This document shows positions 1-64,000 of a DNA stretch of 64,000 nt, piece by piece (position 1 is the first letter of the stretch; each line of letters starts with the position of its first letter). The notes under the pieces are model-generated. The model searched no databases, was not told where the DNA came from, and saw only the letters and a list, made by a program, of their open reading frames with translations. This DNA is from Polytrichum commune. Taxonomy: Eukaryota; Streptophyta; Polytrichopsida; Polytrichales; Polytrichaceae. Location of the stretch: the NCBI GenBank assembly GCA_950295325.1, contig OX485807.1, positions 24,335,666-24,399,665 of the forward strand, given 5' to 3'. Both the position numbers and the translations under genes were made by a program.

Positions 1-1752
1 GTTACTACAATAGTTAGTACCATGACAGGTTCGACACAACCAATTAATTCATATTTGAAGCAAAAATTGCTACATGTCACAATATTATTGACCGAATCAT
101 GTAGAAAAAGTTAATGTGTCACCCCCAAAAAAGTTAAGATTCAACATGTGGAGTGTTAAGCTGCTACAATACTTCCCTAGTCAACAATCAAACAAGTTTT
201 CATCCATCCTCAAGTGTTATTTGTATGCTTATAACTATTGAGAATCCTCAATCGGAGGTGAACCCCTTTGGACCTTTAGGGGTCATGTTCATATATAAGT
301 GTCAAACTCTTCCAAAACCCAAATCCAAATCAATCCTTATCAATGATGGTTTGACGATGGGAGGAGTTGGTTGGACAATGTGTTTGTTATCACAGTCGTG
401 AATGGTGTGCAGATTTGTGCCCATGACGTGTTGACATTTCCATAACATTACTCAACAACTTGCTGATGAATTGTGAGGCCAAGAATCCACAATGAATTGT
501 TCCTCCAATATTCACTCGGATGTCAATTACTATGTAAACTCAACTTGAGTATTATAGTGGACTAAACATGCTTTCACATGCATGTGGCATAAGTGTTCAG
601 GATGTAACCAGCAATACATGGTGAACGATCGCACGTACTAAGAAAGGGTGCGGTGACCTTGGTCTTGGTGATGTTATCAACCTCCAAAGGGAGCTAACAG
701 TGGCTTTGAGCATCGTGGCATGTGACCTATGGTTCGTGTTACTTGTTGCAATCTCGATTCTTTGGTGTCGGTGCCACACTTTGTGTAACTCATCACATCA
801 AACCCAACGCTTGTTGGGTCTTCTTAAAGTTGACATCTGAAGCCCAACTCGGGGTTACTAATTTGATTTCATCAAAGGAAAACATTGCTTCAATTAACGG
901 GTAAGAAAGATTACAGTGATAAATTTTGAGTTGAGGCAAGAGCATGAGTTTTAAAAATTCGCTCTACAGTAGTATTCTACACTCATTTAGTACTAACTAC
1001 ACATGTGCACACACATACATACTTCTACATCAAACTCCCCCACCCTGCTTTTCAATTCCCATGCAATCTAATAAAGTGGGCCAGTCCAAATGCTAGGCCA
1101 TTAATCTCATGCACCCAATCAATTACAAAGATGCCTGGTTTGTTTTCTCTAGCTAGTCACATTCATCCGCGTATGTATCCATGACAAACTGCAAAGTAAG
1201 TTAAACTGCTTCTGGCCAAATTGTGATTGGTTAGAATATTGGACCTAATTTATTGCCATCAACAAGCAGGGCTTCCGAGCTCCAACATGACGAGGTTGAC
1301 TTAACTTAGCCCTCGGATCTATCTATGTGGCCATCAAGACCTCCTCATCAAGAAAAGACTTGCTTCCCTTTCAAGTACTTACCCGCATGTTTATAGCTTT
1401 ATATCCCTTGCTTGGCCGGGCTTACGGAATTATGTGGGATCAAGATTTCTAGAATAGGAATGTGTGATATTATTATTGACATTTAAAGCTTTGTAGTCTA
1501 CCGTGGTACTCATCGAGCGATTTCTCAATGTCGTATTACTATACTCTTTGATCGTTGATTATTCGATGCAACTCAAATTCATTGTTTCTTGTCTTTGCAT
1601 GTCTTGTTTGTTTGGGAACCATGAAGTAACATGGAGTAGTTTTGACATGAGGTAGTAGTTCAGTCATAATATTATTAAGCAATGTGTGTGTTGTTCATGC
1701 ATGTAGGCCCTAAGATAATAATCATGGAATGTCCCAACCTAGTGCAGATTGA
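1..1752. other. Noncoding flank, nothing recognised
   Basis: This stretch is AT-rich with only short chance frames on both strands. None has a recognisable domain, and no splice-consistent set of frames was found. No RNA gene, LTR or terminal inverted repeat could be assigned. It ends at the left edge of the first MITE copy. Confidence 0.5.
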
Positions 1753-2253
1753 AGGTCACTTCACACACGAGATTGAGAGTCCGTGACCTTTGTACTTCAA
1801 GCACTCTCATTGGTGGAAAAGGCGGAGCCGGTCCAAGTTCGCTTCACACTATGCTTGAGGGACCAGCGGAGTATGTGAATGCAAGACGGATGTAAGGTCT
1901 ACATGGATTCCTACGTGGCATCGAATGGATCATGTTTCATGGTCACTTGGACTATTTTCAAAAACCACCTCTTGGAGATAGGCCTCACACAACACCGGGA
2001 GACCATGGCACTCCAAATGCTCACAACCGTTGACTTATTCTATCTTATCATGCGTGAGGACCCATCATGAATAGAAATTCATTGAAATGACATTTGGTCT
2101 GAGACCTTGGTCACATATGACTTCACACTACACTTGAGGGTCCGTAACCACACTACATGATTTTGAAGGTGTGTTGGGACAACCTATGGACACTTTCTTT
2201 TGGACTCTCACAATTTCATGGTCACGGCTCTTGACTCGTGTGTGAAGTGACCC
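1753..2253 (+). mobile_element. PIF/Harbinger-like MITE, copy A
   Basis: This is a ~500-bp non-autonomous DNA transposon. The left end reads AGGTCACTTCACACACGAG and the right end is its near-complement, CTCGTGTGTGAAGTGACCC. Four other copies in the window share the ends and the interior. Here the 3-bp flanks (TGA and TCG) no longer match, so the copy is old. Better copies at 41412 and 42970 are flanked by TAA on both sides, which with GGGCC.. ends fits the PIF/Harbinger (Tourist-like) group. A 63-codon open stretch at 1879-2070 is shared with copy E but shifted or broken elsewhere, so it is probably not a gene. Confidence 0.7.
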
Positions 2254-2984
2254 TCGGACTCATTAGGGTTGGGACTACATCCCATGGTTATATTCTCAGG
2301 GCCCACGTGAACGAACACACAAACTCCTTAATAACAATGTAATGGTAAGTAGAATACTACTGCAATTTTTCCCAAGTACGGTCATTCTCCAGTCATTTAT
2401 GTGGTCTGAGATCATTTATTTGCAGTGCGTGAAATCCTGAAAGCTCTGCAAGTGAGGACATAATTGATTAAGCTGATTACTTACATGCGTAGTAAAGTAA
2501 TGACAGGGCATTTAGTAAGTTATGACTCACACACACTCCAACAGCTCTGCTTCTTTATATAATAATCATGTTGGCGCCAGAGGGGTTTACTCTCGTGCCC
2601 AGGCGGTTCCGGAACTGTCCTAACCTCCGTAATGTCACTCCCTCTCTTACATCTTGAAACCCTAGGGAACGGAGGTGTTTACACTGCAGTTTGAAGAGCA
2701 GTTTAAATCTCCCTCCTTGTGGTCACATTTCCTTATCGTATATCACGGGTTTTGTCATTGCAATAATTCAAAAATGAACTCAAACCACATGTTCGCATGC
2801 ATCACGTTGTCGTCATTATCATTATTGCAATGTTGACTTTTGTGTTATTCCATAATGTCACATGCTACGGTACTTCTCCATTCTCACACGTCCATGTTAA
2901 TACTCCAGACCTCCTTAGTATCACGTGCACTTTGGTGGCGGCAAACATGATGTTGGGGAGGTTAGAGTGTACATGGGTCCTAAG
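2254..2984. other. Noncoding, nothing recognised
   Basis: AT-rich sequence between the first MITE and a dispersed repeat. A 67-codon frame at 2797-3000 has no recognisable domain and looks like chance. Confidence 0.4.
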
Positions 2985-3140
2985 TGGCTTGTTTTCTTAA
3001 TCGGACACCTATATTGATTCGTATGTGCTTCGGTGAGGGCGAAGAGTGAACATCATAAAGACAACATATATGTTTAGAAGAGATTGGACTATGTCTTCAA
3101 ATTTCATTGACTACTCCATACTTGATAGTGAACATGGTTG
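2985..3140 (+). repeat. Dispersed repeat, partner at 45722-45880
   Basis: About 155 bp are clearly related to 45722-45880 in the same orientation. Shared blocks include TCTTAATC, GAAGAG, AACATCA, AAAGACA and TGGACTA in the same order and spacing. The similarity is diverged. No terminal repeats were seen, so the repeat class is unknown. Confidence 0.5.
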
Positions 3141-3535
3141 GGAGGACCTATGTATCCAGGTAAGAAATCAACAAGCATGGACTTTCATTAATTATAACTA
3201 AATTAGGGGAGGCCTGATCTTCAATATAGTTCTTGCATACGTTTCATTGTAGATTTGCTAATTCAACACTAGGGTGTTGCACCAAGGGTGTTGAAAATCT
3301 TGGACGTTTTGAGAGAATTATACTATACCCCTCTTATGTTGGGCCACTATTCACTTTGCAAGAGTGGCCCTCCAATTGGGCTGCCCTCCTCATCCGCTTA
3401 TTAAAAATCTATACAATTTAAGTTAAAAAAACGAAGCTTGATGGGTTACATACCTAACTTAGAATAACAAGGCAGATAATGGTGCTCGATTTGCCAGCTT
3501 AGGGAATGCACACTATTGGATTTCTCACACCCTTA

Positions 3536-4034
3536 GGGCCACTTCACACACGAGACTGAGAGCCCGTGACCAATACACTTCAAGCAGCCTCATTGATGGA
3601 AAAGGCAGAGCCGGTCCAAGTTTGCTTCACACTATGCTTGAGGGACCAACGGAGTATTTGAAGGCACGATGGATGTAAAGTCTACATGGATTCCTACATG
3701 ACATCAAATGGATCACGCTTCATGGTCACTTGGATTATTTTCTAAAACCATTCCTTGGAGGTAGGTCTAACACAAAATTGGGAGATCATGGCACTCCGAA
3801 TGCTCACAACCGTTGGTTTATTCTATTTGATCATGCGTGAGGACCCTGCATGAATAGAAATTCATCGAAATGGCATTTGGTTGAGGCCCTGGTCACATAT
3901 GACTTCACACTACACTTGAAGATCCGTGACCACAATAAATGATTTGAAGGTGTCTTGGGACAACCTTTGGACACTTTCTTTTGGGCTCTCACAGTTTCGT
4001 GGTCACGGCTCTTGGCTCGTTTGTGAAGTGGCCC
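3536..4034 (+). mobile_element. PIF/Harbinger-like MITE, copy B
   Basis: This is the second ~500-bp copy of the family, in the same orientation as copy A. It begins GGGCCACTTCACACACGAG right after TTA and ends in AAGTGGCCC followed by CTA, so the TWA-type target duplication is degraded by one base. The interior aligns end to end with copies A, C, D (reversed) and E. No transposase is present, so mobilisation would need an autonomous partner elsewhere. Confidence 0.75.
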
Positions 4035-4251
4035 CTAGTAGCCTCCCCCGGGTAGCAAACAGGGCAAAGGCGCTAGCCTTAGGAATGTTATGAATAGCAC
4101 AAAACTATTTTATAGTCCTTAAACACTTATTTCAATTATTTGACTCCGGAAATGGCATAAGTGACACCAAATTACTTTAGTGGGGTGCACTTGGAAATGA
4201 ATTGGCCTTGCACATGTAGGGGACTTGCTTCAACACACACAATTACTACTA

Positions 4252-4478
4252 AAGGAAAACTTGTTCATTGTAACCATCTGTTGCGACTTGGCCATTGTGA
4301 CTCATGATGAGAAAATGCACAAATAAATGTTTTTGGTTTTCAACTGGAGGTTTTTTACTGTGATTTTTGGACAATGGGTAACCAAAATCCCCGGTCACCA
4401 ACCAAAATGATTTATCTATGCATATTCTTGCCATGAGTCGCAATGGCCGAGTCATCGCAAATGGTTGCAATGAATACT
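4252..4478 (+). repeat. Decayed copy of the small TA-flanked MITE (see 24177)
   Basis: The left end (TA then AAGGAAAACTTGT) and the interior blocks, including GATGAGAAAATGCA and AATGATTTAT, match the element at 24177-24366 in the same order. The right terminal inverted repeat is decayed, so the right boundary is approximate. Confidence 0.45.
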
Positions 4479-4479
4479 A

Positions 4480-5052
4480 GTATATGTTGTTCCCATAATA
4501 ATCATGTTCGTGCCAAGGGATCAAACACCTCCTCAGATGCACTTGCTACATTCATGCAGCTAGGGATGTGTGTTGTCTACGTAAACTCATCCATTAGAAA
4601 GGTAAAACGCAACAGAACATTCTACATCCTTTAGATTATGGAGATATGGTACCATGGCCAACGAAATTCATTGGCATGCAACTACGGGCAAGGTTTAAAC
4701 ACAGGTTTAACAAGGTCACCGTGCACATTGCTTATGACTTTATTGATAGTGGGGCCAAAAAATCATTTTCTTAAGTAGACCTACCATATTTTGTTGTTTT
4801 TCATTATAGTTATAGCTCTCAGATTAGCAAGGGCGCAAGACTAAGAGTTCGAGTAATGTTATGATGTACTTAAGATTTTGTTGTTTTTCTTTTTATACTA
4901 TTGGGGTTCATTGTACCATCTAATTAAGAACCTTCACACCTTAGTTAATTTGCCCTAATATTACTATGGTGTCATTAGAATGATATCGACCTAGATAAAG
5001 ACTCGGACATGCAAATATCCTCAAGTTTTGTGATATATGAAGCATTGACATA
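4480..5052. other. Noncoding; start of the ~260-bp repeat array near its end
   Basis: Nothing coding is recognised. From about 5013 the sequence joins the ~260-bp repeat family seen at 5437-8500 (it contains AAATATCCTC and CATATGACTGGTA). That unit is cut at 5061 by the short LINE insertion. Confidence 0.4.
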
Positions 5053-5061
5053 TGACTGGTA

Positions 5062-5436
5062 AGAAAAAGAAAAGAAAAAATAACGTCCGTACTATGTACC
5101 GGCATGAATGCGAGCCCGTTAGCCCGATACTGATCATGTTACCCATGATGCAATATGGGGTGTTATGCCTCTTTGGGGAGGTGGGCTCCGGTAGTGTAGC
5201 TTTAACCAGGTTCCTTTTATGGGGGGGGGGGGGGGACAAGGGTTTGTTTGTTATCAAGTTTCCTTTTGTTTAGTACTAGGTAGGCGAGGTATTTGATGGC
5301 ATTCTGGTGTAGATTTTTCATGAGTGTTTTGATGCTGGATTTTGGGAGTTTACGTGTGGTAAGTTGTTCGATGGAGTGTTCATGGATGGCCCCTCTTACT
5401 CCAGCAGTGATTGTGATGAGGGGGTTGGTTTACATC
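5062..5436 (-). pseudogene. 5'-truncated LINE copy, ORF2 C-terminal fragment
   Basis: The 9-bp sequence TGACTGGTA occurs at 5053-5061 and again at 5437-5445, exactly bracketing this insert, and looks like a target-site duplication. Read on the minus strand from about 5426 down to 5235, the insert encodes a ~60-residue frame containing ITAGVRG, SIEQL and LNKRKLDN. This aligns with the C-terminal block of the large LINE at 39515-39820 (ITAGARG, SIKFL, LHKRKIEN). A G15 run (5221-5235) follows, then ~160 bp of 3' UTR and a T/C-rich end. It is a dead-on-arrival insertion from a related but diverged LINE family. Confidence 0.75.
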
Positions 5437-5862
5437 TGACTGGTATAATAATATTGATACAAATCAATTATGCGATTCATTGTAACTATTGTTGATATTG
5501 TGTAAGAAGTAATGATGTCATGCATTCATCTATATACCACTTCCAACAATGGTATGTACCTACGTACTTACCTATTGTATGCCTAGGCTAGGGCCTATTG
5601 TATTACCTCGATAAATTATCATAATTTTGTTATGATATGAGGTTGATCAACTACTTATTCTAATATAAAAATATCCTCTCATCTTGTGAAATACAAAGTA
5701 TCAACATTTGACTAGTATAACAATATTGGTCCTTTAGTATCATTGTTGATACTATTGTGCAAGAAGTAATGATGTCATGCATTTCATCTATAAATTGTTC
5801 CAACAATGGTATGCACCTATGTACTTACCTATCCTATGGCTAGGCTAGGCCCTATTGTATTA
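5437..5862 (+). repeat. ~260-bp tandem repeat array, left part
   Basis: One full unit (about 5437-5699) and the start of a second (5700-5862) are present. Shared markers are GACTGGTATAA, ATCATTGTTGATA, GTAATGATGTCATGCA, CCAACAATGGTATG and TAGGCTAGG..CTATTGTAT. The second unit is interrupted at TATTA by the solo LTR and resumes at 8076. No coding capacity is seen. Confidence 0.65.
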
Positions 5863-8070
5863 TGTAGTTAGTTTTTGCTCTCACTTAAATAACCCAAAAC
5901 ACCAAGGTACAAACTCTCAAGGAAGGCTTAACTAGTGTCTATTACAGGCATTTGTCACTTCATAGTTCCTTAATTAAACCAAAGGTTTGCTATATTCACT
6001 CTAGAACATGACTGGTATATCTTTTACTCTCCTTTTCTCTCTTGGTTTCCTCTCACTGTGTCTCAGTCAGTGGGGTATGTGTGCCAGTCTCGGTAGTAAC
6101 CATCTCGTCATGAGATTTTGTAGAACAATAGTCAAGAGAGAACAATAGTCTTTGAGTAACACAATTGTCTTTTGGTAACCATTGGCCAATGCATTTTCAG
6201 TTCAAGGCAATTCCTTTATTACTTGGTCAATGTTAATTCCAATACAAAACAATTGTTTATTCCTTATCTCCATATTTAATCATTACTCACAACTTATGCA
6301 ATTAACCATTATCAGTCAAGCTATAGTCTTGGTCGCCCTGCACAACCTGCAACAACAACAACCAGGGTAACACACAAGACAATAGTTGAAAGGATTAAAT
6401 CGCATTCCATACCCAAAGATCTTATCTCTTGACTACTTAACAATCAAAACTTAATAAAGATCCAATTAACTTACGCCTAGATAACATTTATGTACCAAAG
6501 TTAATTCAATCCCTCTTACAATCCAATTGAAATTAGGTTAACTTATGCCTAAATCTTCTTGATAACCCAAAGTTTAACCTATCCGACTTAATCTTGACAA
6601 CCCTCACAACTTTCTCTAATCAACCGATCAGAAATGATTTCTCATCATCTCGGTTGATTGAGTTTCTCTCTTACTCACAATCTCCATTATTTTCAATTAC
6701 AACACTAACAGCCTAAAGGTAGGATTTCACTATAATCTCTTTATGGCTGAACTATAATCATTTTATCATAACGCCTCTCACAGGCCTCAACTATAATAAT
6801 TTGCTTCACACAATGGTCTGACTCTTGACCATTCGGCTTCCTCTTAGCCTATCCTAAGTAACACTATAGCCAATAGTTTCCTTCTCGGACTGACCCTTGA
6901 CTGTTGGCATTCACTCTTCTCTCACAGGTACATTTCTCTCTCTCTCAGAGTTACCCGACTGTAGTTTCACTATATTCTTCTGCACTCAAACGGCACTCTC
7001 CCACTTGGCTAGTCGTTTAACTCTCTGGCCACCTTCTCGTCTGGTCAGCCCTTTAAGATCATAGTTCCACTCAAATCCTCTCTCAGGAGATTCTTAGCAA
7101 TATATTTTATCTCACCAAACAATCATACTCTCGAAACGGACACTGATTCTCTCAAGAAATCATCCTTCAGTCTCAATTTCATGTTATGGATTATTCAACA
7201 ATGTTCCAGAACCTTCGCTCGGAGTTTGATCACACAATATTCAATTTCACTTGTCAATAATTTTCATTCTTATTCCCTCTTTTCTCTCAACTCCTTTGTT
7301 TGATCAAACCCCTCTGTTCTTACTCGTATTCTCGCTTACTCAACCACTCACTCATTGCTCTCTGCTCTTGCGCTCCTCCAATCACATTGTCACTCTCTCT
7401 GGTTCTCATTGCTCGTTCACTCAATCCACTTCAATTACTTACGCTCAGACGATAGTTACACTAATCTCCTCTTTACTTGCTCAATTCCAGTGACACACAT
7501 CTTCTCACCACACATTCACTTCAACGCTAATTTCACTTCATCTCTCTCGATTCTCATCGTCTTACTCTCGCAATCACTGTTTACACAATTCCTCTTACAC
7601 AACTGTCTTGCTCACCAGCTCTCACACAATGAACAACAATACTTTCACACGCACATTCCAATCATCCAAACAGAAAATAGTTTGACCTTTCACTCGGCCA
7701 TTCCACATATCTCAATTCAAATAACAATGTTCTTCCACAGTAATTGGTAACCCGCAATCACTGCGGTGTTAACCTAAGAAAATGGTTCAACTATTGTCCT
7801 CGCCCGAATGCGGTGATGAGGGAGGTCAGCTCATAGTTTTCTCTTTTCGCTCAACGATAATCAAAGACTGCCTGGCTTCTCCTTCCTCGGCCGCCCTCTT
7901 ACGGTGGCGAGAAGATAGTTTTCATAACTACCTACTAGGGCCTCCTATGGCCGTGACCATAGTTATAACTTCCTCCTATGGTTTAACTATATTCATCCTA
8001 TTGGATGACTCCATCCGAATTGAACTATAAGCCTATAGTTGAACTGAAATGACCAAAAATTTGGCTCACA
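5863..8070 (+). mobile_element. Solo LTR, 2.2 kb, TSD TATTA
   Basis: The block starts TGTAGTTAGTTTTTG and ends GGCTCACA, that is TG..CA. It is flanked by the same 5-bp TATTA at 5858-5862 and 8071-8075, and it splits one unit of the surrounding tandem repeat. No internal PBS, polyprotein or second copy of its ends is visible, so a solo LTR left by LTR-LTR recombination is the best reading. The interior is pyrimidine-rich on the + strand with many CTATAGTT-like motifs. The start resembles the minus-strand start of the element at 51085-53111 (TGTAGTTAGTTTTTTGG), so the two belong to one family. Frames at 7251-7750 are low-complexity and unlikely to be genes. Confidence 0.75.
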
Positions 8071-8075
8071 TATTA

Positions 8076-8500
8076 GTTTAACATATTTACCATAACATCG
8101 CTATGATTTTAGGAAGATATTGACCCAACTAATGAATCCATGTACAAATATCCTCTCATTTTGTGAAATATGTAGTATCGGCATATGATTGGTATAACAA
8201 TATTGATACTATGGTATCATTGTTGAGATTGTGTAAGAAATAATGATGCCATGCACATTGATCTATACACCAATTCCAACAATGGTGAGTACCCATGTAC
8301 TTACATGTCCTATGTCTAGGCTAGGGCCTATTGTATCACCTTGAAAGAATTATCATTATACCGCTACAATATTAGGATGATATTGACCCAATTGACAATT
8401 CAGATGTACAAATATCCTCTCACCTTGTGAAATACAAAGCATCAACATGTGGCTAATATAACAATATTGGTTCTTCAGTACCATTGTTGATATTAATTAT
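8076..8500 (+). repeat. ~260-bp tandem repeat array, right part
   Basis: The interrupted unit resumes here. A further unit (about 8149-8415) follows, then a partial unit (8416-8500). Shared markers are AAATATCCTCTCA, TATAACAATATTG, GTAATGATG-like text and CTAGGCTAGGGCCTATTGTAT. The array is overtaken near 8490 by a different dispersed repeat. Confidence 0.6.
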
Positions 8501-8760
8501 CCGTAAAGTCACTCCAAGAGGGACGTAACCATGGGTTTGATCCTTCTTTGAGAATTTCTATTAAGAGCTTATCACATATCAAAACCTATTTTGAAAGTTG
8601 GGTGAAACTTTTGGGATCTCCTCTTTCCACCTCTCAAACTTTGAGTTTTTTTTTAAGATCTAAAACAAGGTATGCACGTGGGACATGTCTAACCTAAATC
8701 ATGGATTGGCCTATGCAAGGTTGCCTTGGTCCACTCATCCCAATAAGACAAGCTAGAAAC
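8490..8760 (+). repeat. Dispersed repeat, partner at 43765-44050
   Basis: Diverged similarity to 43765-44050 in the same orientation: shared TATCCG.AAAGTC, ACCATGGGTTTGAT, TTGAAAGTTGGGTGAA and AAGATCTAAAA blocks in order. The partner has a 70-codon open frame that is broken here. No known protein domain is recognised in either. Confidence 0.5.
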
Positions 8761-8766
8761 CGCCTT

Positions 8767-9345
8767 GGGCTAGATCACATTTGCCTAGGGTTGGGCCTTG
8801 TCCCGGGCACGCCTCCTTCATTGCCCAGATGAAGCCTCTGCCCGACTTCGAGAAATAAAATCGTCCTTGCATTCTTGAAGGCCGCTTGTCCATGTAACCC
8901 ATATTGAGTGCACTTCATCTTCAAGGTCCAAAATCCAATATGTATGTTCACTTCTATTGAGTAAAATATTAATCACACATAATTAGAATGACAAAGACCC
9001 TTTCAATGGTAAGTCACAAAAGTTATAACCTCGGTGCTAATGAGGGTTTTGTAAATTTTTTGACTTCCAAGTTAATTACATGCTTTATTGACGGTTTCAC
9101 TTCAAAAACAAAGTCCCAATCAATTGCTTATTTACTCATTAGAAGTGAACATATATATTGGAATTTGGACCTTGAAGATGAAGTGCACTCAATATGGGTT
9201 ACATGGACAAGCGGCCTTCAAGAATGCAAGGGCAACTTTATTTTTCGAAGTTGGGCGGAGCGGGCAGGGAGTATGGGCTTCATTTGGGTAGTGAAGGAGG
9301 CGTGCCCCAGGCGAGGCCCAACCCTGGGCAAATGTGGTCTAGCCC
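8767..9345. repeat. Long inverted repeat, ~200-bp arms, ~165-bp loop
   Basis: The left arm (8767-8965) starts GGGCTAGATCACATTTGCC. It is the near-complement of the right arm (9131-9345), which ends GGCAAATGTGGTCTAGCCC. Long stretches such as AAGTGCACTCAATATGGG pair perfectly. A transcript would form a near-continuous hairpin of about 200 bp. It could be a foldback element or a young inverted duplication able to produce small RNAs. The 128-codon frame at 8988-9374 runs through one arm and is probably incidental. Confidence 0.8.
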
Positions 9346-9476
9346 GGCACCACTCTTTGTGTAGGATAATGTAAGCATCAGGATAACATGGATGACTTCG
9401 TGTCGGTTCTCATAAACTCATGAATTTGAACTAAACCCATGGTTTCATTTGCTTTACTTTACTTCACAAACAACTC

Positions 9477-9600
9477 CATTGTGTAAGAAGTAATGAATGG
9501 TTGTCATGCACATTCATCTAGACACCGGTTCCAACTTCCAACAAGGGTATGTACCTATGTACTTAGCTATCCTTTGTCTAGGCTAGGCTAGGCTAGGGCA
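9477..9600 (+). repeat. Detached partial unit of the ~260-bp repeat
   Basis: GTGTAAGAAGTAATGA, TCATGCACATTCATCTA, GGTATGTACCTATGTACTTA and a CTAGG(CTAGG)n run match the repeat units at 5437-8500. The unit is separated from the array by the dispersed repeat and the long inverted repeat. Confidence 0.55.
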
Positions 9601-12460
9601 CGGTGAATTAGTACCCCCACAAGGTGACCTCACCGTGTAGGGGGCAATCATCGGCCCGGTCTCGGAGGCCAATCAACTCAAGTGCAACCTCGAAGTTGGC
9701 ATGATTGAGCCATTTAAAGCCAAACACTCCGGTTTGGTTTCTTGGTTAAGTTTAAACACTTTGTATATATGCAAGGGGAGGAGGACAAGGAGGAGTTGGT
9801 GCTTTGCTTTCTCGCTCGTCTTCTTTTGTGAGTGCTTTGGGCCCACTGTGTGTGCTCTCAAGTGTGCCAAGGCTTGGCTGGCCATGGACTGGCCCAAAGT
9901 CGTTGCCTTCAAGTTTCGCATGTGTTGCGGAAAAAAAAAACTCAATAAAATATGGAGGGAACCTAATGATTATTAGTTTTTTTTTTTTGTGTGTGTGTGT
10001 GTGTGTTTTGGATCAGTTTTTGATTATCCCATTCATGAAATAACATCATGATAAAAGGCACGTGTGCCTAGCAGTAAACACCGATCTTAAAGCGACACTC
10101 GTGTGTTTTATCGTTAAAGTGTTGACAAGTGAGTGCAACAGGTGCATTAAGTATGTCAAAAAGAATCAAGCCACTAATCATATGCAACATTGAATATGAA
10201 AATAACACCGCTTTGACTGTTTGTAGTGGTCGTGTAAGAAGGATGTAAGATCGGTTTTAAGAAGAGCACCAACTTTGGTAAGTCATAATGACTGATATAT
10301 GATCTACTTGCTTAGCGAGGCAGTGTGAGAGGTGTTCCAAAAAGGTGAACAATACTCTTATTCACTAGAAGACTCTAATTGATTTTGAAATTATTTTTCA
10401 CGTTATAAATTTGATTTTGAAGTGGTTTTCATCTAACAAGCCAATGTTAGTAAACCACCATGTATGATACCAAAAGACTTAATGCTACAATGTACTTTGA
10501 TGATCTATAAGGATCACAAACAATAACTTGTTTTCAAGAAATGTTTCATGGGCATGTTTCTAACTCATATGCCACCTTAAGCTAATTTTTCTGAAAAGTT
10601 CCAAATATAGTTAGAATCCCAAAATCAACTAAAGCCCTTGGGGGTGTCACTTTAAAGACCGTTACTATCGCTAAGTGCCTTACCACACGTAACTTGTCCA
10701 TGGTCGCTAACTAGGCTTAAGAGAGAGGCAAAGTAATACACTCACACAAAGATCAAGGTTGGTGAACATGGTTATATGCTGAATTAGAATAATAAATAAT
10801 TAACCTAAAGAATGTTAGTCATTTTTTCTTTTTCTTTTTCTTCTTTACTGGATCAAATGGCAATGATCTCATCATGCGTAATGTTGAAAGCAAGAAAGGT
10901 GAAAATTACTGGTTAGTGAGTCATGCTTAATACTATGTTAGTCTTCTATACTTTGGAGGTGGTTTACAATGAAGGTCTCATATAACATGTAACACCATAA
11001 CCGCTTCATAACATTGTTCCACTATAGTTGGAAGTTCCAATTCCAAAAATGAATGAACTCCTAGCTGAAGTAGTAAATGTGAAATGAATTGCAAGTGTGA
11101 CAAGGTACGGGGAAATTGGGGTTAGCCTCCAGTCAATTATCAATGGCGTGAAGGTTATTGTGGGGGCAAAGTTTCATAGGTAGGTAGGCTTCTTGGTAGA
11201 TAGCACGGCCTTGTGGGTGTGACCACGACACCGGCCACATGTGGGTTGCTACAAACATACTAGGTTACGAATTTCATCCAACACATTGTCTGTAGAGATT
11301 TGGGCATAATTGGTTGAGATCCAAGCTAATACATGCAACACCAAACTTAACTAAAGCTGGATTATTCAATATGTGCATCAATGTGGGCATTAAATAGAAG
11401 AGCATACTAGGGTGTAGGAGGCGCATCAGTGTGGGTCATGGCCGAGCATGCAACAGGTGTAGGAGGTAGGAAACATGCTCCATGCAGTTACCAAGGCTCC
11501 TTTTTAGCCGGCTACATACAGTTGCGTGTGAAATTACTATAGGAAGACTCAAATTTTTAGCTTGACCCAGAGGAGCATATGGGAGTTGTCCGAGAACTTT
11601 CTTTGACATATTCCCAAGCCCACTGAAACTTCTCTTGCAGTTGAATAATGTTATGTTTTTGTGAGCTAAGTCACATACAAACTATTCTCGAGTCATTTGG
11701 CACGGATGAAACCCAACTTGAATATGAATTCCATTTTTTTCTTTCTCAATTTAGGTGACATTAGAGTTGACCAAAAGTCACCAAAAGTGGGGACCAACTC
11801 AAGTTTTTTTTGATAGACTCTCCATTATTTCTCACTTCCAACACTTGTGTCGATAATCTAGAGATAAAACTAGGGAAGCCGGTATTTTAGGGCAAAAAGA
11901 CTTTGAGAAAATTTTGAGTTCTTTCATAAGTTTGATTCTATTTGAGGAGTACACAAGTGGTGAGAGTAGCAAAGTGATGCATGTGCAGATAGATGACAAA
12001 GAAAATGAGAAGATTCTTAGTTATATAAAGATGAAACATGTCGACATCTAAAACTCAAAGAAGCCTCCAAAACTTTCCAGTTACACTCTAACAAGTGATC
12101 ATTAAGAGTTAGTTTCCATGTAGACCGCTCACCCACCAAATTATAGTGGAAATCAAGTCGACACCGTGTTGCTCTTGAAGTGTGATGCCGATAGAGAAAT
12201 AGTCCATGACCACGCAGTCATGGGTAAGGATTGGTGAACGGACGTCACATATCAGTTGTAATTCAAAATTGGCGTTCTTTTTGGGAAAAAAATTGATTGT
12301 CTTGTTTCTTTTTCTTTGTGTGCTTCAACAAAATGACCCCACTCCATCAGATACTTTGGAGCACTGAAAGTCTACCGAATGGCTTTCCTCAATTCAATAG
12401 TTGGGTGGAGGTGGTCGGCCCTGTGTATGTCTAGACCTCACCTCACTTAGCTCTCAACAC
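9601..12460. other. Noncoding, nothing recognised
   Basis: About 2.9 kb without a convincing gene. The overlapping frames at 9673-10043 occupy both strands and lack any recognisable domain. A T-run plus (GT)n microsatellite lies near 9975-10008. No terminal repeats or RNA promoters were found. Confidence 0.45.
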
Positions 12461-12470
12461 CAACAATGCC

Positions 12471-12479
12471 TATATAAAA
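12471..12479 (+). promoter_or_regulatory. TATA-like box upstream of the HNH/SANT gene
   Basis: TATATAAAA lies about 160 bp before a sharp change to CpG- and GC-rich sequence that looks like a 5' leader. The match to a plant TATA box is good, but the transcription start is inferred only. Confidence 0.35.
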
Positions 12480-12499
12480 CGCATCACACTAACAAGTGA

Positions 12500-14541
12500 T
12501 ATGAAACCTCAACATTGACTCCAAAACTGGCGCCTTTGAACAGATGTGGTCCCGATACGGAAAGGGTGGATTCAAGAACAACACTAACTTAGTATAATAC
12601 AATAATATAATATAATACTCTACCCACATCATTGGGAGGTTGGAACTCATCTTCTTCTACCGCTGTGCTCAGCGTTCCCTAAGTAGGGGAACGGTAGAAC
12701 GAAACCCACGCCTAACTGGTCGCTGTGATATGGTCATCGCGGTCAAGTCGACCGTTGGGGAACCTCAAACTCCGTCACGAGTGTCGCAATACCCTCGCAG
12801 TCTCGTCGCGGTCTCGTCGTACGGTTCGTCCAGTGACCGTCGTCGTTCGCGCGTGGTTCGTGGGGATAGAAAGCGCTCGTGTCCGACGCCGACGGACGAG
12901 GAGGGACGAGAATTCGAAGCTTGGAGCCGTTGTGCCGCGCGCTCTGTCTCGCTCCAGTCTTCTCGCTCCACAGCTCTCCCTTTTGTTTGCGGGCCGCTAG
13001 ACTCTACGTTCCTACAACCTGCTGCCAAATATTCTTTTGTTTCTCGGGCTCCGTGAAGTTGCGGCGATCATCTTTGCTACTGGTCGGAGACCGACACTAC
13101 TGCCACCTCCGATTCGCCATTCTACGCATTCCAACCTCTTACACCGCCTCTTTTGGTGCACAGACGCCCCAGATTGCTCTTCACGGAGCCGCAGTTTCTT
13201 GCCATTTCCTGTGCAGCTCTGTAGCTTCCGATTGCACGGGGCTGGTGTCATTGTGCGCATGTTCGGAGCGCCTATTTTATATTTGACCTGTTTTGGTATA
13301 GAGGTACACTTTACTGAAGAAAGGCCGGTAGTTACTTACGGACGTTCTTGCTATTTCTTGTGCGCTGTAACTTCTGATTGCTACCTCTGTTTCCCGGCTT
13401 ATTCTTTGCAGGGGTCCGGCGTTACTCTCTCTACGCATTTTAGTCGTCCCTTAGTGGACCTGTTTTGGTCCGCATATGCAGGAGATAGCTCCTCATCGGT
13501 CTTGCTATTTCTTAAGAGCTGTAGTTTTTTTATTTTAGATAATCCTACACTGGAGGATTGTCCTTGCACGGAGGCCGCGAGGTTTTGGTTCAAGTTTAGG
13601 AGGAGGAGGAGGAAGCGGAGGAGATTTTGAAGATTTTCTTGGCTGGCTTTCTGCTTCCTACAGGATTAACGACGGAGGTGGTGATTTTCCGTCACGTCCA
13701 TTTACTTCCTTGTGTGATTGAAGAAGACTGCACGGACGTTCAGGAGAATATAGCTCTGAATGAAGTCGTCGCCCGACGCAAGGATTTGTTGCAGTTTATG
13801 AGGTGTCTATGCAGCTTCGTATTTGGTGGCGCTCGAACGGATTAAAATTCGGCAGCAGGAGGTGAGAGCCACATTTTTCAGACCTTCTAAGTTACAGTTC
13901 CGCACTCAGCACCCTTCCTACTGCATATGCTCTGTTCATCAGGCCGTCTTAGCTCCTTGCTCATTTTACATTTCGACTTTCAGTGCAACTTAACATGCGT
14001 CCTTAACATTCGAACCTGTGGTTCATTACCATAATCCTCGTCCTCCTCAGCAAAGATACAATGATGCTCTTCGTAGACATTGTGTTGAGCCCAGTCAGAA
14101 GACTGCAGCGCTTCTCATTGCTTATCAATGAATAATTTTCTATCATATCTTCTCGTCCCCTTGTCGTTCTTCTGTATATGCACAAGTAGTCGTGGCAAAT
14201 TCTTTTTGTCCTACATTGTGAACTCGTCTTACATTGGGTCCACAACCCTTCTTTGCAACTACTCAAGCACCCACTGGTTAAAACTACTCAAGTATACCAT
14301 GACGCGGTTGGTGCCATTTAAGGCATAATACTCATGTCATCACCTCTTATTCTAGTCATTACCTCTGATGGGTTCTTGGCGTTGGGGCGAAACTCAGTGA
14401 GAGAGGGGTGAAAATGTTCCTCTATGTGAAACTTGAGCTCTCTATCTGCAATGTGCGATGTGCGAAGGTAGAATATTAAAAAACCCCTTTGTTTCAGTAG
14501 TAAACCGAAGGGCGCCTATTTTGTACTTGTGGCAGGGTAAA
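12500..14541 (+). other. GC-rich probable 5' leader with intron(s) of the HNH/SANT gene
   Basis: From about 12640 to 13630 the base composition becomes CpG-rich (many CGTCG, CGCG and GAGGAGG blocks), unlike the AT-rich neighbours. Several overlapping frames on both strands (for example 12640-13056 and 13037-13630) run through it. None agrees with a known domain, so they are treated as incidental. A splice acceptor, TTGTGGCAG, at about 14527-14535 precedes the start codon at 14542 and suggests that a 5' UTR intron ends there. An unrecognised upstream coding exon cannot be excluded. Confidence 0.35.
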
Positions 14542-17500
14542 ATGTTGTTGACGTTAACGGAAGAGGAGAAGGCGATAGACGAGAAGCTCGGATATCCAGC
14601 TGGTTATGCCAAGCTCTGTCGCCATGCATTGGCTCAGCCGCAGGGAGTTCTCACCCCATTCGCCGAGGGTCCTCCACAACGTTTTGTCCCATACGCTCCT
14701 CCCCCTGATGATGTACGTTACTCTCCCCGCGTCTTTTGTAGCATGACTGCAGTTATTTTGTCAAGAGATGGGAATGATTTACATGCTTCGCAGAACGCTA
14801 CAAAATGCAAGTATTAAAGTAGAGAGTGACAGGAGGATCATTTACAAGAAGGGTGGTTGTGGTTTACTTTCATTGGTTGTATTTCCATGGAATAGGCATA
14901 GTAAATGCTAGCCACAACCACGACCACCATCAAGCCCATTACTCCGCGTGGTTAACCATTACACCATTAGTCCATTAGTCCATTACTCCGCATGGTTAAC
15001 CACCCTCGGGTGGTTGTCCATCCTCATGTGGTCTTACTAAAGAGCTTCGAGGCTACCACTATAACACTACAATCGAGGCCAACAAGGATAATATCGCTGT
15101 AATCTTGTGTGTCCAAGACCTAAGCCAATGATAGATTGCGATTTAGAAGACCAAACCCACCATCAGCTACAGCTATTCGCACAAGACAAGTGCGAATGGA
15201 TAACAACCGTAGTTATGGTTGATTATTGTGGTTAACCACGACCACAGGCACAGGCAGCTTGTAGTGTAAATGAACCAGTGTTCGAGCACAGAAGGGATGA
15301 GGGTGCCGGTTCTTGCGAAGGAGAAGAATTAGTCATGAAGTCCATCAACAAAGGGGCCGAGGACTTTCCTGGGTGGAAAAAGCTCATGATATAATTGATG
15401 GGTTGGGGAAAGAATGTAAAGATTCATATCTGTTGCCAATTGTTTTGCCTAGATTAACAAATGATTGAAGTTGAAGAGCACAGCATTGTTATCACTTTGT
15501 ATACATTAATTTCTCAGTATCTGTTCAGGCAATTTTGGCAATGAGGTATATACGGATACTGAAGACTGGGTAGTTTTGCTTGTGCATATATTGTGACGCA
15601 GCACTAATATACCCTTTTGTCATCGAACAGTTGCAAAGGCTAAAGGAGTGGGATGCCATTTTTCCCATTGTGCCGGATTCCGATAAGGAGGTACCCCATG
15701 CTCATGAATACGCTGAAGAGCTTTGGGAACAGTTAGATCACCTTGGGTGAGTCATCTCAACAGCTTTGTTCGAAATGTAAAGGAGCGTTGTTGCGCTTTA
15801 CGGCGAATATAGATTTTGCTAGAGAGAGCAGGGAGTAAGGAAAAAGGAAGAATCGTTTCTCAATCGCATATGTTCCTTCCTCAAATAAGCACCAGATAGC
15901 TGACCGATTTCTTTGGGAATGCAGGAATGCGGGATTTGATCCAGCTAAGTTCAGAGTGGATGCATACGGCAATGTACTGTACTGGAGTGCTGATCCATCT
16001 TCACCCCTGTCTTGGGAAGTGGACCATTGGTTCCCTCATTCACGTACGCACGAAACACCCACTTTTCCTCTGAATCCCTTTATATTGAGCCTCCCACAGC
16101 TCGCTTTTTTAATGATCTCTTTAGCTGGGATTGCAATGGCCTGGTGCTCTCACTTATGTACTGCTCATCTACAATATAGTGTCTCAGAAACTGCTGTAAA
16201 TTCATATGCGTACAGGAGGTGGCCGTACTATACCGAGCAATTTGCAGATAGTACAGTGGCAAGCCCGCCAGCGCAAAAAGAACCGGTTGGAGTTCCTGGT
16301 GCCATGGTGGGACCTTCAGCATGGGGTATCCATCAACCAGTTCATTTCTACGTTCGCATCCAAGAATGCCGAGTTCAGGTATGGTCTCTTTATTTTCACC
16401 TGGGTCACAGATTGCTGACGAAATATCATTTCCTTAACACTACAACGGCGTCTTTATATGCATTAAGTTCCATTCCTGTCGATAGCTCCAAGAAACTTGC
16501 CAGTTCTAACCAGGATGCTATGTCCTGATCCCTGGTGCATTTGACTGCTCCATTGAGGGAGAAACGTGGACACAGTCCAAAATTCTCTTAACTCACGTAA
16601 AATTCTTGTGCAGGCGCCGCTCTTTTGCTCTGTTTTTTGCAGGCGGGGAGGATGAACAAGTGGTTAGACAGCATGTGGGAGATTGTCGGCCATGGCCTCC
16701 CCAGTTCCGAGGAAAGAAGGCTCATTGTGGTTTGGCTGGGGCTGCTGTTGTGTCTGTGAGAAAGGAAATCGAGGATGCCTCAAAGCCTGCTCGGGCCAAC
16801 ATTTTGGAGCCTTCATCACTCTCAGGTAGTTGCCCATTAGCAAACGTGCAGTAAACGGTTTTGTTTGCCATATCTAGATTGACAGACATTCCCATATGCC
16901 CATGCTTTCTGTGTGTAACATATGCAGGCTTGCCTCGGTACTGTTATTGCAGAAAGCAGTGTAACGTAAATCATAATGAAATTTAGTGGAAGGATCAAAT
17001 AATTAACACTAAGGTCTGTTGAGAAAAGTGTGCAAAGTTCTAAGTGTTCCATATTACTGAAGCGTCTACCTGGTTGAACAATATAGAGTCATCCAACAGA
17101 CGGCGATGGAGTGTCGAGGAAGAAGATGGATTAAGACGAGCTGTGCAGAGACTTGGACCAGGCAGCTGGAAGGAAATAAGGGAAAGTGAACCAGTCCTCA
17201 CTAACCGCACAGCAGCCCAAATCAAGGATAAGGTACAGTGCAGCGAGTGTACATGCATATCCACTTCTCATGACTATCTCGCTGCATCATAAGCCATAAA
17301 ATTTTAAATTTCTTAGGAGTGTAGTTTTGAGTGCAAGGGGAGCACCAAAGACTCCGCGCTCCCTTGCAAATAGCTGAAGCTCCTAAATAGGTGGCTTCAC
17401 TTAACACATCAATAAGGTGAAGCTTTTGACTTTATCAGTTAGAATGAAGATGAATATTTTCTGAGTAGTGTAGAAGACAGTCCAGACACTTTGAGATCCA

Positions 17501-20500
17501 AGGGCGTGCCTTCATGCTCATTTCATTCTCCCAGCCGCGGAGTCACCACTTGGCAGCGCAAGTCTTTATATTCATGTCGAAAATTACCATCTGACTATAC
17601 ATATTGTGTGACTGGAACAGTACCGGTCGATGAAGGACTTTGGCAAGGAAAATAATGCTGGCGCATCTGCCGCCATTGGCCGAGGTGATTATGACAGGCA
17701 ATCGGTTGTTACAAACACTATGCAAAAGGTAGTGTCTCTCTTCCTGAACAAGATAAATGTCTTGTTGAATCTAGTAACAACTAACTCGACTATGCTCGAC
17801 AGTCTTATCTTCTCTGCAGTATGTAGCACATTGAGCGTCATGTTTTCCTATGCATCCCTTTTGATGGACTCTCTTCGTCTATGGCTACTGTATGTACCCT
17901 ATTTTGGGTGACAAGTACGATATGTTACTAACAACAATAAAAATATATCAGGAGTTGCGACTGAAGATGATGAGGGAGGAAGGCAAGAGAGAAAAGGAAG
18001 AGGAAGTAGCTCAACTGGAGGAAACAGTTCGAACACTGAAAGAACAGAATGAGAAGGAGAGAGTAGCCATCTTAGAGCTTGAAGGAGCACTATCAAAGCA
18101 AAAACAGCGAGTGGAGAAGCAGAGGCGATGGGCTGAGACTCAATCTTCATATCGATTGTGCCTTGAGCGGATGATCCGGGATACTATGCACCAGTATGAC
18201 CTCTCATTATCTCTCTCACAAAGTTGCCTGATAAGCGTATGCATGCATCCCAGAACGATTCCTTCATGAAACATAGAATTTTAAATAACCTGCCAAGCAT
18301 TGAGGTGTTTACTAATGGGTGGGTCGGATTCAATAACAGGAGCATCTCCTACAAAGAGCAAGCTCGCCTTAATCAAGCAGCGTGCAATGCCCTCATGGCA
18401 CGACTCGATTGCCAAAAGATGACCTGCGAAGCAGCTGAGAAAGATCTACTTCAGCGGTATTCACAGAGAGAGGCTCTGGCAGCTTTGGTCAAACCGGATC
18501 TGAATGGAACCGCGCAGAAGAAGCCCCTACGTGGGCGAGACATTGTTGATGTTAGCAGTTGTTTGTCAATGGTCACCACTAGTGATGGACAACTTGTCAC
18601 ACCAGAGAAAGGGCTACCTCGAGGTGATATCTCAGAGCAGAATAGTGATATAGAGGATTTAGATGATATTCCTTCCTTCCAGGCACATAATGGACGTCCT
18701 ATTGAGTTCGTACATCCAGAGATCTTCAATCAAGAAATCACACCTACCAAGAGGGAAAAAGGTAAAGCTTCCTTAAGCCTTTAATTGCTGTTTTCATTGC
18801 ACTACACAATAGTAAGGGACAATTTTCTCAGTAAAGCTTATCTCGATAGAGTTATGAGCTATACTGATACGGACAGTCTGCCATCTTTCCAGAGACGTCA
18901 TTAAGGGAAGTAACCAAGAGAAAGGCCGCATCAATAGTTGCACCCAGTCACCAGGAGAAGAAGCCACTTCATCAAAAAGATGCTGAGCCAGATCTTGGAT
19001 CCTATGATCAGTTAGCGCATGAGACTGAAAATGAGATACAAGGTAACTGAAACAGCTTATTCTATTTTAAATTTCTTATTTTCCTTGAGTTACTTGACTC
19101 CTTGAAATCAACAAACTGATCTAGAACTTGATTCTTTTTTTTATCTAGAACGTGACTCTGCAGGAATCGAACCTTACCTATGACATAAATCTCAGAAATT
19201 GATAAGTTCTCTACGGCATGTGTTTGCATCAGTTTCTATTAGCTGTATACTGATGGGAATGGGTTCAACACAGAAGAGAAGAACGTTCTCCACGAGTCTA
19301 AGAAGACCAAGGGGATGGCACCTATTAAAGCTGAAGTTATTGGAGTCATGGAAATAATCCCAGATAAGGACCATGTCGAGGACAACATGGAGGGAAGTGT
19401 TACAGGTGTGGGGCACGAAGTAAACCCCATCCTTGTGAAGGACACTCTTTGTTCCGAAGTTGCCTCTGACAGCAAGGACCAGAAATCTTTACATTTAGAG
19501 ATCGAAAGCAAAATGTCTGAAGCAAGGTTGGATGGTGAACAACGCATTGATGAATTGATGCAAGAGGTAGGGTTGCTAATCCAATGACTGTATATGTGTG
19601 TTGAGAATTGGTGCCGTTAGTCCATGGAAGTTTGTCTGGGATGGACCGTGTGCTAAAGTTGGACTGTACTTCATTAACCCTCATAAGCGTGAAAGCATCT
19701 CAATTATATTGGACTGTTGTAATTATGAATCACAGACCAATGCCTAGAGTCAGCCTATGTGCTCTCGTACTGCATAAATACGATCTTTAGGTCAGAGCTA
19801 GTCTTCCGCACAGCATATAGGAGCACCCATGCCTATTGCTCATCATCACAGATCTCAATCCTTAAAACCTTTCTTTTCGTCTGTCTACCAGGCATATCTG
19901 ATCAAGCATGCCTATTGGTTTTGACAGGTCATTACTACCCACGTGGACAAAATAAAGGATGCTGAAGCAGCAGCCCAAGAGCCCATGAATCTGGATGATG
20001 AAAAAATCAGAAAAATTGGCAAGTCCAATATCGACAAGTGGTTACATGTCTTGCTTGATGAAGAGTTCCCTCGTATAAGCACAGACGAAGCCTCACCTCC
20101 TTCTAGCAGTCCTAACAGTGGCCAGCCACCCCTTTCACCAGCACTGTCGGCACTTAGCATGGCTGCTTTGCGGGGTAGCGTTGAGCTTGACGAAGGCAGA
20201 GTTGATGTAAGTCTTTGAATGTGACCAACTTTTCTATGATTGGGACTCTAGGAACATCGATATTCTCAGTCTGTCATTCCTATTGTTATGTTTTTTCCTC
20301 TATGTCTAATATCCTGATACTGCTTGATTGGAGCTCCTGCTAAGGCTGTGCTTGGTTCCATTTCAGAACCAACACATTTGGTGACTGCCTGGTTCCAGTG
20401 AACATTGACTCTCTACTTGGCGACAGGTTCGCTAATAAGACATTGGCTGAATTTGCAGGAATTTCTCAAGAAGGAAGATGGTTTTAAAGGTCGAGTGAGT

Positions 20501-21061
20501 GGATTGCTACGGAAGTTGAGTGTGAAGCATGTGGAAGAAGAAGGTGGTGTTGATCTTTCTCCAAGAGTGGACAACAGACATAACCTGCGAAACGCTTTGA
20601 AATCCTTCGAAGATTTCAAATTAAAGGATGGAAAGCTTGAAGAAGAAATTCAGTCGGATGCTGCAAGTGGAATAAGTATAGGCTCTGTAATTCCTGAGTC
20701 TGTGAGAAATTGGCCAGAGGGTGGCATCAAGCCTAAGGGTGGTGCAGAATGGTACAAGGATCCCTCTTCAATCACTGAAAAGTCACCACACAGTAAGTCC
20801 TTGAAAGAAGATCCAGTCTCAACTCAAACGCAGACCATCCATAAGAAGTCAGTATCAGAGGCTGCTGAAGCCTTAGACTTTGACAATTGGAGCAGCGGGA
20901 GCCAAGAGGGGATATACCAGGCTCTTAAGCACAAGGATGGTCTACATGATAAGCATGGCTTACGAGCAACGCTGAAAGCGTGTACCCTGAAGTGGAGAAA
21001 AGCTGTGAAGAAGATAGACAAGCCATTACAAGAAGGCGGAATTCCTTTGCAGCATCAATGA
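14542..21061 (+). CDS. Plant HNH-like / SANT-Myb / coiled-coil protein, 13 exons
   Basis: I infer exons at 14542-14712, 15631-15746, 15925-16043, 16216-16378, 16614-16825, 17045-17232, 17621-17728, 17952-18193, 18340-18761, 18893-19042, 19274-19566, 19928-20206 and 20459-21061. All introns are GT..AG, the phases agree, and the sum is 3,066 nt (1,021 residues). Exon 6 could instead start at 17063. The N-terminus has a conserved LGYPAGYAKLCRH region. Residues ~126-162 form an HNH-like module: D129-H130, then P133, G137-G138, N144-L145 and N158. Residues ~279-327 are a SANT/Myb domain ending IKDKYRSM, close to the telobox type. Residues ~360-440 and the exon 9 start are charged coiled coil (YKEQARLNQAA). 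The tail is acidic and low-complexity. From memory this architecture matches an uncharacterised plant family. DNA binding in the nucleus is inferred; nuclease activity is untested. Downstream coding ends are less certain than exons 1-9. Confidence 0.85.
14835..15276. mobile_element. Candidate MITE inside intron 1
   Basis: Intron 1 (14713-15630) is the longest intron. Its middle is bounded by GGATCATTTACA and TGTAAATGAACC, which are near-complementary, and both ends are followed inward by GTGGT(T/C)GTGGTT-type sequence. GTGGTTAACCA palindromes recur inside. No clear target duplication was seen, so the class is open. It lies wholly within the intron and should not affect the coding sequence. 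Confidence 0.35.
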
Positions 21062-24000
21062 GCATCAGCACAACTTGGCATTTTCCGAGTTCCCAATGCA
21101 AGTCTCTAGTGGAAGACTTGCTATGCAGAGAAATAGGCTGCCAATGACACATAAGACTTTGGGTGCACACGACATAAGGTATGTCAGGATACTACATTTG
21201 GAGTCACTTTTACAAGGATCTTGACCTTTTGATGCAACTCGCTCAAAGGGAAGTTTCCATTCCGTCTATACATGCTGACGTCCCCACATCAACATTTAAC
21301 GTATAGAATCAACCCATCACATAACGGGATCAGATACTGTATCTGAGAATAATATTTTCACTTCATGGAAAATCCATGGGAAATATTATTTTTAGGTGTG
21401 ACATCTTGGATTTTCAAACTATATGTCCATTTCCAACCAACAGTTTTGCTGTCAGTGGCTTGTACTAAAATCTTGCACTGCCTGTTTAGGCACATTCCTG
21501 CATTGTATATTCAAAACTTGTAGATTTAATCATCCAGTGAAGTTTGCGCTCACTGAAATTGCAGGCTTCTAGTTGAAGTTTGATGTAATTTTTGGCAACT
21601 GAAGTGCCAAGTTTCATTTCAAGTTGGCTCCTTGAGGAATTTGAGGAATAGCAGTTTTTGCGCTGGCAGACACCGAAGTTTGTGATTCTTAGTAGACTGC
21701 AATTAGACACATTTGTAACATGGTCCACACTATTAAATGTCGAAGCTGTTTGGTTGCACTGCGTGGCAGATCTACCATTCATGATTCTTGAATCTGTGCA
21801 AGAATTCCTTTTTTTCTTGATCAGATTGCTTTGAGTGAGATCCAGTGAGACGTGTACAAATGTTTGCACCCTGTGTTGAAACAAACCTGGATAGTGCAAT
21901 CAATGATAGGCAGCGCTTCAGCATGTTACTAACCACTTATTATTGTTAAATATCTGTTTTATGTTTTGAGGTTTCAGAACTTGCAATTAACACGAAGTCT
22001 GTGCAGTCATTCTTCGTATCTCCAATCTTCCATCACCACCACTATGAAAGCCGGCTGCTGCATATTTCTAAATTCGTGTTTATCAAACCTGTGATGTTTT
22101 CTATACAAGAATCTTGTAACTTCATACTCCAAATGGAAAGTACATTCCAGTAAAATACATGAACCCGAATGATTTTGTCGACATTCATGGATTCTGTTGT
22201 TTTCCCACTCAGGTGTCTCTTGAGCATGTGCCCTTCACAAAGGATGAGATATTGTTACTATTCGCAATTACTGGTGTGCAATCTGGTAAATACACCACTA
22301 CTCATTCTATGCACAGCTCTAACTTGCCTAGAATGTACAATAGAAGGACAGAAGTTGATCTTCAAACATGATATTTTTTCTCACTACACACATCACACAT
22401 AAAATATTCAAATGTGTGAAGAAATGAGAATGTAACACATTCTCATTGTCCCTGCTGCCAGTGGAATAGGACTCAAATCAATGTTACAGTGTGAGCAATT
22501 GAGAAAATCAGAGATCAAGCATTATTATTTTAATCATATGTTTACAGATGACACTGCCATAATAACATGTTAGGTATACAACTCATGATGATGTTTCTAT
22601 ATCCTCATGAAGGGAAATCGATATTACAGTCCAGGAAGTTAAAAAGGCTTATGGGACTACAGGTACATCAAGATGGTGTCAAAAGAGATAATTCCCCATA
22701 GTAACGAAGTGTAATGACCTTTGCAAGATACATGCTAATATTAGCTTGATGGTTCAATTTTAAGAAAGACTTGAGATTACCTAGTACTACAATATGAAAT
22801 AGGGAAGGGATTCTAACTTTGATGAAGTTGTAGAGGGACACTCCAACATAGAGAGTGCCTCATTTTCAACTACATTTCTAGAGAAAAATTGGCATAATAT
22901 TTTATCCCTAGAGATTGGGATAGTCAACAATTGGCCAATTTCAATAGCAAGATTATGATTCGAGGTGGTTGCTTCAAGTACAATTCACATTCATAGTTGA
23001 GAAAGTCTTGAGGTGAAGGTAGTTTAATTTCTTTCCCATGAGGTGGGAAGAGTTCCACTCCTTGGCAAGAAAGGCATGCTTGATGGCATCAAATGTGGCT
23101 TTTGATGGTGTTGGGTTTCCCATTGTTGAAGACGCCATGATGTCTTCCAATGGTTGTCGTTTTGTACCATGTGTCAAATTCCTTGCTTGGCTAGGTGTTG
23201 AGAAATGAGGTTGCTTGATTGACTATCCGAGAGAAGGGTAAGAGGACAAGTCGATGTTGAAAACTTGTTGCTAGCTTAAGTGCATATAATTCCATGTGAA
23301 GTTCTCTCATAATGAGTGTCCAAGGTCCAACATATTTATTTCTCCTGCTTGAAGAAAAGAGAAATTACATCATAGATGTTGTGTGGCATGTCTTGGCAAG
23401 AATTAATCTCCTCAGCCACTCAACGGCACATGAGGAATTAACATGAGACTTCAAGAGATCATGGGATGCAATAGCCACTAGGAGGTTGTTTTATTTGTGG
23501 AGCAATTTTCAGTTATGTTTGCCACTTGTAACAAATTCGTACTTGTGATTTGGCATTGCATTCTTCATCTTGCAAGCTCATGCGTGTTGCAACACAATAG
23601 TGCTCATCGGCGTCAACAAAAAAAGATTACTTTGAGGGATGCTTTGTTATTTCACACACAACGGGGGTTGGTTGCATAACATTACTCAAAACCATTTCTA
23701 TGTTTTCTTTCTATTCATGATCAACAGTGCAAGGAGATTCATATTTAGATTGAGCTCCCAACGTCCCATAATATTGTTCTCAAATGTCTCGCAAGGATCT
23801 ACCAGCCCCACAAAACATGGTAGGTCCCTTGAGTAATCTTATGTGATGAAAGAAGAAAAATAATATCGGTGTGAACCGATGTGAAGATGCCCTATTAATA
23901 ACCATCCTCGTGTTACTTTTGTATGAAAATGATAGAGGGGATGATGTAATGCATATCTCTCGATAGGTGGACCCTGGATTCTTTGATGTATTAACTATGC

Positions 24001-24170
24001 TTTCATATATGCAACAAATCATGAACATGTTTATGATTAAATATGGACGAGCAATGTGTTGATGATGCGTCATATTGGAAAGTTGAAAATGAAACTCTCA
24101 TCATAAGATAACATCATTGACAACACACAAGCACACACATAGCATTCAAGTTTAAGGTGTACGGCTTTAT
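21062..24170. other. 3' flank of the gene and noncoding sequence
   Basis: The first few hundred bases probably include the 3' UTR. An AT-rich palindrome lies at about 21349-21397 (AATAATATTTTC paired with GAAATATTATT around ATGGA..TCCAT). No clear poly(A) signal can be chosen. Beyond 22 kb only short unconvincing frames occur, and no transposon ends were recognised. Confidence 0.4.
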
Positions 24171-24176
24171 TCACTA

Positions 24177-24366
24177 GAAGAAAACTTGTCTAATACAATC
24201 ATCCGTTGCAACTCGTGATGAGAAAATGCATAGATATATAGATTTGGTTATCAAACTGAGGATTTGGGTTGCGATTGGCCAAGCAAAATAATTTATTTAT
24301 ATGTTTTCTTGTCATGAATTGCAATGAACAAGTTGCAATGGAAGTTGTAATGGACAAATTTTCTTC
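24177..24366. mobile_element. Small TA-flanked MITE, 190 bp
   Basis: The element starts GAAGAAAACTTGTC and ends GACAAATTTTCTTC. These are inverted repeats that extend further inward (ATACAA against TTGTAAT). TA flanks both sides, as expected for Tc1/mariner-type targets. A second, more decayed copy lies at 4252-4478. It has no coding capacity. Confidence 0.55.
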
Positions 24367-26100
24367 TAATGATTGTGAGCATTTCCAACTTCACTAACAA
24401 TTTTTCTATTGGATTGGACATGGAATTCTCCCATCTGGTCAACAATTGTGAACCAAATTGGCCCCACAATAAGGTCGCATACTTTATTTTGGAGCCAAAT
24501 CTAAAACTGTTTTTTTCTTCGTCACAAAGTTTCAAAGTCATGGTAGTGAACATGATCATAGCCTTTGATGGTCTACTTTTATGTACAAAGTTCATTCAAA
24601 TAAAGAATTTGAAACATTTGTGATTTGTAAGTTTCTTGTGCCATATTATTACTATCACATGAATTGCAAAAATCAACATCATGTACACACATGCACATGC
24701 ATGGAAAATAAATATAAATAAAAAATCAACACATTGTTTGTAGATTTCATTATGGATTCCCACCCATGAGCACAAGCTATAATGACTTGAGTTTTTCAAA
24801 GCATTTCTTCCAATTTGTCTATCACAATGTGATTACAAACTACACTAAACAATCCTATTAATGTGAGTGGAAAATTGGTGTGGATATAATTGACATGGGT
24901 CACACTGATTTTCTAGTTAAGGTGGAATTAACACGGGTCCAAGATCCTAGTCTTCCCCTAAGTCTTCATGAAGACCTTCGACCAACAAATCATATATTAG
25001 TTATAGGACAGAAGTAGTACAAAATAAAACACTCACCCACATTAGTTTTTAGAAAATTAATTATTTTGGCATGTGCTAATTTCTTTCTATAAATTTAGCG
25101 AGAGTTGAATTTCAATGTGGGCCACAATAGTTTTCATTTTGAGAAATATGACCCCTTCCCACCTTTCTTTAACATATCCATATTTAGCCTAAAAGTTCAA
25201 TTTGAAGACATGGCCTTCACACCATCAACACTAATTGTCCCGAGCCTAGTTGGCCAAGGACGTGGCATGGTTTAAAAGCAGAGGTTTTAAGCCTCAAGCA
25301 CCCCCCCCCCCCAAATTGGTACCTAGAGATGAGGCAAGAATGTAGGACCTTTAAACGTGTCGCCTCTAGTCCTTGTGATTCGTTGCTCTTTCTTTTAGCT
25401 ATGAGGGCGTGAGGAGCTTCATTAACAAAAACTGATGGTAAAGTAGATAAGTGGTAAGGCGTTTGAGATTGCTTCAACATGTTATTGCTTGATAGATAGA
25501 ACAATGAACACGTGTGAAAGCTACTTATATAAGACCTACTCAATAATCTCCGGAGCAAATTCTTGTAGGTGCACCGGGATAGCCAAAGTGCCTCCATCAT
25601 AACCAAGAGAGTTGTACCCAACTTTTAGTAAAGACTTTGGGAAATCAACTAAGGCAGATAAGTTGAAGTTGCTTGTGATTTATATGTCTAAGCAACCACG
25701 GTCAAATGATGGACCGCTAAGGAGCTCTGCGTAGTGTGGCGAGAGGAAGGAAGATGGATCGAAGAAACTAGCCGCAGAGAGTTTTTTGATCACAAAAACT
25801 GTCTACCATATGAGTAAGGATCTTTGCAAATGATATGTAGCATGATGTAACTAGTGGTGTGCTGGGACATCGATCAAACAAGCAATGGTCAGGTAAGCAT
25901 GTTGCAATGCTCTCCTGAATGAAGCAGTTGTAGATCCAGATCTAGATTTGCTGAGCTTTTCTTCCCCACATTGCATTTAGGGTGTAGGTAACACAAAAAT
26001 GTTAGATGAGTGTTGGCAGAAAGATGAGTGTTGCATCAAAAGGGGAAAAGAAGAAAAAGAGGAAGAATAGGCTGGGCTATTCCTTCCCATCATTGCTTGA
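24367..26100. other. Noncoding, nothing recognised
   Basis: AT-rich sequence with a C12 run near 25302-25313. The 134-codon minus-strand frame at 25217-25621 crosses that homopolymer and has no recognisable domain. The A-rich segment around 26040-26070 may mark the left flank of the large LINE, but no target duplication could be fixed. Confidence 0.4.
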
Positions 26101-26208
26101 TTGAAAAACTAGGCCATCATGCTACACACTCATTACAAAGCTACAAACTTCTAGGCTACTCCTTGACCAGATCTGACTTCCTCTAGTCCACACAGCAAAG
26201 CACATCAA

Positions 26209-28578
26209 ATGACGACACCATCAAAACACAGGCTTGAATACTCTCACACTACTCTTGCAAACGTTTTTATTTCTCAAAGTTGCACATATAATACACTCAT
26301 GCATTCAGTATATAACCCTATTCTTCTTACCAAAACCGCTATACTAACAATGTACTACATAAATCTAGTCCCTGGTACATCCAGAAATCAAATGTATGGT
26401 GTGAAGCATTGCAGTCCGCACGACGGAAAACACCGGAAGTCTCCCAACCTGCACCACCCACCAAGCAGCAAGAAACCACATCAGCAAATACACATCAAGC
26501 AGGTTGCCCAACAGTACGCAGCCCAGCTCACAACCCACCGAAGCTGGCAAGAACAAGGTATAGTCCCCGAAACCATTAGGATTTCAACTGTCTCCCTAGG
26601 TCCAGGGCAAGACAACGACAAAACTCAAAGTAAGCAGCACCAAACCAAGAAAACCCACCGAATGGAGAAGCACCTACCCACCCAACACAGCTACAAGAGA
26701 GTAGCAGACGAAGGGAAGCGACCCAGCAACAAAGGCCGCCCCCGAAAACAACGCCCCCCTCACCGAGACCTAGCAAACAACTCCAAGAGAGCACACCAAG
26801 ACAACTGCAACCGCCCGGATCGACTCACCCCCACCAACTCCAGCAACACCCCTAACACCAGGAGCGCCTGCACCAAGAAAAACGACAAAATCAAAAAGTG
26901 CAGGAACAGCACCGAATCACAGGAAGATATTCGTGACAACACCGACAGCAGCACCGACACCTGCACCAACGGCATCAGCCACAGCCACCCCAAAAACAAA
27001 AAGAAGAAAAGCAACACCTGCATCGACGGCACAGCCACCTACATCGACGGCACCAACAAAAGAACTGCCGAACACACAGCCGATACCAAGAAAAACGGGG
27101 GCCCGAACAACACCAACCCCCCTGCCTACAGACACGAAGCGGACAACACCAACGAAACCTCCAACAACAAATCAGAGGCAATAATCAACACACCCCCTGC
27201 CCCAAAACAAAGACAAGGTAAAAATCAGACCAGTTACATAGGACATCTAGGCAGAAATTTAAAGCAAGTAGCAAAGGAGCCGCCACCTAGAGAATCGCAA
27301 AGAGGGAAGACCTACCATCGAAACCCTAACAGAGGCAGCAGTATGTTGATGATGTCCACAAACCTCCATAACAGAAAACATCGACCAAAGGTAGCCTCAA
27401 ACTACCAATATAAAGGCAAGACACAAATCCCCTCTCCCACACACACATGCTTACTACTACATCATTTCTCTCTCTTCTCACCCCTAGACGCACTTAAAGC
27501 AAGCCTCCCAACACCTTGCTCAACTCACTACTTCCCCCCCAGCCTAGCAGAACATAGTTGGGTATACACACAAAGCATAGGATATTTAGAACTCTACAGT
27601 CAAAGGGCCCTGAAGCAAAGGAGGAAGGCGACCACACACACAAGGAGGAGGATCGCATACACAAGGAGGAGGATAGCCAGCCGTGGAAGGAGCGACAGAC
27701 AGATGTGGAGGAACGGGACGCCGAGGAGCAGCGGGAGCACTCTGGAGGCGCCGGGACTACTGAGGCGGAGCGGGAGCGGACAGGAGGCACCGAGACAACG
27801 GAGTCGGAGCGAGGCTACTCAACGGTTCCACACCAACGGACCTACACCCAACGGTTTCACACCAGCAAGCAACGACTTTACAACTGCACCCAAAGGCCCC
27901 CCACAAGCACAGACCAGAACCGAACTGGTCCAGCAAAGATCTCTCAAGACATACCAGGTTCACTCCAAAATAAGTTCTCTAATCAGTACATACGTTGATA
28001 ACAGTCATAAACTACATAGGCTTTCCAGTATTAGCATAAAGATTCCATACCATACTCTGTTACAAAACACGTGGTTGCTTATTTTGCAAGCATACACCAT
28101 AGTCACACAAACTAAAATGAATAGGGATGAGGCCCAAAAATGCTTGCATTTTCGAAAAAACAATAGAATCAATATAAATAGCTTGTATGTATGCTTCACA
28201 CCCAAAACCCTCTTCTATCTCACTAGCAATCTAGGTAATACACACCTCAATTGCATGCAACCACTTAGCACACATAAACAATACACTTCTATTAAACAGG
28301 CTTGGACACATTACCATAAAAAACCCACTTACTACATGCTCCCAATATATACCACCCACTACAACAAATGCATCTATATGTATGGTCATGTATATCAATC
28401 TCTTTACCATACTATCAATACCTATAGCAACACAACACACTTCTCCTTCTCAAAAGTCATACTTCACTCGGCCCCACAAATTAAATTGTGGGGAGAAGGA
28501 GACCTTGAGGCCAAAAGGAGAAACTCTATGTCAAAAAAAAAATATAGAAGCTTAACACAATTTTTTTACTTTTTCAGA
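26209..28578 (+). other. LINE 5' leader: long open frame upstream of ORF1
   Basis: The reading frame of ORF1 stays open upstream for 790 codons from an ATG at 26209. Much of this is T-poor, low-complexity, Lys/Thr/Pro/Asn/Gln-rich sequence in which stops are rare by composition. A T-richer part (about 27960-28560) is also open. A strong 3' splice-site-like sequence, TTTTTTTACTTTTTCAG, ends at 28577, one base before the ORF1 ATG. The leader may therefore be a 5' UTR with an intron rather than protein. Donor candidates include AAG/GTAAAA near 27216. A tandem ACAAGGAGGAGGAT repeat lies near 27638-27675. Confidence 0.4.
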
Positions 28579-30201
28579 ATGTCTCAACGCACCACAAACC
28601 CAAGCTCATCTCAGAGATACAAAGAGAAACTCCTAGCCCTAGAAAATGACCATGATGTAGAAATGTTTGTTACACAAAAACGCTCCTCTACCTCTCAAGT
28701 TACCACAAACCAAAAAAAGGCTAAGGGCAAATCAAACTCCGGTTTGAAACGTCCTCCCTTTTGGCTTGGTTTCCAAGCAATGAATTGGACAAATAGAGGG
28801 AAAGGACTCCCCATGGATAGCCATGCCCCGGTAGCCACCCTAGTAAAAAACGGAATGAGAGAGAAGGAGGCTAGAGAATGTCAATCCACTTTGTCTTCCT
28901 TCCCCTTTGTCATTCAAGAGGAATGGCCAAATTCAAGAGAGGACGGTAAGGAAGGCCAACATTTCAACCTCACACAAATCCCATCGGATGTTGAGGTGGA
29001 TAAGTTTGGTTTTTCATTAGATTACCAAATTGCAATCATATTTGAAATTGGGGAAAATGTGTGGGAAAAAGATACGGTAATGCCATTGGTAGAAACTAGG
29101 CTTAAAGAAATGGATATTGAGCTAGGGGATATAATAGGTGAACCCATAGCACTCATGTGTTACCACAAGTCCACAAAGTGGAGTGGGGTAATAAAACTTC
29201 ACTTGAAAACCCCCGAGATTGACGGGGTGGGGCTCCTTCAAGGACTCCGCCCATTCATTCTCAAACTAGACGAGGGTAAATTCAAAAGAGGGAAAATATG
29301 CAAAACTTACGACTCCCTAGCCTTGAATAACCTTTTGTCGGTCAAAATTACAAGTGAGGGACTAGCATCCAAGGAGTGGTACGAAATGTTTGAAAAAATT
29401 GTGGAAGAGAGTTTTGCAAGGGGAACGGAATTCGAAATAACTAGCATCCAAAAAAAGAAGGAAAACCTCTTCGCATGGGTAGTAGCCTCTTCACTGGAAC
29501 AAGCACAACGGATGAAGGAACATCAACTCACCTACAACAACGAAATTTTAGACGGGAAATTAGCCGACCAGACTCTCGCATCCAAAGACGACATTGCAAG
29601 GAAGAATGCCCTCATCCTCATCGCCAAAAATCTCAACAAGGCCAAAAGCGTTGAAGAAATCGAGAAGAGCATTGAAGAGCATATGGGACCCAAAAACGCG
29701 GTCAACTTCTTCTTCAAACGCGATGACAAAAACGGTAAGCATCTAGGCTCTTGCAACATTCAATGCCTAAATGCTATGGTATACAAAAAATTCGGCAAAA
29801 AAACGGTAAAACTACTCGGTAAATATGTAGAGTTTACCCCCCACCCTAGGAGCCTTGACGGAGCTAATGCACCTAGTGCACTTGAACTCACCAGGCTAGG
29901 GTTTAGTGATGTGAACACTGCCTTGGCAAGCACCATTGAAACACTCGAGAATATCCCCGCAAAAGCAAACCTACACAAAGACTTAATGAAAGAGATAGTT
30001 GGCATAAGAGAAGAAATTACCACAATGAAGGAAGAGCTACGAAGTGAGCAACAACAAGTTGCAGAAAAAGCCGTGGAAAAATCAACATCTACCCTCTTCA
30101 CACAAATGACACTCCTCAAGCGACAACTTGCTACCACCATGCAAGCACTAGAAACGGCTAGCTCCTCGGCCATCGAAGGCAACATGGACACGACAAACTA
30201 G
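28579..30201 (+). CDS. LINE ORF1 protein (RRM-like, coiled coil), 540 aa
   Basis: This is the likely RNA-binding/chaperone protein of the LINE. I chose the ATG at 28579 because composition changes sharply there, to balanced codon use, and a pyrimidine-tract CAG lies just upstream. The first ~70 residues are basic and Ser/Thr-rich. The central part is globular. Residues ~340-430 resemble an RRM, with LILIAKNL as an RNP2-like strand, helix SVEEIEKSIEEHMG and a possible RNP1-like strand (KHLGSCNIQCLNAM). The last ~90 residues are a predicted coiled coil (EIVGIREEITTMKEELRSEQ). The coiled coil lies after the RRM, the reverse of mammalian L1 ORF1p. There is no CCHC knuckle. The frame is intact to TAG at 30199-30201. 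Confidence 0.7.
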   Translation: MSQRTTNPSSSQRYKEKLLALENDHDVEMFVTQKRSSTSQVTTNQKKAKGKSNSGLKRPPFWLGFQAMNWTNRGKGLPMDSHAPVATLVKNGMREKEARECQSTLSSFPFVIQEEWPNSREDGKEGQHFNLTQIPSDVEVDKFGFSLDYQIAIIFEIGENVWEKDTVMPLVETRLKEMDIELGDIIGEPIALMCYHKSTKWSGVIKLHLKTPEIDGVGLLQGLRPFILKLDEGKFKRGKICKTYDSLALNNLLSVKITSEGLASKEWYEMFEKIVEESFARGTEFEITSIQKKKENLFAWVVASSLEQAQRMKEHQLTYNNEILDGKLADQTLASKDDIARKNALILIAKNLNKAKSVEEIEKSIEEHMGPKNAVNFFFKRDDKNGKHLGSCNIQCLNAMVYKKFGKKTVKLLGKYVEFTPHPRSLDGANAPSALELTRLGFSDVNTALASTIETLENIPAKANLHKDLMKEIVGIREEITTMKEELRSEQQQVAEKAVEKSTSTLFTQMTLLKRQLATTMQALETASSSAIEGNMDTTN

Positions 30202-32770
30202 CTTGGTCAAACAATGCTACGGTAATAAATAATCCATACTCACTAGTATCTATAGATACTCTAAAATATACTAAAAACCCCAAAAGTAAATACCCACTAA
30301 AACAAATAAAAAGTGTCAAACAACACTATAAAATAAAAACACAACCCCTAAACCAAAACAAAACCCAACAAAAATGGGCTCGGCCTACCGGCCTCGCCCA
30401 ACAAAAAAGAAGAATAAAACAACAACAAAATAAACCACCCCTCCAAACCCACCAAAAACAAAAAGATAAAAACATACCCACACAAAAAATATACAACACA
30501 ACCCAACAAACAGAACACACAACCAACATCAAAACCAATGAAACCCACACTCTAGGCATCCCTCATAACAATAACAATAACAAAATCACCAATAGACCAA
30601 TATACTTACAAACCAAATACAAATTCTTCCACTCATACAAAGATAAGACGATACAAAACCCAACCCAAATACATGCCAAACCAAATTGGCCACACAACAC
30701 AATGTCAAAAGGAATCTCACACCTACTAATGGCCACATACAATATAGTTGACTCCAAATCCAAACCAAATATAAAAACACATATCAAAAAGAAGGAGGAG
30801 GAAACACACTACAAAACTAATACCCAAAAACTAAACAAAGACACTACCACAGTTAAACAAAATCGGCCTACCAACTCTACCAAAATAATAATAATAATAA
30901 TAATAATAACCATAACAAAGAATAAAGGAAATAAAACAAAAAAGAAGAATAAAATAAAAACCTTCCAACTATTCAACTCATTAAAAGAACCTAACAACAT
31001 ACGAAATAAAAGAAACAACCCAAATACACAAACATACAAAAGAAATAAACAACCCAAACACATAACAAAAATCAAAACAAATAAAACTCCCACCTCGGGC
31101 ACCCCTCATAACAACCAAAATACCCAAACAACCAAGAAACCCAATAGACCAGTACACATAAGAACCAAAAAATCCTACCACTCACATAAACACAAATTAA
31201 TAAAAAAGAACCCAACATACAACGAACTAACTAGGCCACACCTCACAATAATAATAGAAGCACAACTACCAATAGCTACAAACACTATAATCTACTCTAG
31301 AAAACCCAAAATAAAAATAACACCACATACCAAAACATACAACGACAAAACAAAACACAAAAATAAAGCAAAAAATCTAAAAAAATAGCACTACCAAAAA
31401 TAAACAAGCTCGGCCTACCGGCCTCGCCAAAAAGAAAGAAGAAGATCAAGATAAAAGAAAAATAAAGAATAACAAAACCAAAACTTACCAACCATTTCAA
31501 AAACTAAACAAAACCTACAACACACCAATAAAAAGACATAAGAAAAACATAAAGACACAACAAGGATGCCAAAAAATCAATCCAAAACAACCTAAACACC
31601 TAATATACCACAAAACAAACAAAACTCTCACCAAAAATATCCCCCATCACAACAAAATCGAAACCAACAAACAAACCAACAAACCAACACACCCACAAAG
31701 TAAGTATAAATACCACCACTCATACAAAAACAAAGTGTTAACAAAGAACCCAACCCAACTACACCTCCTCCTCTTAAGTAAAAACATCAAATCTAAACCA
31801 GGACCTATGCCAAACAGACTAGAGACACACCCACGTACTCACAAAAGACACAGTAAAATTTACTTTATACCATACACAAACAAAGTCAACCCTAAATACC
31901 AACATATATCATCACAAATATCACTTATAAAACAAAACACACACCCAATATACCAAGTAACACACACTAAGAACCCAAACTTCTCTTTATATATATTTCA
32001 AAACATAATTAAACCATTAACTAACATCCACAAAGTAATCCGCAAATTTATTAAAAAATATAGAATACACAAAGACATACCTCCTCGTACAAACAACAAA
32101 AACAAACACCCTAGGACAATACACAAAAACTCTCAAAAAACTAATATCAACTCTAACCAAACACAAAAAAAAAACAAAATCACATCATATGGACAGTTAG
32201 ACCACATAAATAAAAGACACATCAATAATAAAACCCATACAAAATACCAAACACTCACCACTACAATAAAACCTAAATGGTATCAGACCACCAGACTAGG
32301 TCAAAAAAGACATATAATCACCCCACCCCACATAAACAATAAACAAGCACACTCTAGACCAACACACAAAAACACCAGACTCCCTAAAAACACCAGTAAA
32401 TCCAATAACAACACACCATACGGGACCCAACAATACACAAACAAATCTCACGCCAAAAGCAACACCCAAAAAAATCACTACTACTACCAACATCAAATAG
32501 CTACCACCAACACCAAATCTAAAATACCGGGACCTACCGGCCTCGGCCAAAATAAATATACAATTACACCACCCCACAAAAACAAAAATAACAAAAAGAT
32601 ATACACAATACCTAAAATCCATATAAAAAACATACGTAAACACAAAAATACTCAACACCAAAACCACACTTCTCACAAACCCCCTAAATCCCTCAAAAAG
32701 AACAACAAACAAAAACACCTCACTAACAAAAACAACATAACCAACATATCAAATAACCACACCTCGAAAC
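30202..32770 (+). repeat. Decayed tandem units between LINE ORF1 and ORF2
   Basis: The spacer is extremely A/C-rich. The motif CGGCCTACCGGCCTCGCC occurs at 30381 and 31411; diverged versions begin at about 30864 (CGGCCTACC) and 32530 (ACCTACCGGCCTCGGCC). A second marker, CCTCATAACAA followed by CAATAGACCA and CCACTCA.A, recurs at about 30556, 31105 and 31640. The period is ~480-560 bp. Near 32280-32600 a shorter ~240-bp duplication gives LGQ..ITPPH twice. Frames at 30702-31388 and 31735-32979 run through the array and owe their length to low T content. Confidence 0.6.
31777..31806 (+). other. Decayed 2A-like motif (upstream copy)
   Basis: In the same frame as ORF2 this segment encodes SKNIKSKPGP followed by MPNRLETHP. 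It aligns with the intact motif at 32785-32814 (CGDIETNPGP then MPNILKTHP). The flanking residues (KIYFIPYT against KTYFIPCT) also align, so the whole module was duplicated about 1 kb apart. The essential Asp, Glu and Asn of the DxExNPGP consensus are changed, so skipping is not expected. Confidence 0.6.
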
Positions 32771-32784
32771 TCTTACTACTCCTC

Positions 32785-32814
32785 TGCGGAGACATCGAAA
32801 CTAATCCGGGACCA
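32785..32814 (+). other. Canonical 2A-like ribosome-skipping motif
   Basis: The codons read CGDIETNPGP, preceded by LLLLL, and the next codon is ATG (Met). This fits the 2A consensus D(V/I)ExNPGP exactly, including the hydrophobic run common in 2A-like sequences of some animal and trypanosome non-LTR elements. In those elements 2A sits at the N-terminus of the ORF2 polyprotein and releases the upstream peptide during translation. It is in the ORF2 frame, but a TAA at 32977 now lies between it and the endonuclease. Activity is inferred, not shown. Confidence 0.8.
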
Positions 32815-35800
32815 ATGCCAAACATACTCAAAACACACCCACCGTCACACAAAAATAGGGATAAAACATACTTCATACCCTGCACAATAAAACTACACCC
32901 AGAGTACCAACACTTAGCAAAACAATTTGCTGCATGCTTAAAAACAACACACCCAAACCACATTGCCACATCTATATAACACCCACACCTCTCAAGATAT
33001 ATACAAGAAAACCAACACCACCCACCTCAACGCATATTATACGCACTCATTACCACGATAAGTCCACTACTAGAAACATGTGACCACCAACTAATACACA
33101 TACCCAACCCAGATTGGACAACAACACTATTTGAAAAAATGGCACTTCTCCAAAACCCCCCAGAGAGACACATCCAAAAACCACACCCATACACAGAATT
33201 TATAAATACCAACCAAAACCTAATTAACCCCCCCGATACCATCCACAAACAACTATATGACTTCATAAAACAAAATAATAATCCCCCAGACCTTCAGCTA
33301 CTAACAAACAAATTCCCATTCCTACCCGAAAACCTACTAATAGAATCCCTCAAATGCAACGAACCCATAACGGAATACTCACACCCACCCCCACCACCCA
33401 ATATACCACGGCCGCAAAACCAAGAAATACAAACGATCAACCATAACACATACATCATCACATGGAACGCCTCGTCCTTAAACACAGCCCTGCCAAACAT
33501 ACACAACCTAATCGAAAACACCACATCAAGCCCAGCAATCATCACAATACAAGAAACCAAACTAACTGCAACCAAATCAACAAAATATATACAAAACCTA
33601 TTCCCAGAATACAAACTAATTTTTAATAATACACATGCTTTAACAAGATGTATACAACAAAGAATACCGTATACCCCGACAAGAGGAGGACTCATCACGC
33701 TAATAAATAACAAGTATGTATACCCAGGTAATATCACCAAAATACCTACCCCAGCTGTAATTTCACCATATTTACAAATCATACAAATACAGAATACACC
33801 ACTACAACCATGGCTAATACTACACATGTATATGCCTTCCCACTTAGAAGATATCCAATACATCACAACAATTCAACAACAAATAACGCAACAAATCATG
33901 ACACATCCAAACCACTCTTACATACTATGCGGTGACTTCAACAGAGACATAGCCCTTATAGGGAGACATAATGGATCTAACACAACACCCCCACAAGCAG
34001 AAGACATAGAATGGCGTACATTCACAGATACCCTAAACTTAACATACATCCCAACAAATAGCACATTTACCAGACAAGGAGGACAAAACTATACTCAAAC
34101 AAGTTTAATTGATGGATATTATATCCAAACACCCAATAATACACCATATACTTCAAACACAAACCACGACTACAACCTAAACTCAGATCACTCACCAGTC
34201 ACACTACTGATACCACCCAACACACTAATAGCCCGCCCCATACAACCAAAAATAAACAAACCACCAAGGATTCTAAATCCCATTCCACAAGAGAACATTG
34301 AAAAACTCAAAACACTATTATTCGAAGAAAACTCCCTCCAAATAAATGAACTCACCACAATATTAATGAATGAACACTTAACAGACAACCAATGGCAAGC
34401 ATCTTGCACCAAATTTGACCATTTAATACAACAAATATCAGAAAAAACCCAAGAAACTTGCAGCGCCCCCCCCCCCCTACCTTCACTAACACACCGCACA
34501 TCTCAACAAGGAGGATTCCTACCAAGAAAACTACAAAAACAATGGAAAAAACACTTGTCTACATACCACCTAATAAGAAAAGCAATTTACATTACAAAAA
34601 ACACACCACTATGGCAAAATCATCCAATAATAGAAGAACTAAAAAACCATAACTACATTACCATCCCGCCACCACCTCACCCAGATACAAACCCACATGA
34701 ATGGATTAAAACATTAGCAGAACTAGCCAAAACCGCAAACAAACAAGCAAGAAAAATTACAACTAAATACACACAAGAATGTGTCAAAAAAGCCATCGCG
34801 AAATACATACAACTATACGAAAAAAGCCCAAAATAAATAAATAACAAAGTTTTCAAAAACCAAGACACACCACCGTTAGACTGCATTAGAGATAGAAACA
34901 ACAACATACTAACCAGCCCAGAAGACATAGCAGACGAAATACATACACAACAATCAATTAGTAACAAACCTACAGTTCCAACATGCTATTACCAACCAGA
35001 ACACACAAACAATTGTACATGTGGTGTTAAACAATACCCATGGCATGACCTTGATGGATTTATAATAAATACAAGAGGAGACCCACAAATACCATTATAT
35101 AAGTACTTCGACCAAGAAACATACGACTTATGTTTAAAACACCTTTCCAACAATAAAGCACCAGGCCCAGACAGAATTCCAAATTCAATTCTAAAAAATA
35201 TACCTGACAAATTTCATAAAATGCTACTCCTATTTTTCACACATTGCTACAAACAAAAAAAAATACCAGCATCATGGAAAACAAGTCTAACCATACTTTT
35301 ATACAAAAAAGGAGACCCATCACTACTAACAAACCACAGACCCATAGCACTTGCAAATACAATCTATAAACTATTCACCAGCACACTAACGCTAATACTA
35401 TCAGCATATGGTGAAAAATACCAAATACTGCACGACAGTCAAGAAGGATTCAGAGCAGAAAAAAGCACATCTCGACAACTACAACTACTCATAGCAGCCT
35501 TGGAAGATGCTAGATTTACAAACCAAAACATATACCTCCTATACATAGATTTCAAAAATGCATTCGGCTCCCTTGACCACGCTAGACTATTAGCTATAAT
35601 GAAAGACCTGGGCTACCCACTAGATGCAGTAACACTAATTGAAAATATCTACGCACACTCTACTACTATATTTACCGGCGAACACTTTGGCAAAACAAAA
35701 CCAATACCCATTCAAAGAGGTACCATCCAAGGCGACACCCTAAGTCCATACTTATTTCTAATATTTCTTGAACCACTACTTAGATGGCTACAAAGAGGCA

Positions 35801-38800
35801 AAAACGGGTACACATTCGGCACATCAAAATTAACCATTAGCTCTGCAGCTTACGCAGATGACCTCGCCGCAATAACAAACAATCTCCAATCGATACAAAC
35901 ACAACTAAACAAACTAGATAAATTCTGTGAATGGGCGGGAATGGACTTAGGTGTATAAAAATGTGCCATTACAGGTTGTCCCAACAAATCCAAACTAAAC
36001 CCTGAAAATTTCAAAAACCAAATACAAAATCACAACATAGCTTATAGAAACCAACTAATTCCCGTTCTACACCAAAACGAACCATATGTATATCTAGGCA
36101 TTCAACTAGTACCCTCACTAAAATGGAAACTCCAAACACACATCACCACAAATAAAATAATTCACCAATGCAAACAACTAACCAAATGTCCTGCCACAAT
36201 TAAACAGAAAATCAGTATGGTCGACACAGTCATCAGAGCAGGTATAGCATACAATTTCTATGCAGTTCCATACTCACTCCCGACTATAAAAAAACTAGAT
36301 AAAAAATTTATAGGAATCCAAAAAACAATATGCGGACTACCAAAATGCACAGCAAATGTAATAACACAATTACCCCACGAACTCTTTGGCCTAGAGGCCT
36401 TCTTATTAAAAAACGCATACTTAAGATGCATCGGCGAACAACTAAGAAACGCACTTAACGACCAAGGAAGACTAGGAACAATATATAAAGGACTCATACA
36501 CCACATACTAGCTAAGTACGGCGGCGCAGAAGAAATCCCAAGAATAACACAACATGATTGCATCAGATCACCGACTATATGTACATTATTCCTCCTAAAA
36601 ACTGCCGGAGGAATTCACCTCAAAAGCACAAATGAAAACTTCCTACTACATGCAACAGAGTTAGAACAAGAATGGCGTACACAAGCTACAAATGAACTCC
36701 CACATCTCAACCCTGACCTATCACTCAAACTCCTACATAAACTATTAATCCACAACATCTACAAAATACAACACATCACCCTCCCCAACGGCACAACCCT
36801 TATGACACCAGACGACTTCAAAACCTACTATAAAGCACCATCCAAATTAGAAAAGAGCGCACTTCAAATAGCCGAACAATTGTTTTGTCACCTAAGTTGC
36901 ACACCAAACTGCCCAAATCCATGTACAAGACACCCACCCGCCCGTACGCTTAAACCAAAATACATTTCAAACAACCAACACTTAATACCAAGAGCACCAA
37001 ACAATCCACCCCAACCCCCAAACCCACAGCAACAACTCCACCCAAACCCACCCCAAAACGTAAAAAACAACCCCATAAAATTCAACATACACATAATAAT
37101 AGACCATAAAACAAACATCATAAAAGACAAATACAAAATAACAAAGAAATTCACCACATACTTATGTCAATGGACTCTCGAAAACAATATTATATACCAC
37201 AAATGGATACCACAAAGAGAACTCTTCCCTTTCAACCACCCAACAGTCATCGCGCATAACCTTACACTACTCACAGATTACTATACAAAACTACAACATG
37301 CACATTTTAAAACAATTTTGAATACACATTTTATCCCTGAACAAAATAGAGATACAAGATTCATCCCCCCAACCACGACTATAGCACTCACACAAATATT
37401 CATACACGAGTGTAACCCAGAAAAAGACATCCTTACCAATAAGGATACCATACAAATACATAATGAGCAAACCCACATATACGAGGATACTGGGAGACAC
37501 CTTATCAGCATACCAACAACCAGATTAAATTGGCTATGGCAACAATACAATAAAGCAAGATACAACTCACATGGACTAGTACCACAAACACAAACATTTG
37601 AAAAAGAAATAGTATGGCTCTACCAAAGATACAAAAGTAAAATCCCCAAAAATGGCTCAACAAAAACAACACTACATACCTTGCCAACAAATATAATAGA
37701 CTCCCTCATAAACACTTTCAATATCTCACACTCCTATTTTTCCTCACCAGTAACATGCTCAACACAAATTTCAAAATTCTACTCCCCTTTCGCAAGAGAC
37801 AAAGTCTTCGGAGCACTAGGAACCGCTTTCCAATATAAATGGAAAGGGATAGGCTACGCTCATCCACATAATGAAGAAACAGTCCAACAAGCAATCCACT
37901 GGGCGAGATTAGCAGCCAAAAATGACCCAAACACCATCACTATAGTAGTAATACCACACATAAACTGGTACCAAGACCCCTCACCGTATATTGGACCATT
38001 CCCAGATACACACGTCATCACCCACTTTGCTGCAGACACAATCACATATGAAGAACCAACAATCCCCCAAGACAGACAAAAACCGAAAACAGAGCCACTT
38101 GCAATACAAATCTTATGTATACACCGTCAAAACCAAAATATTGGGACATCCCACCAAATGGATACACTCAAAACAATACTTGAAAACCTACAAATCCCAC
38201 AATACTACCTCCATAACGCCCCACCCACCCCGCATAACACACCAATCAACAAAAGTAAAAAATGGAACAAACTCATATACCCGCCCGCAACCTACCAAAG
38301 CACACTTAACACACCATCACTTCCAAACTTTGTAACAAACACCACAATCAAATTTCAACCACAACACTGCTACTATACTGATGGCTCCTTCATACCTCCC
38401 ACCCAAAAAACTAATAGACATTGGAAAAAAGAAAAAGCCGGATACGGAATATACAACTCAACCAAGATAGACATACAAATCTTGAAAAGACTACCAGGGC
38501 TACAAACATGCTTCCGAGCAGAACTAATGGCCATCCACAAAACACTCAAATTAATATCTACTAAATACCCAAACGAACCTGCACATATATTTACAGATTG
38601 CCTCAATTGCCTATATAACCTAAACACACACATCAAACACCCTACCATGCACAATAACCATGCAGACAAAACAATCTTAACAAACATGGTAGAAATATTA
38701 AAAACCCGCACCCAACCCACCACATTTCACAAAGTCAAAGCACACATTAACATTGCAGGAAATGAACAAGCAGACAAACTTGCAAAAATTGGAACCAGAA

Positions 38801-39514
38801 AAATATACTCCATCGCTTCAAAATCATACGAGCATGCACACACTACACCATTCTATTTTCAAAAAGACATATGGCCAGGTCCTATAAAACGACCAGATAA
38901 AGGTCCTGTGAGATGCCTACAAACATATCTAACTAAACACGACCAAGAAAATAACATTGAAATCATGACAAACCAATTCCCCAATATCAGCAAATGGACT
39001 AGAAACCTAGACATTGATAATGAATTATCCAATGCTTTTTGGCACAACCCAATGATCACAGATGCACAAAAAACTAATATATTAAAATTCCGCACCGGTC
39101 AATACATGGGCAATGCAAGAAAACAACTATTTTTTGGAAGAGAAAGATTCCCTTCAATAACATGCTCTATATGTAACTCTGAAGATGCGGACACATGGCT
39201 TCACGTACTGCTGAAATGCAACCACCACCACATCCACGCCATAAGAGTGAAAAGACATAACAAAGCAGTATGGGAATTAAGAAAACTAATCTTATCATCA
39301 GAAAAATCAAGATGCTACATCCTCATGAACGCAGGAACATTTAATAATAACTCCCAAGAAAATACAGTACCCCCATGGCTATTAGCATGCTCATGTGTAC
39401 AACAAAGATGTCACTGTAATGCCAGATTTAAACCAGACATCCTATGCGTAAAAGGTCACCCACACAATACCAACCCACCACCAAACCCATCAGACAACCT
39501 CACAATACAATTCA

Positions 39515-39820
39515 TTGAATTCACGTAACGACAAATTTCCACAAGAAACAATTACAAACAAAATCCAGAAATACCAACCCCTAATAAATAACATTGCAGA
39601 CTTAGGTTGGAAAGTCGACCCACTCATAGTCATAACAGCAGGAGCTAGAGGCACAACCCACATCCCCTCAATAAAATTCCTTGAGACAAATTTCAAAATA
39701 CCAGAAACCACCATTAAACACACATTCAAGGAAATCAACACCATTGCCATACAACATGCCGGATCAATTATTCTACATAAAAGGAAAATAGAAAACAACC
39801 AACCCATACCCCCAGACTAA
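39515..39820 (+). pseudogene. Frame-shifted C-terminal block of LINE ORF2
   Basis: About 100 residues (…WKVDPLIVITAGARG…HKRKIENN) continue the polyprotein in the +1 frame. A diverged match is encoded on the minus strand at 5235-5426. Two unrelated insertions preserving the same block show that it is a real conserved part of the protein. Its function is unknown to me. The simplest reading is a one-base indel near 39520-39530; programmed frameshifting is possible but has no visible slippery site. Confidence 0.65.
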
Positions 39821-39883
39821 TAAATAACACAAAACTAACAAAGAATAGGAGGAAAAAAATAAAAAAATAAAAAAATAAAAAAA

Positions 39884-40112
39884 TCTTTTACTTATAATAC
39901 ATGGCTAGCTCAAAGCGAACACTTGTCTCAGGAAGGAGGGATAGGGCCGGTTGGTTCTAAACAAACTTTCCTGCCTATGATAAGAATCACTAGCAACACC
40001 AAGCCAAGTATACCATTACAACGCTCAAACGGACACAAAGGGAATCGAACCCGGACCGATTAATGGTAGCACAAACGTTCCAACCAACCTTGGAACCATG
40101 ACTTGGTGCTCT
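39884..40112 (-). mobile_element. tRNA-derived SINE abutting the LINE tail
   Basis: On the minus strand, a B-box GGTTCGATTCC (40041-40051) lies ~40 bp after an A-box-like TGGTTCCAAGG (40089-40099), the spacing of a tRNA-type pol III promoter. The tRNA cloverleaf is degenerate (D-loop too long), so it is a SINE head rather than a tRNA gene. The body runs ~150 bp to TTATAAGTAAAAGA and then T-rich units (TTTTTTTA)n, which are the same bases as the LINE tail. One element may have inserted into the other's tail. Confidence 0.6.
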
Positions 40113-41411
40113 CAAACAAAGCCAACACTTATAAATACCCATACGACAAATCAACACTACTAAGGGTACTAGTACCCATCCTCAGTTACTAAAGTGTCTA
40201 TTCCCGAAAGGGGAGAGTAGTCTTGACTCAATGGCCCTTTGTCCTGTGGGCTCTGGCCCATTGACGAGACGAACAGACACTCTATTCACGCCGGCCCTTC
40301 AAAAGGGGGCAGGTGTTCATATCTATCTAAAGACTTTGGTTCTTTAGTAAAGCTAAGCTAAGTAGGGATGAACCTTAGTGTGGAGTCTTAAGAAAATATT
40401 TGTGACCCACAATATTATGACTATTTAATGTAGTTGCAGCTAGTCATATTGATTGGTGAGCATGTTCCATGCAGGTTGTTGATAAATTGGGTTAAGTTAG
40501 TGATTGTTGGACAAGAATAATGATTATGAACTTATGGTCAAACCATCAATATTAAACAATCATGTACATGTGGATGTTATGAACACATTTCATTTATTTA
40601 TTTATTTGAATTGGTCAGGTTAGATGATAAGCTTTGGTTGTAAAAGCACATTGACCCTTGAATTGTGGGTTTTCATATAATGTTTTACCAATTCTAACAC
40701 CTCCAGTTGGAATGAATTGGTGTAACATTTGGATGCCACCTTGGAAACATGTAACTACCTTGAACTCCAAGCAAATGATCTAGGGTGGGCTAGCTAGGCC
40801 ACATGCTCATTGGTAGCATGGATCTCCAAAAATTGGAAGTGCAATGACATATTATCGTGATATGCCCACTTGGAGACTCATAATTTTGTTTTATTTTTTT
40901 GAATTTAACCCTCCACACCTTCAACTTATAGGGTAATTTTTTTAAAAAAAAAAAAAAACATTGTGCCCCGGCCAAAGGTCGAAGGATTTATTGTCAAATT
41001 ACAATCTAGGATCTATAAGGTTTCGTGGCAAGATAACCATAGAAATAAAAATATTGGCACTCCAAAAAGGGATAACGATTAAAGGACAAACCAAATATAT
41101 TACTTCCACACACAAAACGGACATCATAGCATGATACTTATGCAACTCTACTCTTTTCACATTTTTTTCAAAGTGTCTATAAACTTAACTACAAACCTTG
41201 CAATATATACACCTCAAATATAGGTATCCAATTAAGCAGAGTGAGCATGCAAGGCCCACATATCTTAGAGGCATGCCTAATTTCAGATTAAGCCCAGAAG
41301 AACTACAACTGGGAACTATGAATGCTGGAGGTTTCCTGCAATCACTCGTAACTCGTGACTGGGGATGAAAGCTAAGGCTAAAGAAGTCGGTCCCCTTCTT
41401 CCTGCTGCTAA
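40113..41411. other. Noncoding; short hairpins, nothing coding
   Basis: A 14-bp palindrome GGGTACTAGTACCC lies near 40166. Two GC-rich hairpins occur at about 40229-40266 (TCAATGGCC with GGCCCATTGA) and 40292-40312 (GCCCTT with AAGGGGGC). They could belong to an unrecognised element upstream of the SINE. The rest is AT-rich with an A-run near 40940. Confidence 0.35.
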
Positions 41412-41892
41412 AGGCCACTTCACACACAAGACTGAGAGCCCGTGACCATTACACTTCAAGCACTCTCATTGGTGGAAAAGGCGGAGCCGGTCCAAGTTCG
41501 CTACTTCACACTACGCTTGAGGGACCAACGGAGTATGTGAATGCAAGATGGATGTAAAGTCTATATGGATTCTTACATGGCATCAAATGGATCATGTTTC
41601 ATGGTCACTTAGAGGTAGGTCTAACACAAAACCGGGAGACCATGGCACTCCGAATGCTCACAACTGTTGATTTATTCTATTTTGTCATGTGTGAGAACCC
41701 GCATGATTGAAATTTTATTGAAATAGCATTTGGTTGAGGGCCCAAGTCACATATGGCTTCACACTACACTTGAGGATCCGTGACCACACTAGATGATTTT
41801 GGAGGTGTGTTGGGTCGACGGCCTTTGGACACTTTCTTTTGGGCTGTCATAATTCCATGGTCACGGCTCTTGGCTCGTGTGTGAAGTGGCCC
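41412..41892 (+). mobile_element. PIF/Harbinger-like MITE, copy C
   Basis: A 481-bp copy flanked by TAA on both sides (41409-41411 and 41893-41895). The ends are AGGCCACTTCACACACAAG and CTCGTGTGTGAAGTGGCCC. It has a small internal deletion relative to copies A and B, around the TTGGATTATTTTC region. The matching TAA is good evidence for the target preference of the family. Confidence 0.8.
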
Positions 41893-42969
41893 TAAGTAAC
41901 AAAGAAATTTAAGATGCAAAGACGAATCGGAGGACTCGATCGTTGTCTCCCAAGTGCATGTGCCTGTACACTGGAATTACAATTTACAAGCTTTGAATTA
42001 TTCTCATGAGAAATTTATATGGAACTGCAATGCACCAAATCGTGTCTTAGTTGAATTCCATATGCAAAAGTGGGGCAGAAGTTGTAAGGATTTGAAGTTT
42101 TATAGGTAGATGATCCAAAATCGATATAGGAACTTGATGGAAAGGTGGTGGACGTCTTCAAAATTAATAATGGTACCCTTAAAACCTCTCCTAAAAGTTG
42201 TGGTTTGGTAGGGAGTTTTGGTTCACTTTAGATGACATTTTATAATGATTAAGGAGTTTTTTAAAGTGGTGTCAACACCCCTGATTTTAGTGAAATGAAG
42301 GAGAGGCTTTTGACTTTGGTCAAAAGACGACTATATAGTAGCGAATTTCTTGGTAAACTTTTAAAGAAACCTAAAATGGTCCTCTCAAAAGTTTGATAAG
42401 GAGCTCATTTTTCACATGGTTGTCTTGTGGCCAAAGTCAAATGCCTCCCCTTCACTTCACTAACATGGGGGGTTCCAACACCACTTAATTAAGACTTCTC
42501 AATCATTATAAATTGTCAAAAGTGGATCAAAACTACCTATGTAACCATGACTTTGGAGAGATTTAAGGATAACTTTAAATATGTATATCCTACGCGAAAA
42601 TTTAGGGTGTTGCTTTGGAGTGCGGTGTTGCTTTTAGCATGCTCTATCTTATTGGCTCTATCTTGGAGCAAAGCTCTTTGTTTCATTGGCATCTTATTAG
42701 GTCCATAATTTTGTCCCTAACCTAATGGATCCATTTGAGTGGATGAGACTCCAATGAGTGAATGAACTTATCTTGACGCAACAACTTCAAATTCAATGAA
42801 GGGTTGGAATTCACAACAGCTTCATTACAATTCACACAGGCACTATCTGAGAATATGATGAGAATTTGTGGAAGCAAGATTGAACATTAATTACTTGTTG
42901 AAATGCAACAAATTATTCTTGTAGGTATCCTTGTGCTCCATATATAGTATGATGTCATAGTTATTCTAA
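41893..42969. other. Noncoding, nothing recognised
   Basis: About 1.1 kb of AT-rich sequence between two MITE copies. No frame with a recognisable domain and no terminal repeats were found. Confidence 0.4.
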
Positions 42970-43469
42970 GGGCCACTTCACACACGAGCCAAGAGCCGTG
43001 ACCATGAAATTGTGAGAGCCCAAAAGAAAGTGTCCATAGGCTGTCCCAACACACCTTCGAGATCATGTAGTGTGGACACGGACCCTCAAGTGTAGTGTGA
43101 AGTCATATGTGACCGAGGCCCTCAACCAAATGCTATTTCAATGAATTTTTATTCATGTGGGTCCTCACACATGATAAAACAGAATAAACCAATGCTTGTG
43201 AACATTCGGATTGCCATGGTCTCTCAATTTTGTGTTAAGCCTACCTCCATGAGGTGGTTCTTAAAAATATTCCAAGTGACCATGAAACATGATCCATTCG
43301 ATGCCATGTAGGAATCCATGTAGACTTCACATCCATCTTGCATTCACGTACTTCGTTGGTCCCTCAAGCGTATTGTGAAGTGAACTTGGACCGGCTCCGC
43401 CTTTTCCACCAATGAGAGTGCTTGAAGTGTAACAGTCACGGGCTCTCAGTCTTGTGTGTGAAGTGGCCC
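42970..43469 (-). mobile_element. PIF/Harbinger-like MITE, copy D (reversed)
   Basis: A 500-bp copy in the opposite orientation to A, B, C and E. Both flanks are TAA (42967-42969 and 43470-43472). The + strand begins GGGCCACTTCACACACGAG, then CCAAGAGCCGTGACC, which is the complement of the right end of the other copies. This is the best-preserved copy for defining the ends. Confidence 0.85.
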
Positions 43470-45721
43470 TAACTCAGAACCGCACAGGCTCAAGCATTCT
43501 TCTTTTTCTTCTTGGTTTCTAAGTCAATGGAATTAAATGTGTGTGTGGACCACATTAGTATCTTGAGCAGCACCCAATATATAATAACAATCATGTGTTT
43601 GGAAAACATGTAGATTGTGCATACTCATTATTAATCAGTTGAAGTTTGGTTGGGAACTAACAATGTCAATCACGATTGACATTTGATTGTATTGCACATA
43701 TTGATGTTCATGGGCAACAAACTCTCAGATCATTATATCGCTCATTTCTATTCCTCTTCATATGCTAGAGTTATCCGCAAAGTCCCTAAAGAGGGGCGAA
43801 ACCATGGGTTTGATATATCCTTCTTTGAAGAACAACTTTTTGTTGAGAGCTCGTTGGCTCATCGTGTTTTGGAGTCTAATTTGAAAGTTGGGTGAATTTT
43901 TTTGAACCTTGTCTTGTCATTCCATAAGTTTTGAATCGAAAGAAGTTTAAGATCTAAAATAGGGTGTGCCGTAGGATTCGCCATCCTAAATCTTGGATCA
44001 ATGTATATAAGGCTAGCTTGCCCCACCCATTCTGGAAGGACAAACTAAAAGCTTGTTTTAATATCTTGGCACCACTCTCTAAGTATGGTAATCCAAAGCA
44101 TTCAAAGAAGTTGGGTGACTTTATGCATAAGCTCCCAAACTCACGTTTTAGCCCGCTCAATGGGAGTTTTTGATGCCAAGACTTCACAGATAACTCTACT
44201 AGGACACAAACAATCCTACCATTCATCGATTAATGGACCTCAATCAAAGCCTATTGTTGTAGCACCTTGTTCGCTCTAGGGGGGGGGGGGGAAGGAAAAA
44301 AAAAGAAGGAAAAAACTAGTTCAAAGATGCAGTTTGAGTTTTAAGCTCAACAAAATTTAAAGTACTGAATCCAAAGACTCGGTGTATGATATGGCCTCAA
44401 AGCAACCAAAGTCCACTACGGAAATCACAATTTCTTACAACTGCTTTTCTTTCACTGGAATTTGGATGGTTTTATGATCTATTACAATAGTAGATTTTCA
44501 ATCCATATTCATAGATTTCAAATCCATCAAGTGCAAGAAAGTGAAATTCTTGTAGTGGTGGGAGCAATGTGCACTATTGACCCTTGAAGGTGCCCATGTA
44601 CTGTCTAAGGCCTATGTGATTGCTTGTACAAGGCCCCTAGTAATCCTTTACTCGGTCTATGATATTAACACTTTATTCAACACAACCTACTACAAGGGGG
44701 AAATGAAAATAGTCAAATATGATGAGAGTCACACGATACATGTGGTACGTATAAGAAACAAAGTTATTTATACAAACCCACTTCTTCCTCTCTTTTTCAA
44801 CAACATGTATTATGTGTGGTCCATTTGGAGAACTAGAATTGAGCAGTGGTTTGATTTTGGATCAAGTGCTTTTGACATATTGGGTGGGGTAAAACAATCT
44901 TTATGCACCTTTGTATGGCGTGTCCCTATGTGAGATGAAATTCCATTAAGTGGTTTCCTCTCAGACCTTTGACCCCTAAAGCCTACTTGTTGACCTTGAA
45001 AGCCCCTCTATCCATAGGTGAACTTTGACGATTTGTATCTCCACATTTGATAACGTAATGCCAAACCCAACCTCATAAATGTTTAGGCCTTCTAGACGAC
45101 TTATACTGCAAAACGTTTCAACTTCCTTCCAAGTATTTCCGTTTGAAATATAGTAAGAAATAAGTGAATCATGAGGTGTCCCAAATGTGAGAATTATTTG
45201 CCTTGATGTCTTATCAAGTTGCATATGGGCACCAATTGAGTCAAGAAACGGATCATTACAAAGCCTATGATTATTCTACACACATGCATTTTTAGGTTTT
45301 AGATTCTGATACATTGCCAAGTATTTATTATTTCACAAGCCTTGATATGCAAACTAGACATTGTCAAAGAAAACCCTTTGTTTTGGGGCAGATAATTTAT
45401 GTGCACATATTGGAGATCCCAAGTATAGATGTGGCCCACGTGAATACAAATTTTTTTCACAAAACATTTGGTGAAGAAGTTCGATGTATTCAAGGAAGAT
45501 ATACCTCACATAATAAGGATTCAAAAATTGCAAATCAATTCATTTAGCAAAACCCATGTGAAGAATTGATTCACATAGGCTTTAACACATTTGCATTTGA
45601 GCTTCTTAGGCATTTAAGCATGGTAAGGGTTAAATTTGAAGAATCGACAAGACATGCAAAGTATGTGACAAACATAACAAAGAATGAACATGATGTATAT
45701 TAAAGTTTGCATGTGTTATTG
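43470..45721. other. Noncoding with a dispersed repeat and unassigned small frames
   Basis: 43765-44050 is the partner of 8490-8760. A 70-codon frame (43683-43895) and a 118-codon frame (44577-44933) are open, but I recognise neither and see no splice context. A G12 run followed by an A/G-rich tract lies near 44280-44316. No promoter-like or terminal repeat signals were seen. Confidence 0.35.
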
Positions 45722-45880
45722 GGTTCCTCTTCTTAATCAGACCCCTATGTTTGATTGGTATGTCGTTCAATGCGGACCGAAGAGCAAACATCACAAAGAC
45801 ATATTTACAAAGAGGATGGACTACATCTTCAAATAATATTAACTACGAATCTACACTCAACAGTGAACACAACTACAAAG
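45722..45880 (+). repeat. Dispersed repeat, partner at 2985-3140
   Basis: Same order of shared blocks as at 2985-3140 (TCTTAATC, GAAGAG, AACATCA, AAAGACA, GGACTA). The class is unknown and there is no coding capacity. Confidence 0.5.
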
Positions 45881-46181
45881 ACATGTGTATTCAATCGAGA
45901 AACAAACAAACGTGCACTTTCAAATATCATAACGAAATCAAGGGAGATCCGATTTCTGCTAATGCTTCAACATAAATTTGATAACGTAGCACAAGTTTTG
46001 TTACGCAAATCTAATCGGTAGAAGTTGGAGAACATGAGAAATGAACCGAATCACACCCATGTACCTTACACATGACGATTGAAGGCTGATGAAGTCCTTG
46101 TCCAATTCTACCTGCAATTTACCCTAATCGTGAAATGTAAATGTATTTCTCTTGAGCCCTATATACAACCTGTAGGGTTGT

Positions 46182-46675
46182 TTAAACAAGGGTGGTTGTG
46201 ATCGGGATCGTGTGGTGGTCACCGTACACTTTTCTCCTCTTTTTCTCCCCCGGAAAGCCATTTTTAATGTCGAGTACAACAACAACAAGACCACAGGCGC
46301 CCCCTATTTGATAAAGTACCTTGCATGCTAACAACTGTGAGCATGGTCGTTCACGCTATGTGGCACCTGTAGAGAACTTCAAGGCCAAGGTCTAGGGGAG
46401 AAACTTGAGGAAGCAACCACATTTAACACTACATGCCAACGCCACACAAGAATAACAATCGCTTTGCATTTTTCTTGTGTTCAATGTTAAACCAATGAGA
46501 GTATCGCAAATTGAAGACCGACCATCATCAACCACAACCGACAGGATTTGCGCTGCACAACGTGCATGAGAAAATAACATTGTTGTAGGTGATTGTGTTT
46601 GTTAAGCCACGATTGTGACCATCCCCGATAGTGTAAACAATCTTCCAGTGTATACAACCCTCTAGCATGTCTTAT
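46182..46675. mobile_element. Candidate TIR element, ~490 bp
   Basis: The left end GGGTTGTTTAAAC and the complement of the right end GGGTTGTATACAC are similar. Both are followed inward by GGTTGTGATCG- or GGTCACAATCG-type sequence, and the element ends next to TA on each side. The inverted repeat is short and imperfect, so this is tentative. Confidence 0.3.
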
Positions 46676-46899
46676 TCAATCATTTGTCTTCATAAAACAT
46701 CCATATTTGAGTGATGTATGTTCTTGTGGGAATCTAATAATGGATGCCAAAAAGACATGTGTTTATGAGACATAGGATTTTGTTCTCAAACTCGTCATGT
46801 GTTCTATGCTCAGTAATAGGGGGGCGGCTAAAACCTAATATGACCAATTTAAAAGAAAGAGATCTTCACTTTGACAATAACAAGATATGGTCCAAGATG

Positions 46900-47072
46900 A
46901 CCCTAGCTACCGGAGGATAGTGGAGAGGTACCAAACCAAATGGAGTGGCTGGCGGTTCAATTCCCGGCCGTGAAATCCTCTCTCTACTTGATGGAAACAC
47001 CAGCTAGGTGGCCACGCGCCTCATGTGTTCCAATATTAATTAATTAATTAAGAAGAAGAAGAAGAAGAAGAA
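46900..47072 (+). mobile_element. tRNA-derived SINE with simple-repeat tail
   Basis: A perfect B-box GGTTCAATTCC lies at 46954-46964. An A-box-like TAGCTACCGG lies about 50 bp upstream. A short body then ends in (AATT)n and (AAG)n, a normal SINE layout. No cloverleaf can be drawn. Target duplications were not identified. Confidence 0.55.
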
Positions 47073-47136
47073 TTTCACATGAGCTCTAAAAAGTATGAGG
47101 AAATTGCATGGCCTCCACTCAACCTCCATGTAGGTT

Positions 47137-48231
47137 TGCTAAGGGCCACTTTACACTAGTGGCCAATGACCATGACCACCACATTCTAAAATCTCTCATT
47201 GACCGAAAACTGAGTGGTGGCCCCACTTCATTTTACACAAGGTCACCTAGAATAGAAAGCGACCATGGGTGAGCTCGTAAGAAAATGAATGAGAAAGTGA
47301 CACAGAGAAAGCGACAAAGGAGTTCCCCAACATTTTCACCTTCAAGTTGTTTTGGTCCATCATTCATCATCGGTAGACAACCCTTATTTGGTTGTTTTCC
47401 TACTTAGGACACACTCCTATATTTGAGTGATACGTGGTTAGGTGTGCCTCCAAGAACAAATACCAAAAAGACATTCCCAAGTGACAAGAAATCCCCCAAC
47501 ACTTTATGTTCAATTTAACTTGGTAGACAACCCTTATTCGATTGTATTTCTTAATATGACACCTATATTTAAGTGATATGCGGTTGAGTGTGCCTCTGAG
47601 ACGTGTTTCAAAAAGATTGGACTATGATGTTAAAGACTCTTTTATGTACCCCTCAGTAGATTGGTCATTCTTATCGGACCTACATTTTTTTCCCCTCTTC
47701 TTCACTCCCCTCGTATACCTTACCGGTAATTACTGTTAAGTGTATTGGTTTGTAAGTCGACTATAGATATTGGTTCTTGGAGACACCGGTAGCGGCGGCA
47801 TTCACTACTAGGCCCATCCTACCTCTTGGTACCCTACTTTCTACTGACTAACTTAAGTCAACGTTCTATTGGGTCCTCCACACATACAGACAACGCCACA
47901 ATCTTCAGTAGCAAATCTCACTAGCTTACTTGCTCGTAACGTTTACTGCTTCCATGACTATTGGGAGTCAAAACTACTATACTTTCAATGGTTTCGACTC
48001 TGTCATGTTGGACTACCGGCTCTTCTACCAGTTGTGTGAGTCCGATTCTCCTACCATGCTTTCCTTACTGGTCTCTTATATCTCTCCTTCTAACTGTCAA
48101 CTACTTCTCAAAAGGTATCACTTAATTCAGTTCAGTTCCAACCTTCTGTTGGTGAAAGCCAGAAACCTTATTATATTTCAGTTCCAACCTTCTACCGAGT
48201 ATATGCTTATCCACAACTGCTATTGCAGTAA
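47137..48231. other. Noncoding; left end of a second TAA-GGGCCAC element
   Basis: TAA then GGGCCACTTTACACTAGTGG at about 47137 resembles the left end of the MITE family but has a different interior. The flank (CATGAGCTCTAAAAA..GTTTGCTAA) is a repeat also present near 60761-60820 without the insert, so an insertion at TAA is likely. Its right end was not found. The rest is AT-rich with a frame at 47930-48265 that I do not recognise. Confidence 0.35.
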
Positions 48232-48644
48232 GGGCCACTTCGCACACGAGACCGAGAGCCCGTGACCATTACACTTCAAGCACTCTCATTGGTGGAAAAG
48301 GCGGAGCCGGTCCAAGTTCGCTACTTCACACTACGCTTGAGGGACCAACGGAGTAAGTGAATGCAAGATGGATGTAAAGTCTACATCGATTTCTACATGG
48401 CATCAAATGGATCATGTTTCATGGTCACTTGGATTATTTTCAAGAACCACCTCTTGGAGGTAGGCCTACTACAAAACCGAGAGACCAAGGCATTCGGAAT
48501 GCTCACAACCGTTCGTTTATTCTATTTTATCATGTGTGAGGATCCGCTTGATTTTGGAGGTGTGTTGGGACGGCCTTTGAACACGTTGTTTTGGGTTGTC
48601 ACAATTTCATGGGCACGGCTCTTAACTCGTGTGTGAAGTGGCCC
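48232..48644 (+). mobile_element. PIF/Harbinger-like MITE, copy E
   Basis: A 413-bp copy with an internal deletion near its right third. It is flanked by TAA on the left and TTA on the right, both fitting TWA. The ends are GGGCCACTTCGCACACGAG and CTCGTGTGTGAAGTGGCCC. The 91-codon frame at 48361-48636 is the same region as that in copy A, with changed ends. Confidence 0.75.
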
Positions 48645-48957
48645 TTAATCAAAATGGTCACATCAAAACATTGTTCCTCTTCCCTTTTTTACTTTCTTAG
48701 ATGTAATCCAAGTCTCTAGATTTTATCTTTTACTCCTAACCACTCCTCCAAACAATGGCTCCTCTTCAACAAAACCTCTACCTTATTCCTTCTCTTGTGC
48801 CCTTTTCTTTCTAATATATGTCATCCATTCCCTACTAGCTTTCTATTGTTACCTTGTCATGGCAAGGGCAAACCTACTTACCATCAACGTACGTGCTCAA
48901 AGGGGGGGGGGGGGTCACTCCCATATTTTAGAAAACTACATAAGAACAAATATAGGG
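48645..48957. other. Noncoding spacer with a G-run
   Basis: About 310 bp between a MITE and the TG..CA element. A G-run of about 13 lies near 48902-48914. It ends in TAGGG, the left target duplication of the next element. Nothing coding is recognised. Confidence 0.4.
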
Positions 48958-49418
48958 TGTGGGAGCACACAAACACCAAAAGTTTCCGGATAGGCGTTTT
49001 TCAATGCCTAATCCGGTCTGTCCGGATGATCCGAGTATCGTCCAGGGATTCTGTGAAGTGCAGGATGTCAGGGACCCTCTTTTCCTGCTTGAAAAGCGAC
49101 CACCGGCCGGATCGGCTTTCCGGATCCGGATAGTCCTTTGGAAGTCTTTGTTCCGGGACTTGCCTTCCGGATTGAACCTCTATAATTAAGTCTTACTCCT
49201 ATGCTCATCTTTCCTCAATACCTATCTATCTACATCCTACCTCCAATGATGATTTGGTTCATCCGGCGAAGACGTCCCTGTATGGTCAGAATCCGGATTT
49301 CTCTCACAACCAGTCCGGATCGGCCTAATCTTTCATGGCAGGTCATGCAGAGAATCCGGATGGTTCCCGGAACTACAACGACATAAAGGTTAAGATTCGG
49401 CCAGAGATATGTTAATCT

Positions 49419-49880
49419 GGGATAAGTGGGCGATCCGTGCCACTTTCCGGATTGCCCCGCCCAGGATCCGTGAGACCTCTTCAGAAGGTCGGATGGCGTA
49501 AGTCCGACACCTCCCTGATCTTACCCAGTCCTAACAATGGCTATCTCACATGGACGTTACCCAGGCATCCGGAATAATGAGGTTTCCCTCCCACTACACG
49601 CCGGGAATGATCTCCGGACCGGAAACCTAACTGTTCCGGTTTCTCTCCTCCTTCCAACAGACCGATCCGGCTACAGCAAACTTAGGCTCTACTAAGTTTG
49701 AGATAACTGGGCGATCCGTACCACTTTCCGGATTGCCCCGCCCAGGATCCGTGAGACCTCTTCAGAAGATCGGATGGCGTAAGTCCGGCACCTCCCTGAT
49801 CTTACCTAGTCCTAACGACGGCTATCTCACATAGGCGTTACCCAGACATCCGGAATAATGAGGTTTCCTTCCCACTACAC
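49419..49880. repeat. Duplicated ~180-bp segment within the TG..CA element
   Basis: 49419-49597 and 49701-49880 are near-identical direct copies (both contain GGGCGATCCGT, CACTTTCCGGATTGCCCCGC and CATCCGGAATAATGAGGTTTCC). They start 282 bp apart. This is a local tandem duplication that includes ~100 bp of spacer. It lies in the noncoding 3' part of the minus-strand frame. Confidence 0.75.
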
Positions 49881-50257
49881 TAAAAAATGAGCCATAGTAC
49901 TGTAGTCGGATCTGATCCGGGTTTCCTCTCCTTTGTCCTATCTGTACTTCCTATTCATTCATTCCCTCTAGATCTACAACATTCTCCTAACAGTCCATGC
50001 ACAAAACAAGCCAGAATAGATGGAGAACTAGAGCTTTATGGAGTGGGAAGCGACAAAATACAACATCGGAGGAGAGAACCCTTCTCAAGCTCCTTATTCA
50101 GCCTTAAGTAGAGGCCACAATCCCTAACTACTGGTGGCGGCCGCCTTGAAAACCCCAGGCAGTGAGAAATCCGGAAATGCGTCCTTCGCGGAATTTCCAG
50201 ATCTCGATCCATTTTTCGCGCTGACAAAAATTTTGAATTTACAATTTTGCCAAAAAC

Positions 50258-53200
50258 TCAAAAGGGAATTTCTAAACTTTTGCCTAATTCTGATCTGCCT
50301 AATGCTAATCTGCCTAAGGCTAAACTAAGTGGTGCGGTGCTTCTTCGAAGCCGTCCCGTCCTTGGATTGACTCGCAGGCCCGCTGTGGCGGAAGAGCCTC
50401 CTCCAGGGGTCAAAAGTCGTCGCTCCTGCAACCTCAAAAATACCCTCCTCATGTTTGGGGAGGGGGCGATCTCTTCTTCGGAATCGTTTGTCGCGGGCGG
50501 ATCCTCTCCTGATCCGTCTCCCGATCCGGATCGCGCTGCACCGAAAACATTCTTCTCCTTCCGGGACCTCTGGCCAGGTGAGGGGTCACTTCCAGTGGTC
50601 CGCTCCTTGTTCCGGCCACATGAGACAGAAGTCGCCCGGGGATCCCTCGTGGACATCGCTTGTGAGGGCGGAGGAACCCACGGCTCCACTATCATACAAT
50701 CAAGAGCGGGAGCTGGCGAAACCTGCGACACCGGTGCCTTACCCCTATCCGGAGTCTTCATCCGATCCGGCGTCCTCATCCTTTCCGGAGTTCTGGCCCT
50801 CTCCAGCGTTCGGGACCGCCTTGACGCCCTGCCCTGACCCGGATTCGGTGATTGTCCACGTCCGGACCTGGTTGACCGTTCTGTACTTTTCCGTTGAACT
50901 AGGGATGAGCGGGTTTGTTCCGGAACAAGAGTCTTCTCTCGATCCAGAAATCTTCCGGATTCCAGTGGCTGGGAAGTACCCGCTGGCTGACTGGGCCCCG
51001 CACCCGCCTGTGAGGCCGGAACTAGTTCCACCTCCCCAATAACCTCGTACAGAGTGCTCGTCAGAGATCCGGGTGGACCCGGATTGTCGTCCAACTTTTT
51101 TGGTTTTCCATTGTCATTTTAGAATTAAGTGTGAATAGGGTAGGACAATAGCCTGTTATTATCAAGCTAGAACACAAAGTAGAGGCTATTATCTCGAGAT
51201 TTCAGAAACTTGGGATTGTAAGGGCTATAGTCTGGCTTCGGGGGAGGTAGTCCCTGGATTCTCGTAGTAAAAGTATATAGCCTGAACCTCACTTGAGAGA
51301 ACTACCACTCTCTTCTTTGGCGATTTGATATGCTATTGTCTTTGATGAATATAATTCTATTCGGCCATTGTGCCATCATCTATTATCTTGAGTAAGGATT
51401 GTGTCCAGAGATAATTGGATTTGTTTTGCAATGTCCATGATCGGATTCTTGAGTGATCAGAACCTTTCAAGGTTTCTTTGAATTTGTATGGCAAGGATCC
51501 ATTGTCTGTTGTGAGAACAGTGATTGTTAAAGGGTCGTTGAAACCTCCTTGTCTGTGTTAAAGAGAGCTTTCCATTGTCTATCATTCAACTGTGTATCGG
51601 TGGCAGGTATATTTGAGAATTCTATTGACTAATTGTGTAACCAGTCAAGAAGGAAATTACAGAGTTGAACCAGGAGGGATTCCTGAGTGGACTTACTTTG
51701 AAAAGTTTCCTTGGTCGATAATCTGGTGTGAGATTTGACCTGTTTAAAGTCCGAGTAGAAGAGCTCAGAGGAGGATTGCAAGGTCCATTCGGAAGTGAAT
51801 TATTAACTCGGCAATCAACTTTATTGTGCACCAGATTATGTCTGTTGTCTGCAATCCAATTTAGTTCCTGCCTCACAGGGAAAGTGAGAGGTCGTTATTG
51901 TCTGCTATAGTCTGAGATGTGGGCCTGTTAAAGGGAGTACAAGCAAATTAGAATGCTTGTGCTGATTTGAGGACGAGGTTGTTTGAGTGATCAACCGAAT
52001 TGTGAAAGCACTAAAAGATCAAATTTGATTGTGAATCACTGTGCCGAAGAAGAGCAAAGTCTGGAATCTAGTTTTCACGCGAACAAAGAGATTGTAAGTT
52101 ATTGTTGTTGTTTTCGCCATAGTCTGGAGAGAAACCCGATTGAAGAAAGCAGAAAGTCGGACAATCGCCGGAGTGCTGGTGCCGGTGCCGGTGCCGGTGA
52201 TTTTGATGTTGTGTGGTCAATAGTCTCAACCAAAGTCTATACCACAGCCTACCCTTTGAAGGCGAAGCGGCTCTCTGGAGTTGCCATTTGGAGACTGTTG
52301 AGGAGCTCTGGTGGAGCCGAAAGGACAGAAGACCCAGTCCATTGCCTGTGGAGTCTCCTGGAGCCGGGAGTGATCCAGCCGAACATCAATAGACTTAACC
52401 TTTACAAGGTGGTAACTTCTGTGTTGAGTTAATTGACAAATAAATAAAGATTAATCACCTAACTCTCATAAGGATAATCAAATGATTAATTATTGAATTC
52501 CATTATGAATTATTCACTTGCTCGATTAAGGGTGACATCAGAGAGTGATGTTGCAATTGCAACAAGGCAATGAGCTTATTTGTAGCGGTGGCAAGGTATG
52601 TATCGAAAAGACAATTGTCGGACTGCCGCATTAATGGAATTATTTAACTAAGGAATACATGCCAACCTTGTAAGGATTACTGACGGACATTTCAATTTAC
52701 ATTAAAAGGATTAATAAAGGAAAAGACCATGGGTTTCTCCAGAGGGCCCTCGCCTCTGGAATTAGACGACAAATTGGTACTTCAAATACATGACAATTGA
52801 CTATGGCTGTGCCTATGCTTGTGCACCGCACTAATGTCTACATTAAATGAACCCACTACCAGACTATTGTTTGGGAAAATAGAGTGAGGAGAGTGACTGT
52901 TGTCATTACATGTACTGCTATTGAGAGATACATTAACTTTTATTACACCTTTCTAATCTAAATGTTAACTCCAAATCTGAAATGAAGTGTAATAAACCAA
53001 TCATTTACCTAATCAAACCTATTTGAGACACCTAGATATCATCACAATCACCTTTTAAGTCTTCCCTGAGTGTTTCCCTGGGTTTTATTTGTAGCCAAAA
53101 AACTAACTACACGGATAGAGCATCCGCCTGGGGGTATCACCCGGCAGCAACTTCTGGATCTCCTTGAGCAGATCCTTCATCGAGCGGGAGTACTTTACCA

Positions 53201-54455
53201 GGATCGGGAGCGTTTGCCGGGCGGAAGACGGATCCGCTGACTCCATCAGCTGGTCGTAGAGGTGTGCCTTGTTGACGACTTCTCCCGGATGGCCCACCAA
53301 CTCCCGGACCCGGCTCAGAACCACGGCTTGTTCCGCCTGGTACTTCCAGATCTCCTCGCTCTTTTGGGCGAGCTCCCGGGTCATAGCGGCCACCTGTGCC
53401 GCAAGCTGTGCCTTCTTCGTCTCCAGGGTCTCCACCTGTTTCCGGTCCGTCCGCTTGGCCAACTCCCGGAGGATATTTCCGGGTCCACAGTTGCCTAAGG
53501 CCCTGTTCACCCCACGAGTGATGTGCTCCATCCGGAAATACTAGTTCTGGAGTTCCGTCAACTCATCCCGGACGCGCTTAAAGGGGGCTTCCGGAAACTC
53601 AAATGTTGAGAGGTTGATGTCCTTTCAGGGAACTTCCCGGCTGGGTCTAGCTTCCTGTGGTGGTGGTGATGATGCTGGTTTCCGGACTTTCGGTGGGGAC
53701 GAAGCGGGAGGTGGTTCCGGAACCGCGGTGTCGCTCGAGTCCTCTGTTTTGGTTTCCGCAATCTCGACTTCCGGACCGAGCTTGTACACCACTTCATCTT
53801 TCGCTATCGTCAGCAAATCCTCTTCCGCTTCGTTGATGCAGCCGTGGTACTGGTAGAGGTGGAGGATGTAGGAGGAGAGATAGGAGGGTTTCCGGCCAAT
53901 GTGGGGGATAGATTTCTCCACATACTCCTGAATTAATCTACCCCAATTGACGGGTCGAGCTCCGGACATCGTTCCAAACAGAGTGTTGGCCATAGTGATG
54001 CTAAGCCGCTTTGGCTTTTCCGGACTAAGTATGGGGAGGATGAATTCTATCACTCTCCGCTCTCTAAGGTTCCGGCAATTCCCGGGGTGGAATCCATCCT
54101 TTGGATCAGGGTCCGTTCGGAATTTTCCTACATAAAAATTATCTCAGCGGCTAGCCCAGCCCTCGCCCTTTCCTTTCAGAAATCCGTAAACCCCAACCCA
54201 TACCTCCAGTGTCCATTTCTCTGGCTCCTGCCTCATTGTCCGAATCCACTGATTGCCTTTCTCAAACAGAAATTCCCGCAATGTGGCTTCCGCCCGGAGA
54301 TTCCAGGGCTTGGCGAGTAATCCCTCGCAACCCATCCGGCTAAGGCCCTCTATGAGCTCCTTCAGCTCGGAATCTCTCTTTGGGGTGGCCGGCAATACAG
54401 GTTTCACGGGAATTGGGACCTGCTCCCTCTCATCTTCCTCTCGTGCTTCCGGCAT
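50258..54455 (-). pseudogene. Unrecognised gag-like polyprotein frame, split by an LTR
   Basis: On the minus strand one frame runs 54455 to about 53117 and, once the LTR at 51085-53111 plus one CGGAT copy is ignored, continues in phase to 50258 (~720 codons). In-frame stops lie at about 54144 (TGA), 53625 (TGA) and 53550 (TAG). The first part is globular and contains FILPILSPEKPKRLSITMAN and SYILHLYQYHGCINEAEED. A Pro/Ser-rich stretch follows, then a coiled coil (LETKKAQLAAQVAAMTRELA). The last part is Arg/Ser/Pro-rich with RTPERMRTPDRMKTPDRG repeats. No protease, RT or transposase motif is seen. The composition suggests a gag-like structural protein, but I do not recognise it. Confidence 0.55.
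51085..53111 (-). mobile_element. Solo LTR, 2.0 kb, nested, TSD CGGAT
   Basis: On the minus strand it starts TGTAGTTAGTTTTTTGGC and ends GGACGACA (TG..CA). CGGAT stands at both 51080-51084 and 53112-53116. It breaks the gag-like frame of the outer element. Its start matches that of the solo LTR at 5863 (TGTAGTTAGTTTTT, then AAATAA.CCC and GGAAG.CTTAA). No polyprotein was found; the + strand frame at 51983-52432, with a (GGTGCC)3 repeat, appears incidental. Confidence 0.75.
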
Positions 54456-54969
54456 TTTGCTTCACCCCCTCAACCTTCCAACAATCCCCGGCTTCTTCCC
54501 TCCGGAATTCTATTTGCCAACCACTAAGGAATCCCAACAAACCAACTGCTGGTGACTCGAAAAAACAGCTCACCACTCGTTCTCTCAACAATGCCGCTCG
54601 CGCAAATGGCTCAGAGAAGGAGAAAAATTCCCTTAAGTACTCTCTCCCTCTTCCTCTAGTGGGTCTGGGTTCGTAACCGTTTCCGCTGCAACCGTTCAAG
54701 TTCTGGTGTAACCGTTCGGATTCTGGTGTAACCGTTTTCCGGACCGGACCGTTTAAAAACGGTCTCCCCGGATTAAGTTCCGGTCTAGCCAAAGTGTCCG
54801 TTCTAACCATTTTAACGCGTAAGGCGGATGCTTAGAATCTTATTTCATGAAACAACTAACCTACCCTAGGAAACCCTACTTTGGGACCAATACCAGGGTA
54901 TTATCCGGATATTAATCCGGTTAGGAAGCCAATCCGGACTTCCGTGGATTTTTGGGCTCCCACATAGGG

Positions 54970-55926
54970 TGCACTTCAAAGTTGCCACCTACAAATTATA
55001 AAACATGTACTTCTAACAAAGACCAAGTTATATTGTTTACAAATTGATTATGTTAGAGAAAGTTTATAACAAACATACCATAGGGTTCAGCATGGTGGGA
55101 AATTAAAATAATATATATTAGGGCCCCACACCTTAGGGAGACCTTATGCTATTTGCTTAATGAAATGATGTTTATCATGTCATCCCAAATACTGAGACTA
55201 ATTTCATTTATAACATTCAATAATTCATGCATAGAAGGAAACCCTTAAGGAAGGAGGAATGACCTCTCCGAAACCCTAATAGGGGCTCATTTCCACCCCA
55301 TCTCTCTCATTTGTTGTGTGGCTAACAAGGGTGTGTGAGCTCATAAGGGTGTGCAAGTTTTGAGTGTGGTGTGGTGGCATGTTTAGATTGTGATTACGAA
55401 AGTGGCATGGTGGCATGGATTAGGCTATGAGTACCTCTTTTTATTTCCTTTGAAATGCTATGAAGATTGCTAGTGGAGCGTATGAGCTTAGGGTTTAGGA
55501 ACTTGTTGTGTGAGGAAGATGTGTAGCTCCTAGATCTATACTCCTCTATTTAATAAATGTGTAGCTCCGTGATCTATACTCATGTTTTCCCCGTGATTTA
55601 GTTTCAGTGGTGTGAAATAAGTTCTCATTCCACCTCATTTGGAAGGAAGGAAAGAACTTCGTCACTGCCAAAAAATTAGAACAATTTGTACTCGATGAAC
55701 ATCATGCCTTATCCTTTGTAGTAGTTTGCATTTGGTAGTGTTGATGTTTTGGACTTGCTTAATGTGTTGGACATGTTTCAGAGTTTTTATGTAGTTTAGT
55801 GCTTAAGGTTTTGTAAGAGCCAATCAATGTCTGGGGAGATTTTTGGGCATAACTAGTCAAAATCCTAGTGTTTCCAAGTTCAACCGATTATTTCTCAAAC
55901 TCAACGCTACCAAATGAAAAATACCA
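54970..55926. other. Noncoding, nothing recognised
   Basis: AT-rich sequence. A 40-bp tandem pair near 55519 and 55559 shares GTGTAGCTCC.AGATCTATACTC-like text. Its right end repeats a phrase (ATTTCTCAAACTCAACG) found again just beyond the copia element near 59980, so the target itself was repetitive. Confidence 0.4.
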
Positions 55927-55931
55927 AATAG

Positions 55932-56197
55932 TACCGTAATCAATAAGAGATAAGATTGCACAAGCATAAACACCTATACAAAGGCATATGAACAATGCTT
56001 GGAGTGAGATAGTCTTATGCTCTCCTTGCTTTGCTTGTTATTGTTTTTCTTCTCTTTATTGGTTCACACAAACAAAATGGAATAAGTCTTATCCCTCTTT
56101 GGACTAGCATGGTAGCCTTATTCTAACCTTATTTTCATCATGCCTCTTCCATTATATTTCTATTGACTATGAGCAATCTAATTCTCTATCATCTACA
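55932..56197 (-). repeat. 3' LTR of the copia element
   Basis: 266 bp that align along their length with 59651-59919. On the minus strand it begins TGTAGATGATAGAG, directly after a purine tract AAAATGGGAG that serves as the polypurine tract. The outer flank AATAG (55927-55931) matches the flank of the other LTR. Confidence 0.75.
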
Positions 56198-56199
56198 CT

Positions 56200-56768
56200 C
56201 CCATTTTGCGAGTAGTCAAAGGCTTCTAAACCCATTGCCTTTGTTAATGTTTGATGCCTATCCTTTGCAAGTAGTTTGGTTAGCACGTCCGCTATCATAT
56301 CCTCCATTGGACAATACTTCAAACATATCACTTGGTTTTCTAGTTTCTCTCTAATAAAGTGATGTTGTATATCGATATGTTTGGTGCGAGAATGGTGTGT
56401 GGGATTTTTTGCAAGTGCTATGCATCCTTGATTGTCACACATAATGAATGTCAATCTTTCTTGCACATATCCCACATCCACCAAAAGTTGCCTAAGCCAA
56501 ATCAATTCCTTAGTACAATGGCTAGTAGCCATGTATTCCGCCTTTGTCGTAAATAATGCAATGGTTGGTTGTTTCTTGCATTTCCATGAAATGACTCCAA
56601 TGCCAACGAAAAAAAAAGCACGTACCCCGTAGTGGATCGCCAATCGTTTGCATCTCCTACCCAATCCGCATCGCAAAAACCTATCAAGACAATATCTTGC
56701 CTCCGAAGCATAATTTGAAGTTTAACGTGCCCTTCAAATACCTCATGATGTGTTTCACGGCCATCCAA
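56200..56768 (-). pseudogene. copia RNase H fragment
   Basis: The minus-strand frames contain ADWVGDANDWRSTTGYV, TKAEYMATSHCTKELIWLRQ, MCDNQGCIALAKNPTHHSRT and KHIDIQHHFIREK, which are typical of the copia RNase H domain and include the catalytic D, E and D positions. A frameshift near 56640 separates the first part from the rest. The C-terminal ADVLTK motif and the end of the polyprotein lie before the polypurine tract. Confidence 0.8.
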
Positions 56769-57672
56769 TGTGATGGATTGGCCTTTGACATGAATTGGTT
56801 CTTCATACTCACCCCAAATGCAATATCGGCCCTTATGGCCACCATTGCATACATGGGAGATCCTACTCCGGCTTTGTATGAAACACCTTCCATTTCCCTT
56901 TGCACATTCACAAATTCCTCATCCAAAAGTTTTAACAATTAAGAATTCACATTGAACGAAATTCCAACTAGTTTGCATTTTTTCATGTTAAACCGCTTAA
57001 GGACCTCTTCGATATAGCTCATTTGGTTTATAGTGATGGTACATGCTTCTTTATTTCTTTCAAATTCTATTCCTAGACAATAATGCAATTCTCCAAGATC
57101 ACTCATCTTGAATACTTTTTCAAGCTTGGATTTCAGCCACTTCAAGTGGGTTACATTGCTTGCCAATATGATCAAATCATCCACATAGAAGATTGCCAAC
57201 AACAAATACTTACCTATTTGTTTGACGTACAACGAATGATCCACTTGGCTCTTATAAAAGCCCTCGTTAATGAAGAATGAGTCGATACGATGGTACCACG
57301 CCCTTGGCGATTGCTTGAGCCCGAACAAACCTTTCTTGAGTTTGCACACAAAGTCTTATTTTCCCTCTTGTACAAAACCCTCTTGTTGATTCATATAAAT
57401 CTCCACCTCCAATATTTCATTCAAAAACGCCGTTCTACATCCATTTGGTGGATCTTCCAATCCATGGCCGCTCTTAATATGATAATGCATCTAATAATGA
57501 TAAACTTGGCTACAACATCAAAGGTCTCATTAAAATCCACTCCGGACACTTGAGAATATCCCTCTGCTACTAACCATGCCTCATATTTTATAATTTCACC
57601 TAATGCATCATTCTTGGTGTGGAACACCCATTTGCATCCTACACTCTTGTGATTCTTTCGAAGATTGGTCAA
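56684..57672 (-). pseudogene. copia reverse transcriptase fragments
   Basis: 57672-57421 encodes the N-terminal part (VGCKWVFHTKND, then EAWLVAEGYSQVSGVDFNET and AMDWKIHQMDV). 57349-56939 encodes KKGLFGLKQSPRAWY and the catalytic FYVDDLIILASN. 56938-56684 encodes the connection to RNase H. Frame changes lie between 57421 and 57349 and near 56939. It cannot give a working enzyme. Confidence 0.85.
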
Positions 57673-58573
57673 TTCTCATGTACTATTGGTCATGAATGAG
57701 TCGTATTCCTCTTGCATTGCGGCCTCCCATTTTTTGACATCTTAGGATCTCAATGTCGCACAAATTCAAATGACCATTCAAGAATGTCACATTGGCCCGT
57801 TCTTCACCATGTTGGGGTAGAATGTGATTCTTCCATCACTCTCCGGGCGGATGTTGCTCCTTTTTTGAATATCTTCCATCATTGTCAAATCTCTCAACGC
57901 GGCCATCATTCTCCGCGAGAATTTTGATTGCCTCCGCATTTGCAACCAAGTGATCTTCCACTTGCTCATCGCGCTCCTCCTCATCATCATGAAGATGATT
58001 TGGAAGATTTGTCCACAACAACCGCCATAGGGTCTTCATTTTCCCACCTAGACGCATCTCCAAAGCATATCCACTGCTCGTGGATTCTCCCATAAATATC
58101 ATGTCTCTACTTTTCATGTTTTTTTAAGTTTGTAAACACATTAGCCTATAGGCCTTGGTTCCCTCACAATAACCTAAAAACAAACATTTTGTGCCCTTTG
58201 CATCGAGCTTACATTTTTTTTCATCCGATACCATTACGTATGCGACACCCAAACACATGCATGTGTGCAATGCAGGGCCGCCTTTTGCTTCACGCTTCCT
58301 CAAGCATAATGGAGTCCAACGCCCTTGTTAGACAACTGTTTTTTGTGTAAACCGTATTAACCATTGTTTTAGCCCAAAACGATTTGTCAAGGTTTTAAGC
58401 ATGAAGCATGTTCATTGCCATCTCCACGATGGTATGATTTGCACGCTCCACCACTCCATTTTGTTGAGGCATATACGGAGTAGACGTTTGCCATAATACC
58501 ACGATCTTTCAAAAATTTGTTGAATGTCTTCAAAACAAACTCCCCGCCATTGTCCGATCAAAATGTTTTGATT

Positions 58574-59242
58574 TTAATGCTTCAATTGAGTTTCTATGAA
58601 TTCCTTGACCTCTTTGAACTTCTCAAAGCAATCCCGTTTGGATTTTAACACATATAAACACACATTCTTTGCAAAATTATCAATGAAGGTTACAAGATAT
58701 CTTGCACCGATCATGCATGTGGTCCTCATGGGGCCACACACGTCAAAATGTATGATTTTTAAAGACTTGGTTGTTCGCCTCCCCACCTCGTTTGAAAACG
58801 CAGCCCTATGTTGTTTCTCTTTTATGGACATTTCACAAAGAAACAAGAATGTGAGGCAAGAAAATTTACCATTGTTCATATCACTCATCATGTTTTAGAA
58901 GGTATGAATACCCTTCACGTTCAAATATCCAAGGTGATAGTGCCAAACCTCGAGCGTGCCATCTCCCGTTGGAAATTGCACTAAGTTGGTTGCTTCTTCT
59001 TCGTGCACCTTCATAAAATTGATTTCGTACAAATTCCATTCGTATGGTGCAATCGCAATGGCTTTACCATTACAAAATTTGACAATGCATTTGTTTAGGT
59101 TGAATTGGACCTTTAAACTGTTCGACACAAGTTTGCTCACCAAGAGCAAATTGACATGCAGTTTGGATACGTGGAGCACATATTTGATACAAATTTGGTT
59201 GATTTTACCTTTTAAGATTGCTTCCATGACAATTGATCTCAT
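58574..59242 (-). pseudogene. copia GAG-pre-integrase and integrase fragments
   Basis: 59242-58895 ends in EVWHYHLGYLNVKGIHTF, the pre-integrase zinc-finger region, with the HLGH-type His altered. 58891-58574 carries HFDVCGPM and RYLVTFIDNFAKNVCLY of the integrase core (first catalytic Asp present). Downstream, 57700-58570 is degenerate with short frames (for example GESTSSGYALEMR) from the integrase C-terminal and linker region. Confidence 0.75.
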
Positions 59243-59650
59243 TCCGATAGCTTAGACAATGTTATTATCATCCAAATATAAATTGCGTGGAGTGATTACC
59301 TCATACATGTCAAATGCAACCCTATGTGAAGTCATGTACTATTGGAGTCCAAACATCTACAAAGTTCTCAAAGAAACCCTTGAATATTCAAAACACTCAA
59401 GTTAAATGTTTGAAGTTTAAACACCTCCAAGTCTCTCAAATAAATCTCTCAACACTCAAAAAACTCAAATCACATGTTCTTGCATTAAACATATATTCAA
59501 GCAAAAACAAAAACAAATAAACACTTACAACAACAATATGCACCCTTGAACACCTCCAATGCTCCGAACGCCAACTCCTCAAGATCCACTCTACAACTTC
59601 AAATGCACTCAAATTTCTAGGCACTTCACTTGCATGGTGGGCCCATAATC

Positions 59651-59919
59651 TATTGGAATCAATAGGAGATAAGATTGCACAAGTATAGATACCTATACAA
59701 AGGCATATGAACAATGTTTGGAGTTATATGGTCTCATATTCTCCTTGCTTTGCCTTTTATTGTTTTTCTTCTCTTCATTGGTTCACACAAACAATATGGG
59801 ATAAGTCTTATCCCTCCTTGGACTAGCATGGTAGCCTTATTCTAACCTTATTTTGTTTATCATGCCTCTTTCATTATATTTCTATTAACTACGAGCAATC
59901 TAATGCTCTACCCTCTACA
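59651..59919 (-). repeat. 5' LTR of the copia element
   Basis: 269 bp, partner of 55932-56197. On the minus strand it starts TGTAGAGGGTAGAGC. After its 3' end the next bases (GATTATGGGCCCACC) should hold the primer-binding site, but no usual initiator-Met match is evident. The outer flank is AATAG. Confidence 0.75.
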
Positions 59920-59924
59920 AATAG

Positions 59925-61073
59925 CATTTATGTCATTTTACAAGATTGGTAATTTTCATGAAGTTTTGAACTTCAACTAGTTATTTCTCAAACTCAACGA
60001 GTCCATCTATAACTAGTGGTTGGTTCTCCCCTCTCGTTGGAGTCCATCATGTGTGCAAATTCTTGAAGATGGATCTCTCTTCCCAATTGGGATATTGATG
60101 ATCCCTCAAAGTTCTCGCATATTGTTTGGTCTTAATCATTTGAACTTGAACAATGTCACAAATTGCTTCATAACTGAATGTGTAAACCCTAAACAATTTT
60201 TTTGATTGTTGTTGGTTGTTTGTGTTCTAATGTTACATCTATGTATGCAATTGTGTTTTTAAACACAAATTTTGAAAGAATTTGTATGTATTTTTAAACA
60301 CAAGCATTTCATCACCATTTCCATTTGTGTATGTTTTGAATGAATAGAATGTATACTAGGAAGCTCATAAATTGTATGCATGTTGTGTTGATTTATGAAT
60401 TATGATCTTATATGTGTAAGTATTGAATCTTACATGGCATCGACAAAAATTGCAATTTATAACTATTATATGCACGTGTAAAAGAAGAATAAATACCAAG
60501 TTAACCTATCCATAGGGTCCTAAAAAATAATGATTGTTAGAAAATCGCATAACAATAGGGTCCACAATGTTTACCTTCTTCAATATAATACCCTCTAAAA
60601 ACACCTTGTGTTCGCACATGTTCCCACTAAATTCAAGGGAGTGACCCCCCTAAGAGAATATGATGAACATCGTAGGCTCAATAGTTACACATAATGAAGG
60701 GGACCTACATGATCATTTAATGTGCACAAGAATCTTCACTTGATTACCACTAAGATTATCATATGAGCTCTAAAAATCTTGAGGAAAGTGACTTCGGCCT
60801 GGATTTTGGATTTGCTAAACATCTCAGAGTACTAATTACATGGTCCATGTCCTAGGGGACTTGGGCTAGTCGGAATAAAATAACCATTGAAATGGAATGA
60901 TATGAAATTTATTTTAAAGTCTAGGAGGTTTAAAATGTTAATGGGATTGAAAGTACTTGGATGGTTTCAAACCGACTAATTATCTAAAGTAGCAGAGTAC
61001 GGTAGCCTCTGTAAGATAGAGACTAATATCAACTTCATGGTCTAATATAAAGAAAGAACTTGAGGCTCCCTTG
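59925..61073. other. Noncoding, nothing recognised
   Basis: AT-rich sequence. 60761-60820 is a copy of the repeat that flanks the insertion at 47137. No gene, LTR or terminal inverted repeat was recognised. Confidence 0.4.
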
Positions 61074-61842
61074 TCGTGTAAATGTACATCATTACACATA
61101 ACAAATCGTGTGAAAAACATAACCAAAAAAATCATACAACAAAACAACATCAAGTGTGTTATTATTACACTTTCAATGAATGAGTAATGGATCTAAGATA
61201 AAGTAATGAAGGAGGCATGACCTCTCTTAATATTAATACACAACTCTATATTCATTCATATTAGGCGAGCTATCTCTCAATTCACACGGGGAGAATTCAA
61301 GAGTGTAGAAGTAAATAAAAGATAACTTATAAATTTGACTCAATAGCAATTTGCCATGTTTCAAGAAACATTACAACATAAGTCCTCTCTCATACACTCA
61401 CAACTCCAAGACTCGACTTGGCAAGAATGTCAAGCCAAGGGAGCCACTATGTCATGACCCCTCCAAGCCCAACCTTAAGTAAGTCCCACGGCAAAGGCGT
61501 GGGAATCTTCCAAAAGGTCACAAAGTTCCACAACAAGGGGATGAGAACCTTCCGGAAGGTGGTACGGTCACAAAAAGCAAAAGTGACTCTCCAACAACCC
61601 TTTTAACCTGGGTGACTACCCGAAGGGTTGAACTAACATAAAGCTTAGCTTATAAACTAAGCAACATAATTAATTAGCCTAAAGATTGACTAACCAAGAT
61701 ATGGCTTGGTACTCGACACCATGTCAAGGGACAATTGTCGTGTAAATATACATCATTATACATAACACATCGTGTAAAAAATATAACTAGAAAAACATAC
61801 AACAAAACAACAACAAATGTGCTACTAACACACTCTCAATTG
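61074..61842 (+). repeat. Pair of ~105-bp direct repeats, possible TRIM
   Basis: 61074-61178 and 61737-61842 are direct copies (both start TTGTCGTGTAAAT and contain TACATCATTA and ATACAACAAAACAAC), 663 bp apart. They can be read as TG..CA terminal repeats of a miniature LTR element, with a purine-rich CAAGGGACAA before the right copy. No primer-binding site or matching target duplication was seen, so a simple segmental duplication is equally possible. Confidence 0.4.
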
Positions 61843-64000
61843 CCCTCTAGCTAAAAAAAAATACTTTTGTCTATCAACTAGATCTACATAAACTAATGTA
61901 GTTCAATTGCCATGGCAAAGATGAAGCTCAACATTTCTTTACATCCTTGGTTGACATTAAGGGTTGGCCAACGACTGAGGGAAGCTAAGACATGAGCGAC
62001 AAGCAGTGAGCAGTGAGCGGTAACACATGAGCATTGAGCAGTAAAAACTATCAAATTAAAAAAATAAGAATGGTTTTAAGGTAAACATCCTAAATTTGGT
62101 ATGTGTATTTGTCAAAATATATACTATAAAGTATTTGCACTTTGGGAGAAAAAAAATGAAGGGAGCCTATTACCATGGATAACTCAAAAACTATCAATCC
62201 ATTGTTGATTTTTATTGTAACAATCCACACTAATACATGTCACTTACTGAAATTTCAAACATGTAGTTGAATACAACCCTTGTAAAATCACTCATAGTCT
62301 ACCATACTTGCAAGTTCAAGTAGCCACATGACCTCATTATAGGAGTACGTTGAAGCGTGAATGAACTTATCACTACCATAATTCACCTTACACAAAAATC
62401 TAAACACATAATGAAAATGTTTGCAATACATTCATTTCCCTTTCTTTCCCAAAGATTGAGATGACATTTTCGTGAAGTTAGACCATGTACAATGTAACAT
62501 GTCAACAATTGTGAGACGATGTTGATTAGGACTCCAAATCCTGGATATGGAATGACAATTACTCCAACCACATAGTAACTGTCCATGAGTACAACGCTCT
62601 CTCATTCTTTTTTGTGATATGCCGTCGGTGCTCCTAGATTGTAGAGCACTGTCTTTCTGGACCTAGGAGTTGGATGGGCATCTGGGTTTAGTGGCACACG
62701 GAAATCCATCTGAGGGATTAGGAACGTCACAATTGTGGAAAGCCTAGGACGAGGAGAGAGAACCTCCCTCTACTGCAATTGGATCTCAACATCTTCAAGC
62801 GTCAATACCTCTTGTCTTGAGAGATTGGTACCTATCATTACAAAGAAAACACGAAAAAATGATTGGCATTTATGACTAATATAGGTAAAAAAATACACTA
62901 ATGACTAGCATTATTTTTAGTCCTCAACATGGTCATGTCGGACCACTCGCTCCAAACAAAATGATTGCGGTCATATCGGATAATTTTTGTTCCCCATGAT
63001 GCGTTTCCCAAGTGTAAGTGTCAAAATTACCCCTAACGGCAATTTGGCTCACAATTAAGGTATTTTAGCAAAATCATTAGATTAGTAATAGGGAAATTTA
63101 GCGAAAAAACCATTTAGATTAAGGTAGGTTGGCTAGGGGTGTTTTACCATTGGGATAAAACTCTTGGACAAGTAGAAATTAAAAAAAACCGAAGCGATAA
63201 AAAAGAAATGTTCTTTATCCGAATCGGAAGTGTAAAAGTACTGGACTAGTTAGTAGGTAGGTTAAGTTAGGAACAACCAAATCAAACAAGCAAAAGACAA
63301 GCGGTGGCAAAAAACAAGAATAATTCCGGAAGTAATCGAGAAATAAAAGAAAGTAACAACTACGAGCGTAAAAAATCTTGCCAACTAGGGTAAGGGACCA
63401 TGTTGCCACCCTTACCAACCAAAAATGAATTTTAAACGGAAATAGAAAAGTCTTTTTAAATGCTTGAGCAAATAGGGTGTGAGGTGGTATCCCTCCCCCC
63501 CTTTCACCTCTGAAGGTTTGGTTGCCACCATTTAAGAAACGGGACCCTTCGGTGAACGGAAGGGAGAAGGGATCCAACTTTTCATTTGGAAAGTGATGAA
63601 AACTCCCTCTTCCCCTTTCGATCTCTCTCCAAATTTTCATTTTTTGCACGTCGAAGCCCTCTAGAATTGTAGTTAGAAGGAGAAACAACATTCTCATTCA
63701 TTCAATATATGCATAAGTTAGAATTCTTATAGTTAGACCTCTTGAAAGAAAATACTATGTTTTTAAACACACCTCTAAGTAGTTGTGTTACTTTCAAGCG
63801 AGTGTAGTAGACACAAAAATTACAATTTAGCATTTAGATTTTAAGCCAATGTTGCTCTTTATATTAGTTTTTCAAAAAGCCTAAGATTGTTAGAAGCAAA
63901 ATTAGGGAGAAAAAGTTATGAGTGTTTGAATGAAGGTGTCTCAGCTGTCTCTTAAATTATAAACATTGACTTTGCAAGCGCATAACTAAAACAGAAATCA
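61843..64000. other. Noncoding, nothing recognised
   Basis: AT-rich sequence to the window end. A small GAGCAGTGAGCGG-type repeat lies at about 62001-62042. The 160-codon minus-strand frame at 63215-63697 is Phe/Leu-rich and without a recognised domain; it is judged incidental. Confidence 0.4.

Follow-up and report, generated by a model that had tools for sequence, protein, structure and literature searches.

A probable 2A (StopGo) peptide ahead of the replication enzyme in a high-copy, non-L1 LINE family of a moss-like plant

LINEs that carry 2A peptides include L1Tc/ingi elements and members of the CR1, L2, Rex1, and Crack clades, and in the animal set the 2A accompanied loss of ORF1. The source papers for these AP-endonuclease LINEs of animals and trypanosomes are reportedly Odon 2013 and Heras 2006. 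Outside viruses, 2A (StopGo) is described as rare, and the available text of a recent study records no use of it in plant viruses (Li et al. 2026, PMC12846837). That study widens the StopGo core to (D/G/C/N)(V/I)ExNPGP and defines a LLLLSG-like class upstream of StopGo sequences with D at position 12; in the same partial text, H at position 14 is active, Q gives 26–56% in other contexts, and K is not among the active variants given. 2A works in plant cells (Nicotiana; Roulston 2016, PMC4981915, in part), and some picornaviruses contain several 2A-NPGP sequences ∼50–150 aa apart (Luke 2024, PMC11512398, in part). According to the accessible portion of a review of plant elements, plant LINEs comprise L1 and RTE only (PMC9033089). 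In the open-access literature, a scope that leaves out Odon 2013, Heras 2006, Luke 2014, and Rao 2025, we found no plant LINE with a 2A; Rao 2025, as cited in the available text of PMC12846837, is a survey of viral and cellular proteomes that may include plants.

The element described here lies in a 64,000-nt stretch of DNA (the window) and belongs to a family with hundreds of members in the genome of a moss-like plant. Like the 2A LINEs of animals and trypanosomes, it combines an AP endonuclease with a reverse transcriptase (RT) and carries the 2A in frame, upstream of the endonuclease; unlike them, the family has a plant host, a separate ORF1, a long and apparently translated leader, tandem 2As, and a PCIF1-like domain. 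As in the multi-2A picornaviruses, several 2As can share a frame, here 62–267 codons apart, but the carrier is a retrotransposon and the repeated units are duplicates of the 2A plus part of the domain behind it. The plant L1 LINEs of the same genome (L004, L065, L066, and L068) also encode an AP endonuclease and an RT. Unlike the 2A family, three of them (L004, L065, and L066, of which L004 and L066 look alike) have no sense-strand NPGP, and on these three loci we reject the idea that LINEs of this genome generally carry the motif. We class L004 as an L1-type LINE (RT 27–29% identical, zf-RVT in ORF2, DUF4283 in ORF1), and the RT of L068 is nearest L1.

In the window, CGDIETNPGP occupies positions 32785–32814 of the + strand, with LLLLL before it (32770–32784) and Met after it (32815–32817), just as the first-pass annotation had read the letters. 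The pattern D-I-E-x-NPGP occurs once in the six frames of the 64 kb. A second NPGP, on the minus strand near 51085, is bare, lacks D-I-E, and has stops near it in frame; we take it as chance. The core octapeptide DIETNPGP (32791–32814) closes a 2A/StopGo-like peptide of 22 codons (32749–32814) and agrees with the widened core, and the hexapeptide LLLLCG in front of it fits, by eye against the available text of PMC12846837, the LLLLSG-like upstream class. A Pfam search of the window places four domains in the 2A frame on the same strand: an AP-type endonuclease (33457–34200; PF03372 at 33457–34014 and PF14529 at 33814–34200, both above the Pfam cut-off), an RT (PF00078, 35308–35946, E = 1.5e-25), a PCIF1-like domain (PF12237, 37567–37959, 45.1 bits against a cut-off of 31.1), and an RNase H (PF00075, 38368–38793, E = 9.5e-14). 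The first-pass annotation had put the motif in frame with the endonuclease, RT, and RNase H and had called the element a LINE. Both assignments stand: endonuclease and RT score above their Pfam cut-offs and share one ORF, as in LINEs (in L001 the endonuclease falls just below the cut-off). The frame of the window copy is broken by three in-frame stops (32977–32979, 34834–34836, and 35956–35958), and this copy is dead.

The PCIF1-like domain sits between the RT and the RNase H of the LINE; in L001 it scores below the cut-off. The catalytic motif of the PCIF1 adenine methyltransferase is NPPF. It is absent from the window domain, for which a weak alignment to 6irv (E = 0.0021) has AHPH in the corresponding column. 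Directly behind the 2A, the family alignment delimits a conserved post-2A domain of ∼110 aa (32815–33144, +), which scores 149.6 bits with its HMM at 32815 and contains the first of the three stops.

Upstream on the + strand, the conserved part of ORF1 (28267–30201) lies within a stop-to-stop frame at 26167–30201 and resembles, by blastp, the ORF1 of L054 (46% over 656 aa), L057, L002, and L058. The window ORF1 (29002–30198) has no Pfam domain at E ≤ 0.01, and the ORF1s of L054, L057, and L058 gave nothing above the Pfam cut-off. The spacer, or leader, between ORF1 and the 2A (30162–32784, +) overlaps the end of ORF1 in its first part and is similar to the spacers of L010, L054, L057, and L058. 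It is open in one frame from 30162 to 31388 and continues in the 2A frame from 31381, so that its single frame change falls at 31381–31388. Within it lies a degenerate upstream 2A copy (LLLLSKNIKSKPGP, 31741–31806, +), followed from 31807 by a second, decayed post-2A domain (33.5–38 bits with the post-2A HMM).

The host is photosynthetic and likely moss-like. A profile search of the genome returned 58 chlorophyll a/b-binding matches; 14 such genes, with an identical best score, lie within 95 kb (C5:1751760–1846160) on C5, the contig of the window. An Lhca3-like protein scored 430–440 bits against 7xqp, 8htu, 7ksq, and 6l35, which we take to be Physcomitrium (moss) photosystem I structures, as well as 429 against 9lut, 395 against 9gbi, and ≤395 against others. 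An Lhcb protein scored best with 9vfj_2, a long multi-domain chain, and then with 8htu and 7xqp. These matches bear out the plant genome proposed from the letters, and no contamination was seen: relatives anchored by the PCIF1-like domain (see below) occur on contigs C1–C7 and C24.

Judged by sequence comparison with R2 and L1 as the two references, the RT of the 2A family is nearer to R2 than to L1 and does not belong to the L1 clade. Two members scored 105 and 98 bits with R2 against 62 and 56 with L1, and L068 of the same genome scored 102 with L1 against 61 with R2. Because the 2A family has an AP endonuclease, it is not R2 either. The most frequent long RT frames of the genome (1551 and 1539 aa) belong to gag-bearing LTR elements (L063, L064, and L067) and were discarded as candidates.

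A DNA pattern for D(I/M/V)ExNPGP matched 273 times in the 408-Mb genome and 0 times when reversed; with position 14 left free, the counts were 460 and 5. These counts rule out a chance origin of the motif. A homologous post-2A peptide stands directly behind NPGP in all 20 motif loci read, which were chosen for differing motif letters from the 100 matches listed. There are two types, the M-type (NPGP-MPNIL...) and the L-type (NPGP-LSTILKNLP...), with post-2A domains alignable over ∼110 aa; Q or H is frequent at position 14 of the L-type. Sense-strand NPGP motifs were also present in five of the six loci taken from the RT list (L001, L002, L003, L005, and L006), the sixth being L004. No relatives of the element were confirmed in viral_contigs.

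We then used the PCIF1-like domain as an anchor, so that copies were not selected by the motif. The genome holds 697 PCIF1-like candidates, of which 150 were scored. Contigs C1 and C2 account for 68 of the scored loci, and leaving out three that fall outside the range of the motif matches listed gives 65. Of these, 37 have a strict motif upstream of the PCIF1 match and on its strand (frames were checked in those read), and in 30 the two are 4,741–4,802 bp apart. For the remaining 28 we inspected the position where the motif should stand, in 27 cases within a 1.2-kb stretch that a more distant 2A would escape. In twelve, a variant motif precedes the post-2A domain: nine keep NPGP (DIKPNPGP twice, DIHPNPGP three times, and DIKTNPGP, DIRPNPGP, NIEPNPGP, and AIETNPGP once each) and three have lost it (NRGP in L037, KPGP in L048, and NPRP in L039). 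This part of ORF2 is missing from the other 16: homology is absent there in 15, and one starts only at residue 48 of the post-2A domain, a pattern that truncation would produce. Of the 49 PCIF1-anchored sites with the ORF2 start present, 46 retain NPGP and 37 the strict core.

The motif is in frame and conserved in relatives; no absence was seen among the long-frame copies in a check, suggested by the first-pass annotation, for its loss from intact members. The consensus given in that annotation, DxExNPGP, describes the window octapeptide and the 37 strict sites but fails in one long-frame subfamily (L056/L058, and L032), where the core is DIKPNPGP, with K at position 14, and two copies are 99.7% alike. 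Either K at position 14 works in L056/L058 or the 2A is dispensable for this subfamily.

Substitution patterns place the onset of selection at the 2A. We compared 15 loci, drawn from the PCIF1-anchored set and the window and leaving out the near-duplicates L047, L055, and L058 and the edge case L039, a sample in which variant motifs are over-represented. The octapeptide has a pN/pS of 0.19 (bootstrap over loci 0.14–0.26) and the hexapeptide before it 0.38. Further upstream, pN/pS is 0.68 at codons −22 to −15 and 0.96 at −40 to −23, the latter stretch being compared ungapped, so that misalignment may push it towards 1; in the first two 20-codon blocks after the 2A it is 0.26 and 0.38. Within the motif, residues stay and synonymous codons vary. 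Relative to L054, six diverged copies, five of which had been found through the motif, gave pN/pS of 0.5–1.0 in the leader (−101 to −33) and 0.16–0.25 after the 2A. Over the 22 codons of the 2A itself, five of the six gave 0.05–0.30 and L011 gave 0.6, with few changes and four gapped codons. The StopGo footprint is where selection starts, and there is little constraint upstream. A nearly unconstrained leader, a strong footprint, and strong constraint again after it are what a mechanism of release at the 2A predicts.

The leader itself can be followed in five long-frame copies, L054, L055, L056, L057, and L058, whose PCIF1-linked frames span 2,625–2,924 codons. From the frame opening to the 2A end they measure 285, 285, 323, 586, and 584 codons, respectively, and the earlier proposal that the 2A cuts off a short N-terminal peptide does not survive: the upstream piece is long. 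From the ORF1 stop to the 2A, four copies are free of stops and L056 contains one, against 16–26 expected under a Markov model and 19–40 in the other two frames of the same spacers; the selection of these five for long frames biases the sample towards this result. Six further loci in the stop count have boundaries set by the open frame and are uninformative. The window has 39 stops in the 2A frame over its whole spacer against 46.0 expected (P = 0.16), a chance level because its frame changes within the spacer.

At the junction, the ORF2 frame of the five long-frame copies overlaps the end of ORF1 by 22–88 nt, in another frame. In L056 and L058 the ORF1 stop is overlapped by an in-frame ATG; past the stop, L054 and L055 have their first ATG in frame (at +123) and L057 has it out of frame. 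A stop precedes the first 2A by ≤30 codons in L001 and L005, with no Met between. The phase from ORF1 to ORF2 is −1 in L054, L055, L057, and the window and +1 in L056 and L058. Since the phase differs between lineages, we reject fixed-phase frameshifting from ORF1 into ORF2 and regard reinitiation as likelier.

The single motif upstream of the endonuclease that the first-pass annotation described holds for the window's own 2A, but some elements have two to four. Two motifs share one open frame in L001 and L003, and in L022, where the second ends in NPGA; L018 has four in one open frame (one of them RDIELNPGP), and L027 and L051 have two with no stop between. In L002, L046, and L047, two motifs lie in different frames. 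Neighbouring 2As are spaced by a multiple of three in 15 of 16 cases, or 13 of 14 distinct spacings (binomial P = 6e-6), in 12 clusters on C1 chosen by eye among the matches listed and one pair on C2. L018 is a mosaic: three L-type 2As stand in one frame, and the fourth 2A leads into an M-type ORF2.

The spacer also contains a hairpin-like repeat of 24–26 nt, recognized by sequence repetition and fold, at 30373–30402, ∼31403–31432, and 32522–32551 (+), with a degenerate copy at ∼30846–30890. It is G+C-rich within an A/C-rich spacer, lies 255–300 nt upstream of the 2A in many M-type copies, and has no fixed frame; it was not seen in the L-type loci read. Its exact 18-mer occurs 292 times in the genome and 0 times as the reversed pattern. 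The window hairpin folds well and the inner stem is visible in most copies. We do not regard an RNA structure as demonstrated: covariation does not exceed that of shuffles (616 of 2000 reach the paired fraction and 543 of 2000 the double changes), and between 25000 and 41000 of the window no Rfam family reaches its gathering score.

We read the motif, with a probability of about 0.85, as a 2A (StopGo) recoding peptide of ORF2 in a non-L1 AP-endonuclease LINE family of a moss-like plant, one that would free the enzyme from a fast-evolving translated leader. It stands in frame between two parts that appear to be translated, the post-2A domain and ORF2 downstream and, in four of the five long-frame copies, an open spacer upstream. 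Ribosomes would move into the ORF2 frame where ORF1 ends or shortly beyond, probably by termination-reinitiation, and would translate the long, fast-evolving spacer (285–586 codons to the 2A end in long-frame copies). Skipping would release the leader at NPG/P, and the EN-RT-PCIF1-RNase H protein would then be made with an N-terminal Pro. The benefit may be leader removal itself: with a 2A in place, the spacer would be free to vary, to undergo duplication, and to host RNA elements while the enzyme N-terminus stays unaltered.

Two other readings retain the conservation of the motif and dispense with skipping. ORF2 could start at the Met directly after NPGP in M-type elements, leaving the 2A-like letters untranslated; such a Met does follow NPGP in the M-type loci read, and upstream Met codons occur at no single fixed place. 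The conservation ahead of this Met, however, is of amino acids rather than bases, as the low octapeptide pN/pS and the many synonymous changes attest, L-type elements have Leu or Pro instead of Met after NPGP, and the upstream frame is stop-free in four of the five long-frame copies; we hold this start to be very improbable. The motif could also be a conserved N-terminal peptide of the ORF2 protein, serving targeting or folding, that resembles a 2A and does not skip. The Leu-rich stretch ahead of it would suit such a role, and certain echinoderm 2As also act as signal sequences (PMC4981915, in part). Against this stand a conserved footprint that coincides with the StopGo hexapeptide and octapeptide and the two to four motif copies that some elements carry in one frame, inside the polyprotein, and we consider a peptide of this kind improbable. 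Chance or contamination, for which the decayed state of the window copy is the only point in favour, has a negligible probability given the reversed-pattern counts, the spread of PCIF1-anchored relatives over eight contigs, and the chlorophyll-binding genes on the window contig.

Beyond the recoding peptide itself, we tentatively conjecture, at somewhat below even odds, that ribosomes read through and shed: they would cross a near-freely evolving spacer with repeated RNA-like elements, and one to four 2As would strip this spacer from the replication enzyme. The 2A would then free the intergenic region from protein constraint, and 2A cassettes would multiply and move between subfamilies, as L018 may illustrate.

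A high-copy plant element that keeps StopGo under selection would represent a natural use of this peptide in a plant lineage. At position 14 the family offers E, K, H, Q, and R as naturally occurring residues for tests on plant ribosomes. Moreover, two-ORF LINEs with and without a 2A share one genome here, so that the role of the 2A for a retrotransposon becomes testable.
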